From: Sulfolobales archaeon HS-7
Lineage (GTDB): Archaea > Thermoproteota > Thermoprotei_A > Sulfolobales > Sulfolobaceae
Direction: 5' to 3'
Length of the DNA stretch: 64,000 bases
Assembly: GCA_019704295.1 (NCBI GenBank)
Contig: AP024596.1
Location: forward strand, 1,721,369-1,785,368
This document shows positions 1 to 64,000 of this stretch, one piece after another (the stretch's first letter is position 1; each line of letters begins with the position of its first letter). The notes below the pieces were generated by a model. The model did not search any database, was not told the DNA's origin, and worked only from the letters and a program-made list of their open reading frames with translations. The position numbers and the translations under genes are program-made.

Positions 1-612
1 AGAGTCAACAACAAACAAAACTACGGGTGTAACACTCGGAAACATTACGAAGGATATAATTCTGGATAGTTGAGCTAGCTCCTCATTCTTACTTGAGACG
101 CTAACCCCAGTGGGAGAGACGTAACCCTCTACTACGAGTAAAGGATACCTGATCTTTGCAGGAGGTATAGTAGTATTATGTTCCAACTCTAAAATTCTCT
201 GGTAAGATATGTTTACATCTAGTTTATACAAAGCGTTGTTGGCTATGTCGGAAGCAGAGGAGGATGAAGAAATCAGTGTATATTCGTAAACGTACACACT
301 CCTATTAAGGACCGATGCGTTAATATAAAAGTTATCAGGAATTACCAACTTTACCGCAGGTTCTTCTGTATAGTTATTAATGTATACTACTGCACCTTGA
401 CTTTTCATTGAACTAGCAAGGAAGTTAACATACATGTTGTTAAGGGGGTTCTCATTTACGATTAGAATGACAGGTTGATGATAAATCTGAGACGCAACTA
501 TTATTCCTCCAATTAATGGAAGTAAAATAAGAGGCAGAATTATTGAACCCAATATTAACCGCTTATCTCTTCGCAAATCGAGAAGTTCTCTAGACGTAAT
601 TACTCGAATCAT
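1..612 (-). CDS. ABC-2 type transporter permease (partial, C-terminus outside window)
   Basis: This is the membrane subunit of an ABC exporter. It reads without a stop from an ATG at 612 to the left edge of the window, about 204 residues. The N-terminus (MIRVITSRELLDLRRDKR) is the cytoplasmic segment typical of ABC-2 permeases. A hydrophobic segment follows at about residues 22-40, then a long polar extracellular region that turns hydrophobic again near residue 186 (IISFVMFPSVTPVVLFVV). Its ATG overlaps the stop codon of the ATPase gene (ATGA), so the two are translationally coupled. The substrate is unknown; the arrangement resembles NatAB-like exporters. The call is secure at family level. 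Confidence 0.85.
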   Translation of the reverse strand, partial: MIRVITSRELLDLRRDKRLILGSIILPLILLPLIGGIIVASQIYHQPVILIVNENPLNNMYVNFLASSMKSQGAVVYINNYTEEPAVKLVIPDNFYINASVLNRSVYVYEYTLISSSSSASDIANNALYKLDVNISYQRILELEHNTTIPPAKIRYPLLVVEGYVSPTGVSVSSKNEELAQLSRIISFVMFPSVTPVVLFVVDS

Positions 613-1361
613 AACTCTGCCCCCACAGCCTTTATGAATGCTTCCTCTAAATCACCTGCTGAGAATAATTCCCTTATCTCCTTAGGACTGCCTTGAGCGA
701 CAACTCTCCCTTGGTTTATCATAACTATGAAGTCGCACAACAGCTCTATTTCTAACATATCGTGGGAGGAAAAAAGTATAGTTGATTCCCCTTTTTTACC
801 GATGTCTTTGATCATTTTCCTAATCTTAACAGCAGATTCGACGTCGAGACCAGAGAGCGGTTCGTCTAAAAGGGCTATAGGAGAATTTGTCATCAGAGTC
901 CTCGCTATCAGAAGTCTCCTTCTCATACCCCTACTATAAGTGGACGTCATCTCGTAAATCTTATTCCCTAAATTAGCGATCTTAATACCTCTTTCAAGCA
1001 TATCCTCAATCTCTTTCTTCTCCCCCTTACTATATATCCGGGCGTAGAACTCCAGATTCTCAATTCCAGTTAGCCTCTCATAAGGCGATGCATCCTCTGG
1101 TAAATATGATATATATCCTCGGTTTCTCGCTTCATTAGGGGCAAGTCCGTTTACCTTTACCTCCCCCTCAAACTTGGTAATTATTCCAGAGATTATTCTT
1201 ATTAATGTAGTTTTCCCGGCTCCATTAGGACCAACTAAACCAAATACCATGTTTTTATCCAGTTTGAATGAGATTCCGCTAAGTGCCTGCTTTTTTCCAA
1301 AGGACTTCCTGACATTGATAACATCAATCGGAGACACAGTCGCAGTCATACCTATTAACAT
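609..1361 (-). CDS. ABC transporter ATP-binding protein
   Basis: This is the ATPase subunit of the exporter encoded with the downstream permease. It shows Walker A (GPNGAGKTT, about residues 44-52), a signature motif (YSRGMRRRL), Walker B with D-loop (LLDEPLSGLD) and an H-loop (SSHDM). The length of about 250 residues suits a single nucleotide-binding domain. The first ATG is at 1361, but the ATG at 1349 lies about 26 nt from the AT-rich box at 1371-1380, as expected for a leaderless start, so MTATVSPIDV may be the true N-terminus. The gene is divergent from the gene at 1403 and appears to share its promoter. Confidence 0.92.
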   Translation of the reverse strand: MLIGMTATVSPIDVINVRKSFGKKQALSGISFKLDKNMVFGLVGPNGAGKTTLIRIISGIITKFEGEVKVNGLAPNEARNRGYISYLPEDASPYERLTGIENLEFYARIYSKGEKKEIEDMLERGIKIANLGNKIYEMTSTYSRGMRRRLLIARTLMTNSPIALLDEPLSGLDVESAVKIRKMIKDIGKKGESTILFSSHDMLEIELLCDFIVMINQGRVVAQGSPKEIRELFSAGDLEEAFIKAVGAEL

Positions 1362-1370
1362 TATAATCTG

Positions 1371-1380
1371 TTAATTTAAT
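1371..1380. promoter_or_regulatory. shared AT-rich TATA-like element between divergent genes
   Basis: TTAATTTAAT reads ATTAAATTAA on the other strand. Its centre is about 27 nt from the TTG start at 1403 and about 26 nt from the ATG at 1349 on the minus strand. That is the usual TATA-to-start distance for leaderless mRNAs in Sulfolobales. One element may serve both genes; this is inferred from spacing only. Confidence 0.4.
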
Positions 1381-1402
1381 CCCTTTTGCAAAAGATAAAC
1401 TA

Positions 1403-2038
1403 TTGATAGGAGACGTAAGAGATAGAGTTATAGAGGCTATATTACGATATGGTGATAAATGTAGACTTATCTTGGAGGTAGCTTTAGAACTATCGGAAAG
1501 AAATAATGAACTAGGTGATTTCAGCTCAAAGGAACTCATAGATGAACTTGCAAAGAGAGGCTATGAGATAAATCCGAGCCTAATTTTAAGAAATTTAGAA
1601 AAGGAATTTGGAATTATTACGACGACTTACAGAACATCAAATCAGCACTGGTGGAAATTTATAGATGCAGAAAAGGTGAGAGAAGTTATACAAGACAAAG
1701 AAGAAGATCCAGAAGTAGCCTTAATAAGAACACAAGTCGCTAGTTTGGACCTTCAGACGATTGAGGGAAAACTAGATTTCATGTTGAGGAAGGAGAGACT
1801 TACTGATGTAGATAAGATGAAGTTTAGAGAGATAGCGTTTAATGTTCTCCCCCTTATCGTAGATGTCTATAAGAAAACTCTTGAAAGAGAAGAAACATAT
1901 GAAATAGCAAGCAAACTAAAGAAAATTATACTAATGGCGGAACAGGTATCGAAAAAAATGGAAAAGGAGAGTACTAAAGAATTTAGAAAGAATACTGCCT
2001 ACACCCTAAGACAAGAGGCAGTTGAAAGGGAACCATAA
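1403..2038 (+). CDS. conserved-looking hypothetical protein, winged-helix-like N-terminus and helical C-terminus
   Basis: I do not recognise this protein family. The 211 residues begin with a TTG codon placed about 27 nt after a TATA-like box, so a leaderless mRNA is likely; no in-frame ATG occurs until well inside the first helix. Residues about 35-90 look like a winged helix (FSSKELIDELAKRGYEINPS, then a wing ending WWKFID). The rest is highly charged and helical, probably coiled coil, ending in a basic tail. A DNA-binding role is possible but not demonstrated. It is divergent from the ABC exporter operon, which makes regulation of that operon a reasonable guess. Confidence 0.7.
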   Translation: MIGDVRDRVIEAILRYGDKCRLILEVALELSERNNELGDFSSKELIDELAKRGYEINPSLILRNLEKEFGIITTTYRTSNQHWWKFIDAEKVREVIQDKEEDPEVALIRTQVASLDLQTIEGKLDFMLRKERLTDVDKMKFREIAFNVLPLIVDVYKKTLEREETYEIASKLKKIILMAEQVSKKMEKESTKEFRKNTAYTLRQEAVEREP

Positions 2039-2631
2039 TCACTTAAAGAAAGTAGGGAAAAAGTATATTTTTGTCGTAATTTTAACAATGTTTTTGTTCA
2101 CTATTTATATTAACAGTAAATTCCTGAGTTTTGTGTAAGAAACGTTTACAGTCATTAGAGTGGTCGCGCTAGAGTCGAAAAGGACTAGTTAACTTTGTCC
2201 TTAGAGTTCCTGTTCATTAGTCGTTTTACTCTCTTTACATCATTGTAAACTAGGCTGCCTTTCAGGACAGGGTTTTATGGCCTCCTCGTTACAAATAGCG
2301 TTAGGGCTTCTTGGTTACAAAGGGTATAGTCCCACTTAATCCTCGTATGTATTCAATGGAGGATGATTGAAGGACATACGTACAAATAGACCTTTACTGG
2401 GATGTCTCGGTGATTGCGTAAGTGGCCATTATTAATAGTTCTGCAAAGGTCATAAGTATGAGGAGACTATTCATACCTACGAGTCTTTCTCCCATTGTTG
2501 TGAAATGAATTTGAAACGTTACCTGAATTGCACATAAAAGGTCTTCAATTACTTTCTGACAAATATTATTGGAAATACTGTGGAGTAACCTTGAATTCTG
2601 AGAGACATAGTTTTTTGCTTTCAAAATTAAA
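2039..2631. other. gene-free region, probably decayed coding or mobile DNA
   Basis: There is no convincing gene here. A 76-codon minus-strand reading frame (2394-2624) has no recognisable motif and runs into several stops further on. The mixed composition, partly more G+C-rich than true intergenic DNA in this window, suggests an old decayed insertion, but I could not match it to a transposase. Confidence 0.4.
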
Positions 2632-2633
2632 AA

Positions 2634-2689
2634 TGTCAGTCCGAGAGCTCCTCATCACGCATCAGCCGGTTTGCTTACTCTTCATCTTC
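2634..2689 (-). ncRNA. candidate box C/D guide sRNA
   Basis: Read on the minus strand, the motifs occur in canonical order. C box AGATGAA is at 2687-2681, followed by a 14-nt guide region, D' box CTGA at 2665-2662, a 3-nt spacer, C' box GTGATGA at 2658-2652, a 12-nt guide region and D box CTGA at 2639-2636. The 12-nt C'-to-D spacing is what archaeal C/D RNPs require. The 5' end overlaps the stop codon of the ATP-grasp gene, a common position for Sulfolobales sRNA genes. The C box deviates from RUGAUGA at one base. The methylation targets were not determined. Confidence 0.6.
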
Positions 2690-3572
2690 TTATTTTTTTA
2701 ATTAGATGATCTACTATATATCCTGCTGGCAATATTCCAGTGCCGCGCGTAAATCCCTCCCAAAGAGGCGAGGCGTTCACTTCCAATATCTTATACCCCT
2801 CACTCGACTCCACAATATCAAGTCCGGCATAGTCCAAACCCAGTGTTTCCACAGCACTTAATGACAGCTCTTCTAATTCAGATGTAATTTTTACAGTCTG
2901 AACTGTACTGCCTTGTGCTACATTGGTCTTCCAACTTGTCTGATTGATCCTGTAAACTCCGCCCAGGACCTTATCACCTACAACTATAATTCTTATATCC
3001 CTTCCTGGCTTCTCCACATATTTCTGTATATATACGGGTTGGTTTATGGAGAGAATAGATTTCGAAACTCTGAATGCTATATCAGGGTCTCCTACTCTTA
3101 CTATTCCTAATCCTAGACTACCCATAACTGGTTTTATGACCACGTTTCCCCATTCTCTGGTAAGCATCATCGCTTCCATAGGAGTTTCCACAACTGCAGT
3201 TTCGGGAACCGGTAACCCTCTTCTCTTGAGTTTTATAAGGCTTTGATATTTATCTCTAGAGTCCAGGATTCCTTTAGGGCTATTTATCAGAACTACGCCC
3301 TGATTTTCAAGTTCTTGTAACACATCTATACGTTTAACTAATTGCTCAGTTGTTGTAATGAAACCCAAACTCCTTATAATACCTCCGTCTAATTGCATGT
3401 CGTGACCGGAATACCTTATATCCAAATGGTCAGTTATCCACACGCTTAATTTAGATATCCTCAGGTAAAGCGCAGAGTAATTTCTGTCCTTGATACACAT
3501 TAACAGTTGCCTAGAACTTTCAGTGACCTTAGGCGATTCATGAATAACACCAAGTCTTATTTGTCCCACCAC
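2682..3572 (-). CDS. RimK-family ATP-grasp ligase
   Basis: This is an ATP-dependent carboxylate-amine ligase of the RimK/LysX/MptN group, enzymes that typically add glutamate or a similar amino acid to a carboxylate. The 296 residues match the family length. ATP-grasp features are visible: a lysine-containing strand (WGNVVIKPVMGSLGLGI), the QKYVEKPGRDIRIIVVG segment, and the metal-binding end (KILEVNASPLWEGF). It is not next to lysine or arginine biosynthesis genes, so it is probably not LysX or ArgX. A pterin- or protein-glutamylating role is possible but unproven. The chosen start is GTG at 3572, with a second GTG at 3569. A box C/D sRNA candidate overlaps its 3' end. Confidence 0.8.
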   Translation of the reverse strand: MVGQIRLGVIHESPKVTESSRQLLMCIKDRNYSALYLRISKLSVWITDHLDIRYSGHDMQLDGGIIRSLGFITTTEQLVKRIDVLQELENQGVVLINSPKGILDSRDKYQSLIKLKRRGLPVPETAVVETPMEAMMLTREWGNVVIKPVMGSLGLGIVRVGDPDIAFRVSKSILSINQPVYIQKYVEKPGRDIRIIVVGDKVLGGVYRINQTSWKTNVAQGSTVQTVKITSELEELSLSAVETLGLDYAGLDIVESSEGYKILEVNASPLWEGFTRGTGILPAGYIVDHLIKKIRR

Positions 3573-3660
3573 GGCGAAAATTAAGGCATAAGATTAAATA
3601 TTTACCTTATGCAAAATTTTTCAAAGACTCCCTCTCACTTTTTCACATTGTAGCGAAATA

Positions 3661-4155
3661 TTATTCCCTTAAGTAGAGGTATACCAGAATACCTGCAACA
3701 ATAAAACCTGTGTATACTATGATATCTTGGTAGAAATTGTGTAGAAATCTACCTATAATAGCTCCTATTATAACTACTATTAAGAATCCGAACATGCCGT
3801 TTCCAAGTCTTAGAATATCCGAACCTATCTTTGGTTTTATCTGGTAAACCGCATCAATCAAGTTTATTAAAAACGGGATCAATCCGATTAGTGAAAAATA
3901 ACCGAATTCCCTAATACTCGAAGAGAGTACTAGGAAAGTTGCTATCGTTAAACCCGCAGCGTATGCAGTAGAAAAGTATAAAGAAGAAATTGCGTTTTTT
4001 ATTCCACTCCAGAATCTATATCTGACCATTAAAAATATAGTTATAAGAAGGCCTACCGTGCTAGACCCAATAAATAAATAAAGATTCAAAGACACTGATG
4101 TTAATGGTAAGACAACAAGTAAAAGTGAAAGCCCTAATATTTCATAACGATTCAT
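3661..4155 (-). CDS. hypothetical membrane protein, about five transmembrane helices
   Basis: The family is not recognised. The 164-residue protein is almost entirely hydrophobic, with segments near residues 8-25, 27-45, 62-80, 85-105, 118-140 and 143-160 separated by short loops such as RYRFWSGIK and DAVYQIKPKIGSD. This fits a small polytopic membrane protein in the cytoplasmic membrane. It begins at an ATG at 4155 and stands alone, 88 bp after the ATP-grasp gene start. No catalytic or transport motif is visible. Confidence 0.7.
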   Translation of the reverse strand: MNRYEILGLSLLLVVLPLTSVSLNLYLFIGSSTVGLLITIFLMVRYRFWSGIKNAISSLYFSTAYAAGLTIATFLVLSSSIREFGYFSLIGLIPFLINLIDAVYQIKPKIGSDILRLGNGMFGFLIVVIIGAIIGRFLHNFYQDIIVYTGFIVAGILVYLYLRE

Positions 4156-4594
4156 CGTATAAAAGTAATATAAGAGATTAATATATTCTACGCAAAAGGT
4201 GAAATACTTTAATTAATGAAAACAAATTTTGTAATTAGCTCCGTTTAGAACGCGTTGAGACTAAGAAGATTAATATTTGATCTTCTTGTAGGCAGCAAGT
4301 AAGCCCTAACTTAGTACATAACCTTATACCTCTAAGATAGACATACTAACTTTGATGTGATTCACGTCTCTTTTCCGAATTTAATTCATTTATAAAATAA
4401 GATGAATTTAATTAAATATCATCGTATGGAGTGAGTAAGGATTAGCACTCAACAATTTCCTTTATTTAATCCCTATTTACCATAACTACGATTCGCAATG
4501 GAAATCTGAATCACCTACCTTCGTTATATACACTAAATTCTCGTACCTATTTAAAGAATAAAGTATATATTATTGCCCATAAATATCATATTCA
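4156..4594. other. gene-free region with hairpin, dispersed repeat copy and promoter
   Basis: No gene is seen. It holds a perfect 8-bp stem hairpin (4263-4287), one copy of a dispersed repeat (about 4376-4525), and near its right end the TATA-like stretch GTATATATT (about 4563-4571), roughly 28 nt before the ATG at 4595, so the pilus-like gene is probably leaderless. Confidence 0.55.
4376..4525 (-). repeat. dispersed repeat family 1, copy A
   Basis: About 150 bp that, read in reverse, match 11250-11400 and more weakly 27850-27985. Shared blocks include GAATTTAATTAAAT, ATCGTATGGA and AACAATTTCCTTTATTTAAT. It has no coding capacity and is probably a relic of a non-autonomous mobile element. 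Confidence 0.6.
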
Positions 4595-6430
4595 ATGGCT
4601 AAAAGAAAAGGAGGTAACACTCCAGAGATAATTCCTAGAAGGAGTTCAACGGAATTAATATTTAGAAATACCTCACTGGCGAAATCGCTAGCAAAGGGAT
4701 ATGAAATTAAACTAAAGCAGGCAGGACTAAGCATAGATCCTCTGTCATATGCATCTACGATGCTATTTTACCTAATTATAGGGTCCGTGAGTGGTGTTGC
4801 AATTGCAGCTGTAGGTATCGCTTTAATTTTTAAATTCTATATATTAGCAATTGTTAAAAATCCAAAGATAATAATTATAGCTCTACCTTTAATACTCTTT
4901 GGCATGCTTATGCCAATTATTCTATACTTAGCACTTAATGCGAATATATCTGAGAAAATTGATAAATTGAAGGTAGGATTAGATAGCGAGACCCCAATAT
5001 TCTCAGCGGTCTTCCTCGTGTATATTCGATCGGGACTAAATCCTGGTTACCTTTTTGAACAGCTAGCTGAGAGTAAAGCCTTTAATAACATTAGGAAGTT
5101 CTCATCTTACATAACCAAGAGAGTAAAATACGTAGGAGGAGGAATAGAGGAAGCATTGTTATCCGCAGGTACTATTTCTCCCTCAAAGACGTTCAGAGAT
5201 TTACTATTTACATACGTTACTGCTATTAGAACTGGAGCTCCAGTTGTCAATACATTGGCTGCTAAGGCTCAAGATATTCTTAAGGACTTCGAAGTTCTCA
5301 CTGAGAAAGCCGCCGATAATCTCTCAGGGCTCGCTGAAGGTTACGTTATATACCTCTCCTCTGGATATATTTTCTTCTTCTTAGCTGCGATAATGTCTGG
5401 ACTGTTTCCCACATTTAAAATACCTTTACCCGTCCTAGCGATACTCGCCATATTTGTAATCCCGATGGCTAATTTTGTATTCACGTTCTGGGCGGATAAA
5501 ATACAGGTTAAGTTTCCAGAAGAAACAATGAAAGCGTATAAGATTTTCTTCATATCTTTTCCAGTGGGAATTGCAGTGACAATTGTGCTTTTAGCATTAA
5601 CAAAGCAATTACTACCTCTAATAACATTAACAGGGGGCCTTAACAACATTAACCTGACTTCTATAGACATAGCTGTAGGTCTAATAATAGCCTCAATTCC
5701 GCCTTATATTGAAACTAAGAAGGAATTAGGTAGTCGTTCTGGATATAACGAGTACATTGTTAGGTTTCTAAGGGCTATTGGGGAGGGACTTAGGGCTGGT
5801 CTTTCCCCTCAATCCGTGATGGAGAGACTTAGGGATGCAAGCGAAATGGGAAAGTTCAGAACTATATTATCAGAAGTTACGGCGATCCTCATGTTCGGAG
5901 TGTCCTTAAAGGACGCATTTAAGATCGGTGCGTCAAAAATAAGAGACTTCACAGCAAAAGTAGCTATGGTGTCGCTTGCTGATATGCTAGAGATAGGAAG
6001 TATGACACCTGATACAATTGAAAGTATAGCAGAACAAATTGACACCCAACTCTCTTCAGAGAAAAGGTATAGAGAGAAAATCAAAATCCTCATAATAAGC
6101 CCCTACCTTGCGATATTTCTCTCTCTATTTGCCTCAGTTGTTCTAGGCGCATCAATTGTAAAGCTATTTAGCGTAACAACACTACCAGCTTTCAGTTACG
6201 GCAATCTCGAACAAGCTATCATAGAATTACCGAGAATAACTTACGTAATAGGAATTTCTTCAATAATTAACGCTTTCTTCGCGGGGTTTTTTGTAGGTAA
6301 ACTGCAAACTGGTAAGACTGCATCGGGTTTCTTACATTGTATAATACTTACAGTAATATCCACTGTTATGGTAATAATTGCGCCGCATTTAACTTTAGTA
6401 TTTCCTCACACATCTACACCGACTATTTAA
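4595..6430 (+). CDS. type IV pilus-like assembly platform protein (GspF/TadC/ArlJ family)
   Basis: This integral membrane platform protein anchors the assembly ATPase of an archaeal type IV pilus-like machine. The 611 residues contain two GspF-type units. The first has a cytoplasmic helical region at about 115-250 (SAVFLVYIRSGLNPGYLFEQ) preceded by two and followed by two membrane segments. The second has a similar unit at about 385-500 (FLRAIGEGLRAGLSPQSVME) followed by further membrane helices to the C-terminus. The ATPase gene follows 33 bp downstream. In archaella and in Ups and Aap pili the ATPase gene usually comes first, so the order here is reversed. No pilin gene is adjacent, so the exact appendage cannot be named. 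Confidence 0.85.
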   Translation: MAKRKGGNTPEIIPRRSSTELIFRNTSLAKSLAKGYEIKLKQAGLSIDPLSYASTMLFYLIIGSVSGVAIAAVGIALIFKFYILAIVKNPKIIIIALPLILFGMLMPIILYLALNANISEKIDKLKVGLDSETPIFSAVFLVYIRSGLNPGYLFEQLAESKAFNNIRKFSSYITKRVKYVGGGIEEALLSAGTISPSKTFRDLLFTYVTAIRTGAPVVNTLAAKAQDILKDFEVLTEKAADNLSGLAEGYVIYLSSGYIFFFLAAIMSGLFPTFKIPLPVLAILAIFVIPMANFVFTFWADKIQVKFPEETMKAYKIFFISFPVGIAVTIVLLALTKQLLPLITLTGGLNNINLTSIDIAVGLIIASIPPYIETKKELGSRSGYNEYIVRFLRAIGEGLRAGLSPQSVMERLRDASEMGKFRTILSEVTAILMFGVSLKDAFKIGASKIRDFTAKVAMVSLADMLEIGSMTPDTIESIAEQIDTQLSSEKRYREKIKILIISPYLAIFLSLFASVVLGASIVKLFSVTTLPAFSYGNLEQAIIELPRITYVIGISSIINAFFAGFFVGKLQTGKTASGFLHCIILTVISTVMVIIAPHLTLVFPHTSTPTI

Positions 6431-6443
6431 TCTTTATATATAT
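6431..6443 (+). promoter_or_regulatory. TATA-like promoter of the secretion ATPase gene
   Basis: The stretch CTTTATATATATG sits directly after the stop of the platform gene and about 26 nt before the ATG at 6464. The ATPase can therefore have its own leaderless transcript besides read-through. Confidence 0.45.
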
Positions 6444-6463
6444 GTACTACAATATTATATTAA

Positions 6464-8164
6464 ATGGTACCAATAAAGTTTCCGAAAAAAAACAATAAGG
6501 TTACCATTGACACTAATAAAGAACTTAGTGAGATGCCTTTGACGCTTATCCCGTTTTACACGATAAGTCCAGAGGAGTTAAATCAAATCGTAGCTGACTA
6601 TGAAGTGGATATTACTAAAACAATCCCTAGTGACGTAATAACTGAGCTGCAAAATAATAGAATAGATACGGAAATAGCGCTACCACATGTCTTTATTGCG
6701 TATGATGACAATAAAGGGCTATACACGTATAACGTGGTCGAACCAGAAATAGATTCGACAGCAATGTCTATTTACATTGATATAATTGGAACATTAGAAC
6801 GGAAACTTATTGAGGAAGGTTCAAAGCTTTCAATATCGTCAATAATAAAGGACGTTGCAAGTCTTCATAAGACGCTAATAAATACAGAAGACCAAACAAG
6901 ATTAACGCTGAGTACGCCAGGAAAGATCGCCTTATACTATTTCTTCAGGAATGTCTTTGGGTATAATATACTCACCACGTTACTTACGGACCCGCGAATT
7001 GAAGACATATCTATAGGTGGAATAGGACAACCCGTTTACGTCTATCACAGAGAATATGAGTATATACCTACAAATATCACAATAAATGATATAATGAAAG
7101 TTAATAATGTGATCAAGGATGGAAAAGAACTTTTGGATCAAATTCTCCTAAGATTTGTATTTTTAGCGAATAAGACTATATCAATTGCCAACCCGATCGC
7201 TGATGGAGTTCTTCCCACGGGTTCACGTATAGCAGCGACTTTTCGAAACGAGATATCAGTCAGAGGTTCAAGTATGGTGATAAGAAAGTTCGCTGGAAGA
7301 CCAATTACTGTACTCGACCTCATAAATAGCAACGTTATGTCGCCTGAAGCTGCCGCATTTTTATGGTATGCAATAGACATGAAAATGACGTTCATGGTAA
7401 TGGGCGTTACTGGTGCAGGAAAAACCACAGTGCTTAATGCGATTCTCAACTTAGTCAAGGACACTAATAAGATAGTATCCATAGAGGATATCCCTGAATT
7501 AAGGCTGGCTAATGAGAATTGGATACAGCTTGTCAGCCGACCCGCTTACGGAGATACTGGGAAGGAAATCTCTCTAATGGATTTAGTAAAACTCTCACTA
7601 AGGTATAGGCCGGATATAATAATTGTAGGAGAAATAAGGGGGCAGGAGGCCTACGTTTTATTTCAAGCGATCTCTACCGGGCATGGAGGCGCTACAACCT
7701 TCCACGCATACGATATAGATTCCGCCACGAAAAGACTGATAAACAACCCATTGAATATACCAGAGGCATGGATTCCTATGATGAATTTAGGAATCGTCGT
7801 CAGAAGACTTCCGGTCTTTATAGGAGATAAAATGGTATTAAGAAGAAGAATTGTATCAATTGATGAGATAGTTGAGTATAACGATTTTAGAAGAGTAGTA
7901 AGCTGGGATCCAAGACGTGACGCTCATGTACTCGATATTGAGAATTCAAAAGTTATGAGAAACAGACTCGAAGAGTCGGGAAAGACCTTAGAAGAAGCCA
8001 AGGAGGAGATAGAAAGAAGAACAGCATATTTGAAAGCGTTAACTAAAATACCACAAATAGTCCAAAGCGATGAGAGTTATAAGGAGCTTAAAAAGTACAT
8101 AGTGAAGTATAGTATAAGACCAGAGGAAGCGATAAAGGAAGTTACGATGCAGGTCAGGACGTGA
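6464..8164 (+). CDS. type II/IV secretion system ATPase (GspE/ArlI family)
   Basis: This is the hexameric ATPase that powers assembly through the platform protein encoded just upstream. The 566 residues show an N-terminal domain of about 280 residues, then Walker A GVTGAGKTT (314-322), an Asp box (IVSIEDIPELRL), Walker B (PDIIIVGEIRGQEA, about 380-393) and a His box (TGHGGATTFHA). This order is diagnostic for GspE-type secretion ATPases. The gene starts at ATG 6464. A long charged C-terminal region (about 475-566) resembles archaeal members. Which appendage it serves is not shown by the context. Confidence 0.92.
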   Translation: MVPIKFPKKNNKVTIDTNKELSEMPLTLIPFYTISPEELNQIVADYEVDITKTIPSDVITELQNNRIDTEIALPHVFIAYDDNKGLYTYNVVEPEIDSTAMSIYIDIIGTLERKLIEEGSKLSISSIIKDVASLHKTLINTEDQTRLTLSTPGKIALYYFFRNVFGYNILTTLLTDPRIEDISIGGIGQPVYVYHREYEYIPTNITINDIMKVNNVIKDGKELLDQILLRFVFLANKTISIANPIADGVLPTGSRIAATFRNEISVRGSSMVIRKFAGRPITVLDLINSNVMSPEAAAFLWYAIDMKMTFMVMGVTGAGKTTVLNAILNLVKDTNKIVSIEDIPELRLANENWIQLVSRPAYGDTGKEISLMDLVKLSLRYRPDIIIVGEIRGQEAYVLFQAISTGHGGATTFHAYDIDSATKRLINNPLNIPEAWIPMMNLGIVVRRLPVFIGDKMVLRRRIVSIDEIVEYNDFRRVVSWDPRRDAHVLDIENSKVMRNRLEESGKTLEEAKEEIERRTAYLKALTKIPQIVQSDESYKELKKYIVKYSIRPEEAIKEVTMQVRT

Positions 8165-8356
8165 ATACACCGCTTTGATATAAAAAACAATCTTAATTAG
8201 TTGAACACATTCACTAGTTTTATAAGTTATTTCCTTTTAAGTTAAAAAAAGAACATGTAGAATAAAATTTCTGATTATCTGAATTATAGAGAATTGCGAA
8301 CTAAAACTTTTATTATTTTAAAGTAATCAGGTATATAAGGTTAGAGTGACGGCTTG
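8165..8356. promoter_or_regulatory. intergenic promoter region of the FAD/Fe-S oxidoreductase
   Basis: A-T-rich spacer with the TATA-like GTATATAAGG at 8331-8340 in position for a leaderless start at 8357. Nothing else is recognisable. Confidence 0.45.
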
Positions 8357-10591
8357 ATGTTAGATGCGTCCATATTCAGTAGAGCAATGAGCGGTATGAA
8401 TGTTGACGATTTGAAGAAACTTCAAGCTGACACCGACGTACTCATTCTGGGAAGAGGGACTTCAATGACAGGGACTATCTTAGGAATAAAGGCTAAAAGA
8501 ACAGATATAGCGAAGGATAAACTTGATAATGGGAAATTAATAGAAAAAGATACCGAGAGAGATGGACTATACTATTACAGGGTAGCGGCTGGAGCTAAGT
8601 TCTCTGACGTTATATCAACGCTTTCGAGCGAAAATATGGTACCTGCTATCTTCCCTCTATATTTGGAGGGAACAGTTGGAGGGTTTGTAGCGACTAATGG
8701 TTCTGGATTCGGAAGTTACAGATATGGATTCGTCTCCTTTAAAAAGAAAACTGGAGAGCTAATTGATAATAACGTAGCTAAGATTGCCGCTGTACCTTAC
8801 ATGGAGCTAATTGAGACAGATTACGAGGTAGACATAGCTTGGTCGGGTCTTATAATACAGGATGCTGTAAAATATTATGTTCCCCAGGATCTTGCAGAAA
8901 AGGTAGGTATAAATGGTAAGCCGGTTAAAATTAGCGAAATAATCGCTATCATAAATTCAATGGTATCCCTTTCCTTCTCTCGTGAATATATACCAGTTAT
9001 CTTGAGAGGGGAAGTAGGGATTAAGGATAAAATTCCAAATTTTTTTACCCCAATAATAGGTTACGTGATAAAGTATAACTCTCCGGACGCCCAAAATGTA
9101 ATACTAGGTAAAGTTAAACAGTCAGAATTAGATGAATTATTCAAGTTCCTAAAAAAGGAAACCAAGATCCTGCCTTTTCCCTCCTTGACAACGTACACAG
9201 AAGTACACAAAAAAATTATGAATGATTATAAAGGAGTAAAAATACCGACGAAGTACGTAAGCATTAAGGACGCTTTCCTCGACGCAACAATGTGTATCAA
9301 CTGTGGAAAATGTATAGATACATGTAAGGCCTTTGAAGTGTCCCGAAATTTAGATAACTCTGCTGTAGGGAGATTGAATAGAGTATCAATAGGTGAGACG
9401 GATTTCCTACCATGCTTCGGTTGCACAAGATGCGAGGAAGTTTGCCCGGTGGGAATTAAGATATCTAGTATAACTGAAATACTACCTAGATTAAGTAAAG
9501 AGAGAAAAATAGAACCAATAGAAACTTCCCCTGCTACTCCCATGGCAAGGTCACTAGAGGCAAAAATTGACGAAAAATACAGAAATAGACCGCCTGTCTT
9601 ACTTTTCGTGGGCTGTACATCAAAGTATGACCCTGTAGGATTAGAAGGATTTCTACAGTTCCTACTTGATTACGGAGATGAACTAAAGGCTTCTCCTCGG
9701 GCAAGACTTATTGACGACATTTCATGTAGTTTCAACAAATACGTTGCAGGCGACGTTGAAGGGGCGAAAAATGAACTCATGAAAATTGTAGAGAAGAAGA
9801 AGATAAATAACGCTGAATCCGTATACTTTCTATGCCCAGAGGAAATGTACGTTTATCAAAACCTTATTGACAAAAACGTTAAGTTGGGATATGAACTACT
9901 TAAGGACAAAATATCAGTTAATATTCATAAGGGATGCTGGTTGAAGAAATTAGGTATTGTTAACAATTCTGACGAATGTGCTGGTAATTACTATACCGTT
10001 TATATGAATAATCTGGTCAAATCATACATTAGGGACACACCAGTTTGCCCTTTCGCCTCATGGAAAACTGGAAAACCGTCAGTTTACGCATTATTTAGGA
10101 AAAATATTTCTGAGGAAGTAAAAACCCAAGCTAAAGTAAATAAAGAATTAAATTTGAGCGAAATATTTTATTTAGCCATAAGAGAGGCTACCTTGAATTC
10201 AGCGGAATATATGGCCGATAAGTTAAATAATTGGAAATTAGGAGGCAGGAATTTTTACAAGAGTATTATAACACCTTATGTAAAAAAGGAGTTATATGTA
10301 GCCCTTGTAGGAAAGTTAAAGACTATTAAGGATGAATTAAAAGAACGGAGCATAGACGATCCTTATTTACAAGCAGAGATTGACAAAGCTGTCGATGAAA
10401 TAAAGGGAATGAGTTGGGAACCTTTGTTGATGGAAATTAGAAATAGAGTTATTAATTCAGCTAAACTCGACTATTTAAACAGGACAATTGCAGAATCGAA
10501 GGAGTTTCTAGACGTTCTTAGTGAAATAGCATCATCTATGATACAAAAAAATATAATTATAGATGCAATACGAACAGTATATTATTCATAA
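8357..10591 (+). CDS. FAD-binding and [4Fe-4S] oxidoreductase (GlcD-GlpC-like fusion)
   Basis: The N-terminal part (about 1-300) is an FAD-binding PCMH-type domain: ILGRGTSMTG, then VAAGAKFSDVIS and a glycine-rich GTVGGFVATNGSGFGSYRYG. Two ferredoxin-like cysteine clusters follow (CINCGKCIDTC near 313 and CFGCTRCEEVCPVG near 352), then a GlpC-like cysteine-containing region (VGCTSKYDP, DDISCSF). This layout fits D-2-hydroxyacid dehydrogenases such as glycolate or lactate dehydrogenase; the real substrate is unknown. A TTG precedes the ATG, but the GTATATAAGG box at 8331-8340 lies about 23 nt before ATG 8357, so that ATG is preferred. The gene appears monocistronic. Confidence 0.82.
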   Translation: MLDASIFSRAMSGMNVDDLKKLQADTDVLILGRGTSMTGTILGIKAKRTDIAKDKLDNGKLIEKDTERDGLYYYRVAAGAKFSDVISTLSSENMVPAIFPLYLEGTVGGFVATNGSGFGSYRYGFVSFKKKTGELIDNNVAKIAAVPYMELIETDYEVDIAWSGLIIQDAVKYYVPQDLAEKVGINGKPVKISEIIAIINSMVSLSFSREYIPVILRGEVGIKDKIPNFFTPIIGYVIKYNSPDAQNVILGKVKQSELDELFKFLKKETKILPFPSLTTYTEVHKKIMNDYKGVKIPTKYVSIKDAFLDATMCINCGKCIDTCKAFEVSRNLDNSAVGRLNRVSIGETDFLPCFGCTRCEEVCPVGIKISSITEILPRLSKERKIEPIETSPATPMARSLEAKIDEKYRNRPPVLLFVGCTSKYDPVGLEGFLQFLLDYGDELKASPRARLIDDISCSFNKYVAGDVEGAKNELMKIVEKKKINNAESVYFLCPEEMYVYQNLIDKNVKLGYELLKDKISVNIHKGCWLKKLGIVNNSDECAGNYYTVYMNNLVKSYIRDTPVCPFASWKTGKPSVYALFRKNISEEVKTQAKVNKELNLSEIFYLAIREATLNSAEYMADKLNNWKLGGRNFYKSIITPYVKKELYVALVGKLKTIKDELKERSIDDPYLQAEIDKAVDEIKGMSWEPLLMEIRNRVINSAKLDYLNRTIAESKEFLDVLSEIASSMIQKNIIIDAIRTVYYS

Positions 10592-10819
10592 CATTAACTA
10601 ATTTTCAGTAAGTACTAGTCTAAAGATTATAAGTTCAAGATATAAGAATAACACATGTTCCGGAGTTTAATGGTAGTATTGTCTATAGAGTATTACGAGA
10701 GGTTAAATGTCTTGCTAATATCTAGAACTAAAGGCCGGTTTAGCAACTCTACATTAATTATTAGACAGTTGTAAAGTTTCGGCTTAGTAAACACTCCCAT
10801 TGTTGACAGAAGGGGATTC

Positions 10820-11070
10820 GTCCCTCTCAGCTACCCCTTTACCTAAAGGACTCTACACTCTATGAGGGCCGTACCCCTGAAGTTAACGTTAGTATCCTAG
10901 ATAGGACCGCTCATATGGGCAGAGGCATTCCACATGGATCTTAGCTTAGACCTCACGAAATAGCTTTCTCCGTGGATGACTACCGTTTATATTCTGGGCG
11001 CTAAGCGATAGTCAAACTTATAAAAAGGGACTATTCGCCCTTGCAGGTCTTCCTCCCCTTTGAATTTCCA
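10820..11070 (-). mobile_element. internally deleted IS200/IS605 relic (tnpB 3' end plus left end)
   Basis: On the minus strand the segment starts with a subterminal hairpin (AAAGGG 11024-11029 pairing with CCCTTT 11056-11061). It ends with a decayed copy of the tnpB C-terminal coding region, whose translation near 10880 gives TLTSGVRPS. The same order and related sequence recur at 50069-50375. The catalytic part of tnpB is missing, so this is a non-autonomous or decayed derivative. Confidence 0.55.
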
Positions 11071-11249
11071 AATGAAGATAAAGGGACTAAGATACACCGA
11101 ATCACTTAGTTACGCCGAGATCCACTAGATCAAACCTGTTCGATAAGCTGAACATATATAACAAGGAACCCATGAGGAGCGTAATAATAGTAAACCAAAT
11201 CTTTCCTTTCGTCTACTGAACCAGAAGATGTTCGTTCCCTAATTCAGGG

Positions 11250-11400
11250 AGATTCAGGTATACATCGCGAATTGTAATTATTGCATGTAAAGATTAAATA
11301 AAGGAAATTGTTAAGTGCGAATCTCTACCTAGTCCATACGATTGGATTTAATTAAATTCATTCTATGTCTCTAAATAAACCGAATTCGCAATTAACACAT
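11250..11400 (+). repeat. dispersed repeat family 1, copy B
   Basis: Inverted copy of 4376-4525, with strong matches over most of 150 bp, including GATTAAATAAAGGAAATTGTTA and CCATACGAT. It is weakly similar to 27850-27985 in the same orientation. No coding content. Confidence 0.6.
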
Positions 11401-11442
11401 GAACAGTCAGTAATCCATGCGAATGATCATCCACTACGATTA

Positions 11443-11466
11443 AAGTGAGAAAAATCACTTTTTTTA
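11443..11466 (+). terminator. hairpin followed by T-run
   Basis: GTGA pairs with TCAC around a GAAAAA loop and is followed directly by seven T. It has the form of an intrinsic terminator for rightward transcripts, although no intact rightward gene lies close upstream. Termination in archaea relies mainly on T-runs, so its function is uncertain. Confidence 0.3.
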
Positions 11467-11533
11467 AAAATATGTAGAGAATATTAGCCCCAGGATGTTT
11501 TCGCAGTCTTAAGCTCGTTGACGAATAGCTAAT

Positions 11534-12046
11534 TTACGCCGTCCTTCTTACGGAGCTAACTATTATTTTCCTTGCCTCTTCCACATCACCCCATCCGGAT
11601 ATTTTAACCCATTTGTTAGGTTCAAGTTCCTTATAATGTTCGAAGAAGTGTACTATCTTATTCTTTACATGTTCATTTATATCCTTAACGTCCTTTATGG
11701 ATGAAAAGCTAGGATCTATTTTATCCTTGGGAACGGCTATTATCTTCTCATCGTTTCCCTCTTCATCTTGCATTTTCATAACGCCTACAGGCCTGGCCTC
11801 CACAACTGTTCCTGGTAAAAACGGAACGTTAGCTATTATCAATACATCTAAGGGATCTCCGTCGTCAGCCATAGTTCCCGGTATAAAACCATAGTTAAAC
11901 GGATAAACCATCGACGTATAGAGAACCCTATCTACTTTAATTACTCCTTGTTCTTCATCGTATTCATACTTTACATTCGAACCCATCGGAATTTCAACAA
12001 GCACATTCACAAGTTCTGGGGTTTTATTCCCTGGACTAAGTTTCAT
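11534..12046 (-). CDS. ppa: inorganic pyrophosphatase (family I, soluble)
   Basis: The enzyme hydrolyses pyrophosphate to two phosphates in the cytoplasm and pulls biosynthetic reactions forward. The 170-residue length matches the archaeal family I hexameric enzymes. The metal-binding signature [10 protein letters not shown] occupies residues 61-70, with catalytic aspartates at 61, 64 and 67; the [11 protein letters not shown] motif (48-58) and the VPKDKIDP segment are also present. It is the last gene of the moaDE-thiDN-HD-ppa array, 9 nt after the HD gene stop. Both neighbours in thiamine synthesis and nucleotide turnover produce or affect phosphate compounds, so a housekeeping role in the operon is sensible. 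Confidence 0.97.
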
Positions 12047-12055
12047 AGAGATGCA

Positions 12056-12592
12056 TTACAAGTTTAAGTTATAAGTTTTTAGGAGTTCCAACACAGAATC
12101 CCTTGCAAAAGAATAATCTCTGTCAAGATAATCTTTAAGTTGTTTCATATATGTTTCCTTTATTTCGGAGGTATCAGGGGCAATCTTCTCGTATCTTATA
12201 GCTTGGATAATTGAAGAAATAATATCACCTAATTTCGCTAGTTTCGCCTCATAGGTACTCCTCTCTTTTAATTCCTTAGCATATTCCTTTGGTACTCCTA
12301 GCCCAAGCAGCGCCTCAAATTCGACGTTGTCTTTCTCTTGAATTCTTTCTGATGCCCACTTCGGAATATCCCCTAGAAGAACCTCCCCCACATCATGGAG
12401 TAAGGCCAAAGTCGACGCCCTATCACAATTTACATTGATATCCTTAAGTGAGATGCATATATTTAGAGTTAATATAGCGGCCTCAAAACTATGTTCGGCT
12501 ACTGTCTCCCCTAACGCAGGGGGAACTCCCCTTTGCATCCATCCGGTTCGAATTAGATTCTTAGTACCCGCTGTAATTCTCTCAATATTCAA
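12056..12592 (-). CDS. HD-domain phosphohydrolase, YfbR/HDDC2-like (probable 5'-deoxynucleotidase)
   Basis: This is a metal-dependent phosphohydrolase of the HD superfamily. The HD ligands are visible: H34 in EHSFEAA, H66-D67 in LLHDVGE, E70, and D75 in GDIPKW. The spacing and the conserved RTGW...RGVP N-terminus match the YfbR/HDDC2 group, whose known members dephosphorylate deoxynucleoside 5'-monophosphates. The 178-residue length is typical. Its ATG at 12592 overlaps the stop of thiDN (ATGA), so the genes are coupled. The substrate preference is inferred from the family, not from this sequence. Confidence 0.85.
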   Translation of the reverse strand: MNIERITAGTKNLIRTGWMQRGVPPALGETVAEHSFEAAILTLNICISLKDINVNCDRASTLALLHDVGEVLLGDIPKWASERIQEKDNVEFEALLGLGVPKEYAKELKERSTYEAKLAKLGDIISSIIQAIRYEKIAPDTSEIKETYMKQLKDYLDRDYSFARDSVLELLKTYNLNL

Positions 12593-13920
12593 ATCATTTC
12601 CACCACGCTGTTCAATGTTTTTAAAAATTTATCCACATCCCTTTCCCAAAATCTAATCATAGCTTCTTTACCTTTCATACCCCTATCAAATATAACGTTA
12701 CTTAAGCTCTGCGAATTGGCGACTATTTTCCCTATCCACGCCATAGTCCCCCCCTCCGGACCAGAGGGCTCTTCCTCCCTGTTAATTTCAAGGGGAACGT
12801 AACCCAATTTCCTAAACGCTTCGAGAATTCCTTCATCAAACCTTATGTTCATCAAAATCACAGCGTTAATCCCATTTCCTATTAAGGAATGAAGTAGTCT
12901 TGCAGTATGGGTAGTCCTGCAGAATACAGGTGGATTATTTACTTTTACCTGATCGTCTCCATACTTGGTTATTCTCCCTTTAAACGTAGCAATATCACAA
13001 AGGTCTATTACGTATCTCGGGTCGGATGCGTGAGCAATATTCGATTGAACCTCAGGTATTAGTTTATAAAAACCTCGCTTATTCGCAACGAAGTTATCAA
13101 TTTCTAACATATTAACATAAGTTTTCCAACGGGCTCTCTCTCTATGTAGGTGAGCTAAAGGCTGGAATACGCTGTTGCCTAGGCCAGGAGTTTTACTAAA
13201 TTCTATTCCTATCTCCATTAACTCTATTGACTTTCTTAACCCGTCCTTCACACTGTAACCTTGAGCTAGAAAGCCTGCCAGATATGACGCTAAAGCAGAA
13301 CCTGTTCCGTGTACGGTGTTCCTAATGCTCCTTTTATGGCGGAACTCCACTACCTCTTCCTCCGTAAACAGTATATCTACGACCTCATTTAGTGGAAGAT
13401 GTCCTCCTTTTATTATAATATTTCTTACGTTGAAGACATCGTAAATTTTCCTTGCCGCGACCTTCATTGTATCTACATCAGTTATCCTTACTCCTGTTAA
13501 TTTTTCTGCCTCAGGAACGTTTGGAGTAATGGCTAGCGAGTCCTTTACTATATACTTCGTATATTCATCGAAATCCTTTATCAGGGTCGTCCCATCCTTA
13601 GCAATTATTACAGGGTCTACTACGAATTTCTTATCAGTGAGGAGTTGTCTCACGATCCTTGCTTGCCCACCCGTGTAAATCATTCCAGTTTTCGCATAGG
13701 GAAAGTCGAAATCCTCCTTAAGCACCTCTATTTGCTTGGCTAAAACCTCTTCGGGAATAGGGAATATTCCCCTAATCCCTAAGGAATTTTGGAAAGTTAT
13801 TGCAGTCTGTACTCCTATCCCATGTACACCTATGGATTCCAGCGTTTTAAGGTCAGACTCTACTCCTGCTCCATTACCTGTGTCAAACCCCCCTATTGTT
13901 AATACTACGTCTTTATCCAT
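12589..13920 (-). CDS. thiDN: bifunctional HMP/HMP-P kinase and thiamine-phosphate synthase (ThiD-ThiN)
   Basis: The N-terminal 250 residues are a ThiD ribokinase-fold kinase that phosphorylates hydroxymethylpyrimidine. They show the substrate motif [15 protein letters not shown] near residues 13-27 and the anion-hole motif [13 protein letters not shown]. Residues about 265-443 form ThiN ([21 protein letters not shown]), the archaeal enzyme that joins HMP-PP to thiazole phosphate. The 443-residue fusion is common in archaea. The gene overlaps its upstream neighbour moaDE by 8 bp and the downstream HD gene by 4 bp. The variant GFDTGN replaces the usual GSDSGG of bacterial ThiD. Confidence 0.95.
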
Positions 13921-14605
13921 TCTTCTTTACCCTCGTGTTTCCCGCAACTACCCAAAACTCTCCGTCATCCCTACGCTCTAATTTCCAAATTCCAGTAGTA
14001 TGCTTTACTAATTCCAAAGCCTCCTCAACTGCTCTTATTGCGTCCTTTCTCCCCCTCCCCAAGGCCATTATCAGAATAACGTCATCGCCAGGATGGATAT
14101 CTCCAATTACATGAACGATCTTCAGTTTTAATAGGTCGCGGTATTTACTTTCTATTTCGCGCCTTATCTCCTCCAATCTTTTTCTAGTGTAGTCCTCATA
14201 GACCTCATATGATAACGAGGAAACCTTATGCCCTTCTACAATACCCTTCACGAAACCGAGGTAAATAACTAACGAACCTGCCTCCTCGGGAGCTTCCTTT
14301 CTAAATTGGGCAATTTCGTTTAAGAGATCCAATCGTTTTCCAATGAGCAACTCGCCCCCCGAAGGAGGGGGGAGGAATGCAACCTCTGCTCCGTCAGTTA
14401 AATTATTATCTATTTTTCCATTGACAAGGATCGAGATTCTTATCGAACCTATGCCATACTTTATTATATTGTAGAACTTTTCTCCATATTCCTTAGATAA
14501 CTCTTTCACCAAACAATCTACATCGTTACATGACGTCTCGATATCCTCTTCCGCTCTTCCTGTAAGATCTCTTAGAAGTGCGAAATATCTTATATGTAGT
14601 TTCAT
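13913..14605 (-). CDS. moaDE: MoaD-MoaE fusion (molybdopterin synthase)
   Basis: Molybdopterin synthase converts cyclic pyranopterin monophosphate to molybdopterin using a thiocarboxylate on the MoaD C-terminus. Residues 1-84 are a MoaD-like ubiquitin fold ending PPPSGG, with the key diglycine at 83-84. Residues about 88-230 are MoaE, with [19 protein letters not shown], the [16 protein letters not shown] strand ([14 protein letters not shown]) and the catalytic-lysine region [10 protein letters not shown]. The diglycine is internal, so cleavage after Gly84 or another sulfur route is needed. The gene heads the operon moaDE-thiDN-HD-ppa and starts at ATG 14605. Confidence 0.93.
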
Positions 14606-15228
14606 AAATCTAAACTAGGTTATGTAAATATTATTTTTACACGTTTTGAGGCGGGCTAAGATGTTCTGATCACTGCTACCCGACGACGCTAGTAATTCCT
14701 TAATTAAATGTTACGCCAACATTCACTATAGTTTTACGCGAGAGTAAATGCGCAAAAAAGCTAACTCATCAGCATAACTCCTAATGGTACGTAGTGACAA
14801 AAGCTTGTATTCCATCGCTTAGTAAGATTATTACTAAACGTTATGACAGTACACCAGACATTCTTAGATTATGTGAACTAGCCCCACCGACAGACTTCCT
14901 GATTCACAACTACGTCTTGCTGGTCGTAGAGGGCCCCACAGGCTCTGAGGGTCGTACCGACCACGAGGTGAGCTTAACACCGATGTATTACACCACTGAT
15001 GGGAGCAGAGGCGAACGGCGTAGACGCTTTCTTATGCGTCTCGGTAACGCTTACTCCTTCGCGAATATCACTGAGCTGAGTGCGTCCCTTTTCACATCTA
15101 ACATTAATTGTAAAGGAGACTATGCATCCCTAATCGGTCTACCCATTACCACTATTAAGATAAAATTGTAATAAGGTGGCTATATATTATCATAATCTAA
15201 ATCCACGTTATAAAATTGGGCAAGCTTC
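14606..15228. other. gene-free region with IS605 relic
   Basis: No intact gene. The 125-codon plus-strand reading frame at 14794-15171 is antisense to a decayed tnpB 3' end (about 14920-15085) and is not considered a gene. The left part (14606-14790) holds nothing recognisable. Confidence 0.5.
14920..15085 (-). mobile_element. tnpB C-terminal relic (IS200/IS605)
   Basis: Minus-strand translation gives GVSVTETHKKA and, further on in another frame, KLTSWSVRPSEPVGP. These parallel the EVSVTKTPKRG and TLTSGIRPLVPAE segments of the remnant at 50069-50317. The frames are broken by stops and shifts. No left-end hairpin was found here. Confidence 0.45.
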
Positions 15229-15930
15229 CTACTCATCGTTATCTTTTCCGATAACTGCTGTGACTAAGGCGTCTTCTTGAGGAACTCCTATGAATTTCGG
15301 GGTTCCATTAACAGCCACAGTAGGGACTGACATAACCTGATATTTATCTGCTATATCTGGATTTTCGTAGGCCTCCACTACTTCTGAGTGAATTAACGGC
15401 TTATTGTTTCGGTAAGCCTCGTAAGCGACCATATGCGCAGTGAGGGCAGCGTATGGACAGTACGGGCACGAGGGGGTCACTATCGTTTCTATTTTAGCCT
15501 CCCTATCAAGGGTTTTCAGTGTCTCAACAGTCTCAGGACTCAGACCGCTATCTCTTTGTGACAATCTTATAATTGTTTCAATAAGTGCTCTAATCTCCTC
15601 TCCTATAGGTGCTCCAGTCCATCTTAAGTAACCGTCGAGAAAAGCGACTGTAGGAACTCTTTCAACATTAAATTTCTTGAAGACCTCCTGTGACGCGGGA
15701 TCCTCTTTATCCACTACCTTAACCCTCAACAGGTATCCTTGATCTATCTTTGGGGAACTATCCTTTACGTACTCCATAAGTTTAACTGTCAAATCACAGT
15801 ATCTACACTCCCTGTTCTTACTGTCCGTAAAAACGTAAACCTCTACCTGTTCCTTCATATCCTTGAGCGCTTCAACGAGAGCGTTTTTCATTTCCTCGTT
15901 GAATAACTCTGAATATTCCTCCTCTGACAT
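15229..15930 (-). CDS. protein disulfide oxidoreductase, double thioredoxin fold (PDO)
   Basis: This cytosolic redox protein forms, breaks or isomerises disulfides, which are abundant in Sulfolobales proteins. Two thioredoxin-like units are visible: the N-unit with CRYC (42-45) and cis-proline motif VPTV (92-95), and the C-unit with CPYC (155-158) and VPTV again. The 233 residues match archaeal PDO. A GTG at 15939 could extend it by three codons, but the GGTG Shine-Dalgarno directly before that point is well spaced for the ATG at 15930, which is chosen. It is 54 bp downstream of moeA. Electrons probably come from the thioredoxin reductase at 30841. Confidence 0.93.
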   Translation of the reverse strand: MSEEEYSELFNEEMKNALVEALKDMKEQVEVYVFTDSKNRECRYCDLTVKLMEYVKDSSPKIDQGYLLRVKVVDKEDPASQEVFKKFNVERVPTVAFLDGYLRWTGAPIGEEIRALIETIIRLSQRDSGLSPETVETLKTLDREAKIETIVTPSCPYCPYAALTAHMVAYEAYRNNKPLIHSEVVEAYENPDIADKYQVMSVPTVAVNGTPKFIGVPQEDALVTAVIGKDNDE

Positions 15931-15984
15931 AATTAGCACCTAATTTTTCTCTACTTTTCTATATTTAAGTTTTGTTACTAATAA

Positions 15985-17601
15985 CTATAAATTCCTCCTT
16001 ACTCCGACTTTACCTTTCAGCTCGCTTTCATTTATTACAACGTATATTGTCTCCTCTCCCACTTCCTCTCCTTTAATCCCGAATGTGGATGGCAAGTAAA
16101 CTGTTTTGTCTTCGGATAGGGAGAGAGCTGCTGATGGACTCTTTACCTTGATACTCGGCGAGTCAACGAATTTTGAAATTCCTACTCCATCAATATAACC
16201 AACGCTTTCTCCAGAACCTACTCTTACAATTTTTCTTTTAATTTCAAAGTCAAATTCCTTAGGTTCACATATTTCCGAACTTATTATTAATACGTCTCCC
16301 ACCCCTCTTTTCATTGCCTCGCATGCCACACTACTTCCGGCGTAAAGTATTCTGGATATACCTGAGAAACTTAAAGAAGGTTCTTCCTCTCCTATCACGG
16401 TATAACCTGAAAAGGTGTTAATTAGCTTCACTGAAACCGGTTCGTTTACATTAACGCTTTCTCCACGCCTTAAATGAACGTAGCCATCAGAGAGAGTAAA
16501 TGCGCCTATCATATAACTATCAAAAGGGGGTAAGTAAGCATAAACTTGACTTTTGCCTCGTAGGAGAATCGCTGGGAGAAACGCGTCTCTTCTTCTATCT
16601 CCTTTAATTTCATTTAAACTGTTTGCAATGATCTCCCTTCTCTCAGTGAAGTCTAAAATCGATTTAACTAACTCCTCGAATACAATTGTAGCTGAAACAG
16701 GATTCCCAGGCAATCCAACTACTACCTTATCGTTAATAAGAGAGGCTATTGTTGGTTTCCCTGGTTTAATATCTATCCCGTAGAAAATTATTGTCCCTTT
16801 TTCAATTAATATTTTATTGACGTAATCCCTCTCACCTGCACTCGTACCTCCTACAGTTATGATTAGGTCAGAATCGTTTAACGCGGTCAGAATTTCTTTC
16901 TCCACTTTTTCCCTAACATCGGTTACGTAGACCCTTCTAATTACAGTAGATCCCATTTCCTTAAAAGCTGCCTGCAGGAAATAGCCGTTAGAATCGAAAA
17001 TTTTAGGTGCAAAATAACTGTTCACCCCTGGTTCAATTATCTCATTTCCAGTAATAATTATACTAACAGACATTGGTTTGTACACTCGAACCTTGGAAAT
17101 TCCCTGAGAAGCTAGAAGAGACACCTTATAAGCCGAGATCCTTTCTCCCTTGCCTAATATCATTGTACTTTTTGATATGTCGCTCCCTATTATAGCGACG
17201 TTATCCCATGGATTTACTTTCCTCCCTACCAACAAATGGTTTTCTCTCCTAGATGTGTCTTCAACTTTAACTACTGCATTTGCTCCATGTGGTAGGATGG
17301 ATCCGGTATCGACCTCCACCGCCTGCCTTCCCTCTACCTTTACTTCTTTCGCTTCACCAATCTCTACTTTGTCGATTACCGCGAAGTCGCCAGGACTCAA
17401 TTCCGACTTAATTGCGTATCCATCTACCGTAGACCTAGAGAATGGCGGTAAGTTAATATTGGCATATACCTCCTCCGCAGATATGAAATTAAGTGAATCT
17501 AATAGGTTTACTTCAACAACTTGCCGTCTAATTAACTTGGATAATCTCTCTCTAGCCTCATCAAGGGTTATAAGTTCCTCGTCGTTAAGAGTAATCCTCA
17601 T
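15985..17601 (-). CDS. moeA: MoeA molybdopterin molybdenumtransferase with C-terminal extension
   Basis: MoeA inserts molybdate or tungstate into adenylylated molybdopterin, the last step of cofactor synthesis. Residues about 1-400 show the standard MoeA order: N-terminal VDGYAIKSE, an MPT-binding core with TVGGTSAGERDYV, and PGKPTIA...GLPGNPVSA. The protein is 538 residues, longer than the usual 400. The extra C-terminus (about 410-538, with YAGSSVACEAMKRGVGDVLI) resembles the periplasmic-binding-protein-like domain fused to MoeA in many archaea, here apparently shortened. It lies in an array with ssb and the PqqD-like gene, 31 bp downstream of the latter. moaDE is just beyond the next gene. 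Confidence 0.93.
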   Translation of the reverse strand: MRITLNDEELITLDEARERLSKLIRRQVVEVNLLDSLNFISAEEVYANINLPPFSRSTVDGYAIKSELSPGDFAVIDKVEIGEAKEVKVEGRQAVEVDTGSILPHGANAVVKVEDTSRRENHLLVGRKVNPWDNVAIIGSDISKSTMILGKGERISAYKVSLLASQGISKVRVYKPMSVSIIITGNEIIEPGVNSYFAPKIFDSNGYFLQAAFKEMGSTVIRRVYVTDVREKVEKEILTALNDSDLIITVGGTSAGERDYVNKILIEKGTIIFYGIDIKPGKPTIASLINDKVVVGLPGNPVSATIVFEELVKSILDFTERREIIANSLNEIKGDRRRDAFLPAILLRGKSQVYAYLPPFDSYMIGAFTLSDGYVHLRRGESVNVNEPVSVKLINTFSGYTVIGEEEPSLSFSGISRILYAGSSVACEAMKRGVGDVLIISSEICEPKEFDFEIKRKIVRVGSGESVGYIDGVGISKFVDSPSIKVKSPSAALSLSEDKTVYLPSTFGIKGEEVGEETIYVVINESELKGKVGVRRNL

Positions 17602-17632
17602 AAAAAAATGAAAGAATCTAAAACTATTAACT

Positions 17633-17965
17633 TTACGCGTTAAGCGCTATTAAGGATGCCTTTAACAGTTCCCCTAAAATAACCATGATCGAGTTTATTA
17701 CCTTATCCTCGTCTATTTGCTCTCCCACCGATTCCGCCTTTACTTCGCTAACTATTTCATTTGCTATATCCGAAACCGTCCTTTTTCCATCACACATATT
17801 CCACACGTAGAATGCCACAGGAGCTACCTCATAAGTTCTTTCCTCATCCAACTTGATATAAAAACCCTCCTCGCTTTCGTCTTGTCCAACTGCTTCTCCT
17901 CTCTTCAGAGGTGTAACGTTTCTCATTTCTTCAAAGTTTAACGAATTATTCTCATTACTGGTCAT
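17633..17965 (-). CDS. PqqD-like small protein
   Basis: A 110-residue protein whose core (about 45-105) fits the PqqD/RRE winged-helix fold: VAFYVWNMCDGKRTVSDIA closely follows the W-x-LCDG-RTV-EIA pattern of that family. PqqD binds precursor peptides in PQQ synthesis, and related domains occur in RiPP systems. No pqq genes, radical SAM gene or precursor peptide is nearby, so the partner is unknown. Its ATG overlaps the stop of ssb by 4 bp (ATGA), tying its expression to the single-stranded DNA-binding protein. The family call rests on the one motif and the predicted fold. Confidence 0.65.
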   Translation of the reverse strand: MTSNENNSLNFEEMRNVTPLKRGEAVGQDESEEGFYIKLDEERTYEVAPVAFYVWNMCDGKRTVSDIANEIVSEVKAESVGEQIDEDKVINSIMVILGELLKASLIALNA

Positions 17966-18387
17966 TCATCTTCGCCTTCATTATGCCTTCTGTATCCTCT
18001 CCCCCTTCCCCTAAAGTTCCTCCTCTGTGGTCTATAACCTTCTGGGGCCTCAGGAGAATTTTGAGGAATCTCCGATTCTGACGGGAATGCATCGCCGTCT
18101 GCCTCACTTATTTTACTTGTATTTCCTGCGTTAAGATTAACTTGATTCCTAAAAACGGATGTCCAGGCATTCTCGATAACTATGACTTTTCCTGCCTGAA
18201 TAGAACCAGCTAATTTACCCCAAAGGGTGAGCTTCGTCCTACCAGTTTCGTCACCTACAGTAGCCTCGCTTATAGTTCTAACTCCATTCCTAGTCGTAAT
18301 TTCCCTTTGCTCACCCGCTTCAAGAACTCGAACCTTCACGTTTATATTGCTCATATTTGGTTTGAGATTACCTACTTTTTCTTCCAT
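17962..18387 (-). CDS. ssb: single-stranded DNA-binding protein (crenarchaeal SSB, RPA-type OB fold)
   Basis: This is the main single-stranded DNA-binding protein of crenarchaea, acting in replication and repair. Residues about 8-110 form one OB fold (NINVKVRVLEAGEQREITTR, then EATVGDETGRTKLTLWG). They are followed by an acidic linker and a flexible Arg/Gly-rich tail (RPQRRNFRGRGRGYRR) used for protein contacts. The 141-residue length fits the Sulfolobus SSB of about 148 residues. The start is ATG 18387; a TATA-like TTTTTATACG lies about 45-55 nt upstream and two palindromes lie just beyond it. It heads the operon with the PqqD-like gene and possibly moeA. Confidence 0.95.
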   Translation of the reverse strand: MEEKVGNLKPNMSNINVKVRVLEAGEQREITTRNGVRTISEATVGDETGRTKLTLWGKLAGSIQAGKVIVIENAWTSVFRNQVNLNAGNTSKISEADGDAFPSESEIPQNSPEAPEGYRPQRRNFRGRGRGYRRHNEGEDE

Positions 18388-18453
18388 ACCTAATCTATCT
18401 CACTTAAGTTATGCAAGATGAGCTTAGTTGTTTACGTATAAAAATTTTTCTCT

Positions 18454-18478
18454 CTGAAAAAGTTTCAGAATATATTCT
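18454..18478. promoter_or_regulatory. two adjoining inverted repeats upstream of ssb
   Basis: CTGAAA pairs with TTTCAG (18454-18459 and 18463-18468), and the perfect 12-bp palindrome AGAATATATTCT overlaps it at 18467-18478. Both lie directly upstream of the ssb TATA-like box, where an activator would bind. Function is inferred. Confidence 0.35.
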
Positions 18479-18621
18479 ATAAAATGTTTACTTGTGATCT
18501 GCAAAACATGTCACTCAACCCTCAAGTGTTACCTTACATAAGCATCTACGAATAACAACTTTACTAGATCTCATGTTAAATATATCAATAAATTAGTTTA
18601 ATTTAATTTCTAAATAACATT

Positions 18622-18684
18622 CTTTATAACTTTTTACCTTATCTAGTTATTCCCGTTGATTGCATATTATACACTGTTGGATAA
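18622..18684 (+). repeat. dispersed repeat family 2, copy D
   Basis: About 63 bp matching 20814-20878: the shared core is TTTATAACTTTTT, then T-rich sequence and CATATTA-ACACTGT. Similarity fades on both sides. Non-coding. Confidence 0.45.
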
Positions 18685-18935
18685 GTTTCAATGCACATTA
18701 GACTTTGTTATGAGGTCATAGAGGCATCGCCTAGTATCCTCAGGAGGAACTAGAAGTTTCTAAACTGCTAAAAGCGCCTTCTTAAGTTAGAGATATTTGT
18801 TATTTTCCACCAACGAAAAGATTGAAAACAAAGCCTTATATCAGCATTTTGAAGTAGTTTTTGCGTTAGTGTAGCGAAATTCATGAAAGTCCTGTCGCCC
18901 CCTACTTATGGAAAAGTTATCTGAAAGCTCGCTAG

Positions 18936-19400
18936 CTATTTAGAGGTTATTTTGTTTTTATTTCTCTCTTCTCCTGATATCTTACTTATTTCCTCATATA
19001 ATTCGGGGTACGTATTCCTGATTTTCTTCAGGGACCACGGTTTTAATCTCTTCGACTTTACCCCCCTTATTACCGATCTAATCCACGTATCATAAATCCG
19101 ATCCCCTCCTTTCACATAAAATTCGCGTAGAATACGAAGACATTCATCATCACTCAACTGCTTAATATTACAGAGATATCTGCTCCCGACGTAAAGTATA
19201 AATCTCTTTCTGCCGTCCTTAAGCCCGGTCTTTAGAACAGTGTCAATCCATCCATATGTTATTTTATTCACGATAGGGATAGGAAAGTTTCCGTAAACAT
19301 CAAATAGGAGCCCTTTATCGTCGTAGACTCTTGATATTTGACCATCAAACTCGACATAACCTGCCCGTGTCCCATCAGGATAGTAAAGAGGATACTTCAC
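18936..19400 (-). CDS. hypothetical protein
   Basis: The family is not recognised. The 154 residues start YPDGTRAGYVEFDGQISRVY, which suggests a small beta-rich N-terminal domain. A helical middle (SDDECLRILREFYVKGGDRI) and a strongly basic C-terminus (VKSKRLKPWSLKKIRNTY) follow, ending in many lysines, which may contact nucleic acid. It begins at ATG 19400, only 3 bp after the stop of the MTHFR-like gene, so they form one operon. Two cysteines (C-NIKQLSDDE-C) are present but do not form a clear metal site. Confidence 0.65.
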   Translation of the reverse strand: MKYPLYYPDGTRAGYVEFDGQISRVYDDKGLLFDVYGNFPIPIVNKITYGWIDTVLKTGLKDGRKRFILYVGSRYLCNIKQLSDDECLRILREFYVKGGDRIYDTWIRSVIRGVKSKRLKPWSLKKIRNTYPELYEEISKISGEERNKNKITSK

Positions 19401-19403
19401 AGA

Positions 19404-20078
19404 TCACTTTCTACCAAAATTATATAAAAACTCCTCGTCATACGGTGAGCTTAGGAGGATCCCCATCACCTTGTAGGATGATATTCTATCAATGAATTTG
19501 GTTAACGCATCTACGTTAAATTTCGGTTGGGGTAACGCTTTCAACATTTCCCTATTTTTCTCTGTAATTACAATAAAATAGGGAATCATCCTTGTTGTAT
19601 CTAATCCTTCCAACTCTGCAGGATCTTCTAGGTTCAGCACGAAGTAGAAATCAGCATTTATTGCAAGTCTTTGCCTCACATCCATCATTGGTTTACGCAT
19701 GCTAAGCATTATCCCCACTTTTAGATTATACCTTCTCAATACGTTAAGTGCTATTTCCGTACTAAGGTGATCTACACTGGTTCCTATACTCGGCGCATCG
19801 CCTTGAGTTATAGCGATCCAGCTCCCTAGACTACCCATAGTTACTGCAACTGAATGTAAATGAAGTTCGTTAATGTCCCTAAGACGTTGATTTACTATTA
19901 CGTACTTCTCTGAGGGAAGGACACTTCGCGCTACACACGCTGGCAGAACTGGTAACACTCCAGGATATCCCATAGGAGAATCGGGGATGTCAATTCCGTC
20001 ATAATGAGACAGCTTTTCTACTTGTCGTTTTATTTTATCTGTTTTCCTCTTTGCGATCAATTCCGCAAGCATCAGCAT
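19404..20078 (-). CDS. methylenetetrahydrofolate reductase-like TIM-barrel protein
   Basis: The sequence resembles the MetF superfamily: the strand-loop VNQRLRDINELHLHSVAV followed by WIAITQGDAPSIG matches the R-D-x-N...TGD-P pattern that binds folate and flavin in MTHFR. RYNLKVGIML and INADFYFVLNLEDPAE fit later barrel strands. At 224 residues it is shorter than bacterial MetF (about 290-300), so some barrel elements may be missing. A role in one-carbon transfer on the modified folate of Sulfolobales is likely but not shown. It is co-transcribed with the unknown gene at 18936. Start ATG at 20078. Confidence 0.6.
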   Translation of the reverse strand: MLMLAELIAKRKTDKIKRQVEKLSHYDGIDIPDSPMGYPGVLPVLPACVARSVLPSEKYVIVNQRLRDINELHLHSVAVTMGSLGSWIAITQGDAPSIGTSVDHLSTEIALNVLRRYNLKVGIMLSMRKPMMDVRQRLAINADFYFVLNLEDPAELEGLDTTRMIPYFIVITEKNREMLKALPQPKFNVDALTKFIDRISSYKVMGILLSSPYDEEFLYNFGRK

Positions 20079-21134
20079 GACGATAAACTAATGATACCTG
20101 TTAATAAATTATATTCTAAAGGAAGTTAGGATAACTCAATTAACCTGGAATTACTAAGAGGTCAATCATCATGGCGTTGCAAACAACACTTTATGATTTG
20201 CTATCCTGTCCGAAAGAATCCCTCAAGCCCTAAGGGGATACCGCATTGATCTCCATGTCCAGGGTATCCCAAGGGGGATGTTAGTTGAAGCTAAGATATA
20301 CCTGGCAATCTTGAATTGGTATTTTGGTGACTTCGTAAGATGTTGTATACTTCCTCTCTAAGGTAACTATGTGAATAGTGATTTAGAACTTCACCTAGAT
20401 AAACGTCGTAATCTTTCACGTTATTTACCTTGGGCAACTAGGTTTTCTTCATGACTAAATCATTGTAAGGACTCGCTATTCTTATTCCTAGAGCTACACA
20501 ATAACGTCAAATTTACAATAAGTATTATTTACTTTATTAACTAAATTTGAATGTATATGAATAATTATCCTCGCACCGTATAATCAGGACGATAGTATAG
20601 GAGAATTACGAGAAATGAAACTCCCTTACTGACTTCCTAAGTGCCCTAAAAATATCCGGCACTGTCCTCTGCTAACTTTTAATTCATAACGCTGAAATCC
20701 TCTTTTCAGCCTAGATCCTTGAGAGATACATCCTCACTTGCCAGTATGTTCAATAAAGTTACTTTATATTACCCTCTACTCGTAATTAAATGGATTTAAT
20801 TCTAGACTCACGTGTTTTATAACTTTTTGGTTTATTTAATTATTCATATTAATTACATATTAGACACTGTACATGTTTTCTCCGTAAAAGTGAGTCTCAT
20901 TAACAGTAGTGCAGAAACTCGTTAGGAGGGCCTTCGATTCCCATAGTCACCAGGCCTAACAACCCTCCAACCAACATAGAATCATTTCTTTTTTTATAAG
21001 TTATACTAACAATATCTTACTAGTGTGAGTTTTCTCAGTGAAACTGTACTATGATATTGCAATGATTATAACCCTACTTTATGCATATTAAGCAAATAAA
21101 GAACGAATATCGTATATGTATCATCAAAAAAGGC
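20079..21134. other. gene-free region, probably decayed mobile DNA
   Basis: More than 1 kb without an intact gene. At 20170-20430 broken plus-strand frames give protein-like stretches (LRGYRIDLHVQGIPRGMLVE, then AKIYLAILNWYFGDFVRC), which suggests a decayed gene I cannot name. A copy of repeat family 2 lies at 20814-20878. A G+C-rich block at 20931-20977 can fold (GGAGGG with CCCTCC). Confidence 0.45.
20814..20878 (+). repeat. dispersed repeat family 2, copy E
   Basis: Same orientation and core as 18622-18684 (TTTATAACTTTTT, then ATTA-CATATTAGACACTGT). The two copies lie 2.2 kb apart on either side of the two-gene unit at 18936-20078. Confidence 0.45.
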
Positions 21135-22145
21135 TTACGGCATGATAACCGTCCTGATTCGTAAATTCAATGAAATGTAGTTGCTTAGTTCTTTCGCATA
21201 GCCGTTCCTTGATCCGTCAATTATAGCGATCCTTGGTTTCGAGGTGGATATATATTCTAACGTCTCTTCGAAGTCCGCATGATCACTTAAGGCAACTCTA
21301 ACCGTTCTGTTATCAATCTTTCGAACAGGTTCGTCAAACTCCCATCCAGATAGTTGAAACGCGTAATGATCGGGACTCCTCTCATAAAACCTGTTAAAAT
21401 GAAGGAATTCGACGTACCATTTGTCCTTTTTAATTTGCTCTACCGATGGATCTTTACTTTCAAATAGCTTCCCTATATTATAACCGTATTTTTCCGCTAT
21501 CTTACTTATCTTAAATATCTTTCCCTCCGCTATAAATGGAGCGTCAATTTTACTCTGCCGAAGTATCTGCATAGCCTCCTGTATTTTTCCATGATATGCA
21601 AAAACCTGAACGGGACCCTTACTAAGCGCATCAGACACGTAGTCAGAGAAAAGTTCCTCAACGTAGTCCTTAAACGGTCTAACGAATCGAGGGTTTCCAT
21701 ATGTTGCATCAATAATCAGGATATCTGGGTGGAGGATTTCCGTTCCCTTACCTGGTGATCTGAAGTCACCTGTATACGCTATATCGAGAAGTTTGTTTTG
21801 TACCATAAACTGTGTTGAGCCCAGTACGTGTTCAGCCTTATGTGCGCTGATCGTCTCTCCTTCTATTTCAACGCTCTGTCCGTAATTTATGGGGATTTTG
21901 ATCACATCTGGAATCTTATAACCTAATACTTCTAGCACTTCTAAGGTCGCAGGGTTTGCGATTATTCCAAGCATTTGTTTTATGCTTTTGTTTATTTCGG
22001 AAATATGATCAGCATGAAAGTGCGTAACTCCTCTAAAACTAGCGAGTTCATCATGACCATCTACAACAAAGTGAACACCCAACTTTATTGCACCAGTGGG
22101 TTTCACTGTTACTAAATTCCTGAAATTAGCGAAGTTCACAATCAT
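21135..22145 (-). CDS. metallo-beta-lactamase-fold nuclease (SNM1/CPSF-like exonuclease family)
   Basis: This is a zinc-dependent hydrolase of the RNA/DNA-processing branch of the metallo-beta-lactamase superfamily. The HxHxDH motif is THFHADH at 41-47, with further ligands in KAEHVLGS, YTGDFRSPG and the C-terminal ALSDHADFEE. The segment ILIIDATYGNP matches this family's motif 4 region. The length of 336 residues fits archaeal members without a KH domain, so it is not aCPSF1/2. Likely roles are 5'-3' RNA decay or DNA end processing; the sequence does not decide. It starts at ATG 22145 and is monocistronic. Confidence 0.85.
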   Translation of the reverse strand: MIVNFANFRNLVTVKPTGAIKLGVHFVVDGHDELASFRGVTHFHADHISEINKSIKQMLGIIANPATLEVLEVLGYKIPDVIKIPINYGQSVEIEGETISAHKAEHVLGSTQFMVQNKLLDIAYTGDFRSPGKGTEILHPDILIIDATYGNPRFVRPFKDYVEELFSDYVSDALSKGPVQVFAYHGKIQEAMQILRQSKIDAPFIAEGKIFKISKIAEKYGYNIGKLFESKDPSVEQIKKDKWYVEFLHFNRFYERSPDHYAFQLSGWEFDEPVRKIDNRTVRVALSDHADFEETLEYISTSKPRIAIIDGSRNGYAKELSNYISLNLRIRTVIMP

Positions 22146-22425
22146 AATATTTAGATCGCGTTAATATCCTTTTACTGGCGTAATACCAAGGAGGACTCGG
22201 CATCACTCTCCCATCTACGTGGGCGTCCACCGAGTCATGGCCGTCTACATTCTCTTTCCCTAGTTAGTAAAAAACTTTTCCTTTTAAACTATGTACCAAC
22301 CAGCATGGGGGCAATTATCAGAAAGTCTGCCAATAGTGTATGATTCTTGTGATAACCTATAATATGGTATTACTAGGGTAGTCAATTAATTCATTTCTCA
22401 TAGAGAACAAATTACATGTGATACC
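22146..22425. other. intergenic region with G+C-rich hairpin
   Basis: A 280-bp gap. GACTCGG (22194-22200) pairs with CCGAGTC (22230-22236), with an inner CCCA/TGGG stem. This G+C-rich block stands out from the A+T-rich surroundings and may be a structured RNA or another transposon-end remnant. A Shine-Dalgarno-like GTGAT (22414-22418) precedes the TTG at 22426. Confidence 0.4.
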
Positions 22426-22950
22426 TTGAGTATAGATGTAGAGAATTCCTCTAACAATTATAACCTAGAAATCGCAACGCAGGCCGTAGAGAGCCTTGTA
22501 CATATACTCTCCGCGGCTTCAGTAGTTGATAAACTAGAGGGTCTGACTAGGAACGAAAGGGATGTAATTGCTAAATATATAGGAGAATGGATTTACGCTC
22601 TGCCTCGTATTGAGTACGTAGAGGGTATGATAGAAATAATAGGGGAAAACGTTAAGAACAGAATTACTTCCGTGATCTTTAATTTTTCTGACAGGTGGTT
22701 AGAGGAATTAATGATTGACGTAACTAGATTCTTAGCTGGCGAAAGCTCATACCTTTTAGGGCAGGACGTCGATCAGCTCAGCGAAAATATTATTGAATTT
22801 CTTCACGCTTTCGGGATAGAGAAAAATATAATAGAACAGTTTTTAGTTGAAGAACCTATCAGGAAAACTAGAATACTCTGTTCTATACTCGCCGTTACCT
22901 TGATTATCTCGACTGTAAGTGAAAAGTTATGGTCGATGCGTTTTCAATAA
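22426..22950 (+). CDS. hypothetical helical protein
   Basis: The family is not recognised. The 174 residues are predicted to be mostly alpha-helical, with an acidic composition and no membrane anchor except a moderately hydrophobic C-terminal stretch (LCSILAVTLIISTVSEKLW). The start is TTG at 22426, supported by GTGAT 7 nt upstream that matches the anti-Shine-Dalgarno; no ATG is available in a suitable place. It overlaps the zinc-finger gene by 22 bp, so both probably function together. Confidence 0.65.
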   Translation: MSIDVENSSNNYNLEIATQAVESLVHILSAASVVDKLEGLTRNERDVIAKYIGEWIYALPRIEYVEGMIEIIGENVKNRITSVIFNFSDRWLEELMIDVTRFLAGESSYLLGQDVDQLSENIIEFLHAFGIEKNIIEQFLVEEPIRKTRILCSILAVTLIISTVSEKLWSMRFQ

Positions 22951-23243
22951 TATCTGAGAAAGTTGTAGATGTTGCAATAAAATACGGTTGTGAAATTACC
23001 GTTCAGAAGGACGAAATAATATCTATCGAAGGAGTTGCAATGAGTGATATGATAGAAGCGGTAGCCAAGAGAACAGGCTTTTGGCTCTCTAAAAAGGAAG
23101 GAAGTTCATTCTTCTGTAATATATGTTCTAAGGGTCCTTTCACTAAACGTGGTCTTTACCTTCATTTATCTAGACTTCACCGGAGTGAGATCAAAAGGAT
23201 TATTGAAGAAGAGCTTAAGGTTGAGGTTAAGAAATTTACGTGA
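22929..23243 (+). CDS. C2H2 zinc-finger protein
   Basis: A 104-residue protein. The N-terminal 55 residues form an uncharacterised alpha/beta unit (VVDVAIKYGCEITVQKDEII). Residues about 61-84 carry a single classical-looking C2H2 finger: FFCNICSKGPFTKRGLYLHL followed by SRLHR, giving C-x2-C-x13-H-x4-H spacing. A helical basic tail follows (RSEIKRIIEEELKVEVKK). Such fingers in crenarchaea, as in viral and plasmid regulators, usually contact DNA. It overlaps the upstream gene and the pair stands alone between non-coding regions. The target is unknown. Confidence 0.75.
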   Translation: MVDAFSIISEKVVDVAIKYGCEITVQKDEIISIEGVAMSDMIEAVAKRTGFWLSKKEGSSFFCNICSKGPFTKRGLYLHLSRLHRSEIKRIIEEELKVEVKKFT

Positions 23244-23619
23244 AGTTTCCTGCCATCATGAATAAGACATTTTCACCTCGCGATTTCCTGCTCTGCCGGG
23301 AAACCTCGTTTCCTCTTCACCCGAAGCGGAGGTTCCATAGAACGGTACCGTTCTGTAATGCCCTGTCTGGAAGACGGATTACGCAGGGTTCTCTCTCTCC
23401 ACAGGCTTAAGTTCGCGATCCCAGGGGTACTGACCAAGCTCTTACAGCCGTGGTCTAAGAAATTTTTGATATAGAAATATGAAAACCCTTTTATAAGGGC
23501 AATCCATCCACTCCCTTACGGAAGGGGACCTTCGCTTCCTTAACCTCATTAAGTTAAAAGGGATTAACTATATTTAACTCGATGATAAGGACTAAATTTT
23601 CGTCGTTTTACAGTAATTT
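23244..23619. other. gene-free region with palindromes, probable insertion-element remnant
   Basis: No gene. It contains a perfect 16-bp palindrome (23339-23354), the pair CCTGT...AGGG shortly after, and the hairpin CCCTTTTATAAGGG near 23489-23502. Its G+C-rich, hairpin-rich character resembles the IS605 ends elsewhere in the window, but I could not identify a tnpB fragment. Confidence 0.4.
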
Positions 23620-24768
23620 TTATCCAGAATCACTCAACATTCTGTCCAACTCCTCCTTTAAATCTTCTACATCCTCAATACCTACAGAAAGCCTCAATAA
23701 GGTATCCGTAAGTCCAATTTTTTTCCTTTCTTCTGCAGTTAAACTCCTATGACTCATAGTCGCTGGATGGGATATTACGGAGTTTACTCCTCCCAAGGTT
23801 TGCGCTGGAATTATTAAATTACCCTTCTTCATTACTGAAATTGCATCATTTCCCGTTCCTTTCACTTCGAAACTAATTACCCCACCATATCCTCTCAGAA
23901 GTCTTCTAGCTCTTTTGTAATCAGGATGAGAACTAAGTCCTGGATAGATAACTTTGGAAACCTTTGGATGGTCCTCAAGAAATTCTGCTAATGCTAAGCT
24001 GTTTTGATTTATCGCGTCCATTCTTACCTTCAACGTTTTAATACCTCGTATAGCCATATAGGCCGCATGGGGATCTATTGACGTTCCCAGTGTTCTTCGT
24101 AACAAATCTATAGAATTCATCGCGTTCCCAGAACCTATGACAAATCCAGCGATTACGTCATTATGACCTATTAAGAACTTAGAACCGCTGTGTACTACAA
24201 TGGCATTACAGTACATTAACGGATTTAGGTTAATAGGTGTAGCAAAAGTGTTGTCCACAATTAAAGTAATCCCGTTTTCCTTTGATTCCGCACATAACCT
24301 CTCCAAGTCGGGTACTCTTAATAAGGGGTTCGTTATTGTCTCTACGAAAACAAAATTAGGTTTGGCTATTATATCAGTAGGCAAGGTTCCTGTTTCAACT
24401 ACTTTAACTTTAACACCCCACTTGCTGAGGAAATCAGTAAAAAACCTTAAAGTCCTCCCAAAAATATCCATCTGTAAGGAAACGAGATCTCCAGGTTTTA
24501 TCAGTGATAAAACTGTCGTAGAAATTGCCCCCATTCCTGATGAGAAGGAAATGCCTCTTTCTCCTAGTTCAATCGACGCTACAAGTTCGTTCAACCTCTC
24601 AACTGTTGGATTAAGCTCTCTAGAATACCTGTATTTCTCCCCAACCGGAAAGGCGAATGATGTCGTTTGATAAATAGGTGTGGTTATTGCCCCAGTTAAA
24701 GGTTCTATTTTCTCAGCAACTAACTTACTTCCTATTCTCAATTTTAGTTCCTTTTGCGAAGTCTGCAT
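23620..24768 (-). CDS. cystathionine gamma-synthase/lyase family PLP enzyme
   Basis: This is a Cys/Met-metabolism PLP enzyme. The PLP lysine lies in VVHSGSKFLIGHNDVIAG, with the aspartate in LIVDNTFATP and the phosphate-binding YSR in KYRYSRELNPTVERL; GGVNSVISHPATMSH near the C-terminus is characteristic. The 382-residue length is normal. The neighbour is homoserine kinase, which makes O-phosphohomoserine, so a cystathionine gamma-synthase using that substrate (as in plants) is a reasonable inference; gamma-lyase activity cannot be excluded. The ATG at 24768 overlaps thrB by 44 bp. A TTG at 24741 would give a more family-like N-terminus (MRIGSKL). Confidence 0.88.
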   Translation of the reverse strand: MQTSQKELKLRIGSKLVAEKIEPLTGAITTPIYQTTSFAFPVGEKYRYSRELNPTVERLNELVASIELGERGISFSSGMGAISTTVLSLIKPGDLVSLQMDIFGRTLRFFTDFLSKWGVKVKVVETGTLPTDIIAKPNFVFVETITNPLLRVPDLERLCAESKENGITLIVDNTFATPINLNPLMYCNAIVVHSGSKFLIGHNDVIAGFVIGSGNAMNSIDLLRRTLGTSIDPHAAYMAIRGIKTLKVRMDAINQNSLALAEFLEDHPKVSKVIYPGLSSHPDYKRARRLLRGYGGVISFEVKGTGNDAISVMKKGNLIIPAQTLGGVNSVISHPATMSHRSLTAEERKKIGLTDTLLRLSVGIEDVEDLKEELDRMLSDSG

Positions 24769-25660
24769 TTACAACTGTGCAATGAATGTTAAAATTTGAA
24801 CATTCGTTAGCAACAAATCTCCTTATATATTCCGAATTAGTACTGTCGTCAGTTAAGCCAAATACTGTGGGACCTGCACCGCTTATCGCGACTGATATCG
24901 CTCCCCCCTCAAGCAATCTTCTCTTCATACTTGGGTAGAATGGAAACAAAGATAACCTGGAAACTTCTACGACGGGATCGTGCATACCTTCCCTTATCAT
25001 TTCCTTACTTCCTAATTGAAGACCGACAAGCAATGAGGATAGACGTCTCGAAAGTTCTACGTGTTCCTCCATACTGATGGACTTTGGAACCATTTCTCTA
25101 GCTCTCTTCGTCTTTTGTTCGATGTGAATATCTGGTATAACTAGCAAGATCCTAAGATCCTTAGGAGGGGAGATAGTAAACACCTTAATTGGATTAACTG
25201 AATATACAACTGTAAAGTTCCCAAACATGCTGGCTGCAACGTTATCCGGATGAGGTACGTTAGCTGCAGCCTTCTCACCCATCATAGCGTAATAAGTTAA
25301 CTTTTCATGAGGAATTCCGACACCTAAAAGTTCGTTGACTGCGCTAACGGCCGCCACAGCTGAGGCTCCACTGCTTCCTAATCCCAGTCCCACTGGTATA
25401 CCTTTTGAAAGAGTTAATTTTACGCATAACTTGAGTTCTTCATCCTTTAATAAATGAAGAACGGAAAGGCCTGCAGTGTTTTTCTCGGGATCTATGGTCA
25501 TTTCCCTCTGAGTAGACAACTCCACTTTCGCCTCACCCTCGCAGGTAATTGCTGCGGTAACCGTATCGAAAAAGGCATTATGGGCTACTGCAAGCAAGTC
25601 GTATCCTGGTCCCAAATTAGCTGAACTCGAATATGCTATAGCTTTAACGACATCCGCCAT
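24725..25660 (-). CDS. thrB: homoserine kinase
   Basis: This is a GHMP-family kinase that phosphorylates L-homoserine with ATP on the path to threonine and, possibly here, methionine. The ATP-binding motif GIPVGLGLGSSGASA lies near residues 88-102. The N-terminal YSSSANLGPGYDLLA substrate motif and the C-terminal ISGAGPTVFGL loop are diagnostic. The 311 residues match archaeal ThrB. It is the first gene of a two-gene operon with the cystathionine synthase homologue. Start ATG at 25660. Confidence 0.95.
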   Translation of the reverse strand: MADVVKAIAYSSSANLGPGYDLLAVAHNAFFDTVTAAITCEGEAKVELSTQREMTIDPEKNTAGLSVLHLLKDEELKLCVKLTLSKGIPVGLGLGSSGASAVAAVSAVNELLGVGIPHEKLTYYAMMGEKAAANVPHPDNVAASMFGNFTVVYSVNPIKVFTISPPKDLRILLVIPDIHIEQKTKRAREMVPKSISMEEHVELSRRLSSLLVGLQLGSKEMIREGMHDPVVEVSRLSLFPFYPSMKRRLLEGGAISVAISGAGPTVFGLTDDSTNSEYIRRFVANECSNFNIHCTVVNADFAKGTKIENRK

Positions 25661-25938
25661 CTTTACAGAGTATTAGGTTTAATTGGTTAAGAAAGCTACG
25701 TTTTAGGGAGATGAGTAATTCGCCTTAAAAAACATTAAGATGATGAAAACACAGCAATTTCGATAGAAAAGAGTTTACTATTACAGAAGATAATGGGAAC
25801 GTATACTTATGTAAATCTCTAGTAGTTTTGATCTTCGTCGCGATTAATAGGCTCTTTTAATAAGTGTTAATAACACTAACCTGACGATTCCCATACCTAG
25901 GTTAAGATGTAGAGCTCTCAGTAGTGATTTGGGGAGTT

Positions 25939-26364
25939 TCATTTAGTTGTTTCCCTAACCTTACTACTGCCCAAACCTGATTCTAAATTGAACGGTTTCC
26001 CTGACTTAGCGATATGTGGAACTTTATCAGAATGTTTTCTCAGGAACTCTAATTCCCTCTTAAGATCACTTTCCCTTTTCATTCTTAGATTATCTGGAAG
26101 CATTCTGGGTATTTCGTCAATAATTGGATACCATCTTCCACAGTTATTGCAGTATAAAATGCCCTCTACTATCTCCCTCTTAAAGCACTCGTCGCATGGT
26201 GCATCACTGGCAACCTTATCCTTTCTAAGTCCACAATAAAGCTCGCATAGGGGTTTAGTTTCATCTGTAGTTCTATCTATTTCATCTTCCTTGAAGGAGT
26301 ATAGTTCTAATGGGAAATGCTTACAGATGGGACATGCAAGCAAGTCCATTAGCCTGTATTTCAA
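25939..26364 (-). CDS. Trm112-like zinc-ribbon protein
   Basis: The protein opens with [20 protein letters not shown], the typical start of Trm112 and YcaR-type proteins. A CPIC pair at 11-14 and a CNNC pair near 79-82 are followed by [16 protein letters not shown], the standard C-terminal signature. An insert with additional cysteines (CELYC, CDEC) lies between. Trm112 activates several methyltransferases that modify tRNA, rRNA and release factors; archaeal Trm112 does the same. At 141 residues it is longer than the usual 60-125 because of the insert and a charged tail. It overlaps glmM by 4 bp. Confidence 0.8.
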
Positions 26365-27722
26365 CTCCCTAACACCGAAGTCAATTCTCTTGAGATCTGC
26401 TCAAGTGTATTTTGGTCTTTTGACTCGATCATTACTCTTATTATGGGTTCTGTTCCACTTTTTCTTACTAAGAACCAGTACGAATCAGTAACTATTTTAA
26501 TACCGTCAATTGTAATAACCTTGCCCTTGTTCGAGTATATTGAGATAAGCTCATTGTAGATTTTATTGATGTCAGTATCTGCTTTTATGGGAACTTTAGT
26601 CTTCTTTGTAAAATACTTTGGCAGGGAATTGAAAAGTTCGTATGACGATTTTCCCTCATTTGCCATTAAGTCCAGCATTAAGGCAAATGTCATAGCGCCG
26701 TCTCTAACGTACTGATGTAAGGGGAAAATGAATCCCCCGTTTTCCTCAAAACCCGCTATTCCTCCCTCGTTTTTCAACGTATGAGCTATTACAACACTTC
26801 CTACCTTTGTGTACTCCACTCCTATACCCTTTTCCTTTAGGAATTCCTCTACAAGTAGTGAGGACGATACTGCAGTGAAGATCCTGTTTGGAAAACCTTT
26901 TTCTTTTGTCGAAGCCCACCATGATAACAGAGCTCCAGATCTGTCGCCCCATCTAACCTCTCCCCCCGAGTCAATAAATATAGCTCTATCTGCATCGCCA
27001 TCATGGGCTACACCGAGGTCAACCTTAAGGGACTTCGCTACGTCCGACGTTTGGGCTAAAGATTCAACCGTAGGTTCTGGCGTCCTTGCTGTGAAAAGTC
27101 CATCCAAGTGAGTATTAATACCGTAGACTTTGCACCCCAGCTCACGAGCAACAATAGGGGTAGTTATAGACCCGACACTGTTAGCTCCATCAATGAGAAC
27201 CTTGAAACCCTTTCCCCTTATCCTATTAACGTCAACATGAGACAGTATTCCCGATACGTAAGTTTCTATAACTCTATCCTCTCTTTTCACGTCGTTTAGT
27301 AATGATTTCCATGTAACAGAATTAAATTTTTCAGAGAAGAATATTTCTTCAATTTCATCCTCCTGTTGTCTGCTTATCTCCACGCCGTCTGGACCCATAA
27401 CTTTTATTCCGTTATACTCAGCTGGATTATGACTTGCTGTAATCATAACGCCTCCGTCATATCCTAACGTTTTAACTCCGTATTGAAGAGTAGGGGTTGG
27501 CATTAGGCCCGCTTCATATACTTTTACCCCCGTTGAGAGTAGACCCGCTTCGACAGCCTTTGTGAGCATATCTCCTCCGTTTCTTGCATCTCTTGCAATT
27601 AGAATTCTCTTATTGTCTCCAAAGAAAGTCCCTATTGCCATGCCCACTTTCAATGCAAGTTGAGGTACCATGTCCTTATTTATGATTCCTCTTATACCGT
27701 CAGTTCCAAATAATTTACCCAT
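26361..27722 (-). CDS. glmM: phosphoglucosamine/phosphohexomutase
   Basis: This is an alpha-D-phosphohexomutase that interconverts glucosamine-6-P and glucosamine-1-P or related sugars, supplying UDP-sugars for S-layer glycans. The phosphoserine loop [11 protein letters not shown] contains S97. The metal loop DGDADRA lies near 240, the sugar-binding GFEENGG near 330, and the phosphate-binding [10 protein letters not shown] at the C-terminus. The N-terminus [11 protein letters not shown] is that of the GlmM branch. 453 residues is standard. Archaeal members can also accept mannose- or glucose-phosphates. Confidence 0.93.
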
Positions 27723-28171
27723 AGAGAACTCTATTCTTACTAGCTAATTAATGTTACACCACTTTTTTGAGTTTTACATGATAGGGCAGTTATTTGAATA
27801 ACTTTGCTGGAACTGAAAGCCTTCAGTTACCAGGGGTGATTCAGAGTTCTTTACGGATTGTAATTTGTAAGAAAGATGGATAAAATAAAGTGAATTGTTG
27901 AGCGTAAGTCCCCCACTAATCATTGCGATTGTATTGAATTACATTTATTACAATTCTTAAAATAAACTGAATTTCAAAATAAGATGTGAATTGCTCGATG
28001 TCGGCTTTTCACGTTGAAAAGAGCCCCATTAAAAGAGTTCTTGCTTAAGCAATTGCAGGGTATTAGAGTTAATCTGATATAATATTACTGATGTATTTCG
28101 AATTAGATAACCTCATGATAACAATCCCCTAACCAATTATCCCCGTTTAACGCTCTTTTCTTTATAACGAG
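27723..28171. other. gene-free region: glmM promoter side and repeat family 1 copy C
   Basis: A 449-bp gap without a gene. Around 27850-27985 it holds a diverged copy of dispersed repeat family 1. GGCTTTTC (28003-28010) pairs with GAAAAG-A-GCC (28016-28025) to form a bulged hairpin. Confidence 0.45.
27850..27985 (+). repeat. dispersed repeat family 1, copy C (diverged)
   Basis: Same orientation as 11250-11400, with shared blocks GATTGTAATT, ATAAAATAAAG-GAATTGTT, then GCGATTG-ATT-AATTA. Clearly more decayed than copies A and B. Confidence 0.45.
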
Positions 28172-28576
28172 CTAAGAGAGGTCCAAGTAGCGCATTCCTA
28201 TGTTATCAATTCTATGGGCAAGCTTACTCTTGGATAGTCTTAGTGAACCCGAAACTCCCTTTATACATAACTCCTCAAAGTCATTTAATATCACATTTAT
28301 GGGATCTGATGTTTCACAGGAAAAATCGACATATCCGTCATATTCTATTCTACGAACGGGAATGTCGTTTATTGATAATATTAAGCCTCCGAAAAGGAGG
28401 GCTAAGCAGAAGGCCGTTTGCGTACACCATTCATTTATTCTCATTCCTTTCTCTAAATCTTCAAATCTGAGATTGAGGATATTTTTCTCCTTTGTTATAA
28501 AAGGAGGGGAATATGCCACAGTCACCTTAATTCTCCTGTCTATCTGTATTTCCTTTACAGATGGAAAGGATATCAT
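28172..28576 (-). CDS. hypothetical protein
   Basis: The family is not recognised. The 134 residues have a beta-rich N-terminus (EIQIDRRIKVTVAYSPPF), a central helix with a cysteine pair (WCTQTAFCLALLFGGLIL) and a mixed C-terminus. The ATG at 28576 overlaps the stop of the DHPS-like gene by 4 bp, so it is the last cistron of the long mtnP-led array. Because of this coupling a role connected with pterin metabolism is possible, but nothing in the sequence shows it. Confidence 0.65.
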   Translation of the reverse strand: MISFPSVKEIQIDRRIKVTVAYSPPFITKEKNILNLRFEDLEKGMRINEWCTQTAFCLALLFGGLILSINDIPVRRIEYDGYVDFSCETSDPINVILNDFEELCIKGVSGSLRLSKSKLAHRIDNIGMRYLDLS

Positions 28577-30039
28577 TCGCCTATTCGCCTGAATAGCCTT
28601 CTATCCTGAACGTAATTTTTGTCAAGGTCCCTCGCAATTTCTGCTTTAGCTAATTCATAACCTATGTAAAGAGCATGTTGAGGGGACACATGCGTCTTCC
28701 TTAGGAGCGTTCTGCCTATCGAAAGAGCATCTCTTCCCTTAAGCGTGAATTTGTCCTTTCCATAAAATGTAAGGTAGATGTTGCCTCCTTTTTTCCAAAT
28801 TTTTACGAAGCCCTCTCTATCAAATACAGGTTCTTCATTAACTACCTCCACTATTTCCTTAGGTTCCTCCTCATCGTCACTTTTTCGCTTATCCTTAACA
28901 AGTAATAGGTCAACCCCTATATCCTTAGGGAACCTACCTTGTGTCTGCGCTATTGCCATTAACTCTCCGCTTCGTTTTAACTCCCAGGAAGACCACTTCG
29001 TCTTTCCCTTTTCCATTGTGAGTAGACAAGAAGTTCCTGCCTCTACTGCCAAGGCTGTTAGTAAGCCGTTTACACCGTGACTGTCAACATCGATAAGTTC
29101 GGTAATGTTTAAAGTGCCCATTAAAAAGGGAATGTTAGGAAATTTAACGCTAAGTTGTTTATATGCATACAGACTGTCTATCACCCCTTTTAGTGGAGGT
29201 GCCATAACGGGATCTCCTATTATCTTTGTGTATCCCATATCAGAAGCTTTATTAAGTAACCATGACACTGTCTCCAATTTATTTTCCCTAGAAAAAGGCG
29301 CTACTACAAAGGTGGCGTCCTTTTTAACATCTGTTAATCTCTCAATATTTATTTCGTTAAGGTTAAACACAAAAGACGCTCCGGCCTCGATACCAGCTTT
29401 CAATTCCAAAATAGAGTCGGAATCAACTGCAGCGTGAAACCCCGTATCCAAAACCCTTTTTATCATTTCCTTTATATATGACGGATCAGAGGAGCCAACG
29501 GGTGTTCCGACAACTATCACATCAACATAACGTTTAACTCTATCAATTTCCTCAAGCTGTGAAGACTGGGACACCTCCAGGAAGATTCTAAACGGGGGAG
29601 GTCTAAGCGGTATCCTAAGTCCGTTCACCTCCATGAAGTCCTTATTCACCTCGGTCAACTCAAGAACTTTATTAATGTAATTTTTCCTCATTTCATCGAT
29701 TACCCTATCTGCCGGGTCCTTCTTGGAAAGTGTAATCCCTCTTTTTAGGGCGTCTATAACCAGAGGAATATCAGCGGCTTCTTCGGTGCCCTTAAAAGTA
29801 GGGACGTGGACCTTTTCCTCAATAACTGTACAATCGCCGTATACCAGACCGGGAACTAATATTATGTCATAGCCTTTTAAGTCCTGATCCTTTAATTTCT
29901 CCGCGATATACCTGACGCTCATTAGAGCAGCGACTGGGTAATCTAAGGACTTTATTGTAATATCTACGTCTTTAATTTCACTGCAGGCTCTTTTGACGTC
30001 ATCCAATGCAAGCGTTCCAGTGACTACTAGTAGCCGCAT
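28573..30039 (-). CDS. dihydropteroate synthase-related protein (archaeal DHPS-like)
   Basis: This archaeal protein has a TIM-barrel dihydropteroate-synthase-like domain in the middle (about 140-360: AAVDSDSILELKAGIEAGAS, then VFNLNEINIER and a late GVNGLLTALAVEAG). It also has an N-terminal Rossmann-like extension (LLVVTGTLALDDVKRA) and a C-terminal basic domain (GRDALSIGRTLLRKTHVSPQHA). Members are thought to act in modified folate or methanopterin-like cofactor synthesis, but the archaeal reaction is not fully established. The TTG at 30072 gives an unlikely extension, so ATG 30039 (MRLLVVTG) is chosen. It follows the IMPase gene and is coupled to the gene at 28172. Confidence 0.85.
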   Translation of the reverse strand: MRLLVVTGTLALDDVKRACSEIKDVDITIKSLDYPVAALMSVRYIAEKLKDQDLKGYDIILVPGLVYGDCTVIEEKVHVPTFKGTEEAADIPLVIDALKRGITLSKKDPADRVIDEMRKNYINKVLELTEVNKDFMEVNGLRIPLRPPPFRIFLEVSQSSQLEEIDRVKRYVDVIVVGTPVGSSDPSYIKEMIKRVLDTGFHAAVDSDSILELKAGIEAGASFVFNLNEINIERLTDVKKDATFVVAPFSRENKLETVSWLLNKASDMGYTKIIGDPVMAPPLKGVIDSLYAYKQLSVKFPNIPFLMGTLNITELIDVDSHGVNGLLTALAVEAGTSCLLTMEKGKTKWSSWELKRSGELMAIAQTQGRFPKDIGVDLLLVKDKRKSDDEEEPKEIVEVVNEEPVFDREGFVKIWKKGGNIYLTFYGKDKFTLKGRDALSIGRTLLRKTHVSPQHALYIGYELAKAEIARDLDKNYVQDRRLFRRIGE

Positions 30040-30080
30040 AACTACATTGCCGAAAGTGGGATTTAATTTCAAAGTATAGA

Positions 30081-30860
30081 CTAGTTAGAGAATAGAGCGG
30101 TTAACTCATGTTTTTCTCTTTTATGCGATACTATAACGCCTTTGTCTATTTCCTTCACCGAATTCAGGTCGATATCGATGTCTCGCCCAGTAAGATCGTA
30201 AATCTCATAACCCAACCTCTTACAAAAGTTAGATGACGACGCTACATCAACGTTCCTTATTGTTCCCCTTAAGTCTAAGAAAAGATAGGTTCTTCCTAGA
30301 CACGTATATATCATATCTAGTGATGAACAACCCAAGCTCCTGAACTTAAATCCCCTGAATTTTGAGAGAAGTTCCTTCGCTTTTTCGGCAGTTTTATAAT
30401 CAAAATAGGCCAGAATAACCTTTTTAGCCTCATGTGCACTGCCTTTGAATTCCGTTTTGTTAACGTATGCTATGTGCTCGTCATAAGAAAATACATCACT
30501 GGTAAATACGCTTTTGACAGAACCGGCGACACTATCTCCCTCTTTACTGAAAATCGCAAGTGATACCGATGACCAGGGAATACCAGATAAATAATTTGTA
30601 CTTCCATCAAGAGGATCAATAACGGCAACATATTCGTATTCCGAATTAACATGAGTTCCAGATTCCTCAGTTATTATCTTGAACTTGAAACCAGTGGAGT
30701 TTAGGTTGTCAATTATGAATTGTTCCGAGAGCCTGTCTACTTTCCTCGATACATCTTTGTCATGATAGCCTACTACTTGATCCATTCCCTCCTTATCGGT
30801 AAGTTCCTTGAGATAGTCAGATGCCAATTCAGTTATTCTTTCAGTTATTTTCCTTAACAT
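30081..30860 (-). CDS. inositol monophosphatase / fructose-1,6-bisphosphatase family phosphatase
   Basis: This is a lithium-sensitive-type sugar phosphatase. The metal sites are ITEES near 65 and [13 protein letters not shown] near 85, with the C-terminal [18 protein letters not shown] replacing the usual WDxAAG motif; aspartate is kept. Family members hydrolyse inositol-1-P or fructose-1,6-bisphosphate, and in archaea often both. A GTG at 30872 could add four residues, but TGAGG a few bases before ATG 30860 fits a Shine-Dalgarno, so the ATG is preferred. The gene overlaps trxB by about 20 bp and precedes the DHPS-like gene. Confidence 0.87.
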
Positions 30861-31830
30861 CCTTGCCCTCACTTAGGTCCTTATAAGCGGAGTAGGCAGC
30901 AATAGCTCCCTGAGACACCGCTGTTATGATTTGTCTAAACCCTAACCACTTATTAGTACAATCACCGGCGGCGTAAACTAAGGGTAGATTTGTTCGCATC
31001 CAATCGTCAACCTTTATGTAACCGTTTTCGTCCGTTTCTAAGTTGTTCTTCCTTGCGAAATCTACAGGAGGTTCAAAACCTATTTCCACGAATATCCCAT
31101 TAACGTTAAGTTTTCTTCTTTGCTTATTTTTAATATTCTCTATTTCCACTTCCTTGACTATCTTCTCTCCTTCAATTTTGGTAACAACAGAATTCATAAT
31201 TATTTCTACGTTTGGTTTCTCTGAAACCATTTTAACGTATACGGGCTGGGCGCGGAAGGAGTCCCTCCTGTGCACTAGGTATACTTTTGTAGCATATCTT
31301 GAAAGCAATTCAGCCCCTTCTAATGCTGAGTCTCCTCCACCTACTACCACGACTTCTCTTCCTTTAAACAGAGGAGCATCACATATCGAACAGTAGGAAA
31401 CACCTCGTCCTGCAAACTCCTGTTCGCCTGGAACATTGAGTTTCCTTCTCTTGACCCCCACGGTGACAATAATTGTTTTACTCTTAAACTCCCCTTTCCT
31501 TTTTGTCTTTACTACGTAATAGTCTCCTTCCCTCCTAAAAGACTCTACAGTATCCATTAGTTGAGGGACTTTATATTTTATTACGTGACTATTAAACACC
31601 TTTATTACATCTGCCGCCTGATAACCGATTAATCCTAAATAGTCGTCAACTTCGCCCGCTTCAGTTAGTTGACCTCCTGGGGTCTCCCCTATAATGAGAG
31701 TATTAAGCATATATCTTGCAGTATATAAAGCGGTTCCATAGGCTGCTGGACCCATCCCTATTATTATTGTGTCAAATACATCTCCAGCTTTTACTTCGGC
31801 ACTTTTAAAAGATATACTCATAATCTTCAC
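30841..31830 (-). CDS. trxB: thioredoxin reductase
   Basis: This FAD- and NAD(P)H-dependent reductase supplies electrons to thioredoxins and probably to the disulfide oxidoreductase at 15229. The FAD-binding [10 protein letters not shown] motif is near 25-34, the redox pair is CSIC at 147-150, the nucleotide-binding [11 protein letters not shown] is near 164-174, and the C-terminal FAD motif is [16 protein letters not shown]. The length of 329 residues is standard. The dinucleotide site has HRRDSFRAQ, which favours NADPH in known enzymes. It lies 74 bp downstream of the prenyl synthase and overlaps the IMPase gene. Confidence 0.95.
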
Positions 31831-31904
31831 CGTACCAGGAATATAGTTTGGTCTGAAAATATTATATCTTTCTAATTAACCCTAATAACTAATTTGATAT
31901 TATT

Positions 31905-32747
31905 TTAACCTGATGACAGTTCTTCCGCCTTTAATTGCGAAAGGAAGAGCTGAGGCAAATCTGACATTATCTTTCGATATTCGTTATCAATTTTTATTTC
32001 CCCTAATGTAGACAAGTAAAGCCTCATATAATAGTCGAGCTGTGTGTTTACATATTCCTCTACGTTCTTGCCAAAATTCTTATACAGGACTGCAGCACTT
32101 CCAATTAATTTATCTAACTTTCCTTTGAATTTCAATATATCCATATAATCATCGATAATCTGATACTGTATCCCCAAACTTCTCCCTAACTGAAGAGCCT
32201 CGGGAAGATAAGTCGACTCTCCTGAGGCGAAAATACCAAGAGCTGTGGAGAGTTCGAAGAAACTACCCGTTTTCAATTCAATTATGTCTATGTAATCGGG
32301 TGTTTCAAAGGTATCCCTTAATGCCCCCACACCTATATTCCTCCATAGGTCTACACTGATCTTTAGCGCCTCGTCACCGTATTTTGAGATTATCCTAAGT
32401 GCAGATGGGATTAAGTAGTTGGTTGCAAGGATTACCTTCTTGTTGCCAAATACAACCCATGCAGCTTTCTTACCCCTTCTTTCCAAATCGCCATCCATAA
32501 TGTCATCTAACGCTAGCGACGCTGCGTGTAGTATTTCCACTGCAAGAGCGCCATCTATCGCCTTTTCCTCCGACGAACCGAAAAATTCGGCTACCAGCAT
32601 TACCAGTAATCCCCTAAACCTTTTACCGTCTCTTAACATGTATTTGCTTAGTTCAATTATATTCCAATCTCCATTCTGATTTATAAAATCGTCAATCTTC
32701 GCATCGATTAAAGTTTTCCTTTCTTGCCAATACCTAAATAAGTCCAT
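31905..32747 (-). CDS. trans-polyprenyl diphosphate synthase, hexaprenyl-PP-synthase-like
   Basis: The enzyme condenses isopentenyl diphosphate onto allylic diphosphates. Both aspartate-rich motifs are present: DDIMD at 81-85 and IDDYMD near 199. The sequence (LRDGKRFRGLL, EILHAASLALDDI, RGKKAAWVVFGNKKVI, then ATNYLIPSALRII) closely resembles the Sulfolobus hexaprenyl diphosphate synthase, including its length of about 280 residues. It is less like the larger geranylgeranyl synthase of these organisms. The C30 chain would serve the caldariellaquinone side chain. Chain length is inferred from similarity. It follows the unknown gene at 32750 by 2 bp. Confidence 0.88.
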   Translation of the reverse strand: MDLFRYWQERKTLIDAKIDDFINQNGDWNIIELSKYMLRDGKRFRGLLVMLVAEFFGSSEEKAIDGALAVEILHAASLALDDIMDGDLERRGKKAAWVVFGNKKVILATNYLIPSALRIISKYGDEALKISVDLWRNIGVGALRDTFETPDYIDIIELKTGSFFELSTALGIFASGESTYLPEALQLGRSLGIQYQIIDDYMDILKFKGKLDKLIGSAAVLYKNFGKNVEEYVNTQLDYYMRLYLSTLGEIKIDNEYRKIMSDLPQLFLSQLKAEELSSG

Positions 32748-32749
32748 TT

Positions 32750-33493
32750 CTAATCCCCTTTAACCATCTCTTTACCTCTCTCAATTTCAGCCGTTAGGTA
32801 GAGTGGTGCTAATATAGGATCGTAATTATAATACTTAATGGAGACTTTGTTTCCATTTAACGATATGTCGCTGGACATCATACGTCCTATGTGTTCGTCT
32901 ACTCCATTATAAACAACCACAGTATTTCCTGAACACATTTTATGATACGGGTAATGATATGTTTTTACGAATTTATGAGTTTTAGTCAAAATTTCATAGG
33001 CTGGATACATTACTGGCGACAAGGCCACACACTCGATATTATCTAACGGAAAAGGTTCCGAATCCTCTACGTTATATTCATTAATTTCCTCTAGAAGTCG
33101 CTTTGTTCTAACGTTCTCCTCAACCCTAAGCAATGCTTCCCTGATGAGGAAAACGCTCATGTCTATTGAACAGTTCAGTCTAACAAGGATAGTTTCTATA
33201 CCGAAAGGTTTTGTCTCCGCACACGTTACAATTTGAGGTTTTGAGTTCAAAACCCTGGCTTCCTGTTGTACTTCGAAAATCTCCCTTTTATCTCCTCCTA
33301 TAAAGAGAAAATTGTCTATATCATTATAATTTAGCGAGAAGTATAGAAACTCGTAAACTGATGTAATTGAAATACGTCTATTCGAGAAAGTGGACAGAAT
33401 TCTATAGAGTAGATTCGATGGGAGTAGTCCGTCTTTCCCATACACTATATAGCTAACGTCTAAATTAACGCTTTCTCCAGAGCCTTGCAACAA
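32750..33493 (-). CDS. hypothetical protein, possibly related to SIS/sugar-isomerase-type folds
   Basis: I do not recognise this family with confidence. The 247 residues alternate hydrophobic strands and helices ([64 protein letters not shown]), which suggests an alpha/beta fold. The start is TTG at 33493, since no ATG is well placed; it overlaps the 3' end of mtnP by 34 bp. The gene sits between mtnP and the prenyl synthase with almost no spacing, so it is co-translated with them. Confidence 0.6.
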
Positions 33494-34263
33494 CTACACC
33501 TTTTCTCGTCAGGGTTCTCTGGGATATTTGATATTATCCTTGACAGTAGTTTTTTCACGTTTTCTACGTTTTTCTTCATCACCTTCTCCACTTCTTCAGC
33601 TGTAACGGGATGTTCTGAATACACATCGTAATCGGTTATCATGGCAAGAGTCGCATAACAAATTTGGGATTCGCAGGCTAAGTTAATTTCGGGAACTAAT
33701 GTCATTCCAATCACATCACCATTTAACGTCCTTTTCCACGCGAGAGATTCTGCCCTAGTTGAGAATCGCGGACCTTCAATGCATATGTAGTTACCCCTCT
33801 TGTGGATAACCACTCCCAGATCAGCTGAGGATTCGATAATAATTTCCCTGAGTTGTTCGCAGAACGGATCGGCCATTGAAATATGAGCTACTTGAGGCCC
33901 ATCGTAAAATGTGTACTCCCTTTTTTTCGTCATATCTACGAACTGGTCTGGAACCACTAAATCCCCAGGTTTATAATCATCTCTTAGACTACCCACAGCC
34001 GATACGGATATTATCCACTTTACTCCAAGTTGTGCTAAAGCGTATATATTAGCCCTATAGTTTATCTTATGTGGAGGTATTCTATGCCCCGTACCATGCC
34101 TAGGAAGGAATGCAACTCGCTTATTATTAAAACTCCCAATTGATATGAAATCGCTTGGCTCACCGTAGGGCGTATGAACTTTTATCCTCTCTTCAATTTT
34201 AAATATTTCCGGATCATAGATTCCGGAACCACCTATAATTCCTATCAATGCGGTACTGACCAT
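33460..34263 (-). CDS. mtnP: S-methyl-5'-thioadenosine phosphorylase
   Basis: This phosphorylase cleaves methylthioadenosine, a polyamine-synthesis by-product, to adenine and methylthioribose-1-phosphate. Family signatures include [14 protein letters not shown] at the N-terminus, [21 protein letters not shown], and the purine-site [13 protein letters not shown] and [14 protein letters not shown]. The C-terminus [12 protein letters not shown] has the CxC motif (C256, C258) known from the disulfide-rich Sulfolobus enzyme. 267 residues is close to the 270 of that protein. The gene heads a seven-gene minus-strand array. Start ATG at 34263; alternative internal starts are not needed. Confidence 0.95.
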
Positions 34264-34335
34264 TACTACTACAGATTTTTTACGTAGTCGCTAACTATTA
34301 TTTTTTCCCATTACACTATCGTGGGAAGTGGCGCA

Positions 34336-34420
<85 letters not shown>

Positions 34421-34527
34421 ATAACACATTAAAGAAGTGAATCCTCAGGCTAAAAAGCTTACACTGTAGTTTTGCGTTATTATCACGATTAGATAGTTTT
34501 AAATGTGGTAAGGTTAATGATAGGAAT

Positions 34528-34602
34528 AGCGGGGTGGGCTAGCCTGGTAAGGCCGCGGGGCTCATAACCCCGAGATCCCTGGTTCAAATCCAGGCCCCGC
34601 TA
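34528..34602 (+). tRNA. initiator tRNA-Met (anticodon CAT)
   Basis: The cloverleaf has AGCGGGG/CCCCGCT acceptor strands, anticodon stem CGGGG/CCCCG around CTCATAA and T-arm CCTGGTTCAAATCCAGG. The A1-U72 pair and the three G-C pairs next to the anticodon loop identify it as the initiator. No intron and no encoded CCA. A box C/D candidate starts 6 nt after it. Confidence 0.97.
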
Positions 34603-34604
34603 TT

Positions 34605-34664
34605 AAAGATGATGACGAAGAAGCCGAGAAGAGTCGATGAATTGGCGAGAGGCAGCCACTGAAT
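34605..34664 (+). ncRNA. candidate box C/D sRNA directly downstream of initiator tRNA
   Basis: A canonical C box ATGATGA (34609-34615) and D box CTGA (34659-34662) frame 54 nt in total, with an internal C'-like CGATGA (34635-34640) and a weak D'-like CCGA (34624-34627). The internal spacings (8 nt and 18 nt) deviate from the usual 12 nt. The start lies 6 nt after the tRNA 3' end, so a tRNA-sRNA dicistronic transcript is possible. Confidence 0.4.
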
Positions 34665-35455
34665 TATTCAATTTCTAAATCCAATAACGTGTTTGTTACG
34701 ATCGTCGGATCGTCAGATGAGTTGGTAAGTTCATCTTTACTTGAAACACCAGTAAGGACCAAAATGCTATCTACTCCCAGCGTGTTTGCTAATCTTATAT
34801 CTGTCTCTAACTGATCACCGATAATTACAGTCTTTCCAACTTTGATATCACTGCTTAACGGCACGAGTATCCATTTGTGAGGTTTTCCAGTTATAACATC
34901 AGGTTCTTTCTTTATTCCAAAAACTATTGCCTGTACTAATGCCCCTGCACCGAGCTTCAAACCAGCTTTTGATGGCCAGAGTCTATCAGCATTAGTGGCT
35001 ATGAACATCGCCCCGTTTTTTATAATTCTCGCTGCAAGTGATAGTTTTTCATAAGTTGCGAACCTATCTAAACCGACTACGACTGCTTCAGCACCCCTTT
35101 CCAATGCCTGCTTCTCGTCTATTATAGTAAACTGATTATTCCTTAACTCATTGATAAGACCTTCCTCGCCGACCACAAAAACATTCCTGACTTCCGTTCT
35201 AGTTTTAAGGTAATGCGCTGTCGCAACTGCTGAGGTTATTATCCTCTCAGGTTCGATCGGTAATCCAAAGGACGTTAAAAGCCTTGAGAGGAGAACCCTA
35301 TTTATACCGGAATTATTTGAAATTAATACCACCTCCTTCCCCATACTCCTCAGCTTACTCATAACTTGGAGATTCTCGTATATTGGTTCCCCTTCCCTTA
35401 TTAGGACTCCATCTACGTCGCTTATTATGAGTTCATAATCCTTTAACTTTTTCAT
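34664..35455 (-). CDS. HAD superfamily phosphatase (NagD/type IIA cap)
   Basis: This is a sugar- or nucleotide-phosphatase of the HAD superfamily. Motif I is ISDVDGVLIREGEPI (nucleophile aspartate near residue 11), motif II is LISNNSG, motif III lies in TGKPHKWI, and motif IV is VIIGDQLETDIRLA. The cap insert (about 80-180, GLDRFATYEKL, NADRLWPSKAGLKLGAGAL) is type IIA as in NagD and 4-nitrophenylphosphatase. 263 residues is normal. The physiological substrate is unknown. Its ATG overlaps the stop of the small upstream gene by 4 bp. Confidence 0.88.
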   Translation of the reverse strand: MKKLKDYELIISDVDGVLIREGEPIYENLQVMSKLRSMGKEVVLISNNSGINRVLLSRLLTSFGLPIEPERIITSAVATAHYLKTRTEVRNVFVVGEEGLINELRNNQFTIIDEKQALERGAEAVVVGLDRFATYEKLSLAARIIKNGAMFIATNADRLWPSKAGLKLGAGALVQAIVFGIKKEPDVITGKPHKWILVPLSSDIKVGKTVIIGDQLETDIRLANTLGVDSILVLTGVSSKDELTNSSDDPTIVTNTLLDLEIE

Positions 35456-35733
35456 CGAATAAGCCCCAACTTTATCATTATTTCGCTACTTAACTGTTTT
35501 TCGTCTCTGGGGAAGCCGAAAAGGCCGTAAGGTGAGTACATGGCACCTACACAGTCCCACTCAATATGTTCATTTTTAAGAATTTTAAAGAACAAATATC
35601 TCTTATTATACACATATATCGCATAAATGTTATCACCTTTCTGACCTATATACATTGTACATTCATCCATTACTTCTACCTTTACTTTATCGAATTGAAG
35701 GTTATTCACGTCAAGAAGCATTTTAATTTCCAT
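35452..35733 (-). CDS. hypothetical protein
   Basis: The family is not recognised. The 93 residues look like a small beta-rich domain (VEVMDECTMYIGQKGDNIYA, then IYVYNKRYLFFKIL), followed by a short helical end with the sequence PYGLFGFPRDEKQLSSEI. It overlaps the HAD phosphatase gene by 4 bp and could be its partner. The start ATG (35733) lies only 8 bp from the divergent DUF2070 gene. Confidence 0.65.
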   Translation of the reverse strand: MEIKMLLDVNNLQFDKVKVEVMDECTMYIGQKGDNIYAIYVYNKRYLFFKILKNEHIEWDCVGAMYSPYGLFGFPRDEKQLSSEIMIKLGLIR

Positions 35734-35741
35734 TAGAAATA

Positions 35742-37379
35742 ATGTTTAGGAGGAATTTGAATTCAGAGGATGTAGTTAGAAGGTATTATACTAAGATCAT
35801 AAAGCTGCCTAGTAGAAAAATAATGTCATTGATTCTCCTAGGACTCTTTTTGATCTTCATAAGCATTTCAGCTGTTCTCGGAAGAACGTTCGATGTAATT
35901 ATACTAGTTTCCGTATTACTAACTTTAACAGTACTCTTCAGAAGTTCAAAACAGACTATACTCTTCACCTCCTCAATATCCGTCCTTATGGGTTCGGTCT
36001 TCGAATTAACTAAGTTTCCCTTTGTCTTTTCGGTACCATTTGCCACGCCTTTTCTATTTTTCTCTCAGATTCCGAAATCGAAGGAAGTAAAGGCGCTCCT
36101 GATATCTACCATACCGAGCTTAGTGGCTTCCTTTTTTGAACCCAAAGTAATCATATGGAGCTTAACTTACATATTAATTATTGACGTAATTATATTACTT
36201 TACTTTAGATTCCTCGACTATAAGAGTAAGAAAGTGATGGGTATGCCGGCTATGGAAAGTTTTCGACCATTTATCAGAAGTTGGCTTGAAGGCAGGGAAG
36301 TGTTCTTAGAAGAATTCCTCAAGGGAATATCTACCATAGTAAACGTGCCAGTATTCATTTTGAATCTCAAGACGCAAAAGGGGGAATTCAATCTAATCCT
36401 TCCGAAAATTCACTATGGATTGTATGGCAAGGTTGGTAGTTCTAGATTCGTGTATTCCATGGAACACTATCTCCCCAATTCGCTTGTATTTCACGGTCCA
36501 GGTAGCCATGAGCTAGATCTAGTCTCCCATGAGGATTCTGATACACTTGCATCATATATAGCGGAACAGGCGAAAAGTGATAAGGAGTGGGAAACACTTA
36601 AGTTTTCTGAGATAAAGGTCGAGCAGGTAAATAGATTCAGAATATATTCTTTATTTTTTGATAAGGTTAAGCTGGGATTCACAACAAGACCTGGAGTGGG
36701 AATTGATGATATGCCTGAGAACCTTTGGAATTACATGAATGAGTATAATTGTGTACTTATCGATTGTCATAATGAGACGAAAGTCGACGAGTTTACTAAA
36801 AGGGAATTAAATGATTTGAAACTATTCATAATGAAAAAGAGTAATTTCATCGGGAGACAACTAAAGTTAGGATATAGCGAGAGGATAGTAGATGGAAAAA
36901 TTGACGGTTTATGTGACAATAGAGTAAGGGTTATGGTATTCGACGATGACAAATACAAACTGGGAGTAGTTTACCTTTACGGTAACAACGCTGACGCGTC
37001 ATTAGGAAGCGCAGTAAATAGAGCAGTGGGAGACAGATTGGACTATGTTGTAGTTGTGACACCTGATGATCATTCATGTACTGGGATAAGTTATGGGAAT
37101 CTTTATGAGCCCGTGTCTAACACTGCCACCTTAGTGACAGAAATTTCCGAGGGTATAAACCAGGCTATGAAGGACATGAGTGTTGTCCTCCACGTGAAGT
37201 TCAAAAAGATCGTCGCAAGGAAAATAAGAGTGTTAGGCAGGGTGATATCAACAATGGTTAATGGGCTTAGTGTTATGGGAAATATAGCAATTAAAACAGT
37301 GTGGTTTCCCTTTATTACTCCTTTATTAGCACTAATATTAATATTATTTTTCCAGAGCTATATTAAATTCGTTATATAG
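35742..37379 (+). CDS. DUF2070-family membrane protein
   Basis: The architecture matches the archaeal DUF2070 family. The N-terminal membrane domain has about six helices (residues 25-160: [20 protein letters not shown] and others). A large cytoplasmic or extracytoplasmic domain spans about 165-500, with the conserved stretches [26 protein letters not shown] and [17 protein letters not shown] last hydrophobic helix is at 520-545. The function is unknown; the histidine- and aspartate-rich motifs suggest metal binding. It begins with ATG at 35742, 8 bp from a divergent gene. Its last 36 bp overlap the convergent geranylgeranyl reductase gene. Confidence 0.85.
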
Positions 37380-38705
37380 AGAGGTAACACTAGCTTTCCA
37401 GGTTTCTAATAATTCTGGCTTTTTCGGATATGATATATACAACTGTTTAGCCTTAGCCATGTATTCAGCTACTATTTTGAGTTTAACAAGAAGAGAAGGA
37501 CGTCCTAGCCCCATAATGACCCTCATGGCCTTATCTGCAGTGGAAAGGTGAAGATTTCCATAAGTACTCACCTCCAAGAGGTCGTCCTCTTTTATTAATC
37601 CTTTTGACATTCCGTAATTTATATCACTGTCAGATAGCTTCTGGAGGAATCTCCTAAAGAGATCTAGGCTGGCTTGTTTTGCACCGTACCTCTCAATATA
37701 GCATAGATTCATATCCCATAACCCCTCTGCTCCGAAATTTCCAGTTTCGAATGCATTCATTATAGCCCTTGACGCACAATACCCTGAGATCATTGCCGAT
37801 CCCTTCCCCCCGCCATGCACCGGATTAACTGTAAACGCGGAATCCCCTATGGCTAGAATTCCATTCCATGCCATTGTTGAAATTGGTCTTCTAGTGGCTA
37901 CTAATGCACCACCTTTTACTAGCACTTTATCTGGGAGTAAGTCCTCTGCGTAAGTCTTCAGATACTTCTCATAATAGTAATGTGGATTAGGATATCCCAT
38001 ACCGTCCTGAATTCCCAAACCTACATTCGCTTTGTTTTTACCCTTAGGAAAATACCACCAATAGCCACCAGGTGAGGCCTTTTGGGAGATAAAGATCTTA
38101 AGGTATTCGGGTTCACTAATTTCATCTCTACTTAATAGGACTTCCCTATACGCAACATCTGCATCCTTTCTCTCTAACTGTTCGGCTATGGGCATTTCTG
38201 AAGGGAGTTTAGTCCTGACGCTTCTCGCATTTCCTGAAGCATCAACAACGATCTTCGAATAAACTTCGTATTCCTTATTTTCTCTTCTATTGAATATTTT
38301 TATACCCTTGACAAAATTACCTTCTACTATAGGTCCTGAGGCGGTCGTTAAGTCCATTATTGTAACCCCTTTGTCAGAGGACTCTTTAAGTAATCTTTGG
38401 GTATATGCGGGAGCGTTTATTTCAAATCCCTCGCCCTTAACAATCCATTCTGTTTTCATATCAGGACTGTAGAGCTTAATTCCCTCAATTTTCTGTTCTA
38501 ACTGCTCACCTTCAGGATAAGGTAATCCCAGTTCGTCAAAATGACCTTTGCTTACTGCATCCCCACACGGTTTATCGCCTATTCTGCTCCAAGGTTTGCT
38601 ATCAATTAGTAGAATTTTTAGACCAGTCTTGGATAGAAACCATGCAGTAGATGCTCCTGCTACGCCACCACCTACTATAACTACATCAAAACTAACTCTT
38701 TCCAC
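37344..38705 (-). CDS. geranylgeranyl reductase
   Basis: This FAD enzyme saturates the geranylgeranyl chains of archaeal ether lipids or their precursors. The Rossmann motif [15 protein letters not shown] opens the protein. The conserved [10 protein letters not shown] region (cysteine near residue 47), the signature [11 protein letters not shown] with the substrate-channel aromatic residues, and [19 protein letters not shown] in the FAD domain are all present. The 453 residues equal the length of the structurally known Sulfolobus enzyme. The start is ATG 38705. The 3' end overlaps the DUF2070 gene by 36 bp, tail to tail. Confidence 0.95.
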
Positions 38706-38871
38706 GCTTCTCCGCTATTTTACTACATTCTACACTAAAAAAATTTCCTTAACTATCGTTGAGGGAATCTCGCTACACTATATCACGGCATAATAATATT
38801 GTCTCAAAACGAAGTTCCTTTGATATTGGACCATAGCGACATCACTAATAGGAATTACCATTATGATTACT

Positions 38872-39273
38872 CTACGTAGCGCAAAGATCCCTTACCAGTG
38901 CAGCTTTTAGTTTGTTAGGTATTTTGTCTTTTAGTCGCGATAAACTACCTTTTTCTTTTTCCGAACAGTAAAAGAGTAATCCAGCTGGTTGCGTCGCTTT
39001 GTCTAGAAACGACAGGAATTTATCTGTTTCGTCCTTTTTCCACATGTAAATACTTAAGGAAAGGTCTATATTTTCTAACATAGCCTCCCTCGCCTCTGCA
39101 ACGAATTGTGGATAAGTCATATCGCTTATGACATTAAGGTCTACCTTATTGAAGCCGTGTGTCTTAGTTTCTCTAAAGATTGCTCTAAGAAAGCTACTTG
39201 AGTCTTCAGGGGATATTACTGCAATTACTGAGAGAATACGTTGAATACCCTCTTTTCTCAAGATTACTGGCAT
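38872..39273 (-). CDS. hypothetical protein
   Basis: The family is not recognised. The 133 residues suggest an alpha/beta fold: RILSVIAVISPEDSSSFLRA, FNKVDLNVISDMTYPQFVAE, LSLSIYMWKKDETDKFL and AGLLFYCSEKEKG alternate strand and helix. Start ATG at 39273. The gene stands alone with 100-170 bp on either side. No motif points to a function. Confidence 0.6.
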   Translation of the reverse strand: MPVILRKEGIQRILSVIAVISPEDSSSFLRAIFRETKTHGFNKVDLNVISDMTYPQFVAEAREAMLENIDLSLSIYMWKKDETDKFLSFLDKATQPAGLLFYCSEKEKGSLSRLKDKIPNKLKAALVRDLCAT

Positions 39274-39377
39274 GCTTGAATGTCTCTGTATCCCTATATA
39301 AAAGTAAGGCGCTTGAAAGAGGACTTAGTACCTTAATAGGAGTATTTCTAATTTTTCACGTATTAATAGATAATAAT

Positions 39378-39902
<525 letters not shown>

Positions 39903-39913
39903 TACAACTGTTT

Positions 39914-40729
39914 TCAGGGAACCACCCCATCGAATATCGCAACTTTAGAAAAGTCCTTGTTCCTCACACCTCTTGCCATACTTATGGTATTATAGGAGGA
40001 GAACGCCTCACCCCTAGATGTAATTCCAATGATTCCGAAATTATCTCTTCCGAAACGATTAGAGATCTTATTAGTTACCGCAGTAATACTATCCTGCAAA
40101 CTATAACCCATACCAATTAATGTATCCACTTCCTTACCAGGAAGATTCACCATAATTATTTCTCCTATACCAGTAGATGACGTACCAACTCTCTCTGTGG
40201 CGTAATATCCAGCTCCCGGTATGGGGGAGTCCCCGATTCTACCTGGACTCTTGTTTTCTATCCCCCCTGTACTCGTCCCAGCCACAATGTGTCCACTTTT
40301 GTCTACAGCAACAGCGCCCACCGTATCCCCCCCAAATCCTGTGGTTGGGATCACTGTGCTTTCTCTACATACGTTTGCTATTAATACGTGAGGGGAGTTC
40401 TTCATTACATTATAGGCTTCTCTAATCGGATTCTTGCATCTACTAGCAGCTATAGCACCAGCCTTCATAGTTAGTCCGTCCATAATACCCGCATCCATTT
40501 CTACTTCTCCTGCACTATTTTTCACACTTCCTTTTCCAGCATCGAACAAACCGGAGTCCTCCATATAAGCAATTGCCTCTACTACTGCTTCCGCAGGTCC
40601 GTACTTAATAAGGGCCTCATAACCCCTATCTAGTGATTTCGTTAGTTCTGACAAAGCCTTTTCATGATCCCTTTTCTTCCAATTTCCTGCTCCACCATGA
40701 ATTACGATAATTGGTAATTCGTAAAACAT
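39914..40729 (-). CDS. isoaspartyl peptidase / L-asparaginase (Ntn-hydrolase type)
   Basis: This protein is a plant-type asparaginase, made as a precursor that cleaves itself before a threonine. The N-terminal signature VIHGGAGNW is at 9-17, and the catalytic threonine is T136 in [16 protein letters not shown]. The following [18 protein letters not shown] completes the active-site signature. It hydrolyses isoaspartyl dipeptides, which arise quickly in hot proteins, and probably asparagine. 271 residues suits the family. It starts at ATG 40729 and precedes the metallophosphatase in an operon. Confidence 0.94.
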
Positions 40730-41218
40730 TTCTTTATTTTAAAGAACGCGACATTTTTAATTTTACCGTATAATTTGAGAACTTAGGCGTCTATTCGAAC
40801 TCTTACATAACATTGCGTCTACCCTTAGGTGATGAGATAGGGCATACTCAACTACTGGAGAGACATTACGAACACTCGTTCCCAGCATTTTTCTGATTTT
40901 CACAGGGCCTTACAGTACTAAATAAAAAGGCTATATATTCTAATTATGTCGTTCTAATCACTATTAACGCTAGTTACGTAAAATTTAGTAAAGTGATGTT
41001 TTCCTAAAACTGAACTCACGTAAGTGAAGGGAACTTCTGCATCAAATATTTAATCTTGTTACTTCATAAAAATTTATATATATAATATCATGATAATAAT
41101 ATTTAATAGGAGATTTTTAACTTGCAAATAAGGTAACATAGTATCGTATTAAACGCATGAGAAAGAGGATGTCGATAAAACATAATAATTAGCTGTCGTT
41201 CATTTATTAGTATATCGT
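40730..41218. other. gene-free region with promoter of the six-gene operon
   Basis: 489 bp without a gene. Near 41075-41095 is an AT-rich stretch with TATATATA and the palindrome TATCATGATA. Near 41175-41205 are A/T-rich boxes that could serve a start at 41219. The antisense frame 41103-41330 is not a gene. Confidence 0.4.
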
Positions 41219-41851
41219 ATGGCCCGAAATAGAAAAGACAGCGATAAGGACGACCATGACGAAGTTGTCTTAACGCCAGTAAGAAAAAGGGCCCATGACA
41301 AGTTTGTAAAGCTACTTGGTAAGTACACACATGTTATTTACGATGACAACAAAACGCCTACTAAGGCTAGTTCAATGAGCGAAATGCTAGACGTAATGAC
41401 GGATACCTCGCAGAAGCTAGGTACAGATCTTAACGTGATAGTACTTTCAATGTTTCTCTTACCTGCAGTAAAGCAGGCTGGGCTAAACTTGGCGCCGTTG
41501 GAATTAATAATGCAATATAAGGACACTAGGGACGATAAAATAGTGAAAAATGTCCAGAATCTTGGTAAGAACCTGTCAGAAATACTTAAAAATTTGGAAT
41601 GCTTTAACAATTGCGTAAATCTCACTGTAAAGGTCTTAACGGAGTGGATGATGCCGGAAAGTACAGCAATGATATCTAGTGAGGGCAACGAATTCAAAAT
41701 TACCTTAATTCACAGGAGAAGTATAGGAACGGAAATAAAGCAATTTTCTCTAACCGTAATAGAGGGTTTTCTGGGTGGTTACGGTTACGCAATAGCTGAG
41801 AGACAGATCGAGGAGACGTCCGGGATGCTGAGGTTCGTGAAAAATGAATGA
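41219..41851 (+). CDS. hypothetical protein, first gene of the CitG-like operon
   Basis: The family is not recognised. The 210-residue protein has a very charged N-terminus (ARNRKDSDKDDHDEVV), a mainly helical core with a modestly hydrophobic segment (LNVIVLSMFLLPAVKQAGL), and a mixed C-terminal domain (NEFKITLIHRRSIGTEIKQF). No catalytic motif is visible. It starts at ATG 41219 and overlaps the ribbon-helix-helix gene by 8 bp, so it belongs to the tightly overlapping six-gene array to 45461. Confidence 0.7.
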   Translation: MARNRKDSDKDDHDEVVLTPVRKRAHDKFVKLLGKYTHVIYDDNKTPTKASSMSEMLDVMTDTSQKLGTDLNVIVLSMFLLPAVKQAGLNLAPLELIMQYKDTRDDKIVKNVQNLGKNLSEILKNLECFNNCVNLTVKVLTEWMMPESTAMISSEGNEFKITLIHRRSIGTEIKQFSLTVIEGFLGGYGYAIAERQIEETSGMLRFVKNE

Positions 41852-42383
41852 GGAAGAAATTAAAAGCAGGAAGATGATTGCGATTAAACCAGAGCTTCAC
41901 AACAAATTAAAAAAAATTAGCGAAAGTTCTGGAATACCGCTTTTCACCATAACTAACAATATTCTAGAAGAGGCCTTACGGTTATATGATATGAAGATTC
42001 CAGCGTCGGAATTGTATAACATTATCCAAGCTATTATAATGTTTAGGGATATCGGTTTCATACCTTTTCCCTATTCCCATGTAACCAAAAGTCGAACTGA
42101 GGATTGGGAGAAATTAGGGGAAACTGTGGGTATCTATATGACCAATATTGGAAAAGGGAGTAAAGAAGACGTAATTAATTTTGCTAAGATGTACTTATTT
42201 CTGATAGGAGTTAACCCCCTTCATTTCTCAAATGGAAAGAAAGGAGTATTTGCATCAGGTACGGCAATAACTCAAGACTTTATAGAAAAAATAGGAAATT
42301 TCTTTAATGGTATCATAAGGAAAACGGGGACTGGGTTAACGGTAAAAGCGACATATCAGTACATTTCAATAGAAGAAGTTTGA
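41844..42383 (+). CDS. ribbon-helix-helix N-terminal domain protein
   Basis: Residues about 10-52 fit a ribbon-helix-helix DNA-binding unit: MIAIKPELHNKLKKISESSG is the strand and first helix, and FTITNNILEEALRLYDM the second helix. The remaining 125 residues (FRDIGFIPFPYSHV, NFAKMYLFLIGVNPLHF, GTGLTVKATYQYISIEE) form an unknown effector-type domain. It overlaps the genes on both sides (8 bp and 4 bp). In this position it could regulate the operon in response to a ligand made by it. Family identity beyond the RHH unit is unknown. Confidence 0.65.
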   Translation: MNEEEIKSRKMIAIKPELHNKLKKISESSGIPLFTITNNILEEALRLYDMKIPASELYNIIQAIIMFRDIGFIPFPYSHVTKSRTEDWEKLGETVGIYMTNIGKGSKEDVINFAKMYLFLIGVNPLHFSNGKKGVFASGTAITQDFIEKIGNFFNGIIRKTGTGLTVKATYQYISIEEV

Positions 42384-43282
42384 TTTTTGCAGGAGTTGAT
42401 CCTGGAACTGACACGTGGGCATTTGCATCAGTTAACGAAATAGGAAATCTAATTGATTACTTTGAAATACCAGCTGTCCTGGTGGAAAAAGATTACGTGA
42501 GTCTCTTTAACAGGCTGTTAAGGAATAAACCTAAGCTAATTGCACTGCCTTCGGGTCACGGGATGCCTTTCCTAACTTGTAGGGAAATTGGGAATCGTGA
42601 GATCTTCTTTATGACATTAAAGGATCCGTTTGAGACTGGTCCTTTAAGGAACTTCTTAATTTACGCGAGGAGTTTCTGTAACGTAATCACGATTCCTGGC
42701 GTAAAGGAATTGCTCTCTATCAGCGAGAGTAAGAAAAGGAACTTAATAGATATGGGAACAGCAGACAAGGTTGCGTCGGCCTTTTTTTACATAACTAGAT
42801 TTCCAGGATTCGTTCTCGTCGAAATGGGAAGACATTTCTCAGCAATCATTGTTGTAGTGGATAGAAAAATCGTAAATGGTGTGGGAGGAAGTGTTTTACC
42901 AGGTCTGAGATCTAATGGTGCAATAGATGGGGAAATAGCTTACCTACTATCTAAATACTCAAAAATCTCGAAGGAGTCGATCTATGAGGGGGGGAATCTA
43001 GAAAGATCAATTGAGGTGATAGAGTCTATCGCATCCTACTACTCCAGGAAACATAATGTTCCCATCATTATCTCTGGACCAGCGAAAGACGTATTTCCTT
43101 ACGGAATCAAATTCCAACTCCCTTATAAAGAAGCTGCAGTCGGTGCAGCGCTAATAGCAAACGCTTTTGGAGGCGGTTATTACAGGAAATATATGGAGTC
43201 AGTTATTTCTGCCGGGAATCCGCTATCTTACATAGACATTAAGGGATGGGAGAAGATAGTTTCCTTGATAGAGACGCTTTAA
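42380..43282 (+). CDS. DUF1464-like protein (ASKHA sugar/acid-kinase fold)
   Basis: The start FAGVDPGTDTWAFASVN is the phosphate-1 loop of the ASKHA superfamily (acetate/butyrate kinase, Hsp70, actin). Later motifs that fit are LVEMGRHFSAIIVVVDRKIV (phosphate-2) and IIISGPAKDVF (adenosine-type strand). Archaeal homologues are annotated as DUF1464 or predicted butyrate kinase, but no activity is established. The start is TTG at 42380, overlapping the previous stop (TTTGA). Its stop overlaps the preferred start of the nucleotidyltransferase (TAATG). Confidence 0.75.
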   Translation: MIFAGVDPGTDTWAFASVNEIGNLIDYFEIPAVLVEKDYVSLFNRLLRNKPKLIALPSGHGMPFLTCREIGNREIFFMTLKDPFETGPLRNFLIYARSFCNVITIPGVKELLSISESKKRNLIDMGTADKVASAFFYITRFPGFVLVEMGRHFSAIIVVVDRKIVNGVGGSVLPGLRSNGAIDGEIAYLLSKYSKISKESIYEGGNLERSIEVIESIASYYSRKHNVPIIISGPAKDVFPYGIKFQLPYKEAAVGAALIANAFGGGYYRKYMESVISAGNPLSYIDIKGWEKIVSLIETL

Positions 43283-44154
43283 TGGATAAAAGAGGAAATT
43301 ACTACATAGTAATTGGTAATGCGCATCCTAGAGGTTACGTTATTGCTTACCTAAAGTACGTAAAAGGGAATGGCTTATGGAGAGGCTATCAACGTGTACT
43401 TCCGCAATACGGAATTAAGAACGTTTTACAACTAAGTCAGGAGTTCTCCTTTGAACCTTGCATGGACGTTTCTGTCCCAATTATTAGAACATCTGAAATA
43501 TGGCTTCATTTAAGACCACAAGATGCCCTTACCCGGATTATTAGACATCCTTCTGACAACTTAGAGTTCGTTGCCGTTGAGATGATTAGTCGTTTAGGAA
43601 CTAATTCGGCGGGAATAGCTGGTTCCCTGATGCTGGGAATACATCATGAGGATTCCGATATAGACGTGATATATTATGGATGTAAGCGTTCCTTGGATGT
43701 AATGCATAGCTTTGAGGGATTTGAAACCGATAAAGACTGGATCGTTGAAGTAAGTCAGAATTATGGATTAAAGCCCATAAAGGACCTCTACTCTATAAAA
43801 AGGCGAGGAATCTTCAAGGGAAAAAAATACTCTATTAACTTCGTAAATGATAAACCTGAGAAGTTCTGCAAAGAATCATGTAATAAGGTGGGTAGGCAAA
43901 AGTTAGTTGCTTACGTAGAGCCTGAATCATGTGAAGCACTTTTTTATCCAATTTCGATGAATTTATTCGATACTAACGTAATTAGTGGCCCCTCGGTTAA
44001 ACCAGATAAGGTGATGTCATATGAAGGAGTGATTTCCAATCTACTATTTGTCGGGGGACGTTTTAAAATGGAAGGAATGTTAATGAAATGCGATACAGGA
44101 TTCAAGTTAATTCTCGGGGATAGGGATGTCGGTCTTAAAATTGACAAACTGTAG
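43282..44154 (+). CDS. predicted nucleotidyltransferase (pol-beta-like, COG1665 type)
   Basis: The nucleotidyltransferase motif is SLMLGIHHEDSDIDVIYYG, with the G-S...D-x-D arrangement of the pol-beta superfamily near residues 110-128. The N-terminus GNYYIVIGNAHPRGYVIAYL and the segment WLHLRPQDALTRI are conserved in archaeal proteins of this type. The upstream ATG at 43246 would overlap the previous gene by 37 bp. ATG 43282 forms a TAATG stop-start overlap and fits the family N-terminus better, so it is used. The substrate is unknown. Pairing with a CitG homologue downstream recalls the CitG-CitX and MdcB-MdcG pairs. Confidence 0.72.
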   Translation: MDKRGNYYIVIGNAHPRGYVIAYLKYVKGNGLWRGYQRVLPQYGIKNVLQLSQEFSFEPCMDVSVPIIRTSEIWLHLRPQDALTRIIRHPSDNLEFVAVEMISRLGTNSAGIAGSLMLGIHHEDSDIDVIYYGCKRSLDVMHSFEGFETDKDWIVEVSQNYGLKPIKDLYSIKRRGIFKGKKYSINFVNDKPEKFCKESCNKVGRQKLVAYVEPESCEALFYPISMNLFDTNVISGPSVKPDKVMSYEGVISNLLFVGGRFKMEGMLMKCDTGFKLILGDRDVGLKIDKL

Positions 44155-45016
44155 GGACATAGCAAGAAGAATAACATATGCATCAATAAAGGAGATTCTA
44201 ACAAATAAGCCAGGTAACGCGTCTCCTAAAAAGGATATAAGGAGTGTTAAGTTCTCCGAGATATTAAGTAACGCTATGGAACTTGAACCTTACTATTATC
44301 AACTTTGCATGAAGGGAGTCTCTCAAGAAAAAGGGATATACGACCATCTATATTCCGCAATAGTTGAATCTAAGAAAAAAGGGATATCTTTTCACTTACT
44401 GGGTACGGCTTTATTAAATATGCCCATTGCGTATGTTGCTGGCACTTCTCCAAATCTAGCGGATTTACGTAGTGGATTAGGACGAGTAATTAGGGAGTTA
44501 GATCAAACGGAGTTTGACAATTTCAGGAAATCCCTGCAAATCGTTAGCCCCAGCTATTTGGGTAGGTTAGATATGTCAGATTACAGAAACTTCTCAGGCA
44601 GTATGTACGATGTTCTGGTAGTATCTTCTGAATCTGACAGAAATTGCTCTAACATGGTTAACGGTTACGTTATATCCTTCGAAATATATGAGTGGTTCAA
44701 AAGTAATGGCGACTCTGAGGAGACTGTTACTTTAGAATTCCTCAATCTCCTCTCCAATTATCCAGACACTCTCCTCTACAGGAAACACGGAGGAAGGGTA
44801 TCACTGCAAGTTTCTGAACTAGTTAGGTCAATGCTCAACAGTACGGCAAACATTATGGGAATATCGGAATTCCTAGACAGGTATCTTACGGAAAGAGGTT
44901 TCAACCCTGGTTCGACGGCTGACTTAATAGCATCAGGTCTAGCACTATATTATTTGGATAAGCTATATAGTAATAGAAATAATGAGAGTTTTACTTATAA
45001 CGAAAACCCTATGTAA
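44126..45016 (+). CDS. triphosphoribosyl-dephospho-CoA synthase (CitG/MdcB) homologue
   Basis: CitG-family features are visible: EILTNKPGNASPKKDIRSVK matches the P-K-P-G...D motif at the N-terminus, followed by FSEILSNAMELEPYYYQLC, a central LLGTALLNMPIAYV helix, and the late motif NPGSTADLIASGLALYYLD. Bacterial enzymes make the prosthetic-group precursor of citrate lyase or malonate decarboxylase from dephospho-CoA and ATP. Neither of those complexes is encoded here, so the archaeal product may differ. The gene overlaps both neighbours (29 and 35 bp). The 296-residue length is typical. Confidence 0.75.
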   Translation: MSVLKLTNCRDIARRITYASIKEILTNKPGNASPKKDIRSVKFSEILSNAMELEPYYYQLCMKGVSQEKGIYDHLYSAIVESKKKGISFHLLGTALLNMPIAYVAGTSPNLADLRSGLGRVIRELDQTEFDNFRKSLQIVSPSYLGRLDMSDYRNFSGSMYDVLVVSSESDRNCSNMVNGYVISFEIYEWFKSNGDSEETVTLEFLNLLSNYPDTLLYRKHGGRVSLQVSELVRSMLNSTANIMGISEFLDRYLTERGFNPGSTADLIASGLALYYLDKLYSNRNNESFTYNENPM

Positions 45017-45461
45017 TGAGTTGATGGTTCAGAAGGTTAATCGCTTTAACGTTGACGCCGTAATAGGAGTTGGAGATGTTACTTGTCCCGAAAGGTTTAA
45101 GGGATTTAAGGGTCTACATGGGGAGCTTGATGGGGTACACGCGTATAAGTATATTATGAGGAATAGGTTTACTTCCTCGTTAGCGTTATCTTCAGATTTT
45201 ACGACGGAGTATGTGGTAAGCCATATGCCGCCATTGGGCTCCACAACTGCAGTGGTAAACGGGGTTTATATTGGTTCGATTGAGGTTACGGAGTTAGTGA
45301 AAAGACATAAACCTAAGATCTTATTTCACGGACACGTAGAGGACCAGGGCAAGGGGCTAATTAATGGCGTCCTCGTAGTTTCCATCGGTTCGTTAGATAG
45401 GGGTCGTGCAATACTATTTGATGAAGAAAGGCTTTTTTTCGAATTCCTAGAAATTAAGTAA
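44982..45461 (+). CDS. calcineurin-like metallophosphatase (short)
   Basis: The 159-residue protein keeps the metallophosphoesterase pattern in reduced form: [10 protein letters not shown] (motif GD), GLHGELDG in place of [25 protein letters not shown] as the GH-x-H box, and [12 protein letters not shown] as the final strand. The N-terminal D-x-H motif is replaced by [11 protein letters not shown], so metal binding at one site may be weak. It is the last gene of the six-gene operon and overlaps the CitG-like gene by 35 bp. Its 3' end overlaps the convergent phosphoribosyltransferase by 15 bp. Confidence 0.75.
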
Positions 45462-46067
45462 ATTCCTTCTTTTCATTTCTTCTAGGACGTCTTTAACGGG
45501 TATTGGCGGTTCGACTCCGTAATTGTCCTTGAAAGCGTGCTCTATATCAGTTTTTACACCGTTATCAAGGAGTTTCCTTATCAGATTTATCTCATCTTCC
45601 CAATAGTTCCAAGGATACATAAACCATGCCCAATCTGTAATGGTCGCGGCATAGTAGTCCGGTTTAATCCTCGCAGTACTTTCGATATACTGCATAGTAG
45701 ATGTTCTTATCGCACCAGGATTGAAATTATCGCTTACAAATTTCTTCGCTATCTCGAGACTATCCCCAGTGTCACATATATCATCGACTATTAATACATT
45801 CCCTCCCTTTAAGTCAAGTTTATACGGGAACTTAATTTTAGCTTCGACGTCCTTGTTAGCGGTCTGCACCCAATGTTCAACTTTTATTGAAATTACGTCA
45901 AGGACGCCTAACGCGTCGGCAACTAACCTGGCCGGTACCAAACCTCCGCGTGCAATTGCAATGATTACGTCTACCTTATATTCGTCCCTTTTGATCTTAT
46001 CGCTTATGCCAGAACTCCAGTTTACTATATCGTCCCAGTCGACCACCCTAACGGGTATCTTGACCAA
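45447..46067 (-). CDS. purine phosphoribosyltransferase
   Basis: This is a type I phosphoribosyltransferase that joins a purine base to PRPP. The PRPP-binding loop is [13 protein letters not shown] near residues 92-104, preceded by [20 protein letters not shown]. The C-terminal hood has the aromatic-rich [16 protein letters not shown], typical of archaeal xanthine/guanine/hypoxanthine PRTases of the Gpt-like kind. 206 residues is within the family range. Base specificity cannot be read from sequence. Start ATG at 46067; the gene is monocistronic and convergent with the CitG-like operon. Confidence 0.87.
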
Positions 46068-46154
46068 AAACTATCCCCCTCAAAATTAATCGTAGTGTTA
46101 ATTAGCTTTTCTAGAGATAGTTAATACTTGTTTTGACAAAAATGTTCTTATTAA

Positions 46155-46436
46155 TTAAGACACGTAGAGTAATCCAGCCTTTTTCATAGATTCTTCGATC
46201 ATAATCTTGACTATGTCACTTTTGAAACCTGCACATGAGATCATTATCACCTTTCCTTTCCTCTCATCACAAACTATTTTACACATCAAGTTGTAGTTTG
46301 TAGACTTCAAGATCAAATCATGAACCATTCCAAAAGTCTGTTCTTGCTTGAGAAATATCTTAATCCCCTGAACCTCGATCAGTAGTCTGCCGTCAGTCGA
46401 CCGCTTAAATATGTCGCAATTGAGGGGATCGATCAT
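46155..46436 (-). CDS. hypothetical small protein
   Basis: The family is not recognised. The 93 residues give a compact beta-alpha pattern (RLLIEVQGIKIFLKQEQTFG, CKIVCDERKGKVIMISCAGF). Three cysteines are spread through the protein without a clear metal-binding arrangement. It is the last gene of a three-gene unit and overlaps the preceding gene by 4 bp (ATGA). Confidence 0.6.
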   Translation of the reverse strand: MIDPLNCDIFKRSTDGRLLIEVQGIKIFLKQEQTFGMVHDLILKSTNYNLMCKIVCDERKGKVIMISCAGFKSDIVKIMIEESMKKAGLLYVS

Positions 46437-46771
46437 TTTATCACTATTGTCAGATCTTTGTCACATAACAGTCTCCTGTTTTGATAAAATGGAACCACTT
46501 TATCCTGAATTTCCTTTGCTATGCACTGCAGATAGGGGACATATTCTTCAGGAACATCTATGACCTCATAGAAGTAAAGTTGACCCTCTATGAAGGGAGG
46601 CACCCTATATCCTCCTAGACTAACCTTACCGTCCAAGTAATCGACAAAGAGAACCCTATTCTGATTTCTAATCAGCAGGTTTGCGTTCTTGATAAAAGAC
46701 GCAGAGCCCTTCACTTCCGATTTAAAAATTTTTTTTCCCTTAAGCGTAATTTTTAGTAGCAAAGGGATCAC
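46433..46771 (-). CDS. hypothetical protein
   Basis: The family is not recognised. The 112 residues are strongly beta-type (LLKITLKGKKIFKSEVKGS, RVLFVDYLDGKVSLGGYRVP) and end with a short basic helix. It begins with a GTG codon at 46771, whose position overlaps the stop of the membrane protein gene by 4 bp, so it is translated by coupling within the 47163-46155 unit. Confidence 0.6.
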   Translation of the reverse strand: MIPLLLKITLKGKKIFKSEVKGSASFIKNANLLIRNQNRVLFVDYLDGKVSLGGYRVPPFIEGQLYFYEVIDVPEEYVPYLQCIAKEIQDKVVPFYQNRRLLCDKDLTIVIK

Positions 46772-47163
46772 TCAAACATGAGCTTTTGAAGTTTAGCGTA
46801 GTAATAAAGTAATATTATTTGAATAACGCACAAAGCCATTATGGAGCCTATAAACAATAGAAGGTAAGTTGGAGGAGAAAACGCTATTATGTAACCAGAG
46901 TATATAACTATTGCTAAAATCGATTTAAGTATTCCGTAGTACTCAGCGTATTTTAAGCTCATGGTTATCATGGCAAGGATTAACACGTTAAATAAGGCAG
47001 ATATTAGAGGAACACCTATCAAGACCTGTCTCTCTACTATATTGGTTATTGGAAGTCCCACGTAAGTCAGTACGGAATATAGCGCTGTTGATAATATGAT
47101 GTTAATCGAATAAACTATTGATGACGATACTGTAAGTACCCTATTCATTTCTCTAGTGTCCAA
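46768..47163 (-). CDS. hypothetical membrane protein, four transmembrane helices
   Basis: The family is not recognised. The 131-residue protein has four hydrophobic segments at about 12-35, 50-70, 78-95 and 100-122 joined by very short loops, with charged ends (MDTREMNR and AKLQKLMFE). It is the first gene of an operon with two small soluble proteins. Transcription begins in the 250-bp gap upstream of 47163. Confidence 0.68.
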   Translation of the reverse strand: MDTREMNRVLTVSSSIVYSINIILSTALYSVLTYVGLPITNIVERQVLIGVPLISALFNVLILAMITMSLKYAEYYGILKSILAIVIYSGYIIAFSPPTYLLLFIGSIMALCVIQIILLYYYAKLQKLMFE

Positions 47164-47414
47164 TCACTCTCGCCAAGAAGATAATATATGTTTTCAAGAA
47201 TAAAAAGTTATCTTTAGAAATGATACGAAGTAAATAATTAGCTTTTATCGGCCAAAATATATTCTGAAGATGATATAGATTTTGTTAAACTGGCATTCTT
47301 ACTAGTTGAGTTATTAACCGAGTAGGTTGCTAAGGTTTGAAGGAAATACTTTTCGGTATTATAGTAAAACGTTAATAAGGACAGAGTTTTTAATATAAGC
47401 TAGAGGGGATAATT
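47164..47414. promoter_or_regulatory. divergent promoter region
   Basis: About 250 bp of A+T-rich DNA between two divergent genes. GAGGGGAT (47403-47410) is a near-perfect Shine-Dalgarno for the TTG at 47415. No unique TATA box could be chosen. Confidence 0.35.
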
Positions 47415-47882
47415 TTGTCACAGCCTGGAACTTCGAAGTCGAAGGAACTTAAAATCACATCGAAACAGGTAGTCTCAAAGAACGCGATTAATGAAGACCC
47501 TAAAAAAGCAAAACTTCTGTACATAATAAAGGTTGTAGGACCGATATCTGAAAGGGGACTTTTTTCCCTAATAAAAGATCTTCAAGAAAAAAATGTTAAT
47601 TTAGGATATGAGTTTACCGAAGTAGCTGGAAAGCTTACTAGTATCACATTAAGAGAGGACATAACACAGCTACTCTATTTAGGCTACGTGGAAAACGACG
47701 TCAATGACAAGAGGTTGAAAATAACTGGTGACGGGGATGAGGCATTAGCTAGTGTAAACATAGAGAACGAGTTCGCTTCGGCATTAAGTAACGCAATAAC
47801 TGAATTAAAAACTAAAATCCGTGCAATTGATCTGGAAGAAACGGAAAAAATAAAGAGAGAGAGGAGGCAAAGACGTCGTTAG
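47415..47882 (+). CDS. winged-helix-like conserved protein
   Basis: The 155-residue protein has a lysine-rich N-terminus and a central domain (about 30-110: LLYIIKVVGPISERGLFSLI, KLTSITLREDITQLLYLGYV, ENDVNDKRLKITGDG) that reads like a winged helix with a GYVE-type wing. The C-terminus is a charged helix ending RRQRRR. A DNA-binding role is likely but the family is not certain. The start is TTG at 47415, supported by GAGGGGAT about 6 nt upstream, close to the ideal Shine-Dalgarno. The stop abuts the convergent gene at 47883. Confidence 0.7.
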   Translation: MSQPGTSKSKELKITSKQVVSKNAINEDPKKAKLLYIIKVVGPISERGLFSLIKDLQEKNVNLGYEFTEVAGKLTSITLREDITQLLYLGYVENDVNDKRLKITGDGDEALASVNIENEFASALSNAITELKTKIRAIDLEETEKIKRERRQRRR

Positions 47883-48302
47883 TCAAATCATAGGGAAAGT
47901 GTTTCTCCTTCCAGTACTCTGACCCTGATTTTGCTCTTCAGGTTGCTTTATCCATATTAATGGATCGAGTTGATCTGAATCCTTGAGTTTAGTTATGATG
48001 TCCTTAAACTGACTTGTATGTCTTATGTCAAGTTCTAGCAACTGTAAGAGAATAGACCATGAAGTTTTCTGTACGTCTATTAGCATCTCCTTCGGCATAT
48101 GTTTTATTACTAAGGGGTCTTGCAACCATTGATCAAAGGCCTTCAAGGTCCTCATCATGTGTTGAAAGGCATATCTCGAGTCGAGGATAAGATCTAATCG
48201 ATCACCGCCTTCCTCCTTATCTCCTCTCTGTTTTATAAGCTCAAGTAGATTCTTCTGAACCTTTATCCACTCGTCCAGGTTAGATATAAATGAATTCTCC
48301 AA
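47883..48302 (-). CDS. helical protein resembling DUF2153
   Basis: The 139 residues are mainly helical, with [40 protein letters not shown] and [20 protein letters not shown], a pattern I associate with the crenarchaeal DUF2153 family. No function is known for it. The several histidines and acidic residues could form a metal site. The C-terminal tail is polar and probably disordered. It starts at ATG 48302 and ends directly against the convergent winged-helix gene, without any spacer. Confidence 0.7.
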
Positions 48303-48480
48303 ACCCAGTACACCTCACGTACAGCATACGATTAGCTAGTTAAAAAGATATATACAATCTAGAAGTTTCCTTGAATAACGCCATTATAGACGTTGAGTAA
48401 AGTCGTTCTAGCCAGGGGGTTCTCGTTAGGGGTACTAGCATAGTCATGAGTTTTATTACTGGAATATCAACTTTGACTAT

Positions 48481-49149
48481 ATGGGAAGAAAACCTAGCTT
48501 AGCTAGTGGTAAGCATGTGCAAGTGGCATTAGATTTCATAGCGTTAGAAAAAGCTTTGGTTGTAGCTATTAATTCAATTAAAGCTGGCGTTACTATAGTT
48601 GAGGCAGGAACGCCGTTAGTTAAGGCAGAGGGAATTAAAGGACTTAAGGTATTAAGGGCCATTTCACCTGATATTTTATTACTTGCCGATACCAAGACAG
48701 CCGATGCAGGAGACGTTGAGGCCGAAATAGCGAGCCAGGGAGGAGCAAATATTATGACTGTCTTAGGAGCTATGGACGACTCAACAATCAGCTCCGCCGT
48801 CAAAAGGGCTAACGAGTCGGGAATTTTAGTTCAGGTCGACATGATAAACGTCAAAGATCCCGTAAAGCGTGCTAGGGAAGTAAGTAAGTTAGGTGTAGAT
48901 ATAATAGGGTTTCACGTAGGTCTTGACGTCCAAAAGACTAGAAATATTTCTGTGTCGTCTTTAAGAGAGGAAATTGTTGAGGTCTCATCCCTGGAGATCC
49001 CGATATCTGTTGCTGGAGGATTAAACCCTGAGAGAATAACGGAATTGGCGGACCTACCTATTTCCATATTCGTAGTAGGTTCCTATATTACGTCCAGTTC
49101 GAACCCATATGACACGGCTTTAAGGTGTGTTAAGGCCTTACATCCCTAG
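48481..49149 (+). CDS. 3-hexulose-6-phosphate synthase
   Basis: This TIM-barrel enzyme of the OMP-decarboxylase suprafamily interconverts hexulose-6-phosphate with ribulose-5-phosphate and formaldehyde. In archaea lacking the oxidative pentose phosphate route it makes pentose phosphates in reverse. VQVALDFIALEKAL opens the barrel, and LLADTKTADAGDVEAE carries the D-x-K-x-x-D catalytic motif. GFHVGLDVQKT and SVAGGLNPERI complete the phosphate site. 222 residues is typical for the stand-alone enzyme. The fused isomerase domain seen in some archaea is absent. The start ATG at 48481 follows a TTTTATT box by about 26 nt. Confidence 0.9.
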   Translation: MGRKPSLASGKHVQVALDFIALEKALVVAINSIKAGVTIVEAGTPLVKAEGIKGLKVLRAISPDILLLADTKTADAGDVEAEIASQGGANIMTVLGAMDDSTISSAVKRANESGILVQVDMINVKDPVKRAREVSKLGVDIIGFHVGLDVQKTRNISVSSLREEIVEVSSLEIPISVAGGLNPERITELADLPISIFVVGSYITSSSNPYDTALRCVKALHP

Positions 49150-49562
49150 GGATATTCAACTAGAGCGTATTTACCCTGACCCTCATATACTTTTACTGAA
49201 ATCCGGAATTTCTGACCTAGTTTATTATGTAGTGACTTAGCCATTTCCATAGCTATGAATTCTGCCGTAGCAAAGCTGTCCTTCACTACCCTTATGTCTG
49301 TCCTGAAAGGACCATGTAAGGTTATCTTATCTAAATCCTTTTCTGGAATAAGCAATTTATGATCCCATCCTCTCAACTCCTCACATACTACTGTCTGAAG
49401 TGTGTTGAAGTCGAGAACAAATCCTGTTTTTTCATCAACCTCTCCTTCAACTTCTACGGAGACAAGATAAGTGTGCCCGTGTATCTGATCGTCTGATGGT
49501 GAGGAAAGAGTATAATGAGCTGCGTCGAAAGCCTTTCCTTCAATTCCGATTTTAACTTTCAT
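49146..49562 (-). CDS. 6-pyruvoyltetrahydropterin synthase / QueD-family protein
   Basis: The zinc ligands of the family are present: H16 in FDAAHYT, and H28 and H30 in IHGHTYLVSVEVEG. Further family marks are GFVLDFNTLQ, WDHKLLIPEKD and DSFATAEFIAMEMAK. The catalytic cysteine that bacterial QueD and animal PTPS carry between the first histidine and HGH is absent (TLSSPSDDQ). Archaeal PTPS-VI-type enzymes that make 6-hydroxymethyldihydropterin also lack it, so a role in pterin rather than queuosine/archaeosine synthesis is possible. It overlaps the gene at 49559 by 4 bp and ends against the HPS gene. Confidence 0.88.
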   Translation of the reverse strand: MKVKIGIEGKAFDAAHYTLSSPSDDQIHGHTYLVSVEVEGEVDEKTGFVLDFNTLQTVVCEELRGWDHKLLIPEKDLDKITLHGPFRTDIRVVKDSFATAEFIAMEMAKSLHNKLGQKFRISVKVYEGQGKYALVEYP

Positions 49563-50041
49563 TCGAGTAACCTTCTAATGTTATTCTCAAATAGATTCCA
49601 CAACGACTCGCTTAAGTAATTTATCTGATCACATATGTCCCTTAGGTCCTTATCGTTATCGATCGCTTTCTGAATCTCATTTAGGACTGTCATTAACGAC
49701 TTAAAGTCCCCATCCATTATTTTCCTGTCGTTAAAGTAAAGAGCGTCACTTACATTAAAATCACCACCCTTCTCTAATTTCCAATAAATAGAATAGACTA
49801 AATTGTCTATATTGAGGTTATATTCGCTGAAAAGTTCGCCAACTCTATCTGAGAGAGTTTTAACATTCTGTTCTATCAGAAATATCATGCTATCTATAAT
49901 CTCTAGCTGTTCCTTAACCCTCTCATTATTTAGAATTTCCCTAAATTCGGTAGTTGTAAGGCATTCTACTCCGCATGGGACAACAACATCAATAAGCTTA
50001 ACTTTAGTACTGGGTTTTTTGCCAAGGTATTCTGATGACAT
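49559..50041 (-). CDS. hypothetical helical protein
   Basis: The family is not recognised. After an N-terminal stretch with two cysteines (VVVPCGVECLTTTEFREILN), the 160 residues form long acidic helices (EQLEIIDSMIFLIEQNVKTL, SLMTVLNEIQKAIDNDKDLR). Coiled-coil contacts are likely. It starts at ATG 50041 and overlaps the PTPS gene by 4 bp, which ties it to pterin metabolism by context only. A tnpB relic begins 28 bp upstream of its start, so its original promoter may have been changed. Confidence 0.65.
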   Translation of the reverse strand: MSSEYLGKKPSTKVKLIDVVVPCGVECLTTTEFREILNNERVKEQLEIIDSMIFLIEQNVKTLSDRVGELFSEYNLNIDNLVYSIYWKLEKGGDFNVSDALYFNDRKIMDGDFKSLMTVLNEIQKAIDNDKDLRDICDQINYLSESLWNLFENNIRRLLE

Positions 50042-50068
50042 AATACGCGATCTCCTTCCAAAAATTTA

Positions 50069-50375
50069 TCATTTTGCTAAGAGGTCTTCCTTACAGTGAA
50101 CTCGTTCCTTGTTGGTAGGAGGGGTTTCCTGCCTCATACCTCCACCTTGCCAGGAGAGCTCCGCAGGTACTAAGGGTCGTATCCCCGAGGTTAACGTCAA
50201 TGTTCCGTATAAGACTATAATTGAAGCAGACGTGTATTGCATCCACCCTCGCTTAGGCGTCTTAGTGACACTCACTTCGTCGTGAGTGCGATTAACGTGT
50301 TGGCTGCATGCCAACATTTAAATTTATAAAAGGGGGTTCTCCTCGGTCTCCTGCCCCCTTTGAATTACCAATGAG
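50069..50375 (-). mobile_element. internally deleted IS200/IS605 derivative (left end joined to tnpB 3' end)
   Basis: On the minus strand it begins with the subterminal hairpin AAAGGGGG/CCCCCTTT (50329-50336 with 50354-50361). An 82-codon open frame (50317-50069) follows, whose C-terminal part TLTSGIRPLVPAELSWQGGG resembles tnpB C-termini in this window. The RNA-guided nuclease core is gone. In IS605 elements the 3' end of tnpB also encodes the omega RNA, so the retained part could be an RNA gene. The open frame itself is probably not a functional protein. Confidence 0.55.
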
Positions 50376-50413
50376 GATCACATTTAACGAAAAACTATTA
50401 GTATTAGGAAGAT

Positions 50414-51022
50414 TCAGAGAGTGAGTATCCACTTTCTCTGATCGTTATCGTAGTAGATTATACCATCTTCCACTAATACTCTGAATAACTGACCGAATTC
50501 CCCTAGAAGATCAATTGCCTTTTCCACACTGTTTACACTTATCGATGAAAGCCTCTCCTGAAACTTCTTATAATACTCTGGGTCTACTAGGATAAGATTC
50601 CCTTTTTTCGTAGATATAACTTTAAGACCATACTCCCTTGCTCTGTCCTTAAAAGCTTTTGAATTTCTTAGAGTATTCTCATTCCTTACAGTAAATCCCC
50701 TTTCCCTAACGATATCTTTAATTGTCCTCTTCTCAGGTTCCCTCTTCTCCCCGGTATCACTCTCCTCCATGCTTTTTCCAGCTGATTGAAGCGTCTCTTG
50801 TAATTGAGCTATCCTCTTCGCAAGCTCGTCAATCTTTGCGGTGAACGGATTAATGAGGTCTTGGATCTTTCTTTCCAATTTAGTCGTGTCAAACTCCTGT
50901 GTGCGTTTTTCGAAAAGTTTAGCTCTTACGTATTCCGAAAGAAGTGCATACCCCTCTTTTGATGCTTCTCTCAATAGTGCTTGGTACTCGTCATCCGTTA
51001 ACTTTAAGACTACTGTCTTCAT
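50414..51022 (-). CDS. ribbon-helix-helix protein with coiled coil
   Basis: The N-terminal 45 residues (TVVLKLTDDEYQALLREASK, then EGYALLSEYVRAKLF) form a ribbon-helix-helix DNA-binding unit of the CopG/Arc type. Residues about 48-80 are a coiled coil (LINPFTAKIDELAKRIAQLQ), followed by a charged linker and a C-terminal domain of unknown type (GLKVISTKKGNLILVDPEYY). At 202 residues it is much longer than simple CopG regulators. Its promoter carries two palindromes around the TATA-like box, consistent with self-repression. The start is ATG 51022; the gene stands alone. Confidence 0.75.
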   Translation of the reverse strand: MKTVVLKLTDDEYQALLREASKEGYALLSEYVRAKLFEKRTQEFDTTKLERKIQDLINPFTAKIDELAKRIAQLQETLQSAGKSMEESDTGEKREPEKRTIKDIVRERGFTVRNENTLRNSKAFKDRAREYGLKVISTKKGNLILVDPEYYKKFQERLSSISVNSVEKAIDLLGEFGQLFRVLVEDGIIYYDNDQRKWILTL

Positions 51023-51037
51023 TGTATTCCTTCTGTT

Positions 51038-51066
51038 ATAATTTCATTATAAAATCTATACTATAG
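51038..51066. promoter_or_regulatory. tandem palindromes in the promoter of the RHH gene
   Basis: ATAAT-TTC-ATTAT (51038-51050) and CTATA-C-TATAG (51056-51066) are both perfect inverted repeats. Together they flank and overlap the TATA-like TTTTATAAT read on the minus strand, about 25-30 nt before the ATG at 51022. Ribbon-helix-helix proteins bind such tandem operators as dimers of dimers. Binding is inferred. Confidence 0.4.
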
Positions 51067-51301
51067 TTCTCTTACCGTAGTGAATAGTAATCTAATCCCT
51101 CCTAAAAGGAGAACCAAAACCACAATGACAAAGGTTTTGTAAATTAGAGTAGATCTAAGTTATAATTCAGTGAAAAAGTTTTATATTTAAGCAATTTTAA
51201 ATACAGTAAAGATATATTCTCGTATCTAATTCTTTGAAGTTAGAGTAAATGAAAACGTGTTAAATAAAAACTCCACATTAACCCTACTCAGGAAAAACCT
51301 T

Positions 51302-51352
51302 CAGATACCCCAGAGCGCTATCACCGTTCCATCTGGCATGACTTTCATCATA
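51302..51352 (-). other. possible 16-codon ORF or box C/D-like RNA downstream of rpo6
   Basis: One nucleotide after the rpo6 stop, a 16-codon frame (MMKVMPDGTVIALWGI) runs to a TGA at 51302. The same bases carry a C box ATGATGA (51352-51346), a C'-like GTGATAG (51325-51319) and a D box CTGA (51305-51302) with 13 nt between the last two. Only one reading can be the selected one, and neither is proven. Confidence 0.3.
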
Positions 51353-51353
51353 T

Positions 51354-51605
51354 TTACTCGTTCTTCTTAAACAAGCGGGTTATTGAGATTAACTGGTATT
51401 CTCCATTAGGGAGTCGCCTCCTTATTGTGATAGGAAGGACTCCTCTTTCAAGCTCAAGCTCGGCTATAGCCAAGGTATCCAAACCCTTTATGACGGACTC
51501 GTCTAGAAGTGGGATTGCTCCCATAGATAGCTGTAAAGCCCGCGTCCCAATTATTCTTGCTCTCTCATATTTAGTAAGTTCTGAATCCGTTAGCCAAAAA
51601 CGCAT
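51354..51605 (-). CDS. rpo6: DNA-directed RNA polymerase subunit Rpo6 (RpoK)
   Basis: This is the archaeal counterpart of eukaryotic RPB6 and bacterial omega, which stabilises the largest RNA polymerase subunit. The signature is KYERARIIGTRALQLSMGA (residues about 12-30), followed by PLLDESVIKGLDTLAIAELE and LPITIRRRLPNGEYQLI. The 83 residues agree with the crenarchaeal subunit of about 84. It begins at ATG 51605 and lies between the serine-pathway genes and a possible tiny downstream ORF. Confidence 0.96.
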   Translation of the reverse strand: MRFWLTDSELTKYERARIIGTRALQLSMGAIPLLDESVIKGLDTLAIAELELERGVLPITIRRRLPNGEYQLISITRLFKKNE

Positions 51606-51650
51606 TAAGAGTCCATAACTGATGAGAAGCTGTTGTTTAAAAAATTACTG

Positions 51651-52763
51651 TCACCAACTAATTTCACTCTTGAGGAACTCTGGTAACTCGCAGTATATAT
51701 CATGGACTTTCTCATATTTTAACCCTGCTATTTCAGCCCAGGAGGACAGCAAAACGTCTATCATGTCGTTATTGACCATTCCCATTAATCCTAATCTTAC
51801 GGTGTTTCTTGCCATATTCCTCATACCCCTCGCTATTTCGATATTCCTTTCCTTGAGCTTAGAAATTATTTCATCGGTAAAATTACCAGTTTCCACGGCA
51901 AGAACTGTATTAGAGAAGTCTTCCTCATCACCTATTAGCTTGTACCCCCAGCTCTTAAACTGAGACCTAGTAATTTTCATGCATGCTTCATGCCTTCTTA
52001 TCCTATTTTCTATTCCCTCATCTTTTAGTATTTCAGCAGCTCTTAATGACGCAAATAATGGTCCTACGGCAGGAGTAAACGGGTTCTCACCTCTATCCTG
52101 AAACCTTAAGTAGTTACTCAAATCTGTATATACTGGAATATCGTCCCTTTGTTTAACCTCTGCTTTTTTACTTACAGCTACGAAGGAGATTCCTGGAACT
52201 GACGCTAGGGCCTTCTGACTACCGGTAACTGCTGCATCTATTCCCCACTCATTTAGCCTAATTTCATGACCTGCAAACCCAGATACACTATCGACGAGTA
52301 TTTTCACTCCTTTCTTTCGAATATGCCCTACTAAATCTCTAAGATTTCTGATTGCCACTCCAGTACTTGTTTCATTATGCACAAGCGTAACCGTTGATGG
52401 CGAGTACTTATCCAGTGCCGTATCTACGTCGTTTATCGTTACTGTTTCTCCGAATGGCTTATCCACAACGTAAACCTTAGCTTTTCTCCTCTTCAGCGAA
52501 TCGATCATTCTATTCCCGAATTCACCATAGGTAAAGGAAACCACCTTTTCATTAGGTTCGACCATAGAAAATATCATTGTCTCCACGGCAAGAGTTCCCG
52601 AACCGGAAAGTATAGCTACCCTGTCAGAATCGAAAAATTCCTTCATTAAACTCTCAAGCTGATATACGGCCTCTCTGAATTCGTTGCTACGATGATTCCC
52701 TATCTCACTTGCCCTTTTCATAACCGAATGTGGAACTTCGACAGGACCAGGTATTAGTAACAT
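51651..52763 (-). CDS. class V aminotransferase (serine/phosphoserine pathway)
   Basis: This is a PLP-dependent aminotransferase of the alanine/serine-glyoxylate and phosphoserine branch. LIPGPVEVPHSVMKRAS is the typical N-terminus, with ILSGSGTLAVETMIFS for the phosphate group, ILVDSVSGFAGHE for the PLP aspartate, and TGSQKALASVPGISF for the PLP lysine near residue 187. The gene sits one base downstream of serA, so conversion of 3-phosphohydroxypyruvate to phosphoserine is the most likely job, although it is not an SerC-type enzyme in the strict sense. The 370-residue length is normal. Confidence 0.88.
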   Translation of the reverse strand: MLLIPGPVEVPHSVMKRASEIGNHRSNEFREAVYQLESLMKEFFDSDRVAILSGSGTLAVETMIFSMVEPNEKVVSFTYGEFGNRMIDSLKRRKAKVYVVDKPFGETVTINDVDTALDKYSPSTVTLVHNETSTGVAIRNLRDLVGHIRKKGVKILVDSVSGFAGHEIRLNEWGIDAAVTGSQKALASVPGISFVAVSKKAEVKQRDDIPVYTDLSNYLRFQDRGENPFTPAVGPLFASLRAAEILKDEGIENRIRRHEACMKITRSQFKSWGYKLIGDEEDFSNTVLAVETGNFTDEIISKLKERNIEIARGMRNMARNTVRLGLMGMVNNDMIDVLLSSWAEIAGLKYEKVHDIYCELPEFLKSEISW

Positions 52764-53690
52764 TTACCTCACTCCACCTATTTCTTTAATTATATTTTGA
52801 ACCAACATTTCCGCAATTCTCCTTTGCGACTCTTTCGTTTGGGCTCCTATATGTGTGGTGAAAATTGCATTAGGATGGGCATATATTTTTGTTTCAACGT
52901 CGCTCTTCCCTTCCCAGAAGACATCTGCTGCGTAGCATGACACCTTATTACTATTTAACGCCTCAAGAAGTGGTCCAGGTTCTATCACTACTGCTCTACT
53001 TGTATTTACTACAATGGAACCTTCCTTAATGATTGAGAACTCCTTCTCACCTAAAATAGGCCTTGACTTAATGTCAACAGTCACATGCAATGTTATAATA
53101 TCGCTGTTTGCGAGCAGTTCCTCCAAACTAACCTGTTTTCCGTTTACAAAAGCTACCTTGTTGCTTACATCTATTATATCATAGGCCAGTATATTCATCC
53201 CAAATGCTCTGGCCATTTCCGCAACTCTACTTCCGATACGCCCGTATCCGATAATCCCCAGGGTCTTTCCAAAAAGCTCTATCCCTGTCACCTTTTCCAT
53301 TTTTCCTTCCCTAAAGTACGACATCGACTTATCGATTCTTCTTGCTGCCGTAACTATCAAGCCTAATGTTAGTTCAGCTGCTGAGTTAGTCGATGCCCCT
53401 GGGGCGTAAACGATCTTTATACCTCTTTTGCTAGCCTCCTCAAGGTCTATGTTGTCGAGACCTATTCCAGCCCTTGCAATTATTTTTAACTTTTTCGCAT
53501 TCCTGATAATCTCCGAATCTACTACAGTCCTGCTTCTAACTATCAACACGTCATAATTGGCGATTTTTTGAAGTAGTTCTCCTCTAGATATATTGGGTTC
53601 GTATCTTACTCTAATTAATTCTAGGGCAGACAGCTTATCAATTATATAACTATCTACAGGGTCAGCTATGAGAATGTTAAATGGCTCCAT
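52764..53690 (-). CDS. serA: D-3-phosphoglycerate dehydrogenase
   Basis: This is a D-2-hydroxyacid dehydrogenase that oxidises 3-phosphoglycerate in the first step of serine synthesis. The NAD motif is LGIIGYGRIGSRVAEMARAF near residues 143-162. The catalytic arginine is in VNTSRAVVIEPGPL, the acidic partner is in ADVFWEGKSD, and the catalytic histidine is in FTTHIGAQTKESQ. At 308 residues it lacks the C-terminal ACT domain of bacterial SerA, as do many archaeal forms. The minus-strand promoter has GTATAAAAC and a GGAGG before the ATG at 53690. It is operonic with the aminotransferase. Confidence 0.93.
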   Translation of the reverse strand: MEPFNILIADPVDSYIIDKLSALELIRVRYEPNISRGELLQKIANYDVLIVRSRTVVDSEIIRNAKKLKIIARAGIGLDNIDLEEASKRGIKIVYAPGASTNSAAELTLGLIVTAARRIDKSMSYFREGKMEKVTGIELFGKTLGIIGYGRIGSRVAEMARAFGMNILAYDIIDVSNKVAFVNGKQVSLEELLANSDIITLHVTVDIKSRPILGEKEFSIIKEGSIVVNTSRAVVIEPGPLLEALNSNKVSCYAADVFWEGKSDVETKIYAHPNAIFTTHIGAQTKESQRRIAEMLVQNIIKEIGGVR

Positions 53691-54303
53691 AGTTATTTTC
53701 CTCCAAAAGAGTTTTATACGTTATTGCCAGCAAGACCAATAGAAATTGTTAAACAATTCATTATGAAAAGTAAGGGAAATGGACTTTAAAAACGGATTGA
53801 TTAGATATACTACATCCTTCATTATAAGTCAATGAGTTCTTTTATTCATCATTTAAAAGGTTTTCCCTATATATATTTAAAAATGTCAAATCTTAGGTGA
53901 ATACCTATAGTTTCTCGGTAACTTTCTCCACTCTCTGAAAGGGGCTCATTATCCCCATCCATTCCGAATTAGATCTCTCGTTTGGAGCACTCTAGTAGAT
54001 CAGAAATCAGCTATCACCTGAAGGGTGGTTATCTCTCACAGAGTACCTTATGATCACACAAAGAAGAGAAAAGAGAAGGTATTGTTTGCTACCCCCTCAG
54101 TCCAATTAGGCCCACAGTTGACAGATATGAACATTATCAGTATCACTAAGCGGTGGCAAGGAAAAAAGAGCATTTAAACTCTGAGTATAAGGAACTATTC
54201 TCTCCAAGAGTATTTCCTCCTCAACCTATATAGGATAATATCCCTTCCACAGGATCAGTCTTTACGGTTATTAACTCCTTTACTGTTCTGCAAGGCAAGG
54301 TAT
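53691..54303. other. gene-free region
   Basis: 613 bp without a recognisable gene. The right half is richer in G+C and contains runs such as CTACCCCCTCAG and GCGGTGGCAAGG, which suggests decayed inserted DNA, but no transposase fragment was identified. The serA promoter is at the left edge. Confidence 0.4.
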
Positions 54304-54318
54304 TTGAAAAGACAAACT

Positions 54319-54495
54319 ATGTCTTTAATCGACTTGATTCGGCACTTTTCTGAGTTTGGAGGCTCTGTTTCACTTTACACCTGGGATTTGATAGTTTTCA
54401 ATTCTAAAAACGTTATTACAATAAGTGTTGACTCTGATTACGTAAAATTAAAGAAGATGCTGTTGATCTTAAGAGTTAAAAATAATTATGCATAA
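54319..54495 (+). CDS. hypothetical small protein
   Basis: The family is not recognised. It is a compact 58-residue protein (SLIDLIRHFSEFGGSVSLYT, NVITISVDSDYVKLKKMLLI) with an alpha-beta-beta-alpha look. A TTG at 54304 could extend it by five residues, but ATG 54319 is equally placed and gives the more ordinary N-terminus. It overlaps the next gene by 8 bp, which supports that it is real. Confidence 0.5.
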   Translation: MSLIDLIRHFSEFGGSVSLYTWDLIVFNSKNVITISVDSDYVKLKKMLLILRVKNNYA

Positions 54496-54856
54496 TTATT
54501 TGATAGTGTCAGACTTAAGTAACGAGGCAAAGAAACTAGCGTCTGCACATGCGAGGACATTTAGGAATGTAGAAAAAGCATTGTACGGTAACGATGTTTC
54601 AATTCTCTCAATTTATAAGAAAGTAAAGGAATGCAAAGACAAAGCCCAGTTATCAAACGTGCTGAATACCAACAACTATGACATTACAGATGCTAAGTTA
54701 AAGGACGATCTGAAAAGGTTTTTCTCGGATATAATAAAATCGACGTCGGCGTTAAGTGATCGGGATGCCTTATTTTTTGCGAATGAGGCTTTCACGTACT
54801 TAATTATCGCCCTTCAAACAAAACTTGACGCGATGAAAAGGGGTTATTGGTATTAA
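54488..54856 (+). CDS. hypothetical helical protein
   Basis: The family is not recognised. The 122 residues are mostly helical and acidic/basic mixed (NEAKKLASAHARTFRNVEKA, LKRFFSDIIKSTSALSDRDA), ending with the tyrosine-rich MKRGYWY. No motif or membrane segment is visible. It is coupled to the small gene upstream, and it stops 5 bp before the end of the convergent fen1 gene. Confidence 0.62.
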   Translation: MHNYLIVSDLSNEAKKLASAHARTFRNVEKALYGNDVSILSIYKKVKECKDKAQLSNVLNTNNYDITDAKLKDDLKRFFSDIIKSTSALSDRDALFFANEAFTYLIIALQTKLDAMKRGYWY

Positions 54857-54861
54857 GGGGT

Positions 54862-55908
54862 TTAAAACCACTTATCGAGTCCCTGTTGTTTTCCTTCTCT
54901 CTTCATTTTACTTACAGCTTTAGTTAGTCGTTCAATTCCTCCCTCGACCCTTTCTTGATTGAAGTCGTTCTCGTTAACCAAGATCTTCAGTATCTCTTCC
55001 TTATTAATCTCCCCTAATTCCATTTTCTCCTCAGGTTCCTTAACATCAGGGTTGAGGAAGAGTGACCTTATAGGTCGTGGATCAAAGTCTACCTGAACTT
55101 CTCCTGATTTTATTGCATTATCAATATTTCCATGCTTCTTGATTAACTTAAGCGCAGTTTTAGGTCCTATCCCCTTAACTCCTTCTGGGTTATAATCCGT
55201 TCCTATTAAAATGGCCAAATCTATTAACTGTTCTCGCGTAATTCCCAGTTCTTTAAGCAGTGTATCGATATCGATCTCCTCAACTTTTACCTCTACGTAG
55301 ACGTCCTTATTTGGTAACTTTCTTTTTCCTGTTATTGCGAGGTTTCGGATTAGTCTACTTGCACCGAACAAAAGAGAGTCGTAATCCTGACTTACTGCTC
55401 CCCAGGAATACCCCTTCGTATTAAGATATGCGGCTTCAGCCTCACCTTCAGCTGGTGCCTGAACGTAAGGTATTCCCATGCTTTTTAATAACCGTTTAGC
55501 GTCCCCAGCCATTTTACTCGATAAATAGTTCGTAGCCTGGGCGTACTTTCTCATACTTCTTATATCCCCTTCTTTTCTCGCCATTTCATATTTCTCCTGC
55601 GCCTCCTCTTTTACTTTCCTTCTATTCTCAATCTCCTCCTTCTTTAATTCCGGTGGTTTACCATCAAAAACGAATACGGGGGTTATACCTTCCTCTACCA
55701 GATTTATTGTCCTGTAAAAAACGCCACTCAGGTGACTAGTTATTTCTCCACGTAAGTTTTTGAGAGGAGTTCCATCGGGTTGCCTTATTGCCGCCAAAAA
55801 TTGGTATAACATGTTATATGCATCTATCGAAAGCGACTTTCCAGACAGACTGTTAACCGAGAGCTCCTTCTTTACATTAATGACTAAATCTCCTAAGTCG
55901 ACTCCTAT
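54862..55908 (-). CDS. fen1: flap endonuclease 1, apparent AUA start codon
   Basis: FEN1 cuts 5' flaps during Okazaki-fragment maturation and repair. The family N-terminus is encoded as I-GVDLGDLVINVKKELS followed by LSIDAYNMLYQF, with catalytic D29. Later motifs are VFVFDGKPPE, QAPAEGEAEAAYL, AVSQDYDSLLFG and GVKGIGPKTALKLI, and the PCNA-binding tail is QQGLDKWF. The invariant initiator methionine position is ATA (55908-55906), with a stop two codons upstream and no ATG, GTG or TTG before 55812, where the catalytic aspartate would be lost. A GGTGGT Shine-Dalgarno lies about 7 nt upstream. The resulting 348 residues match the family length. Confidence 0.9.
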   Translation of the reverse strand: MGVDLGDLVINVKKELSVNSLSGKSLSIDAYNMLYQFLAAIRQPDGTPLKNLRGEITSHLSGVFYRTINLVEEGITPVFVFDGKPPELKKEEIENRRKVKEEAQEKYEMARKEGDIRSMRKYAQATNYLSSKMAGDAKRLLKSMGIPYVQAPAEGEAEAAYLNTKGYSWGAVSQDYDSLLFGASRLIRNLAITGKRKLPNKDVYVEVKVEEIDIDTLLKELGITREQLIDLAILIGTDYNPEGVKGIGPKTALKLIKKHGNIDNAIKSGEVQVDFDPRPIRSLFLNPDVKEPEEKMELGEINKEEILKILVNENDFNQERVEGGIERLTKAVSKMKREGKQQGLDKWF

Positions 55909-56135
55909 TCCTTACCACCTAGAAGACTGATCATCTTAGTATCCTCGTTGATTGTTGAAACTGATATATATCCCCTCATTTCAAGAGCCATTAGTGCTTT
56001 CATAAAGTCTGAGAAGGGTATATCGTCATTTAATGCCTTCGATAATTCTTTATAGAGGTCTTTGTCCGTTATTGAAGCGTTCCTCCTAGTAATTACATCA
56101 AGTATTTCGTTAATCACTCTTCTTTTATACCACAA
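55905..56135 (-). CDS. small winged-helix-like protein of the cdc48-fen1 operon
   Basis: The 76 residues (VINEILDVITRRNASITDKD, FSDFMKALMALEMRGYISVS, then TINEDTKMISLLGGKE) fit a small winged-helix domain with a final wing. The start is TTG at 56135. The stop codon TAG overlaps the proposed ATA start of fen1, and the protein's own GGT-GGT codons form the Shine-Dalgarno for it. It follows cdc48 by 5 bp. The gene is probably involved in DNA metabolism by context; the exact role is unknown. Confidence 0.7.
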   Translation of the reverse strand: MWYKRRVINEILDVITRRNASITDKDLYKELSKALNDDIPFSDFMKALMALEMRGYISVSTINEDTKMISLLGGKE

Positions 56136-56140
56136 CTATA

Positions 56141-58366
56141 TCACGCAAAAGTACTTGGTTTGACCGTCTGCTTTGGTAATTGTTGCCTTGCCTTATCGAA
56201 CCAGTTGTTGTAGAACTGTATCATGTCTTGAGTTATTGACGGTTTAACTTTCGTTAATGCTATTTCGAAGTGTTGCCTATCCACGATAACCTCATCAGGT
56301 TTCTTTCCCCTCCTTATACCTTCTCTTATGGCGAGTAAACCCGCTTCTCGAATCAAGGCAGCGATGTCTGCCCCTGTGTATCCTTCCGTCCTAGCTGCTA
56401 TTTCTTCAAGACTTATATCCTGTGCTAATTTTACATTTCTCAGATGCACTTTCATTATTTCAACCCTTGCTCTTAAATCGGGCGGAGGAACGTAGATTAA
56501 TTTTTCAATTCTTCCCGGTCTGAGAAGTGCAGGGTCTATGATGTCTGGGCGATTTGTTGAAGCTATAATTACTACGTTTTCCAACTTTTCTATTCCGTCA
56601 ATTTCCGTTAGGAACTGGCTAACTATTCTCTCTAGTATGTTGGTGTCGTTACTATAGCCCCTCATTGGAACTATTGCGTCTATTTCGTCGAAGAACACTA
56701 TAACCGGAGCGTATTGTCTAGCCTTTCTGAAAATCTCGCGTATCGCCCTTTCACTCTCCCCAACCCATTTCGATAAGACCTCAGGACCACGTATCGCTAT
56801 AAAGTTAGCACCGCTTTCAGTAGCAGCAGCCTTAGCTAGCAACGTTTTACCTGTTCCAGGGGGTCCGAATAGTAGGATTCCCCTTGGTGGCTGAATACCT
56901 ATGTTCATGTAATATTCCGAGAATTTCAGAGGCCATTCCACTATCTCTTGAAGTTCAACTTTTATGTCCTCCAATCCGCCAATATCTGTCCACTTAACCT
57001 CCGGTACTTCAACGTAAATCTCCCTAAGTCCGCTCGGAACAATTTCCTTGAAAGCTTTGAAGAAGTCGTCCCTAGTTACCTCCATGTTGTCTAAAATTTC
57101 AGTCGGTATTTTATCTGCAGGTAGATCTATCTGAGGTAGATATCTCCTCAGAGCGTACATAGCAGCTTCTCTAACCAGAGCCGAGAGATCAGCTCCCGTA
57201 TAACCGTGAGTCAATTCAGCTAATTCCTCTAAGTTAATATCCCTTCCTAATGGCATGTTCCTAGTGTGTATTTGAAGTATTTCGAGCCTTCCCTGTTTGT
57301 CAGGGAGGGGGATTTCTATTTCCCTATCGAATCTGCCGGGTCTCCTCAATGCAGGATCGACCGCGTTTGGCCTGTTTGTTGCCGCAACTACCATGACGTT
57401 CCCACGACTTTCGAGACCGTCCATTAGCGTCAAGAGTTGGGCCACTACTCTCCTTTCTACTTCTCCTATTACCTCGTCACGTTTAGGAGCTATTGCGTCC
57501 ACTTCGTCAATGAATATTATTGCTGGTGCATGCTTTTTCGCGTCATCGAATATCTCCCTTAATCTCTGTTCGCTTTCACCGTAGAACTTACTCATTATTT
57601 CCGGACCGTTAATTGATGTAAAGTAAGCGTCCGTTTCGTTCGCTACTGCCTTTGCTAGCAAGGTTTTTCCTACCCCAGGAGGGCCATAAAGTAGAACACC
57701 TTTCGGAGGATCTATGCCTAACCTCTTAAAAAGTTCTGGATGCCTCAAAGGCAGCTCTATTAGTTCTCTAACCTTCTCTATTACTTGATTGAGCCCCCCT
57801 ATATCCTCGTAGGTAACTCTCGGAACTTTGCTCTGTTCCGCAGGCTTCTCAGAAATAGTGATGGCTGTTTCGTCAGTAACCATAACTATACCCTGTGGGC
57901 GAAGTTGAACAACAGTGAACGGAATAGCCTGCCCTAGGACTGGAATAAGAACCGTGTCGCCTTCTGTGAGCGGCGTATCCTTAAGCTTTTTCTTAACGTA
58001 GCTAACGAAACCAGGGTCTACGGAGATCGAGAAGTTTGCAGGAGCTAACTTGACATAGGAAGCGGGTTTGACCTGAGCTTTTCTTACAACTACCGTATCA
58101 CCTATGCTCACGCCGGCGTTTTTCCTTATTATTCCGTCCATCCTTATTATGTCAAGTCCGGCGTCTTCAGCTGCATTCGCCCAAGCTATTGCTGCTGTTT
58201 TCCGAGTCCCTTCAATTTCTATGACATCCCCTGGTGTTACACCTATTGAAGCTAGAAGTTCAACGTCCACTCTTACCTTTGCTCTACCTACGTCTTTTTG
58301 TTTAGCCTCCATAACCCTTAAGACTAATTCACGCCTTTGCGGTTGACTTTCAGATGCTGAAGGCAC
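56141..58366 (-). CDS. Cdc48/VAT family AAA+ ATPase
   Basis: This is a hexameric unfoldase that pulls apart protein complexes and feeds the proteasome. The N-terminal substrate domain (double-psi barrel and beta clam) covers about 1-185. D1 follows with Walker A GPPGVGKT (near 230), Walker [15 protein letters not shown] and the arginine fingers GRFDREI. D2 has GPPGTGKT near 507, [16 protein letters not shown] and [12 protein letters not shown]. The 741-residue length matches archaeal Cdc48. The C-terminal tail contacts the proteasome in homologues. It starts with GTG at 58366 and leads the operon with the wHTH gene and fen1. Confidence 0.96.
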
Positions 58367-58601
58367 TTATAATCCCTAAGTACACATTAACATTTGGCTA
58401 TTTTAGATTTGTTGATTTAACTCTGTTCTTTAGAATCACTCATACTTCTATCTTATTTTGAGATAGTAAGGTCGCATCTTCTCGTTCTCTGCAAGAGGTT
58501 ATTTAGTAAATTAAAAACTTTGCGATACTATTCCTAGGAATTCGGGGACCATTGCATTAAGTACTAATGTATAAACTATCGTCGTTTGATCAAGTAAAGG
58601 C

Positions 58602-58634
58602 TTTTATCTTACAAAATCGGTTTCGATATCGAAA
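58602..58634 (+). promoter_or_regulatory. promoter and palindromic operator of the PadR-ABC operon
   Basis: A TATA-like TTTTATCTT (58602-58610) is followed by the perfect 14-bp palindrome TTTCGATATCGAAA (58621-58634), which covers the expected transcription start, 5 bp before the ATG at 58640. PadR proteins bind inverted repeats as dimers, and repression by blocking initiation would follow from this position. Confidence 0.6.
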
Positions 58635-58639
58635 AAGAA

Positions 58640-59083
58640 ATGTGGGATCATTTTCACGAAACGCCGAGATTCAAGGTAGAGAGAGGTGGCTGGCTTAGAC
58701 TGTGGATACTTCAACTTTTAGTAAAAAGGGAAATGACGGGAGCAGAAATAATTAATTATATACATGAACTAACTGCGGGTAGATGGAAACCATCACCTGG
58801 AAGTGTTTACCCCATTTTAAAATCTATGGTTGAGGAGGGATATTTGAAATACAGAGAAGAGAGAAATTCTAAAGTATATAGTCTCACAGAGAAGGGAAGA
58901 AAAGAATTAGAAAATATGGGAGTAGCGGTCAGGGAGGAGAACGCTGATGAGATTATTGAGACAATCGAGAATTACGTCGAGTATTTAGGAGAATTGTATG
59001 GTGAACAAATCCTCAGGGATGATGGGTTAAAGGGAAAGGTTATGGCAGTAATAACACATCTCAAACAAATTGTAGGTGAGTGA
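58640..59083 (+). CDS. PadR-family transcriptional regulator
   Basis: This is a winged-helix repressor of the PadR family. The domain occupies about residues 12-95: GGWLRLWILQLLVKREMTGA, then EIINYIHELTAGRWKPSPGS and VYPILKSMVEEGYLKYREER. SPGSVYPIL is the hallmark of the family's recognition helix. The C-terminal helix of about 45 residues is the usual dimerisation arm. It precedes an ABC exporter in one operon and likely represses it until a drug or metabolite binds. A perfect palindrome overlaps the likely start site of transcription. Start ATG 58640. Confidence 0.93.
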   Translation: MWDHFHETPRFKVERGGWLRLWILQLLVKREMTGAEIINYIHELTAGRWKPSPGSVYPILKSMVEEGYLKYREERNSKVYSLTEKGRKELENMGVAVREENADEIIETIENYVEYLGELYGEQILRDDGLKGKVMAVITHLKQIVGE

Positions 59084-59084
59084 A

Positions 59085-60053
59085 GTGGATGCGATAGAAA
59101 CCAAAGACCTTGTAAAGAAATACGGGGAATTCATAGCTCTTAATTCGATAAGCTTTAATGTGAAGCAAGGAGAAAGATTCGGTCTTTTAGGTCCTAATGG
59201 CGCAGGTAAAACTACAACCATAAAAATACTTACCGGTCTCGTACCCCCAACATCAGGTACAGCCATAGTTGCAGGTTATGACGTAGTTAAGGAAACGAAA
59301 AAGGTTAAGGAGAGGATCGGTTGGGTGGCCTCAGAAGTTATTCTGGACGACGATCTTAACGCCTGGGAAAACTTAGAAATTCAGGCTAAGTTACAGGGTG
59401 TAAGCGATTGGGAAAAGAGAGCGAAGGACCTGCTCGATTACTTCGGATTATCCCAGTTCATTAAGAGGCAAGTCGGGAAATATTCGACAGGAATGAGGAA
59501 GAAATTAGAGATTGCGTCAGCACTTCTCAATTCTCCAGAGATTATATTTATGGATGAACCTACAATAGGGCTCGACGTAAATACTAGAAGTCTACTCTGG
59601 AATACGATAAGGGGAGTCAACAAGGAATTCGGAGTATCAGTACTGCTTACAACCCATTATATGGAAGAAGCCGATAGCTTATGTGACAGGATAGCCATAA
59701 TTAACCAAGGGAAGATTGCGGCTATAGGTACTCCTGACGAATTAAAGTCGAAAGTCGGTGGAGAAATAGTCGAAATAGAGGTTACAAATCCCATTGATAC
59801 AGGCGGAATAAGAAGTATGGAAAACGTCATCGACGTATCTCAGAATCAAAACATAGTAAGAATTAAGGCTAAGAAGGTGGAGAGGTTGCTCGCCGAACTT
59901 CCTAGAGTTATTGACTTTAATAACGTAAAGTCTTTAAGAGTAGAGAAGCCTTCCCTTGACACTGTATTCCTAGAATTAACAGGAAGGAAAATCCAAGAGG
60001 AAGAAACTGATTTCAGGAAGTTCTACATGACAATAAGGAGGGCGAGGCAATAA
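59085..60053 (+). CDS. ABC transporter ATP-binding protein (DrrA/drug-export type)
   Basis: The ATPase shows Walker A GPNGAGKTT, signature YSTGMRKKLEIAS, Walker B IIFMDEPTIGLD and the H-loop TTHYMEEAD. The C-terminal DrrA-type extension (EIEVTNPIDTGGIRSMENVI onward) is present. GTG at 59076 overlaps the PadR stop, but the GGTGA at 59075-59079 is properly spaced (5 nt) for the GTG at 59085, so that is chosen. The protein then starts MDAIETKDLVKKYGEF. It powers the permease encoded next, with which it overlaps by one base. Confidence 0.92.
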   Translation: MDAIETKDLVKKYGEFIALNSISFNVKQGERFGLLGPNGAGKTTTIKILTGLVPPTSGTAIVAGYDVVKETKKVKERIGWVASEVILDDDLNAWENLEIQAKLQGVSDWEKRAKDLLDYFGLSQFIKRQVGKYSTGMRKKLEIASALLNSPEIIFMDEPTIGLDVNTRSLLWNTIRGVNKEFGVSVLLTTHYMEEADSLCDRIAIINQGKIAAIGTPDELKSKVGGEIVEIEVTNPIDTGGIRSMENVIDVSQNQNIVRIKAKKVERLLAELPRVIDFNNVKSLRVEKPSLDTVFLELTGRKIQEEETDFRKFYMTIRRARQ

Positions 60054-60820
60054 TGTTTAGGGAAATATACGTCCTTTATAAAAGGGAAGTAAAGAAAACC
60101 GTAAGGAACCCCGCAGTTATAACGATTATGATAATACAGCCGTTAATGTGGATAGCCTTTTTCGGGAGTAGTTTTGCCAATACACCCCATGAGTTTCTGC
60201 AGACGTTCTTCCATACCTCGAATTACATAGCTTTCCTTCTCCCAGGAGAACTGGCTACTTCCATGTTATTTATAGGACTGTTTAGTTCAATGAGCATGAT
60301 AAACGACAAGAGATTCGGCTACCTTAAGAAACTCATGGTAACAAAGGCTGACAAGAGTGCTATATTCTTTGGGAAAGTGTTCGGAGCTACAACCAGAGGT
60401 GTAATTCAGATTCCCGTAATGATACTAGCGGCAATGGCTTTTGGTGTTACAATACCAGGAAACGTTATTGGTATAGTGGAGTGGATAATAGGTCTCCTTC
60501 TACTCGGAGTGGGCTTTTCCGCCCTATACCTGATAGTAACTATGAATTCCAGGGATTGGCAAACTCCGAACGTTATAGCGAATTTCATTAACTTACCTCT
60601 CATGTTTTCCAGTACGGCGTTATTTCCAAGTAGCTTCTTTCCGGTATGGATGAGAGATATTGCAGAGGTAAATCCGATAAGTTTCGCAGCAGATTTGGGC
60701 AGGGCGATAACTGTATACGGCGATCCTGATCCCATATACCTAGCATATCTAGCAATATTCGCCTTTGTCATGGTCACAATAGGAGTTGTAATAGCAAAGA
60801 CACGTCTATCACCTGAGTAA
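60053..60820 (+). CDS. ABC-2 type transporter permease
   Basis: The 255-residue protein has six hydrophobic segments and the ABC-2 pattern of DrrB-type permeases: REIYVLYKREVKKTVRNPAV at the cytoplasmic N-terminus, IIQPLMWIAFFGSSFA as the first membrane helix, and MNDKRFGYLKKLM-like INDKRFGYLKKLMVTKADKS after the second. The late motif IANFINLPLMFSSTALFPSS, followed by NPISFAADLGRA, is diagnostic. It forms an exporter with the ATPase at 59085. The cargo is unknown; PadR control suggests a toxic compound. Start ATG 60053, overlapping the previous stop (TAATG). Confidence 0.92.
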   Translation: MFREIYVLYKREVKKTVRNPAVITIMIIQPLMWIAFFGSSFANTPHEFLQTFFHTSNYIAFLLPGELATSMLFIGLFSSMSMINDKRFGYLKKLMVTKADKSAIFFGKVFGATTRGVIQIPVMILAAMAFGVTIPGNVIGIVEWIIGLLLLGVGFSALYLIVTMNSRDWQTPNVIANFINLPLMFSSTALFPSSFFPVWMRDIAEVNPISFAADLGRAITVYGDPDPIYLAYLAIFAFVMVTIGVVIAKTRLSPE

Positions 60821-61107
<287 letters not shown>

Positions 61108-61129
61108 TTTTTGTAGTACTAGAATTTCC

Positions 61130-62767
61130 ACCATCCTATATCTAAGGGGGTAATGGCCTGTAGTATCGAAGACAGAAAGCTGATCAAGGTTACATGTCCT
61201 AATTCCTTGGGAAAGACCTAGCTCTTACAGTAGAGGTCCGACAATTGTCCATTCCTTTGTTATTATACTTCTTTACACTCTAACGGCAACGACAAAAATT
61301 CTCCCAGTAATAATCATTACTTGAACAAAGTTTATACTTGCGAGACAAATAAAGGCGAACTCAACCCTTCTCGGCAAAAAGGGGTCTCCTGCTTTACAGC
61401 TGCACCTTACCAGTGGTAGGGGCGGAGCTCCACAGACAGTAGGGTCGCACGGACCTGTTCAAGATGTTTAGGGAAGTAATGTAATCTCGATCATTTACCC
61501 ACTCGCATCGAGGACAGAGGAACACCCGGTCAAGGAGGGTTAGGTCTTCACTCGCGTAATCGCACATAGGGCAGGTCCTAGACGTGTATGCGAAATCCAC
61601 GAGAAGGATCGTCTAACCGTGGTTCTCTAACAGGGACTTCACGACGGACTTTAGCTCGTTGAAGACGACGTCATAGAGCCTCATTTTTCGGAAGCACTTG
61701 CCCACGAGCTTCTTTACCTGTATGTCCTCCATGACGAGAACGTCGTAGTTCTCAGCGAAGTACTTACCTAACGTCATGGAGAGGCGCTATATGCTTTGCT
61801 TGTAATACAGTTAATGGAACAGTAAGTCCAGGACGCTGCCTACATTAACATCATAGTGAATCCTCATCCCTAGTGCTACGTATTTCCCCATCGAAGGTCT
61901 CTCTTAGGTTCCTTAAGGTGCTCGTATGCCTTGGACAACTTGACCTTTGCTTTAAACCAGTTCTTGGAGACGAAAACCTTCTTTGAAAGCTCTCCGTGTA
62001 GGTGTTGTACCTTCCATAAGCCTCTCTCTCGCAAGGCTTCGCGTTGGGGGAAATACTCCCCGTCTGACGTCATGATGAGGTTCTTGATTTCCAGGTCCAG
62101 TATCGTGACCTTATTAACTTTAGGTAGCTTTGGGGGACTCGTAACCCCTCGACCACGGAGGAGACGTAGACCGTACCTGAGAACGTCAACTTCACGACAA
62201 CTCGCTTAACCTTGTTCAGGAGGAAGTCCATGTGTGTGAGAACCTTGAAGACACCCAAGTGAGAAAGCCTTAACTTCATCGACTTCTTGGGGTAACCCTC
62301 GCCTTCCTTCTCTTCTTCCGCGTTGTCTTTACGCTTAGCACTTTCCGACCGCCCTTGGGTAGACCAGGGAGAAACATCTGTGCTTCTCCTTGGGGAGACG
62401 CACTAATCCGTCAAGGACCTTTTCCTAGCCTAATGGAAGCGGTCCGCAATGTTCTGAGCCACCCGAGAGTATAGTTGTTGATACTCTCCGTCATGCTTGC
62501 TAAGATCCAGGCGAGTTGCCTCAACTCGGTTTGGGTCAGACCTTTTCCATCCCTTAAATAGAAATAGGAACCCGCCCAACGCAGAGTGTCGTACAACTCA
62601 CACCCCAACTTTAATCGGGCCTTTAACGCCCTAAATATTTGTCAATTAGCGTAGGTTCTAAACTTAGATCCTACGTCGGGCATTAGGGGAGTTCGGAATC
62701 ACACCCATTAGGCTTATACAGAAGGGGCTATCCACCCTCACGGGTCTTTCGCCCCCTTGAACCCCCC
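61130..62767 (-). mobile_element. decayed IS200/IS605-family insertion element
   Basis: The unit comprises a left end with hairpin AAGGGGC/GCCCCCTT (62722-62728 with 62751-62758) that also includes ACCC/GGGT (62734-62745), a broken tnpB (62650-61394) and a right-end region down to about 61130. No tnpA was found. Exact boundaries were not determined; flanking A+T-rich host DNA resumes near 61130 and 62768. Confidence 0.7.
61394..62650 (-). pseudogene. tnpB: tnpB (IS605-family RNA-guided nuclease), multiply broken
   Basis: TnpB is the RNA-guided nuclease carried by IS200/IS605 elements. Order on the minus strand: an N-terminal fragment ([20 protein letters not shown], then [12 protein letters not shown]) near 62600-62495, a helical fragment near 62060-61900 (LHGELSKKVFVSKNWFKAKV, LSKAYEHLKEPKRD), and a C-terminal zinc ribbon near 61600-61400 with [14 protein letters not shown], then [20 protein letters not shown]. 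The final ribbon motif and D-x-D region survive in frame, but several frameshifts and stops lie between. It cannot make a functional nuclease. Its 3' end would include the omega RNA. Confidence 0.85.
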
Positions 62768-63354
62768 ATATCGATAAAATTATCCCTTACAGTTATTATT
62801 TTCCCTTCTCTCATTACAACGTAACCGGTGTCGTTGTACAAGTTTCTGGTGTATGTAAGACATCCCGCGTTAATACAACGAATAGAACGGAATTCCATGA
62901 GTGCGTGGGAATGTCCTAAGATAATTTCATCGGCTCTCGGGAACAAAACTCTGAAGTATAGGCAAAATAGGAATGGAGGGAGTCTACTATTGAGTTTCTT
63001 AAAGAACCTTGCGAGACTGTATTCTGCACTCTCCTTAAAGTATTGATGCCCGTGAAGGAAGACTACTTCATAACCCTTCCGTAAGATCTTTAAAACGTCA
63101 ACGTCGCCATCTACACAGTCCTCATCTCCCTTAACGTACACAATTTTAGTCCTATCTCCATCTACTTGTAAAACCGATTTAAATGAGTCAAAATTGCAAT
63201 CTCCCCCAACAATTATATCTCCCAATAATATTAGAATATCAGGACGCTCATCTCTGACAATTTCCCTCAATATTTCCACGTTAGTATTCGGATAGTGGAT
63301 ATCTGAAAGGATCAGTATTTTCTCATTGATAATGTCTAATCTAAGTTCTCGCAA
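62728..63354 (-). CDS. calcineurin-like metallophosphoesterase with transposon-derived tail
   Basis: The motifs are complete here: LILSDIHYPN near residue 16 (D-x-H), LLGDIIVGGD, VKGDEDCVDG in the GNHD position, LHGHQYFKE, and ILGHSHALME. This is a YfcE/MJ0936-like enzyme with phosphodiester or phosphomonoester substrates. The natural protein probably ends near VRDNFID. The last 13 residues (MGGSRGRKTREGG) are encoded by the left end of the IS605 relic, so the insertion replaced the original stop. The start is ATG 63354, upstream of a 119-bp gap to the divergent siroheme gene. Confidence 0.85.
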   Translation of the reverse strand: MRELRLDIINEKILILSDIHYPNTNVEILREIVRDERPDILILLGDIIVGGDCNFDSFKSVLQVDGDRTKIVYVKGDEDCVDGDVDVLKILRKGYEVVFLHGHQYFKESAEYSLARFFKKLNSRLPPFLFCLYFRVLFPRADEIILGHSHALMEFRSIRCINAGCLTYTRNLYNDTGYVVMREGKIITVRDNFIDMGGSRGRKTREGG

Positions 63355-63473
63355 TCCTTGTTACAAACTTCTTAATGGAACTAAAGTTTTTCCTTAAACG
63401 GTGGAGTAAAGTATGAAATTTTGTCTAGAAATTCATGGATGAATTTTATTTTCTGATAAGGTAAGAGAAGTAT

Positions 63474-64000
63474 ATGACCTATGTTCCCCTCTTTGTAAAT
63501 GCAGATAGCTTAGACGTCTTAATAGTTGGCGGCGGAAAAGTTGCTACCAAGAGGACTCTAGAATACCTAAAGATGGGCGCTAGAGTAACAGTCTTAACCC
63601 TTGAAGCCTCAAACGACATAAGACGTTCAGCCGCCAGAGTTATAGAGGGGAATGGGTACGATTTAACAGAGAACGGATTAAAGAACTTTAACTTAGTTAT
63701 TACCGCTACAAACGATAAAAAATTAAACGAACGGATATGTGATATGGCCAAGAAAATGAAAGTAATATGTAATAACCCTACCTCCCCTGAACACTCGAAT
63801 TGCATCTTCCCAATACATTATTACGATAAGAACTTTTCAATTGCAATAACGACATATGGTAAATCCTCCTTAGTGGCGAAACTTCTCTTAGATAAGATTA
63901 AGACCGAGCTATACGCGAACGAGTATATAGTCAATTTACTTGATACGATGTATAACGTCAAGTTAACCCTCAAAGAGAAGGAGGAGGATCCCTCGACCAG
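63474..64000 (+). CDS. siroheme synthase, precorrin-2 dehydrogenase/ferrochelatase domain (partial, C-terminus outside window)
   Basis: The protein oxidises precorrin-2 to sirohydrochlorin in the siroheme/heme branch of tetrapyrrole synthesis. The reading frame is open from ATG 63474 to the right edge (about 175 residues). The N-terminal Rossmann motif is VLIVGGGKVATKRTLEYLK near residues 15-33, followed by ARVTVLTLEAS and FNLVITATNDKKLNERICDM. The conserved VICNNPTSPEHSNCIFPIHY matches Met8/CysG-N family proteins, as does the later SIAITTYGKSSLVAKLLLDK. In Sulfolobales this gene usually leads the heme genes, which may lie beyond the window. Confidence 0.93.
   Translation, partial: MTYVPLFVNADSLDVLIVGGGKVATKRTLEYLKMGARVTVLTLEASNDIRRSAARVIEGNGYDLTENGLKNFNLVITATNDKKLNERICDMAKKMKVICNNPTSPEHSNCIFPIHYYDKNFSIAITTYGKSSLVAKLLLDKIKTELYANEYIVNLLDTMYNVKLTLKEKEEDPST

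Follow-up and report, generated by a model that had tools for sequence, protein, structure and literature searches.

The window (the whole 64,000-nucleotide stretch of DNA analysed, from the genome of HS-7, a hot-spring archaeon of the family Sulfolobaceae) contains six open reading frames at positions 41219-45461, in which all of the junctions overlap. These genes, A to F, are listed below together with a pterin-binding reading frame located elsewhere in the window.

Gene A, 41219..41851, forward strand: 210 aa, an open reading frame with no Pfam match above the cut-off
Gene B, 41844..42383, forward strand: 179 aa, ribbon-helix-helix-like (RHH_3, E 0.02, below the cut-off)
Gene C, 42380..43282, forward strand: 300 aa, DUF1464 protein with a TTG start (PF07318, E 5.6e-83)
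Gene D, 43246..44154, forward strand: 302 aa, probable pol-beta-type nucleotidyltransferase with a C-terminal OB-like domain (GS...DxD motif; weak domain matches)
Gene E, 44126..45016, forward strand: 296 aa, CitG homologue (PF01874, E 1.1e-39)
Gene F, 44982..45461, forward strand: 159 aa, degenerate metallophosphoesterase (PF14582, E 1.2e-08)
Pterin-binding reading frame, 28573..30072, reverse strand: DHPS-like, PterinBD-DUF4346 (PF14251 match at G000:C1:1749971-1750189)

The first-pass annotation took the overlaps as a sign of coupled genes, and the six reading frames and their overlaps are confirmed: 8 nt for A/B, 4 nt for B/C, 37 nt for C/D, 29 nt for D/E and 35 nt for E/F. Gene D has an alternative in-frame ATG at 43282, which would leave a 1-nt overlap with C; 43246 is the better start, because the residues between the two starts (FLDRD-like) are kept in relatives from the same family. 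C and D are both present in 28 same-family loci, and in 23 of these, with each reading frame taken from its first possible start, they overlap by 34-40 nt (the exceptions are L032, 64 nt; L035, 67 nt; L056, 46 nt; L058, 67 nt; and L046, with a 25-nt gap); the overlap is thus not peculiar to the HS-7 genome. Scans for sigma-70 promoters, which are not archaeal, and for terminators were no richer than shuffled sequence.

A comparison of the same-family loci reveals that the block C-D-E-F (DUF1464, nucleotidyltransferase, CitG, metallophosphoesterase) is kept in 28 of 29, so that the loss of synteny that would have spoken against the first-pass reading is not seen; in G001, D stands without the rest of the block. 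Genes A and B form the variable part of the operon. Relatives of A lie upstream of C in 11 of the 29 loci and relatives of B are present in 19, co-directional with A in 11 and divergent without A in the other 8. Gene A is possibly regulatory and B is a candidate regulator; the ribbon-helix-helix match of B is present as first described, but on its own it lies below threshold.

Proteins encoded by the conserved block

Gene E scores 137.2 bits against the CitG/MdcB family (curated cut-off 27), which makes its original CitG label firm, and does not reach the CitG equivalog TIGR03125 (18.4 bits, cut-off 272.3). The structure model of E (pLDDT 93.8) adopts the fold of the Archaeoglobus fulgidus CitG homologue 3h9p (TM 0.83 by target, E 4.8e-06; profile match 7.8e-42), which is annotated as no more than a putative triphosphoribosyl-dephospho-CoA synthase, and hhalign relates E to E. 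coli CitG with a probability of 97.7. A portion of PMC3261824 states that A. fulgidus contains a folate analogue related to methanopterin.

In an alignment of 17 sequences including E. coli CitG, the residues E23, KPG, G93, D214, PG and AD are invariant or at least 90% conserved, and E has KPG, D214, PG and AD in common with the E. coli enzyme. The GNT motif differs: N and T are replaced in the five Sulfolobaceae rows, HS-7 included, whereas the motif is kept in E. coli CitG and in 11 other archaeal rows of the same alignment. It also varies in some other relatives from the order (L202, L204, L205 and L206), and 3h9p keeps N but not T. Most of the CitG residues are therefore retained, but the NT of GNT is lost in the Sulfolobaceae. 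Gene E is predicted to be a (tri)phosphoribosyl transferase.

For D, the single-sequence nucleotidyltransferase match is below threshold (0.15), but the label given at first is supported by the GS...DxD motif, which is kept in at least 95 of 97 family sequences (G114 in 97, S115 in 96, D126 in 97 and D128 in 95, numbered from the start at 43282). The model of the 290-aa form that begins at this start has a pLDDT of 94.9. A Foldseek search with it returned no known fold at E <= 0.001 and a later comparison covered mainly the C-terminal part, where the OB-like domain gives weak domain matches. A PDB profile search yielded no convincing relative (best E 0.033), and a Pfam domain is recorded in none of the 120 relatives listed. 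We predict that D is a coupling enzyme.

The DUF1464 label of C is equally firm (279.3 bits, curated cut-off 23.5), and DPG, GT, DK, E148 and D183 are invariant across 16 aligned members. The Sulfolobaceae proteins are shorter and lack segments found in other members of the family. The fold is presumably ASKHA, the match to pantothenate kinase is below threshold (E 0.16), and C is predicted to catalyse a kinase-like step. In calcineurin-type metallophosphoesterases, the dinuclear metal site is formed by DxH, D, N, H and HxH. The homology of F to these enzymes lies above the cut-off, as the first-pass annotation proposed, but the active site is degenerate: the DxH of motif I, the Asn of motif III and the last His of motif V are missing in 14 aligned F rows. 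A relative, L071, retains the metal ligands. Judging from these residues, F is probably accessory or has an altered metal site.

Association with methanopterin-type genes

The distribution of these families was compared across 121 genomes of the phylum, seven of them from the Sulfolobaceae. CitG occurs in 52 genomes, all of which also carry the nucleotidyltransferase family of D, and the pairing of the two noted at the outset thus extends well beyond HS-7. MptG (RFAP synthase) is found in 41 of the 52, and methenyl-H4MPT cyclohydrolase (MCH) in 10 of the other 11, so that MptG or MCH accompanies CitG in 51 of 52 genomes, compared with 10 of 69 without CitG, in counts that ignore kinship. The CitG-less ten include G083 (98% complete, with MptG, DUF447, DHPS and MCH) and G038 and G047 (99%). 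DUF1464 is present in 35 genomes, 34 of which have MptG. The MptG count uses only matches with E < 1e-15, that is, 44 genomes out of 84 with any match (33 over the curated cut-off). For one further marker, 40 of 41 genomes were used, one below the cut-off being left out; another family was counted in 59 of 64, after removal of five whose only match had E > 1e-4 and of some fragment rows.

Among 14 control genomes, CitG is found in E. coli and in four archaea that also have MptG, DUF447 and MptE-like matches. DUF1464 occurs in only one of these archaea, S. acidocaldarius. Since it is missing from the three others, methanogens among them, and from 10 of the 44 MptG genomes, C is not an enzyme that methanopterin synthesis generally uses.

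Physical linkage is also observed. Outside the Sulfolobaceae, the nucleotidyltransferase and CitG are separated by no more than 5 kb in 14 of 45 genomes (9 of 20 families), as are DUF1464 and MptG in 11 of 27 genomes having both (6 families) and CitG and DUF447 in 9 of 29; the chance values for proximity assume random gene order and a 1.6 Mb genome. For CitG and DUF1464, a distance of 5 kb or less is seen in the seven same-family genomes and nowhere else in the sample. In the nucleotidyltransferase tree, copies directly beside CitG outside the Sulfolobaceae fall mostly in subfamilies other than that of D, which clusters with second copies near CitG, and the 14/45 count therefore mixes subfamilies.

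Shared ancestry of these archaea could produce the co-occurrence even if the function of the operon were unrelated. The counts take no account of kinship, CitG lies close to DUF1464 in one family only, A and B are present in some loci and missing from others, and the nucleotidyltransferases adjoining CitG elsewhere are mostly not of D's subfamily, all of which fit such a reading. However, the linkage recurs in nine families for the nucleotidyltransferase and CitG and in six for DUF1464 and MptG, which host ancestry alone does not explain, and we regard this account as improbable.

The neighbours themselves point to a pathway. In gene contexts beyond the family block (loci of 35 of the 52 CitG genomes, where each neighbour takes its name from its representative or its cluster), genes related to C, D and E adjoin or lie close to MptG, MptA, MptE, DUF447, DHPS, DmrX-like, Mch and Fwd-type genes, as in the clusters NTase-NTase-CitG-DUF447-MptA-MptE (L211), NTase (in two overlapping pieces)-DUF447-DUF1464-DmrX-like-DHPS-MptG (L091) and DUF447-MptE-DmrX-like-DUF1464-MptA-MptG-DHPS (L168). 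CitG and DUF1464 also follow the distribution of such methanopterin biosynthesis clusters. Together, these neighbours indicate a methanopterin-type one-carbon carrier, and the new cofactor envisaged in the first-pass annotation is probably not new.

Another reading assigns CitG and its nucleotidyltransferase not to the pterin carrier itself but to methanofuran, or to some other component of the formyl-methanofuran/Mch branch. Fwd-type genes, Mch genes or both do occur close to CitG in L179, L182 (which has Fwd-type genes and a GXGXG-MCH fusion), L186, L188 and L192, and MCH is the marker present in nearly all of the CitG genomes without MptG. However, all seven same-family genomes have CitG and MCH is not found in any of them, so that the association is not explained by methanofuran or Mch alone, and DUF1464 tracks MptG; this reading likewise has a low probability.

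The pterin carrier is in keeping with the gene content of HS-7, in which MptG, MptE-like, DUF447 and DHPS-like genes are all present; MptA was not found in the seven same-family genomes. Unlike the clusters described above, C-D-E-F form an operon of their own in the Sulfolobaceae: no known Mpt gene lies inside it, MptG is approximately 120 kb away, and DUF447 and the MptE-like gene are elsewhere. The DHPS-like reading frame in the window likely belongs to the same pathway, outside the operon.

Proposed role of the operon

The conservation of the block and the position of C, D and E relatives beside methanopterin-type genes suggest that C-D-E-F build the sugar-phosphate arm of a methanopterin-type modified folate that serves as the archaeal one-carbon carrier, with E transferring a (tri)phosphoribosyl group and D coupling; on balance, this is the reading that we favour. 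Counting against it are the absence of known Mpt genes from the HS-7 operon, the failure to find MptA in the seven same-family genomes, the ten genomes with MptG or MCH in which CitG was not detected, the lack of DUF1464 in the methanogen controls, the mixture of nucleotidyltransferase subfamilies, the restriction of CitG-DUF1464 proximity to one family, the isolated D of G001 and the loss of NT from GNT in Sulfolobaceae CitG. Membership of the methanopterin pathway is well supported for CitG, and the phosphoribosylated cofactor first suggested for this operon appears to be right, with the reactions, substrates and order of events being those that we infer. A 1992 paper by Zhou and White, cited in PMC3261824, deals with the modified folate of Sulfolobus. 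The carrier in the Sulfolobaceae would be sulfopterin, the modified folate of S. solfataricus according to parts of PMC3432047, PMC3697235 and PMC9931769.

In the proposed scheme, MptG would make a ribosylated arylamine, to which the pterin would then be joined. E may place a triphosphoribosyl (or phosphoribosyl) group on one of the hydroxyls of the arylamine-pentitol intermediate and so add a second ribose, in the manner of CitG acting on dephospho-CoA; the products of CitG and of the proposed E-type reaction would share an alpha linkage. D would then join the group added by E to the terminal acceptor and release pyrophosphate, acting like CitX/MdcG, with the triphosphoribosyl pterin taking the place of an NTP. 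C may phosphorylate an intermediate, in a step that would be lineage-specific since the methanogen controls have no DUF1464. F could be an accessory subunit whose phosphatase site is broken, and A and B may regulate.

A wider version of this scheme is tentative at best. CitG and the nucleotidyltransferase might be the module that builds the tail of archaeal one-carbon carriers in general: the NTP-like triphosphoribosyl pterin formed by CitG would be coupled to an acid by the nucleotidyltransferase, and archaea that lack MptG would take up an early precursor via the ECF-type transporter beside CitG and complete it themselves. If so, citrate lyase would owe its CitG/CitX logic to a cofactor pathway of archaea that bacteria re-used.

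The nucleotidyltransferase core and OB-like domain of D are also compatible with an RNA or nucleotide end-modification, in which D and E would add ribosyl-phosphate to RNA, a substrate that the OB-like domain could accommodate; we consider this reading quite unlikely. The least probable alternative is a CitG/CitX-type protein modification, with E making triphosphoribosyl-dephospho-CoA and D attaching it to a carrier protein: E is a true CitG homologue and citX and citG of E. coli K-12 overlap by 26 nt in the same order as D and E, but no CitD/MdcC acyl carrier protein (PF06857) was found across the HS-7 genome in a search that matches the E. coli control, D has no detectable similarity to E. 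coli CitX (hhalign probability 0.1), E lies below the equivalog cut-off, and the link to pterin genes would go unexplained. These results agree with the first-pass view that citrate lyase and malonate decarboxylase are absent and that the nucleotidyltransferase is unrelated to CitX, and leave its suggestion of a modified protein unsupported.

Possible implications for modified folate biosynthesis

No published function for the cluster, which the first-pass annotation held would count against it, was found in the literature searched, a set with few subscription papers. The same search returned no papers on COG1767 or on CitG with methanopterin and no mention of DUF1464, and neither "CitG" nor "triphosphoribosyl" occurs in the main texts of PMC4169470, PMC3615186 and PMC13300288. 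The methylotroph protein Orf5 was considered as a CitG homologue and rejected, being the ATP-grasp ligase MyfB in the relevant part of PMC8141765.

In a 2011 review, PMC3087415, several steps of methanopterin-type assembly beyond RFAP synthase lacked a gene, and a table gave three proteins as known and an estimated seven as unknown; some have been identified in later work, such as MptN (PMC8141765, in part). Archaeal CitG, the nucleotidyltransferase family of D and DUF1464 are candidates for such assembly steps, for which the comparison with CitG/CitX offers a borrowed chemical logic. If the proposed role is true, it would also correct the name triphosphoribosyl-dephospho-CoA synthase carried by several Sulfolobaceae proteins, and sulfopterin biosynthesis would become testable in the genetically tractable Sulfolobus.

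Operon layout and protein identities

The six overlapping plus-strand ORFs (A to F, window 41219-45461) reported in the first-pass annotation are present at the claimed positions in the 2.15 Mb, single-contig host genome, and every junction does overlap: 8 nt for A/B, 4 nt for B/C, 37 nt for C/D, 29 nt for D/E and 35 nt for E/F. An alternative start of D is the ATG at 43282; the start at 43246 is preferred because same-family (Sulfolobaceae) relatives keep residues upstream of 43282, and the D alignments, model and residue numbering are based on the 290-residue form from 43282. A phosphoribosyltransferase gene (45447-46067, minus strand) is convergent with F, the two sharing 15 nt at the end of F, and a second short metallophosphoesterase-like ORF lies at 39378-39902 (minus strand; Metallophos E-value 0.022, below the cut-off).

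The assignments of C and E are borne out by matches to DUF1464 (5.6e-83) and CitG (1.1e-39), respectively. Residues of the nucleotide-binding type are conserved in C, which presumably adopts an ASKHA fold. The model of E (pLDDT 93.8) has the same fold as 3h9p, which is also matched by profile (7.8e-42), and the match of E to E. coli CitG is remote yet clear. The CitG active site is retained in part: E23, KPG, G93, D214 and the C-terminal PG and AD are kept, whereas all five Sulfolobaceae rows of the CitG alignment have lost NT from the GNT motif, and because of this loss the donor or acceptor of E may differ.

The other labels stand with qualification. As a single sequence, D matches NTP_transf_2 below threshold (0.15), but GS and DxD are near-invariant in its family alignment. 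The D model (pLDDT 94.9, 290-residue form) comprises an N-terminal beta region, a nucleotidyltransferase (NTase) core and an OB-like C-terminus, with weak structural matches; D has no similarity to CitX, consistent with the earlier claim that the two are unrelated. F matches Metallophos_3 (1.2e-08), but in an alignment of 14 rows its metal site, as judged by the general metallophosphoesterase motif, lacks four residues, namely the initial D and H, N and the final H; a relative of F in locus L071 keeps the metal-site residues. The invariant residues of F (C11, D32, C35, H81 and H118) suggest that it holds another metal site or none. The ribbon-helix-helix (RHH) label of B corresponds to a sub-threshold single-sequence match (RHH_3, 0.02), and A has no family match over the cut-off. 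Because one protein in L032 and one in L035 match both the A and B profiles, A and B may be related to each other.

Conservation and gene neighborhood

Relatives of E that bear names are from Sulfolobus, Saccharolobus, Metallosphaera and Sulfodiicoccus. D is present in 29 of 30 same-family genomes (55 of 60 relatives overall), and the sole same-family genome without a match (G019) is 71% complete. The gene order is conserved: 28 of 29 same-family loci carry C-D-E-F as one block; the exception (L043, from G001, 79% complete) has D without C, E and F. C is split in two pieces in L035, F is cut off by the contig end in L032, and the C/D overlap is 34-40 nt in 23 of the 28 loci when ORFs are taken from the first possible start. 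Relatives of A and B lie upstream and co-directional with the operon in 11 of 29 loci; a further 8 have B without A, in divergent orientation, and neither was found in the other 10. Because A and B come and go, C-D-E-F is the core, and A and B are an optional, probably regulatory addition. Divergent B-like RHH genes adjoin C without A in L050, L053 and L055 to L060, as expected of a local regulator.

Neighboring genes were named from representatives and extended by cluster. Outside Sulfolobaceae, 14 of 45 genomes (9 of 20 families) have an NTase gene within 5 kb of CitG, a count that mixes subfamilies, because the copies directly adjoining CitG appear to fall outside the subfamily of D in the midpoint-rooted NTase tree. 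D appears to group there with second copies near CitG in L180, L190, L197 and L211; two or three copies from different subfamilies occur near CitG in L179, L180, L183, L186, L188, L190, L197, L211 and L216. DUF1464 and MptG (RFAP synthase) are within 5 kb in 11 of 27 genomes outside the family (6 families), and CitG and DUF447 in 9 of 29, with about one or fewer expected by chance for each of the three pairs (random placement, approximate). At this distance, CitG-MptG occurs only in G095, CitG-DUF1464 only in the seven same-family genomes of the 121-genome sample, and NTase-MptG also in G076 and G144. Gene orders include two NTases-CitG-DUF447-MptA-MptE (L211), NTase in two overlapping pieces-DUF447-DUF1464-DmrX-like-DHPS-MptG (L091) and DUF447-MptE-DmrX-like-DUF1464-MptA-MptG-DHPS (L168). 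In L182, the genes that come after CitG are of molybdopterin, amidohydrolase and GXGXG-MCH type and are read here as Fwd/Mch.

Co-occurrence with methanopterin-type markers

Among 121 genomes of the host's phylum, the NTase family is found in 59 (alignment search confined to this sample, five weak ones dropped), CitG in 52, MptG in 44 (E below 1e-15), DUF447 over the cut-off in 40, DHPS-DUF4346 in 37, DUF1464 in 35, MptA in 32 (E <= 0.001) and MCH (methenyl-H4MPT cyclohydrolase) in 26. All 52 CitG genomes carry the NTase family and 41 carry MptG; of the 35 DUF1464 genomes, 34 carry MptG. MCH is present in 10 of the 11 MptG-less CitG genomes, and Fwd-type genes adjoin CitG in the eleventh (G114, 77% complete). 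Overall, MptG or MCH is found in 51/52 genomes with CitG versus 10/69 without it (Fisher p 1e-22, with no phylogenetic correction); G083, G038 and G047 among the latter ten are nearly complete. Two MptG-family genes (E below 1e-15) are present in each of G035, G037, G045, G047, G055 and G076, with one copy near DUF1464 in several of them.

Of the 10 MptG-less CitG loci examined, 7 (L177, L179, L180, L184, L194, L197 and L215) have an ECF-type transporter S component no more than 100 bases from CitG, whereas none of the 25 loci examined from MptG-bearing genomes outside Sulfolobaceae has one, a pattern noticed after the fact in related lineages. It fits a late-step role; these archaea could import an early cofactor precursor and then finish it. 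A further copy lies near MptG and DHPS in G083 (L208), which is without CitG.

Within 14 control genomes, CitG is found in E. coli, M. jannaschii, H. volcanii, S. acidocaldarius and M. acetivorans, and MptG, DUF447 and MptE-like genes in the same four archaea. MCH is present in these archaea except S. acidocaldarius. DUF1464 is found in S. acidocaldarius only, which counts against a methanopterin-type role for the operon; C therefore cannot be a general methanopterin enzyme.

The host genome carries MptG, DUF447, an MptE-like gene and a DHPS-like gene; MCH and MptA were not found in it. Nor was a CitD/MdcC carrier protein, in agreement with the earlier statement that no citrate lyase or malonate decarboxylase is present. 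The DHPS-like gene is in the window:

28573-30072, minus strand: DHPS-like ORF with a PterinBD-DUF4346 domain, a likely pathway partner of the operon genes

A proposed role in cofactor assembly

Published work reports that S. solfataricus uses sulfopterin (PMC3432047, PMC3697235, PMC9931769) and that the Sulfolobales folate analogue has features of both tetrahydrofolate and methanopterin (PMC3261824). For methanopterin, a 2011 review puts the known proteins at three and those still unknown at an estimated seven (PMC3087415). In the literature searched, mostly open and with few subscription papers, no published function of the cluster was found, nor an assignment of archaeal CitG (COG1767) or DUF1464 to the methanopterin pathway, although earlier proposals may exist.

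The core of the operon is conserved, and relatives of C, D and E co-occur and in part are co-located with methanopterin-type markers. E is likely a member of the methanopterin-type pathway, and so, with somewhat less confidence, are D and C. In known systems, CitG takes a triphosphoribosyl group from ATP and places it on a sugar hydroxyl; CitX/MdcG then couples the resulting compound to an acceptor, and pyrophosphate is released. In methanopterin, the second ribose carries a phosphodiester to hydroxyglutarate. We tentatively suggest, by analogy, that this arm is built by the same two-step logic: E would add the second ribose as a triphosphate, and D would swap pyrophosphate for the acid. The phosphate and hydroxyglutaric acid moieties of methanopterin are mentioned in one source (PMC8141765). 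The substrates and step order are those that we infer; C and F would have roles in the same process, and A and B would regulate it. The operon would thereby make the sugar-phosphate arm of a methanopterin-type one-carbon carrier, which in Sulfolobaceae would be sulfopterin.
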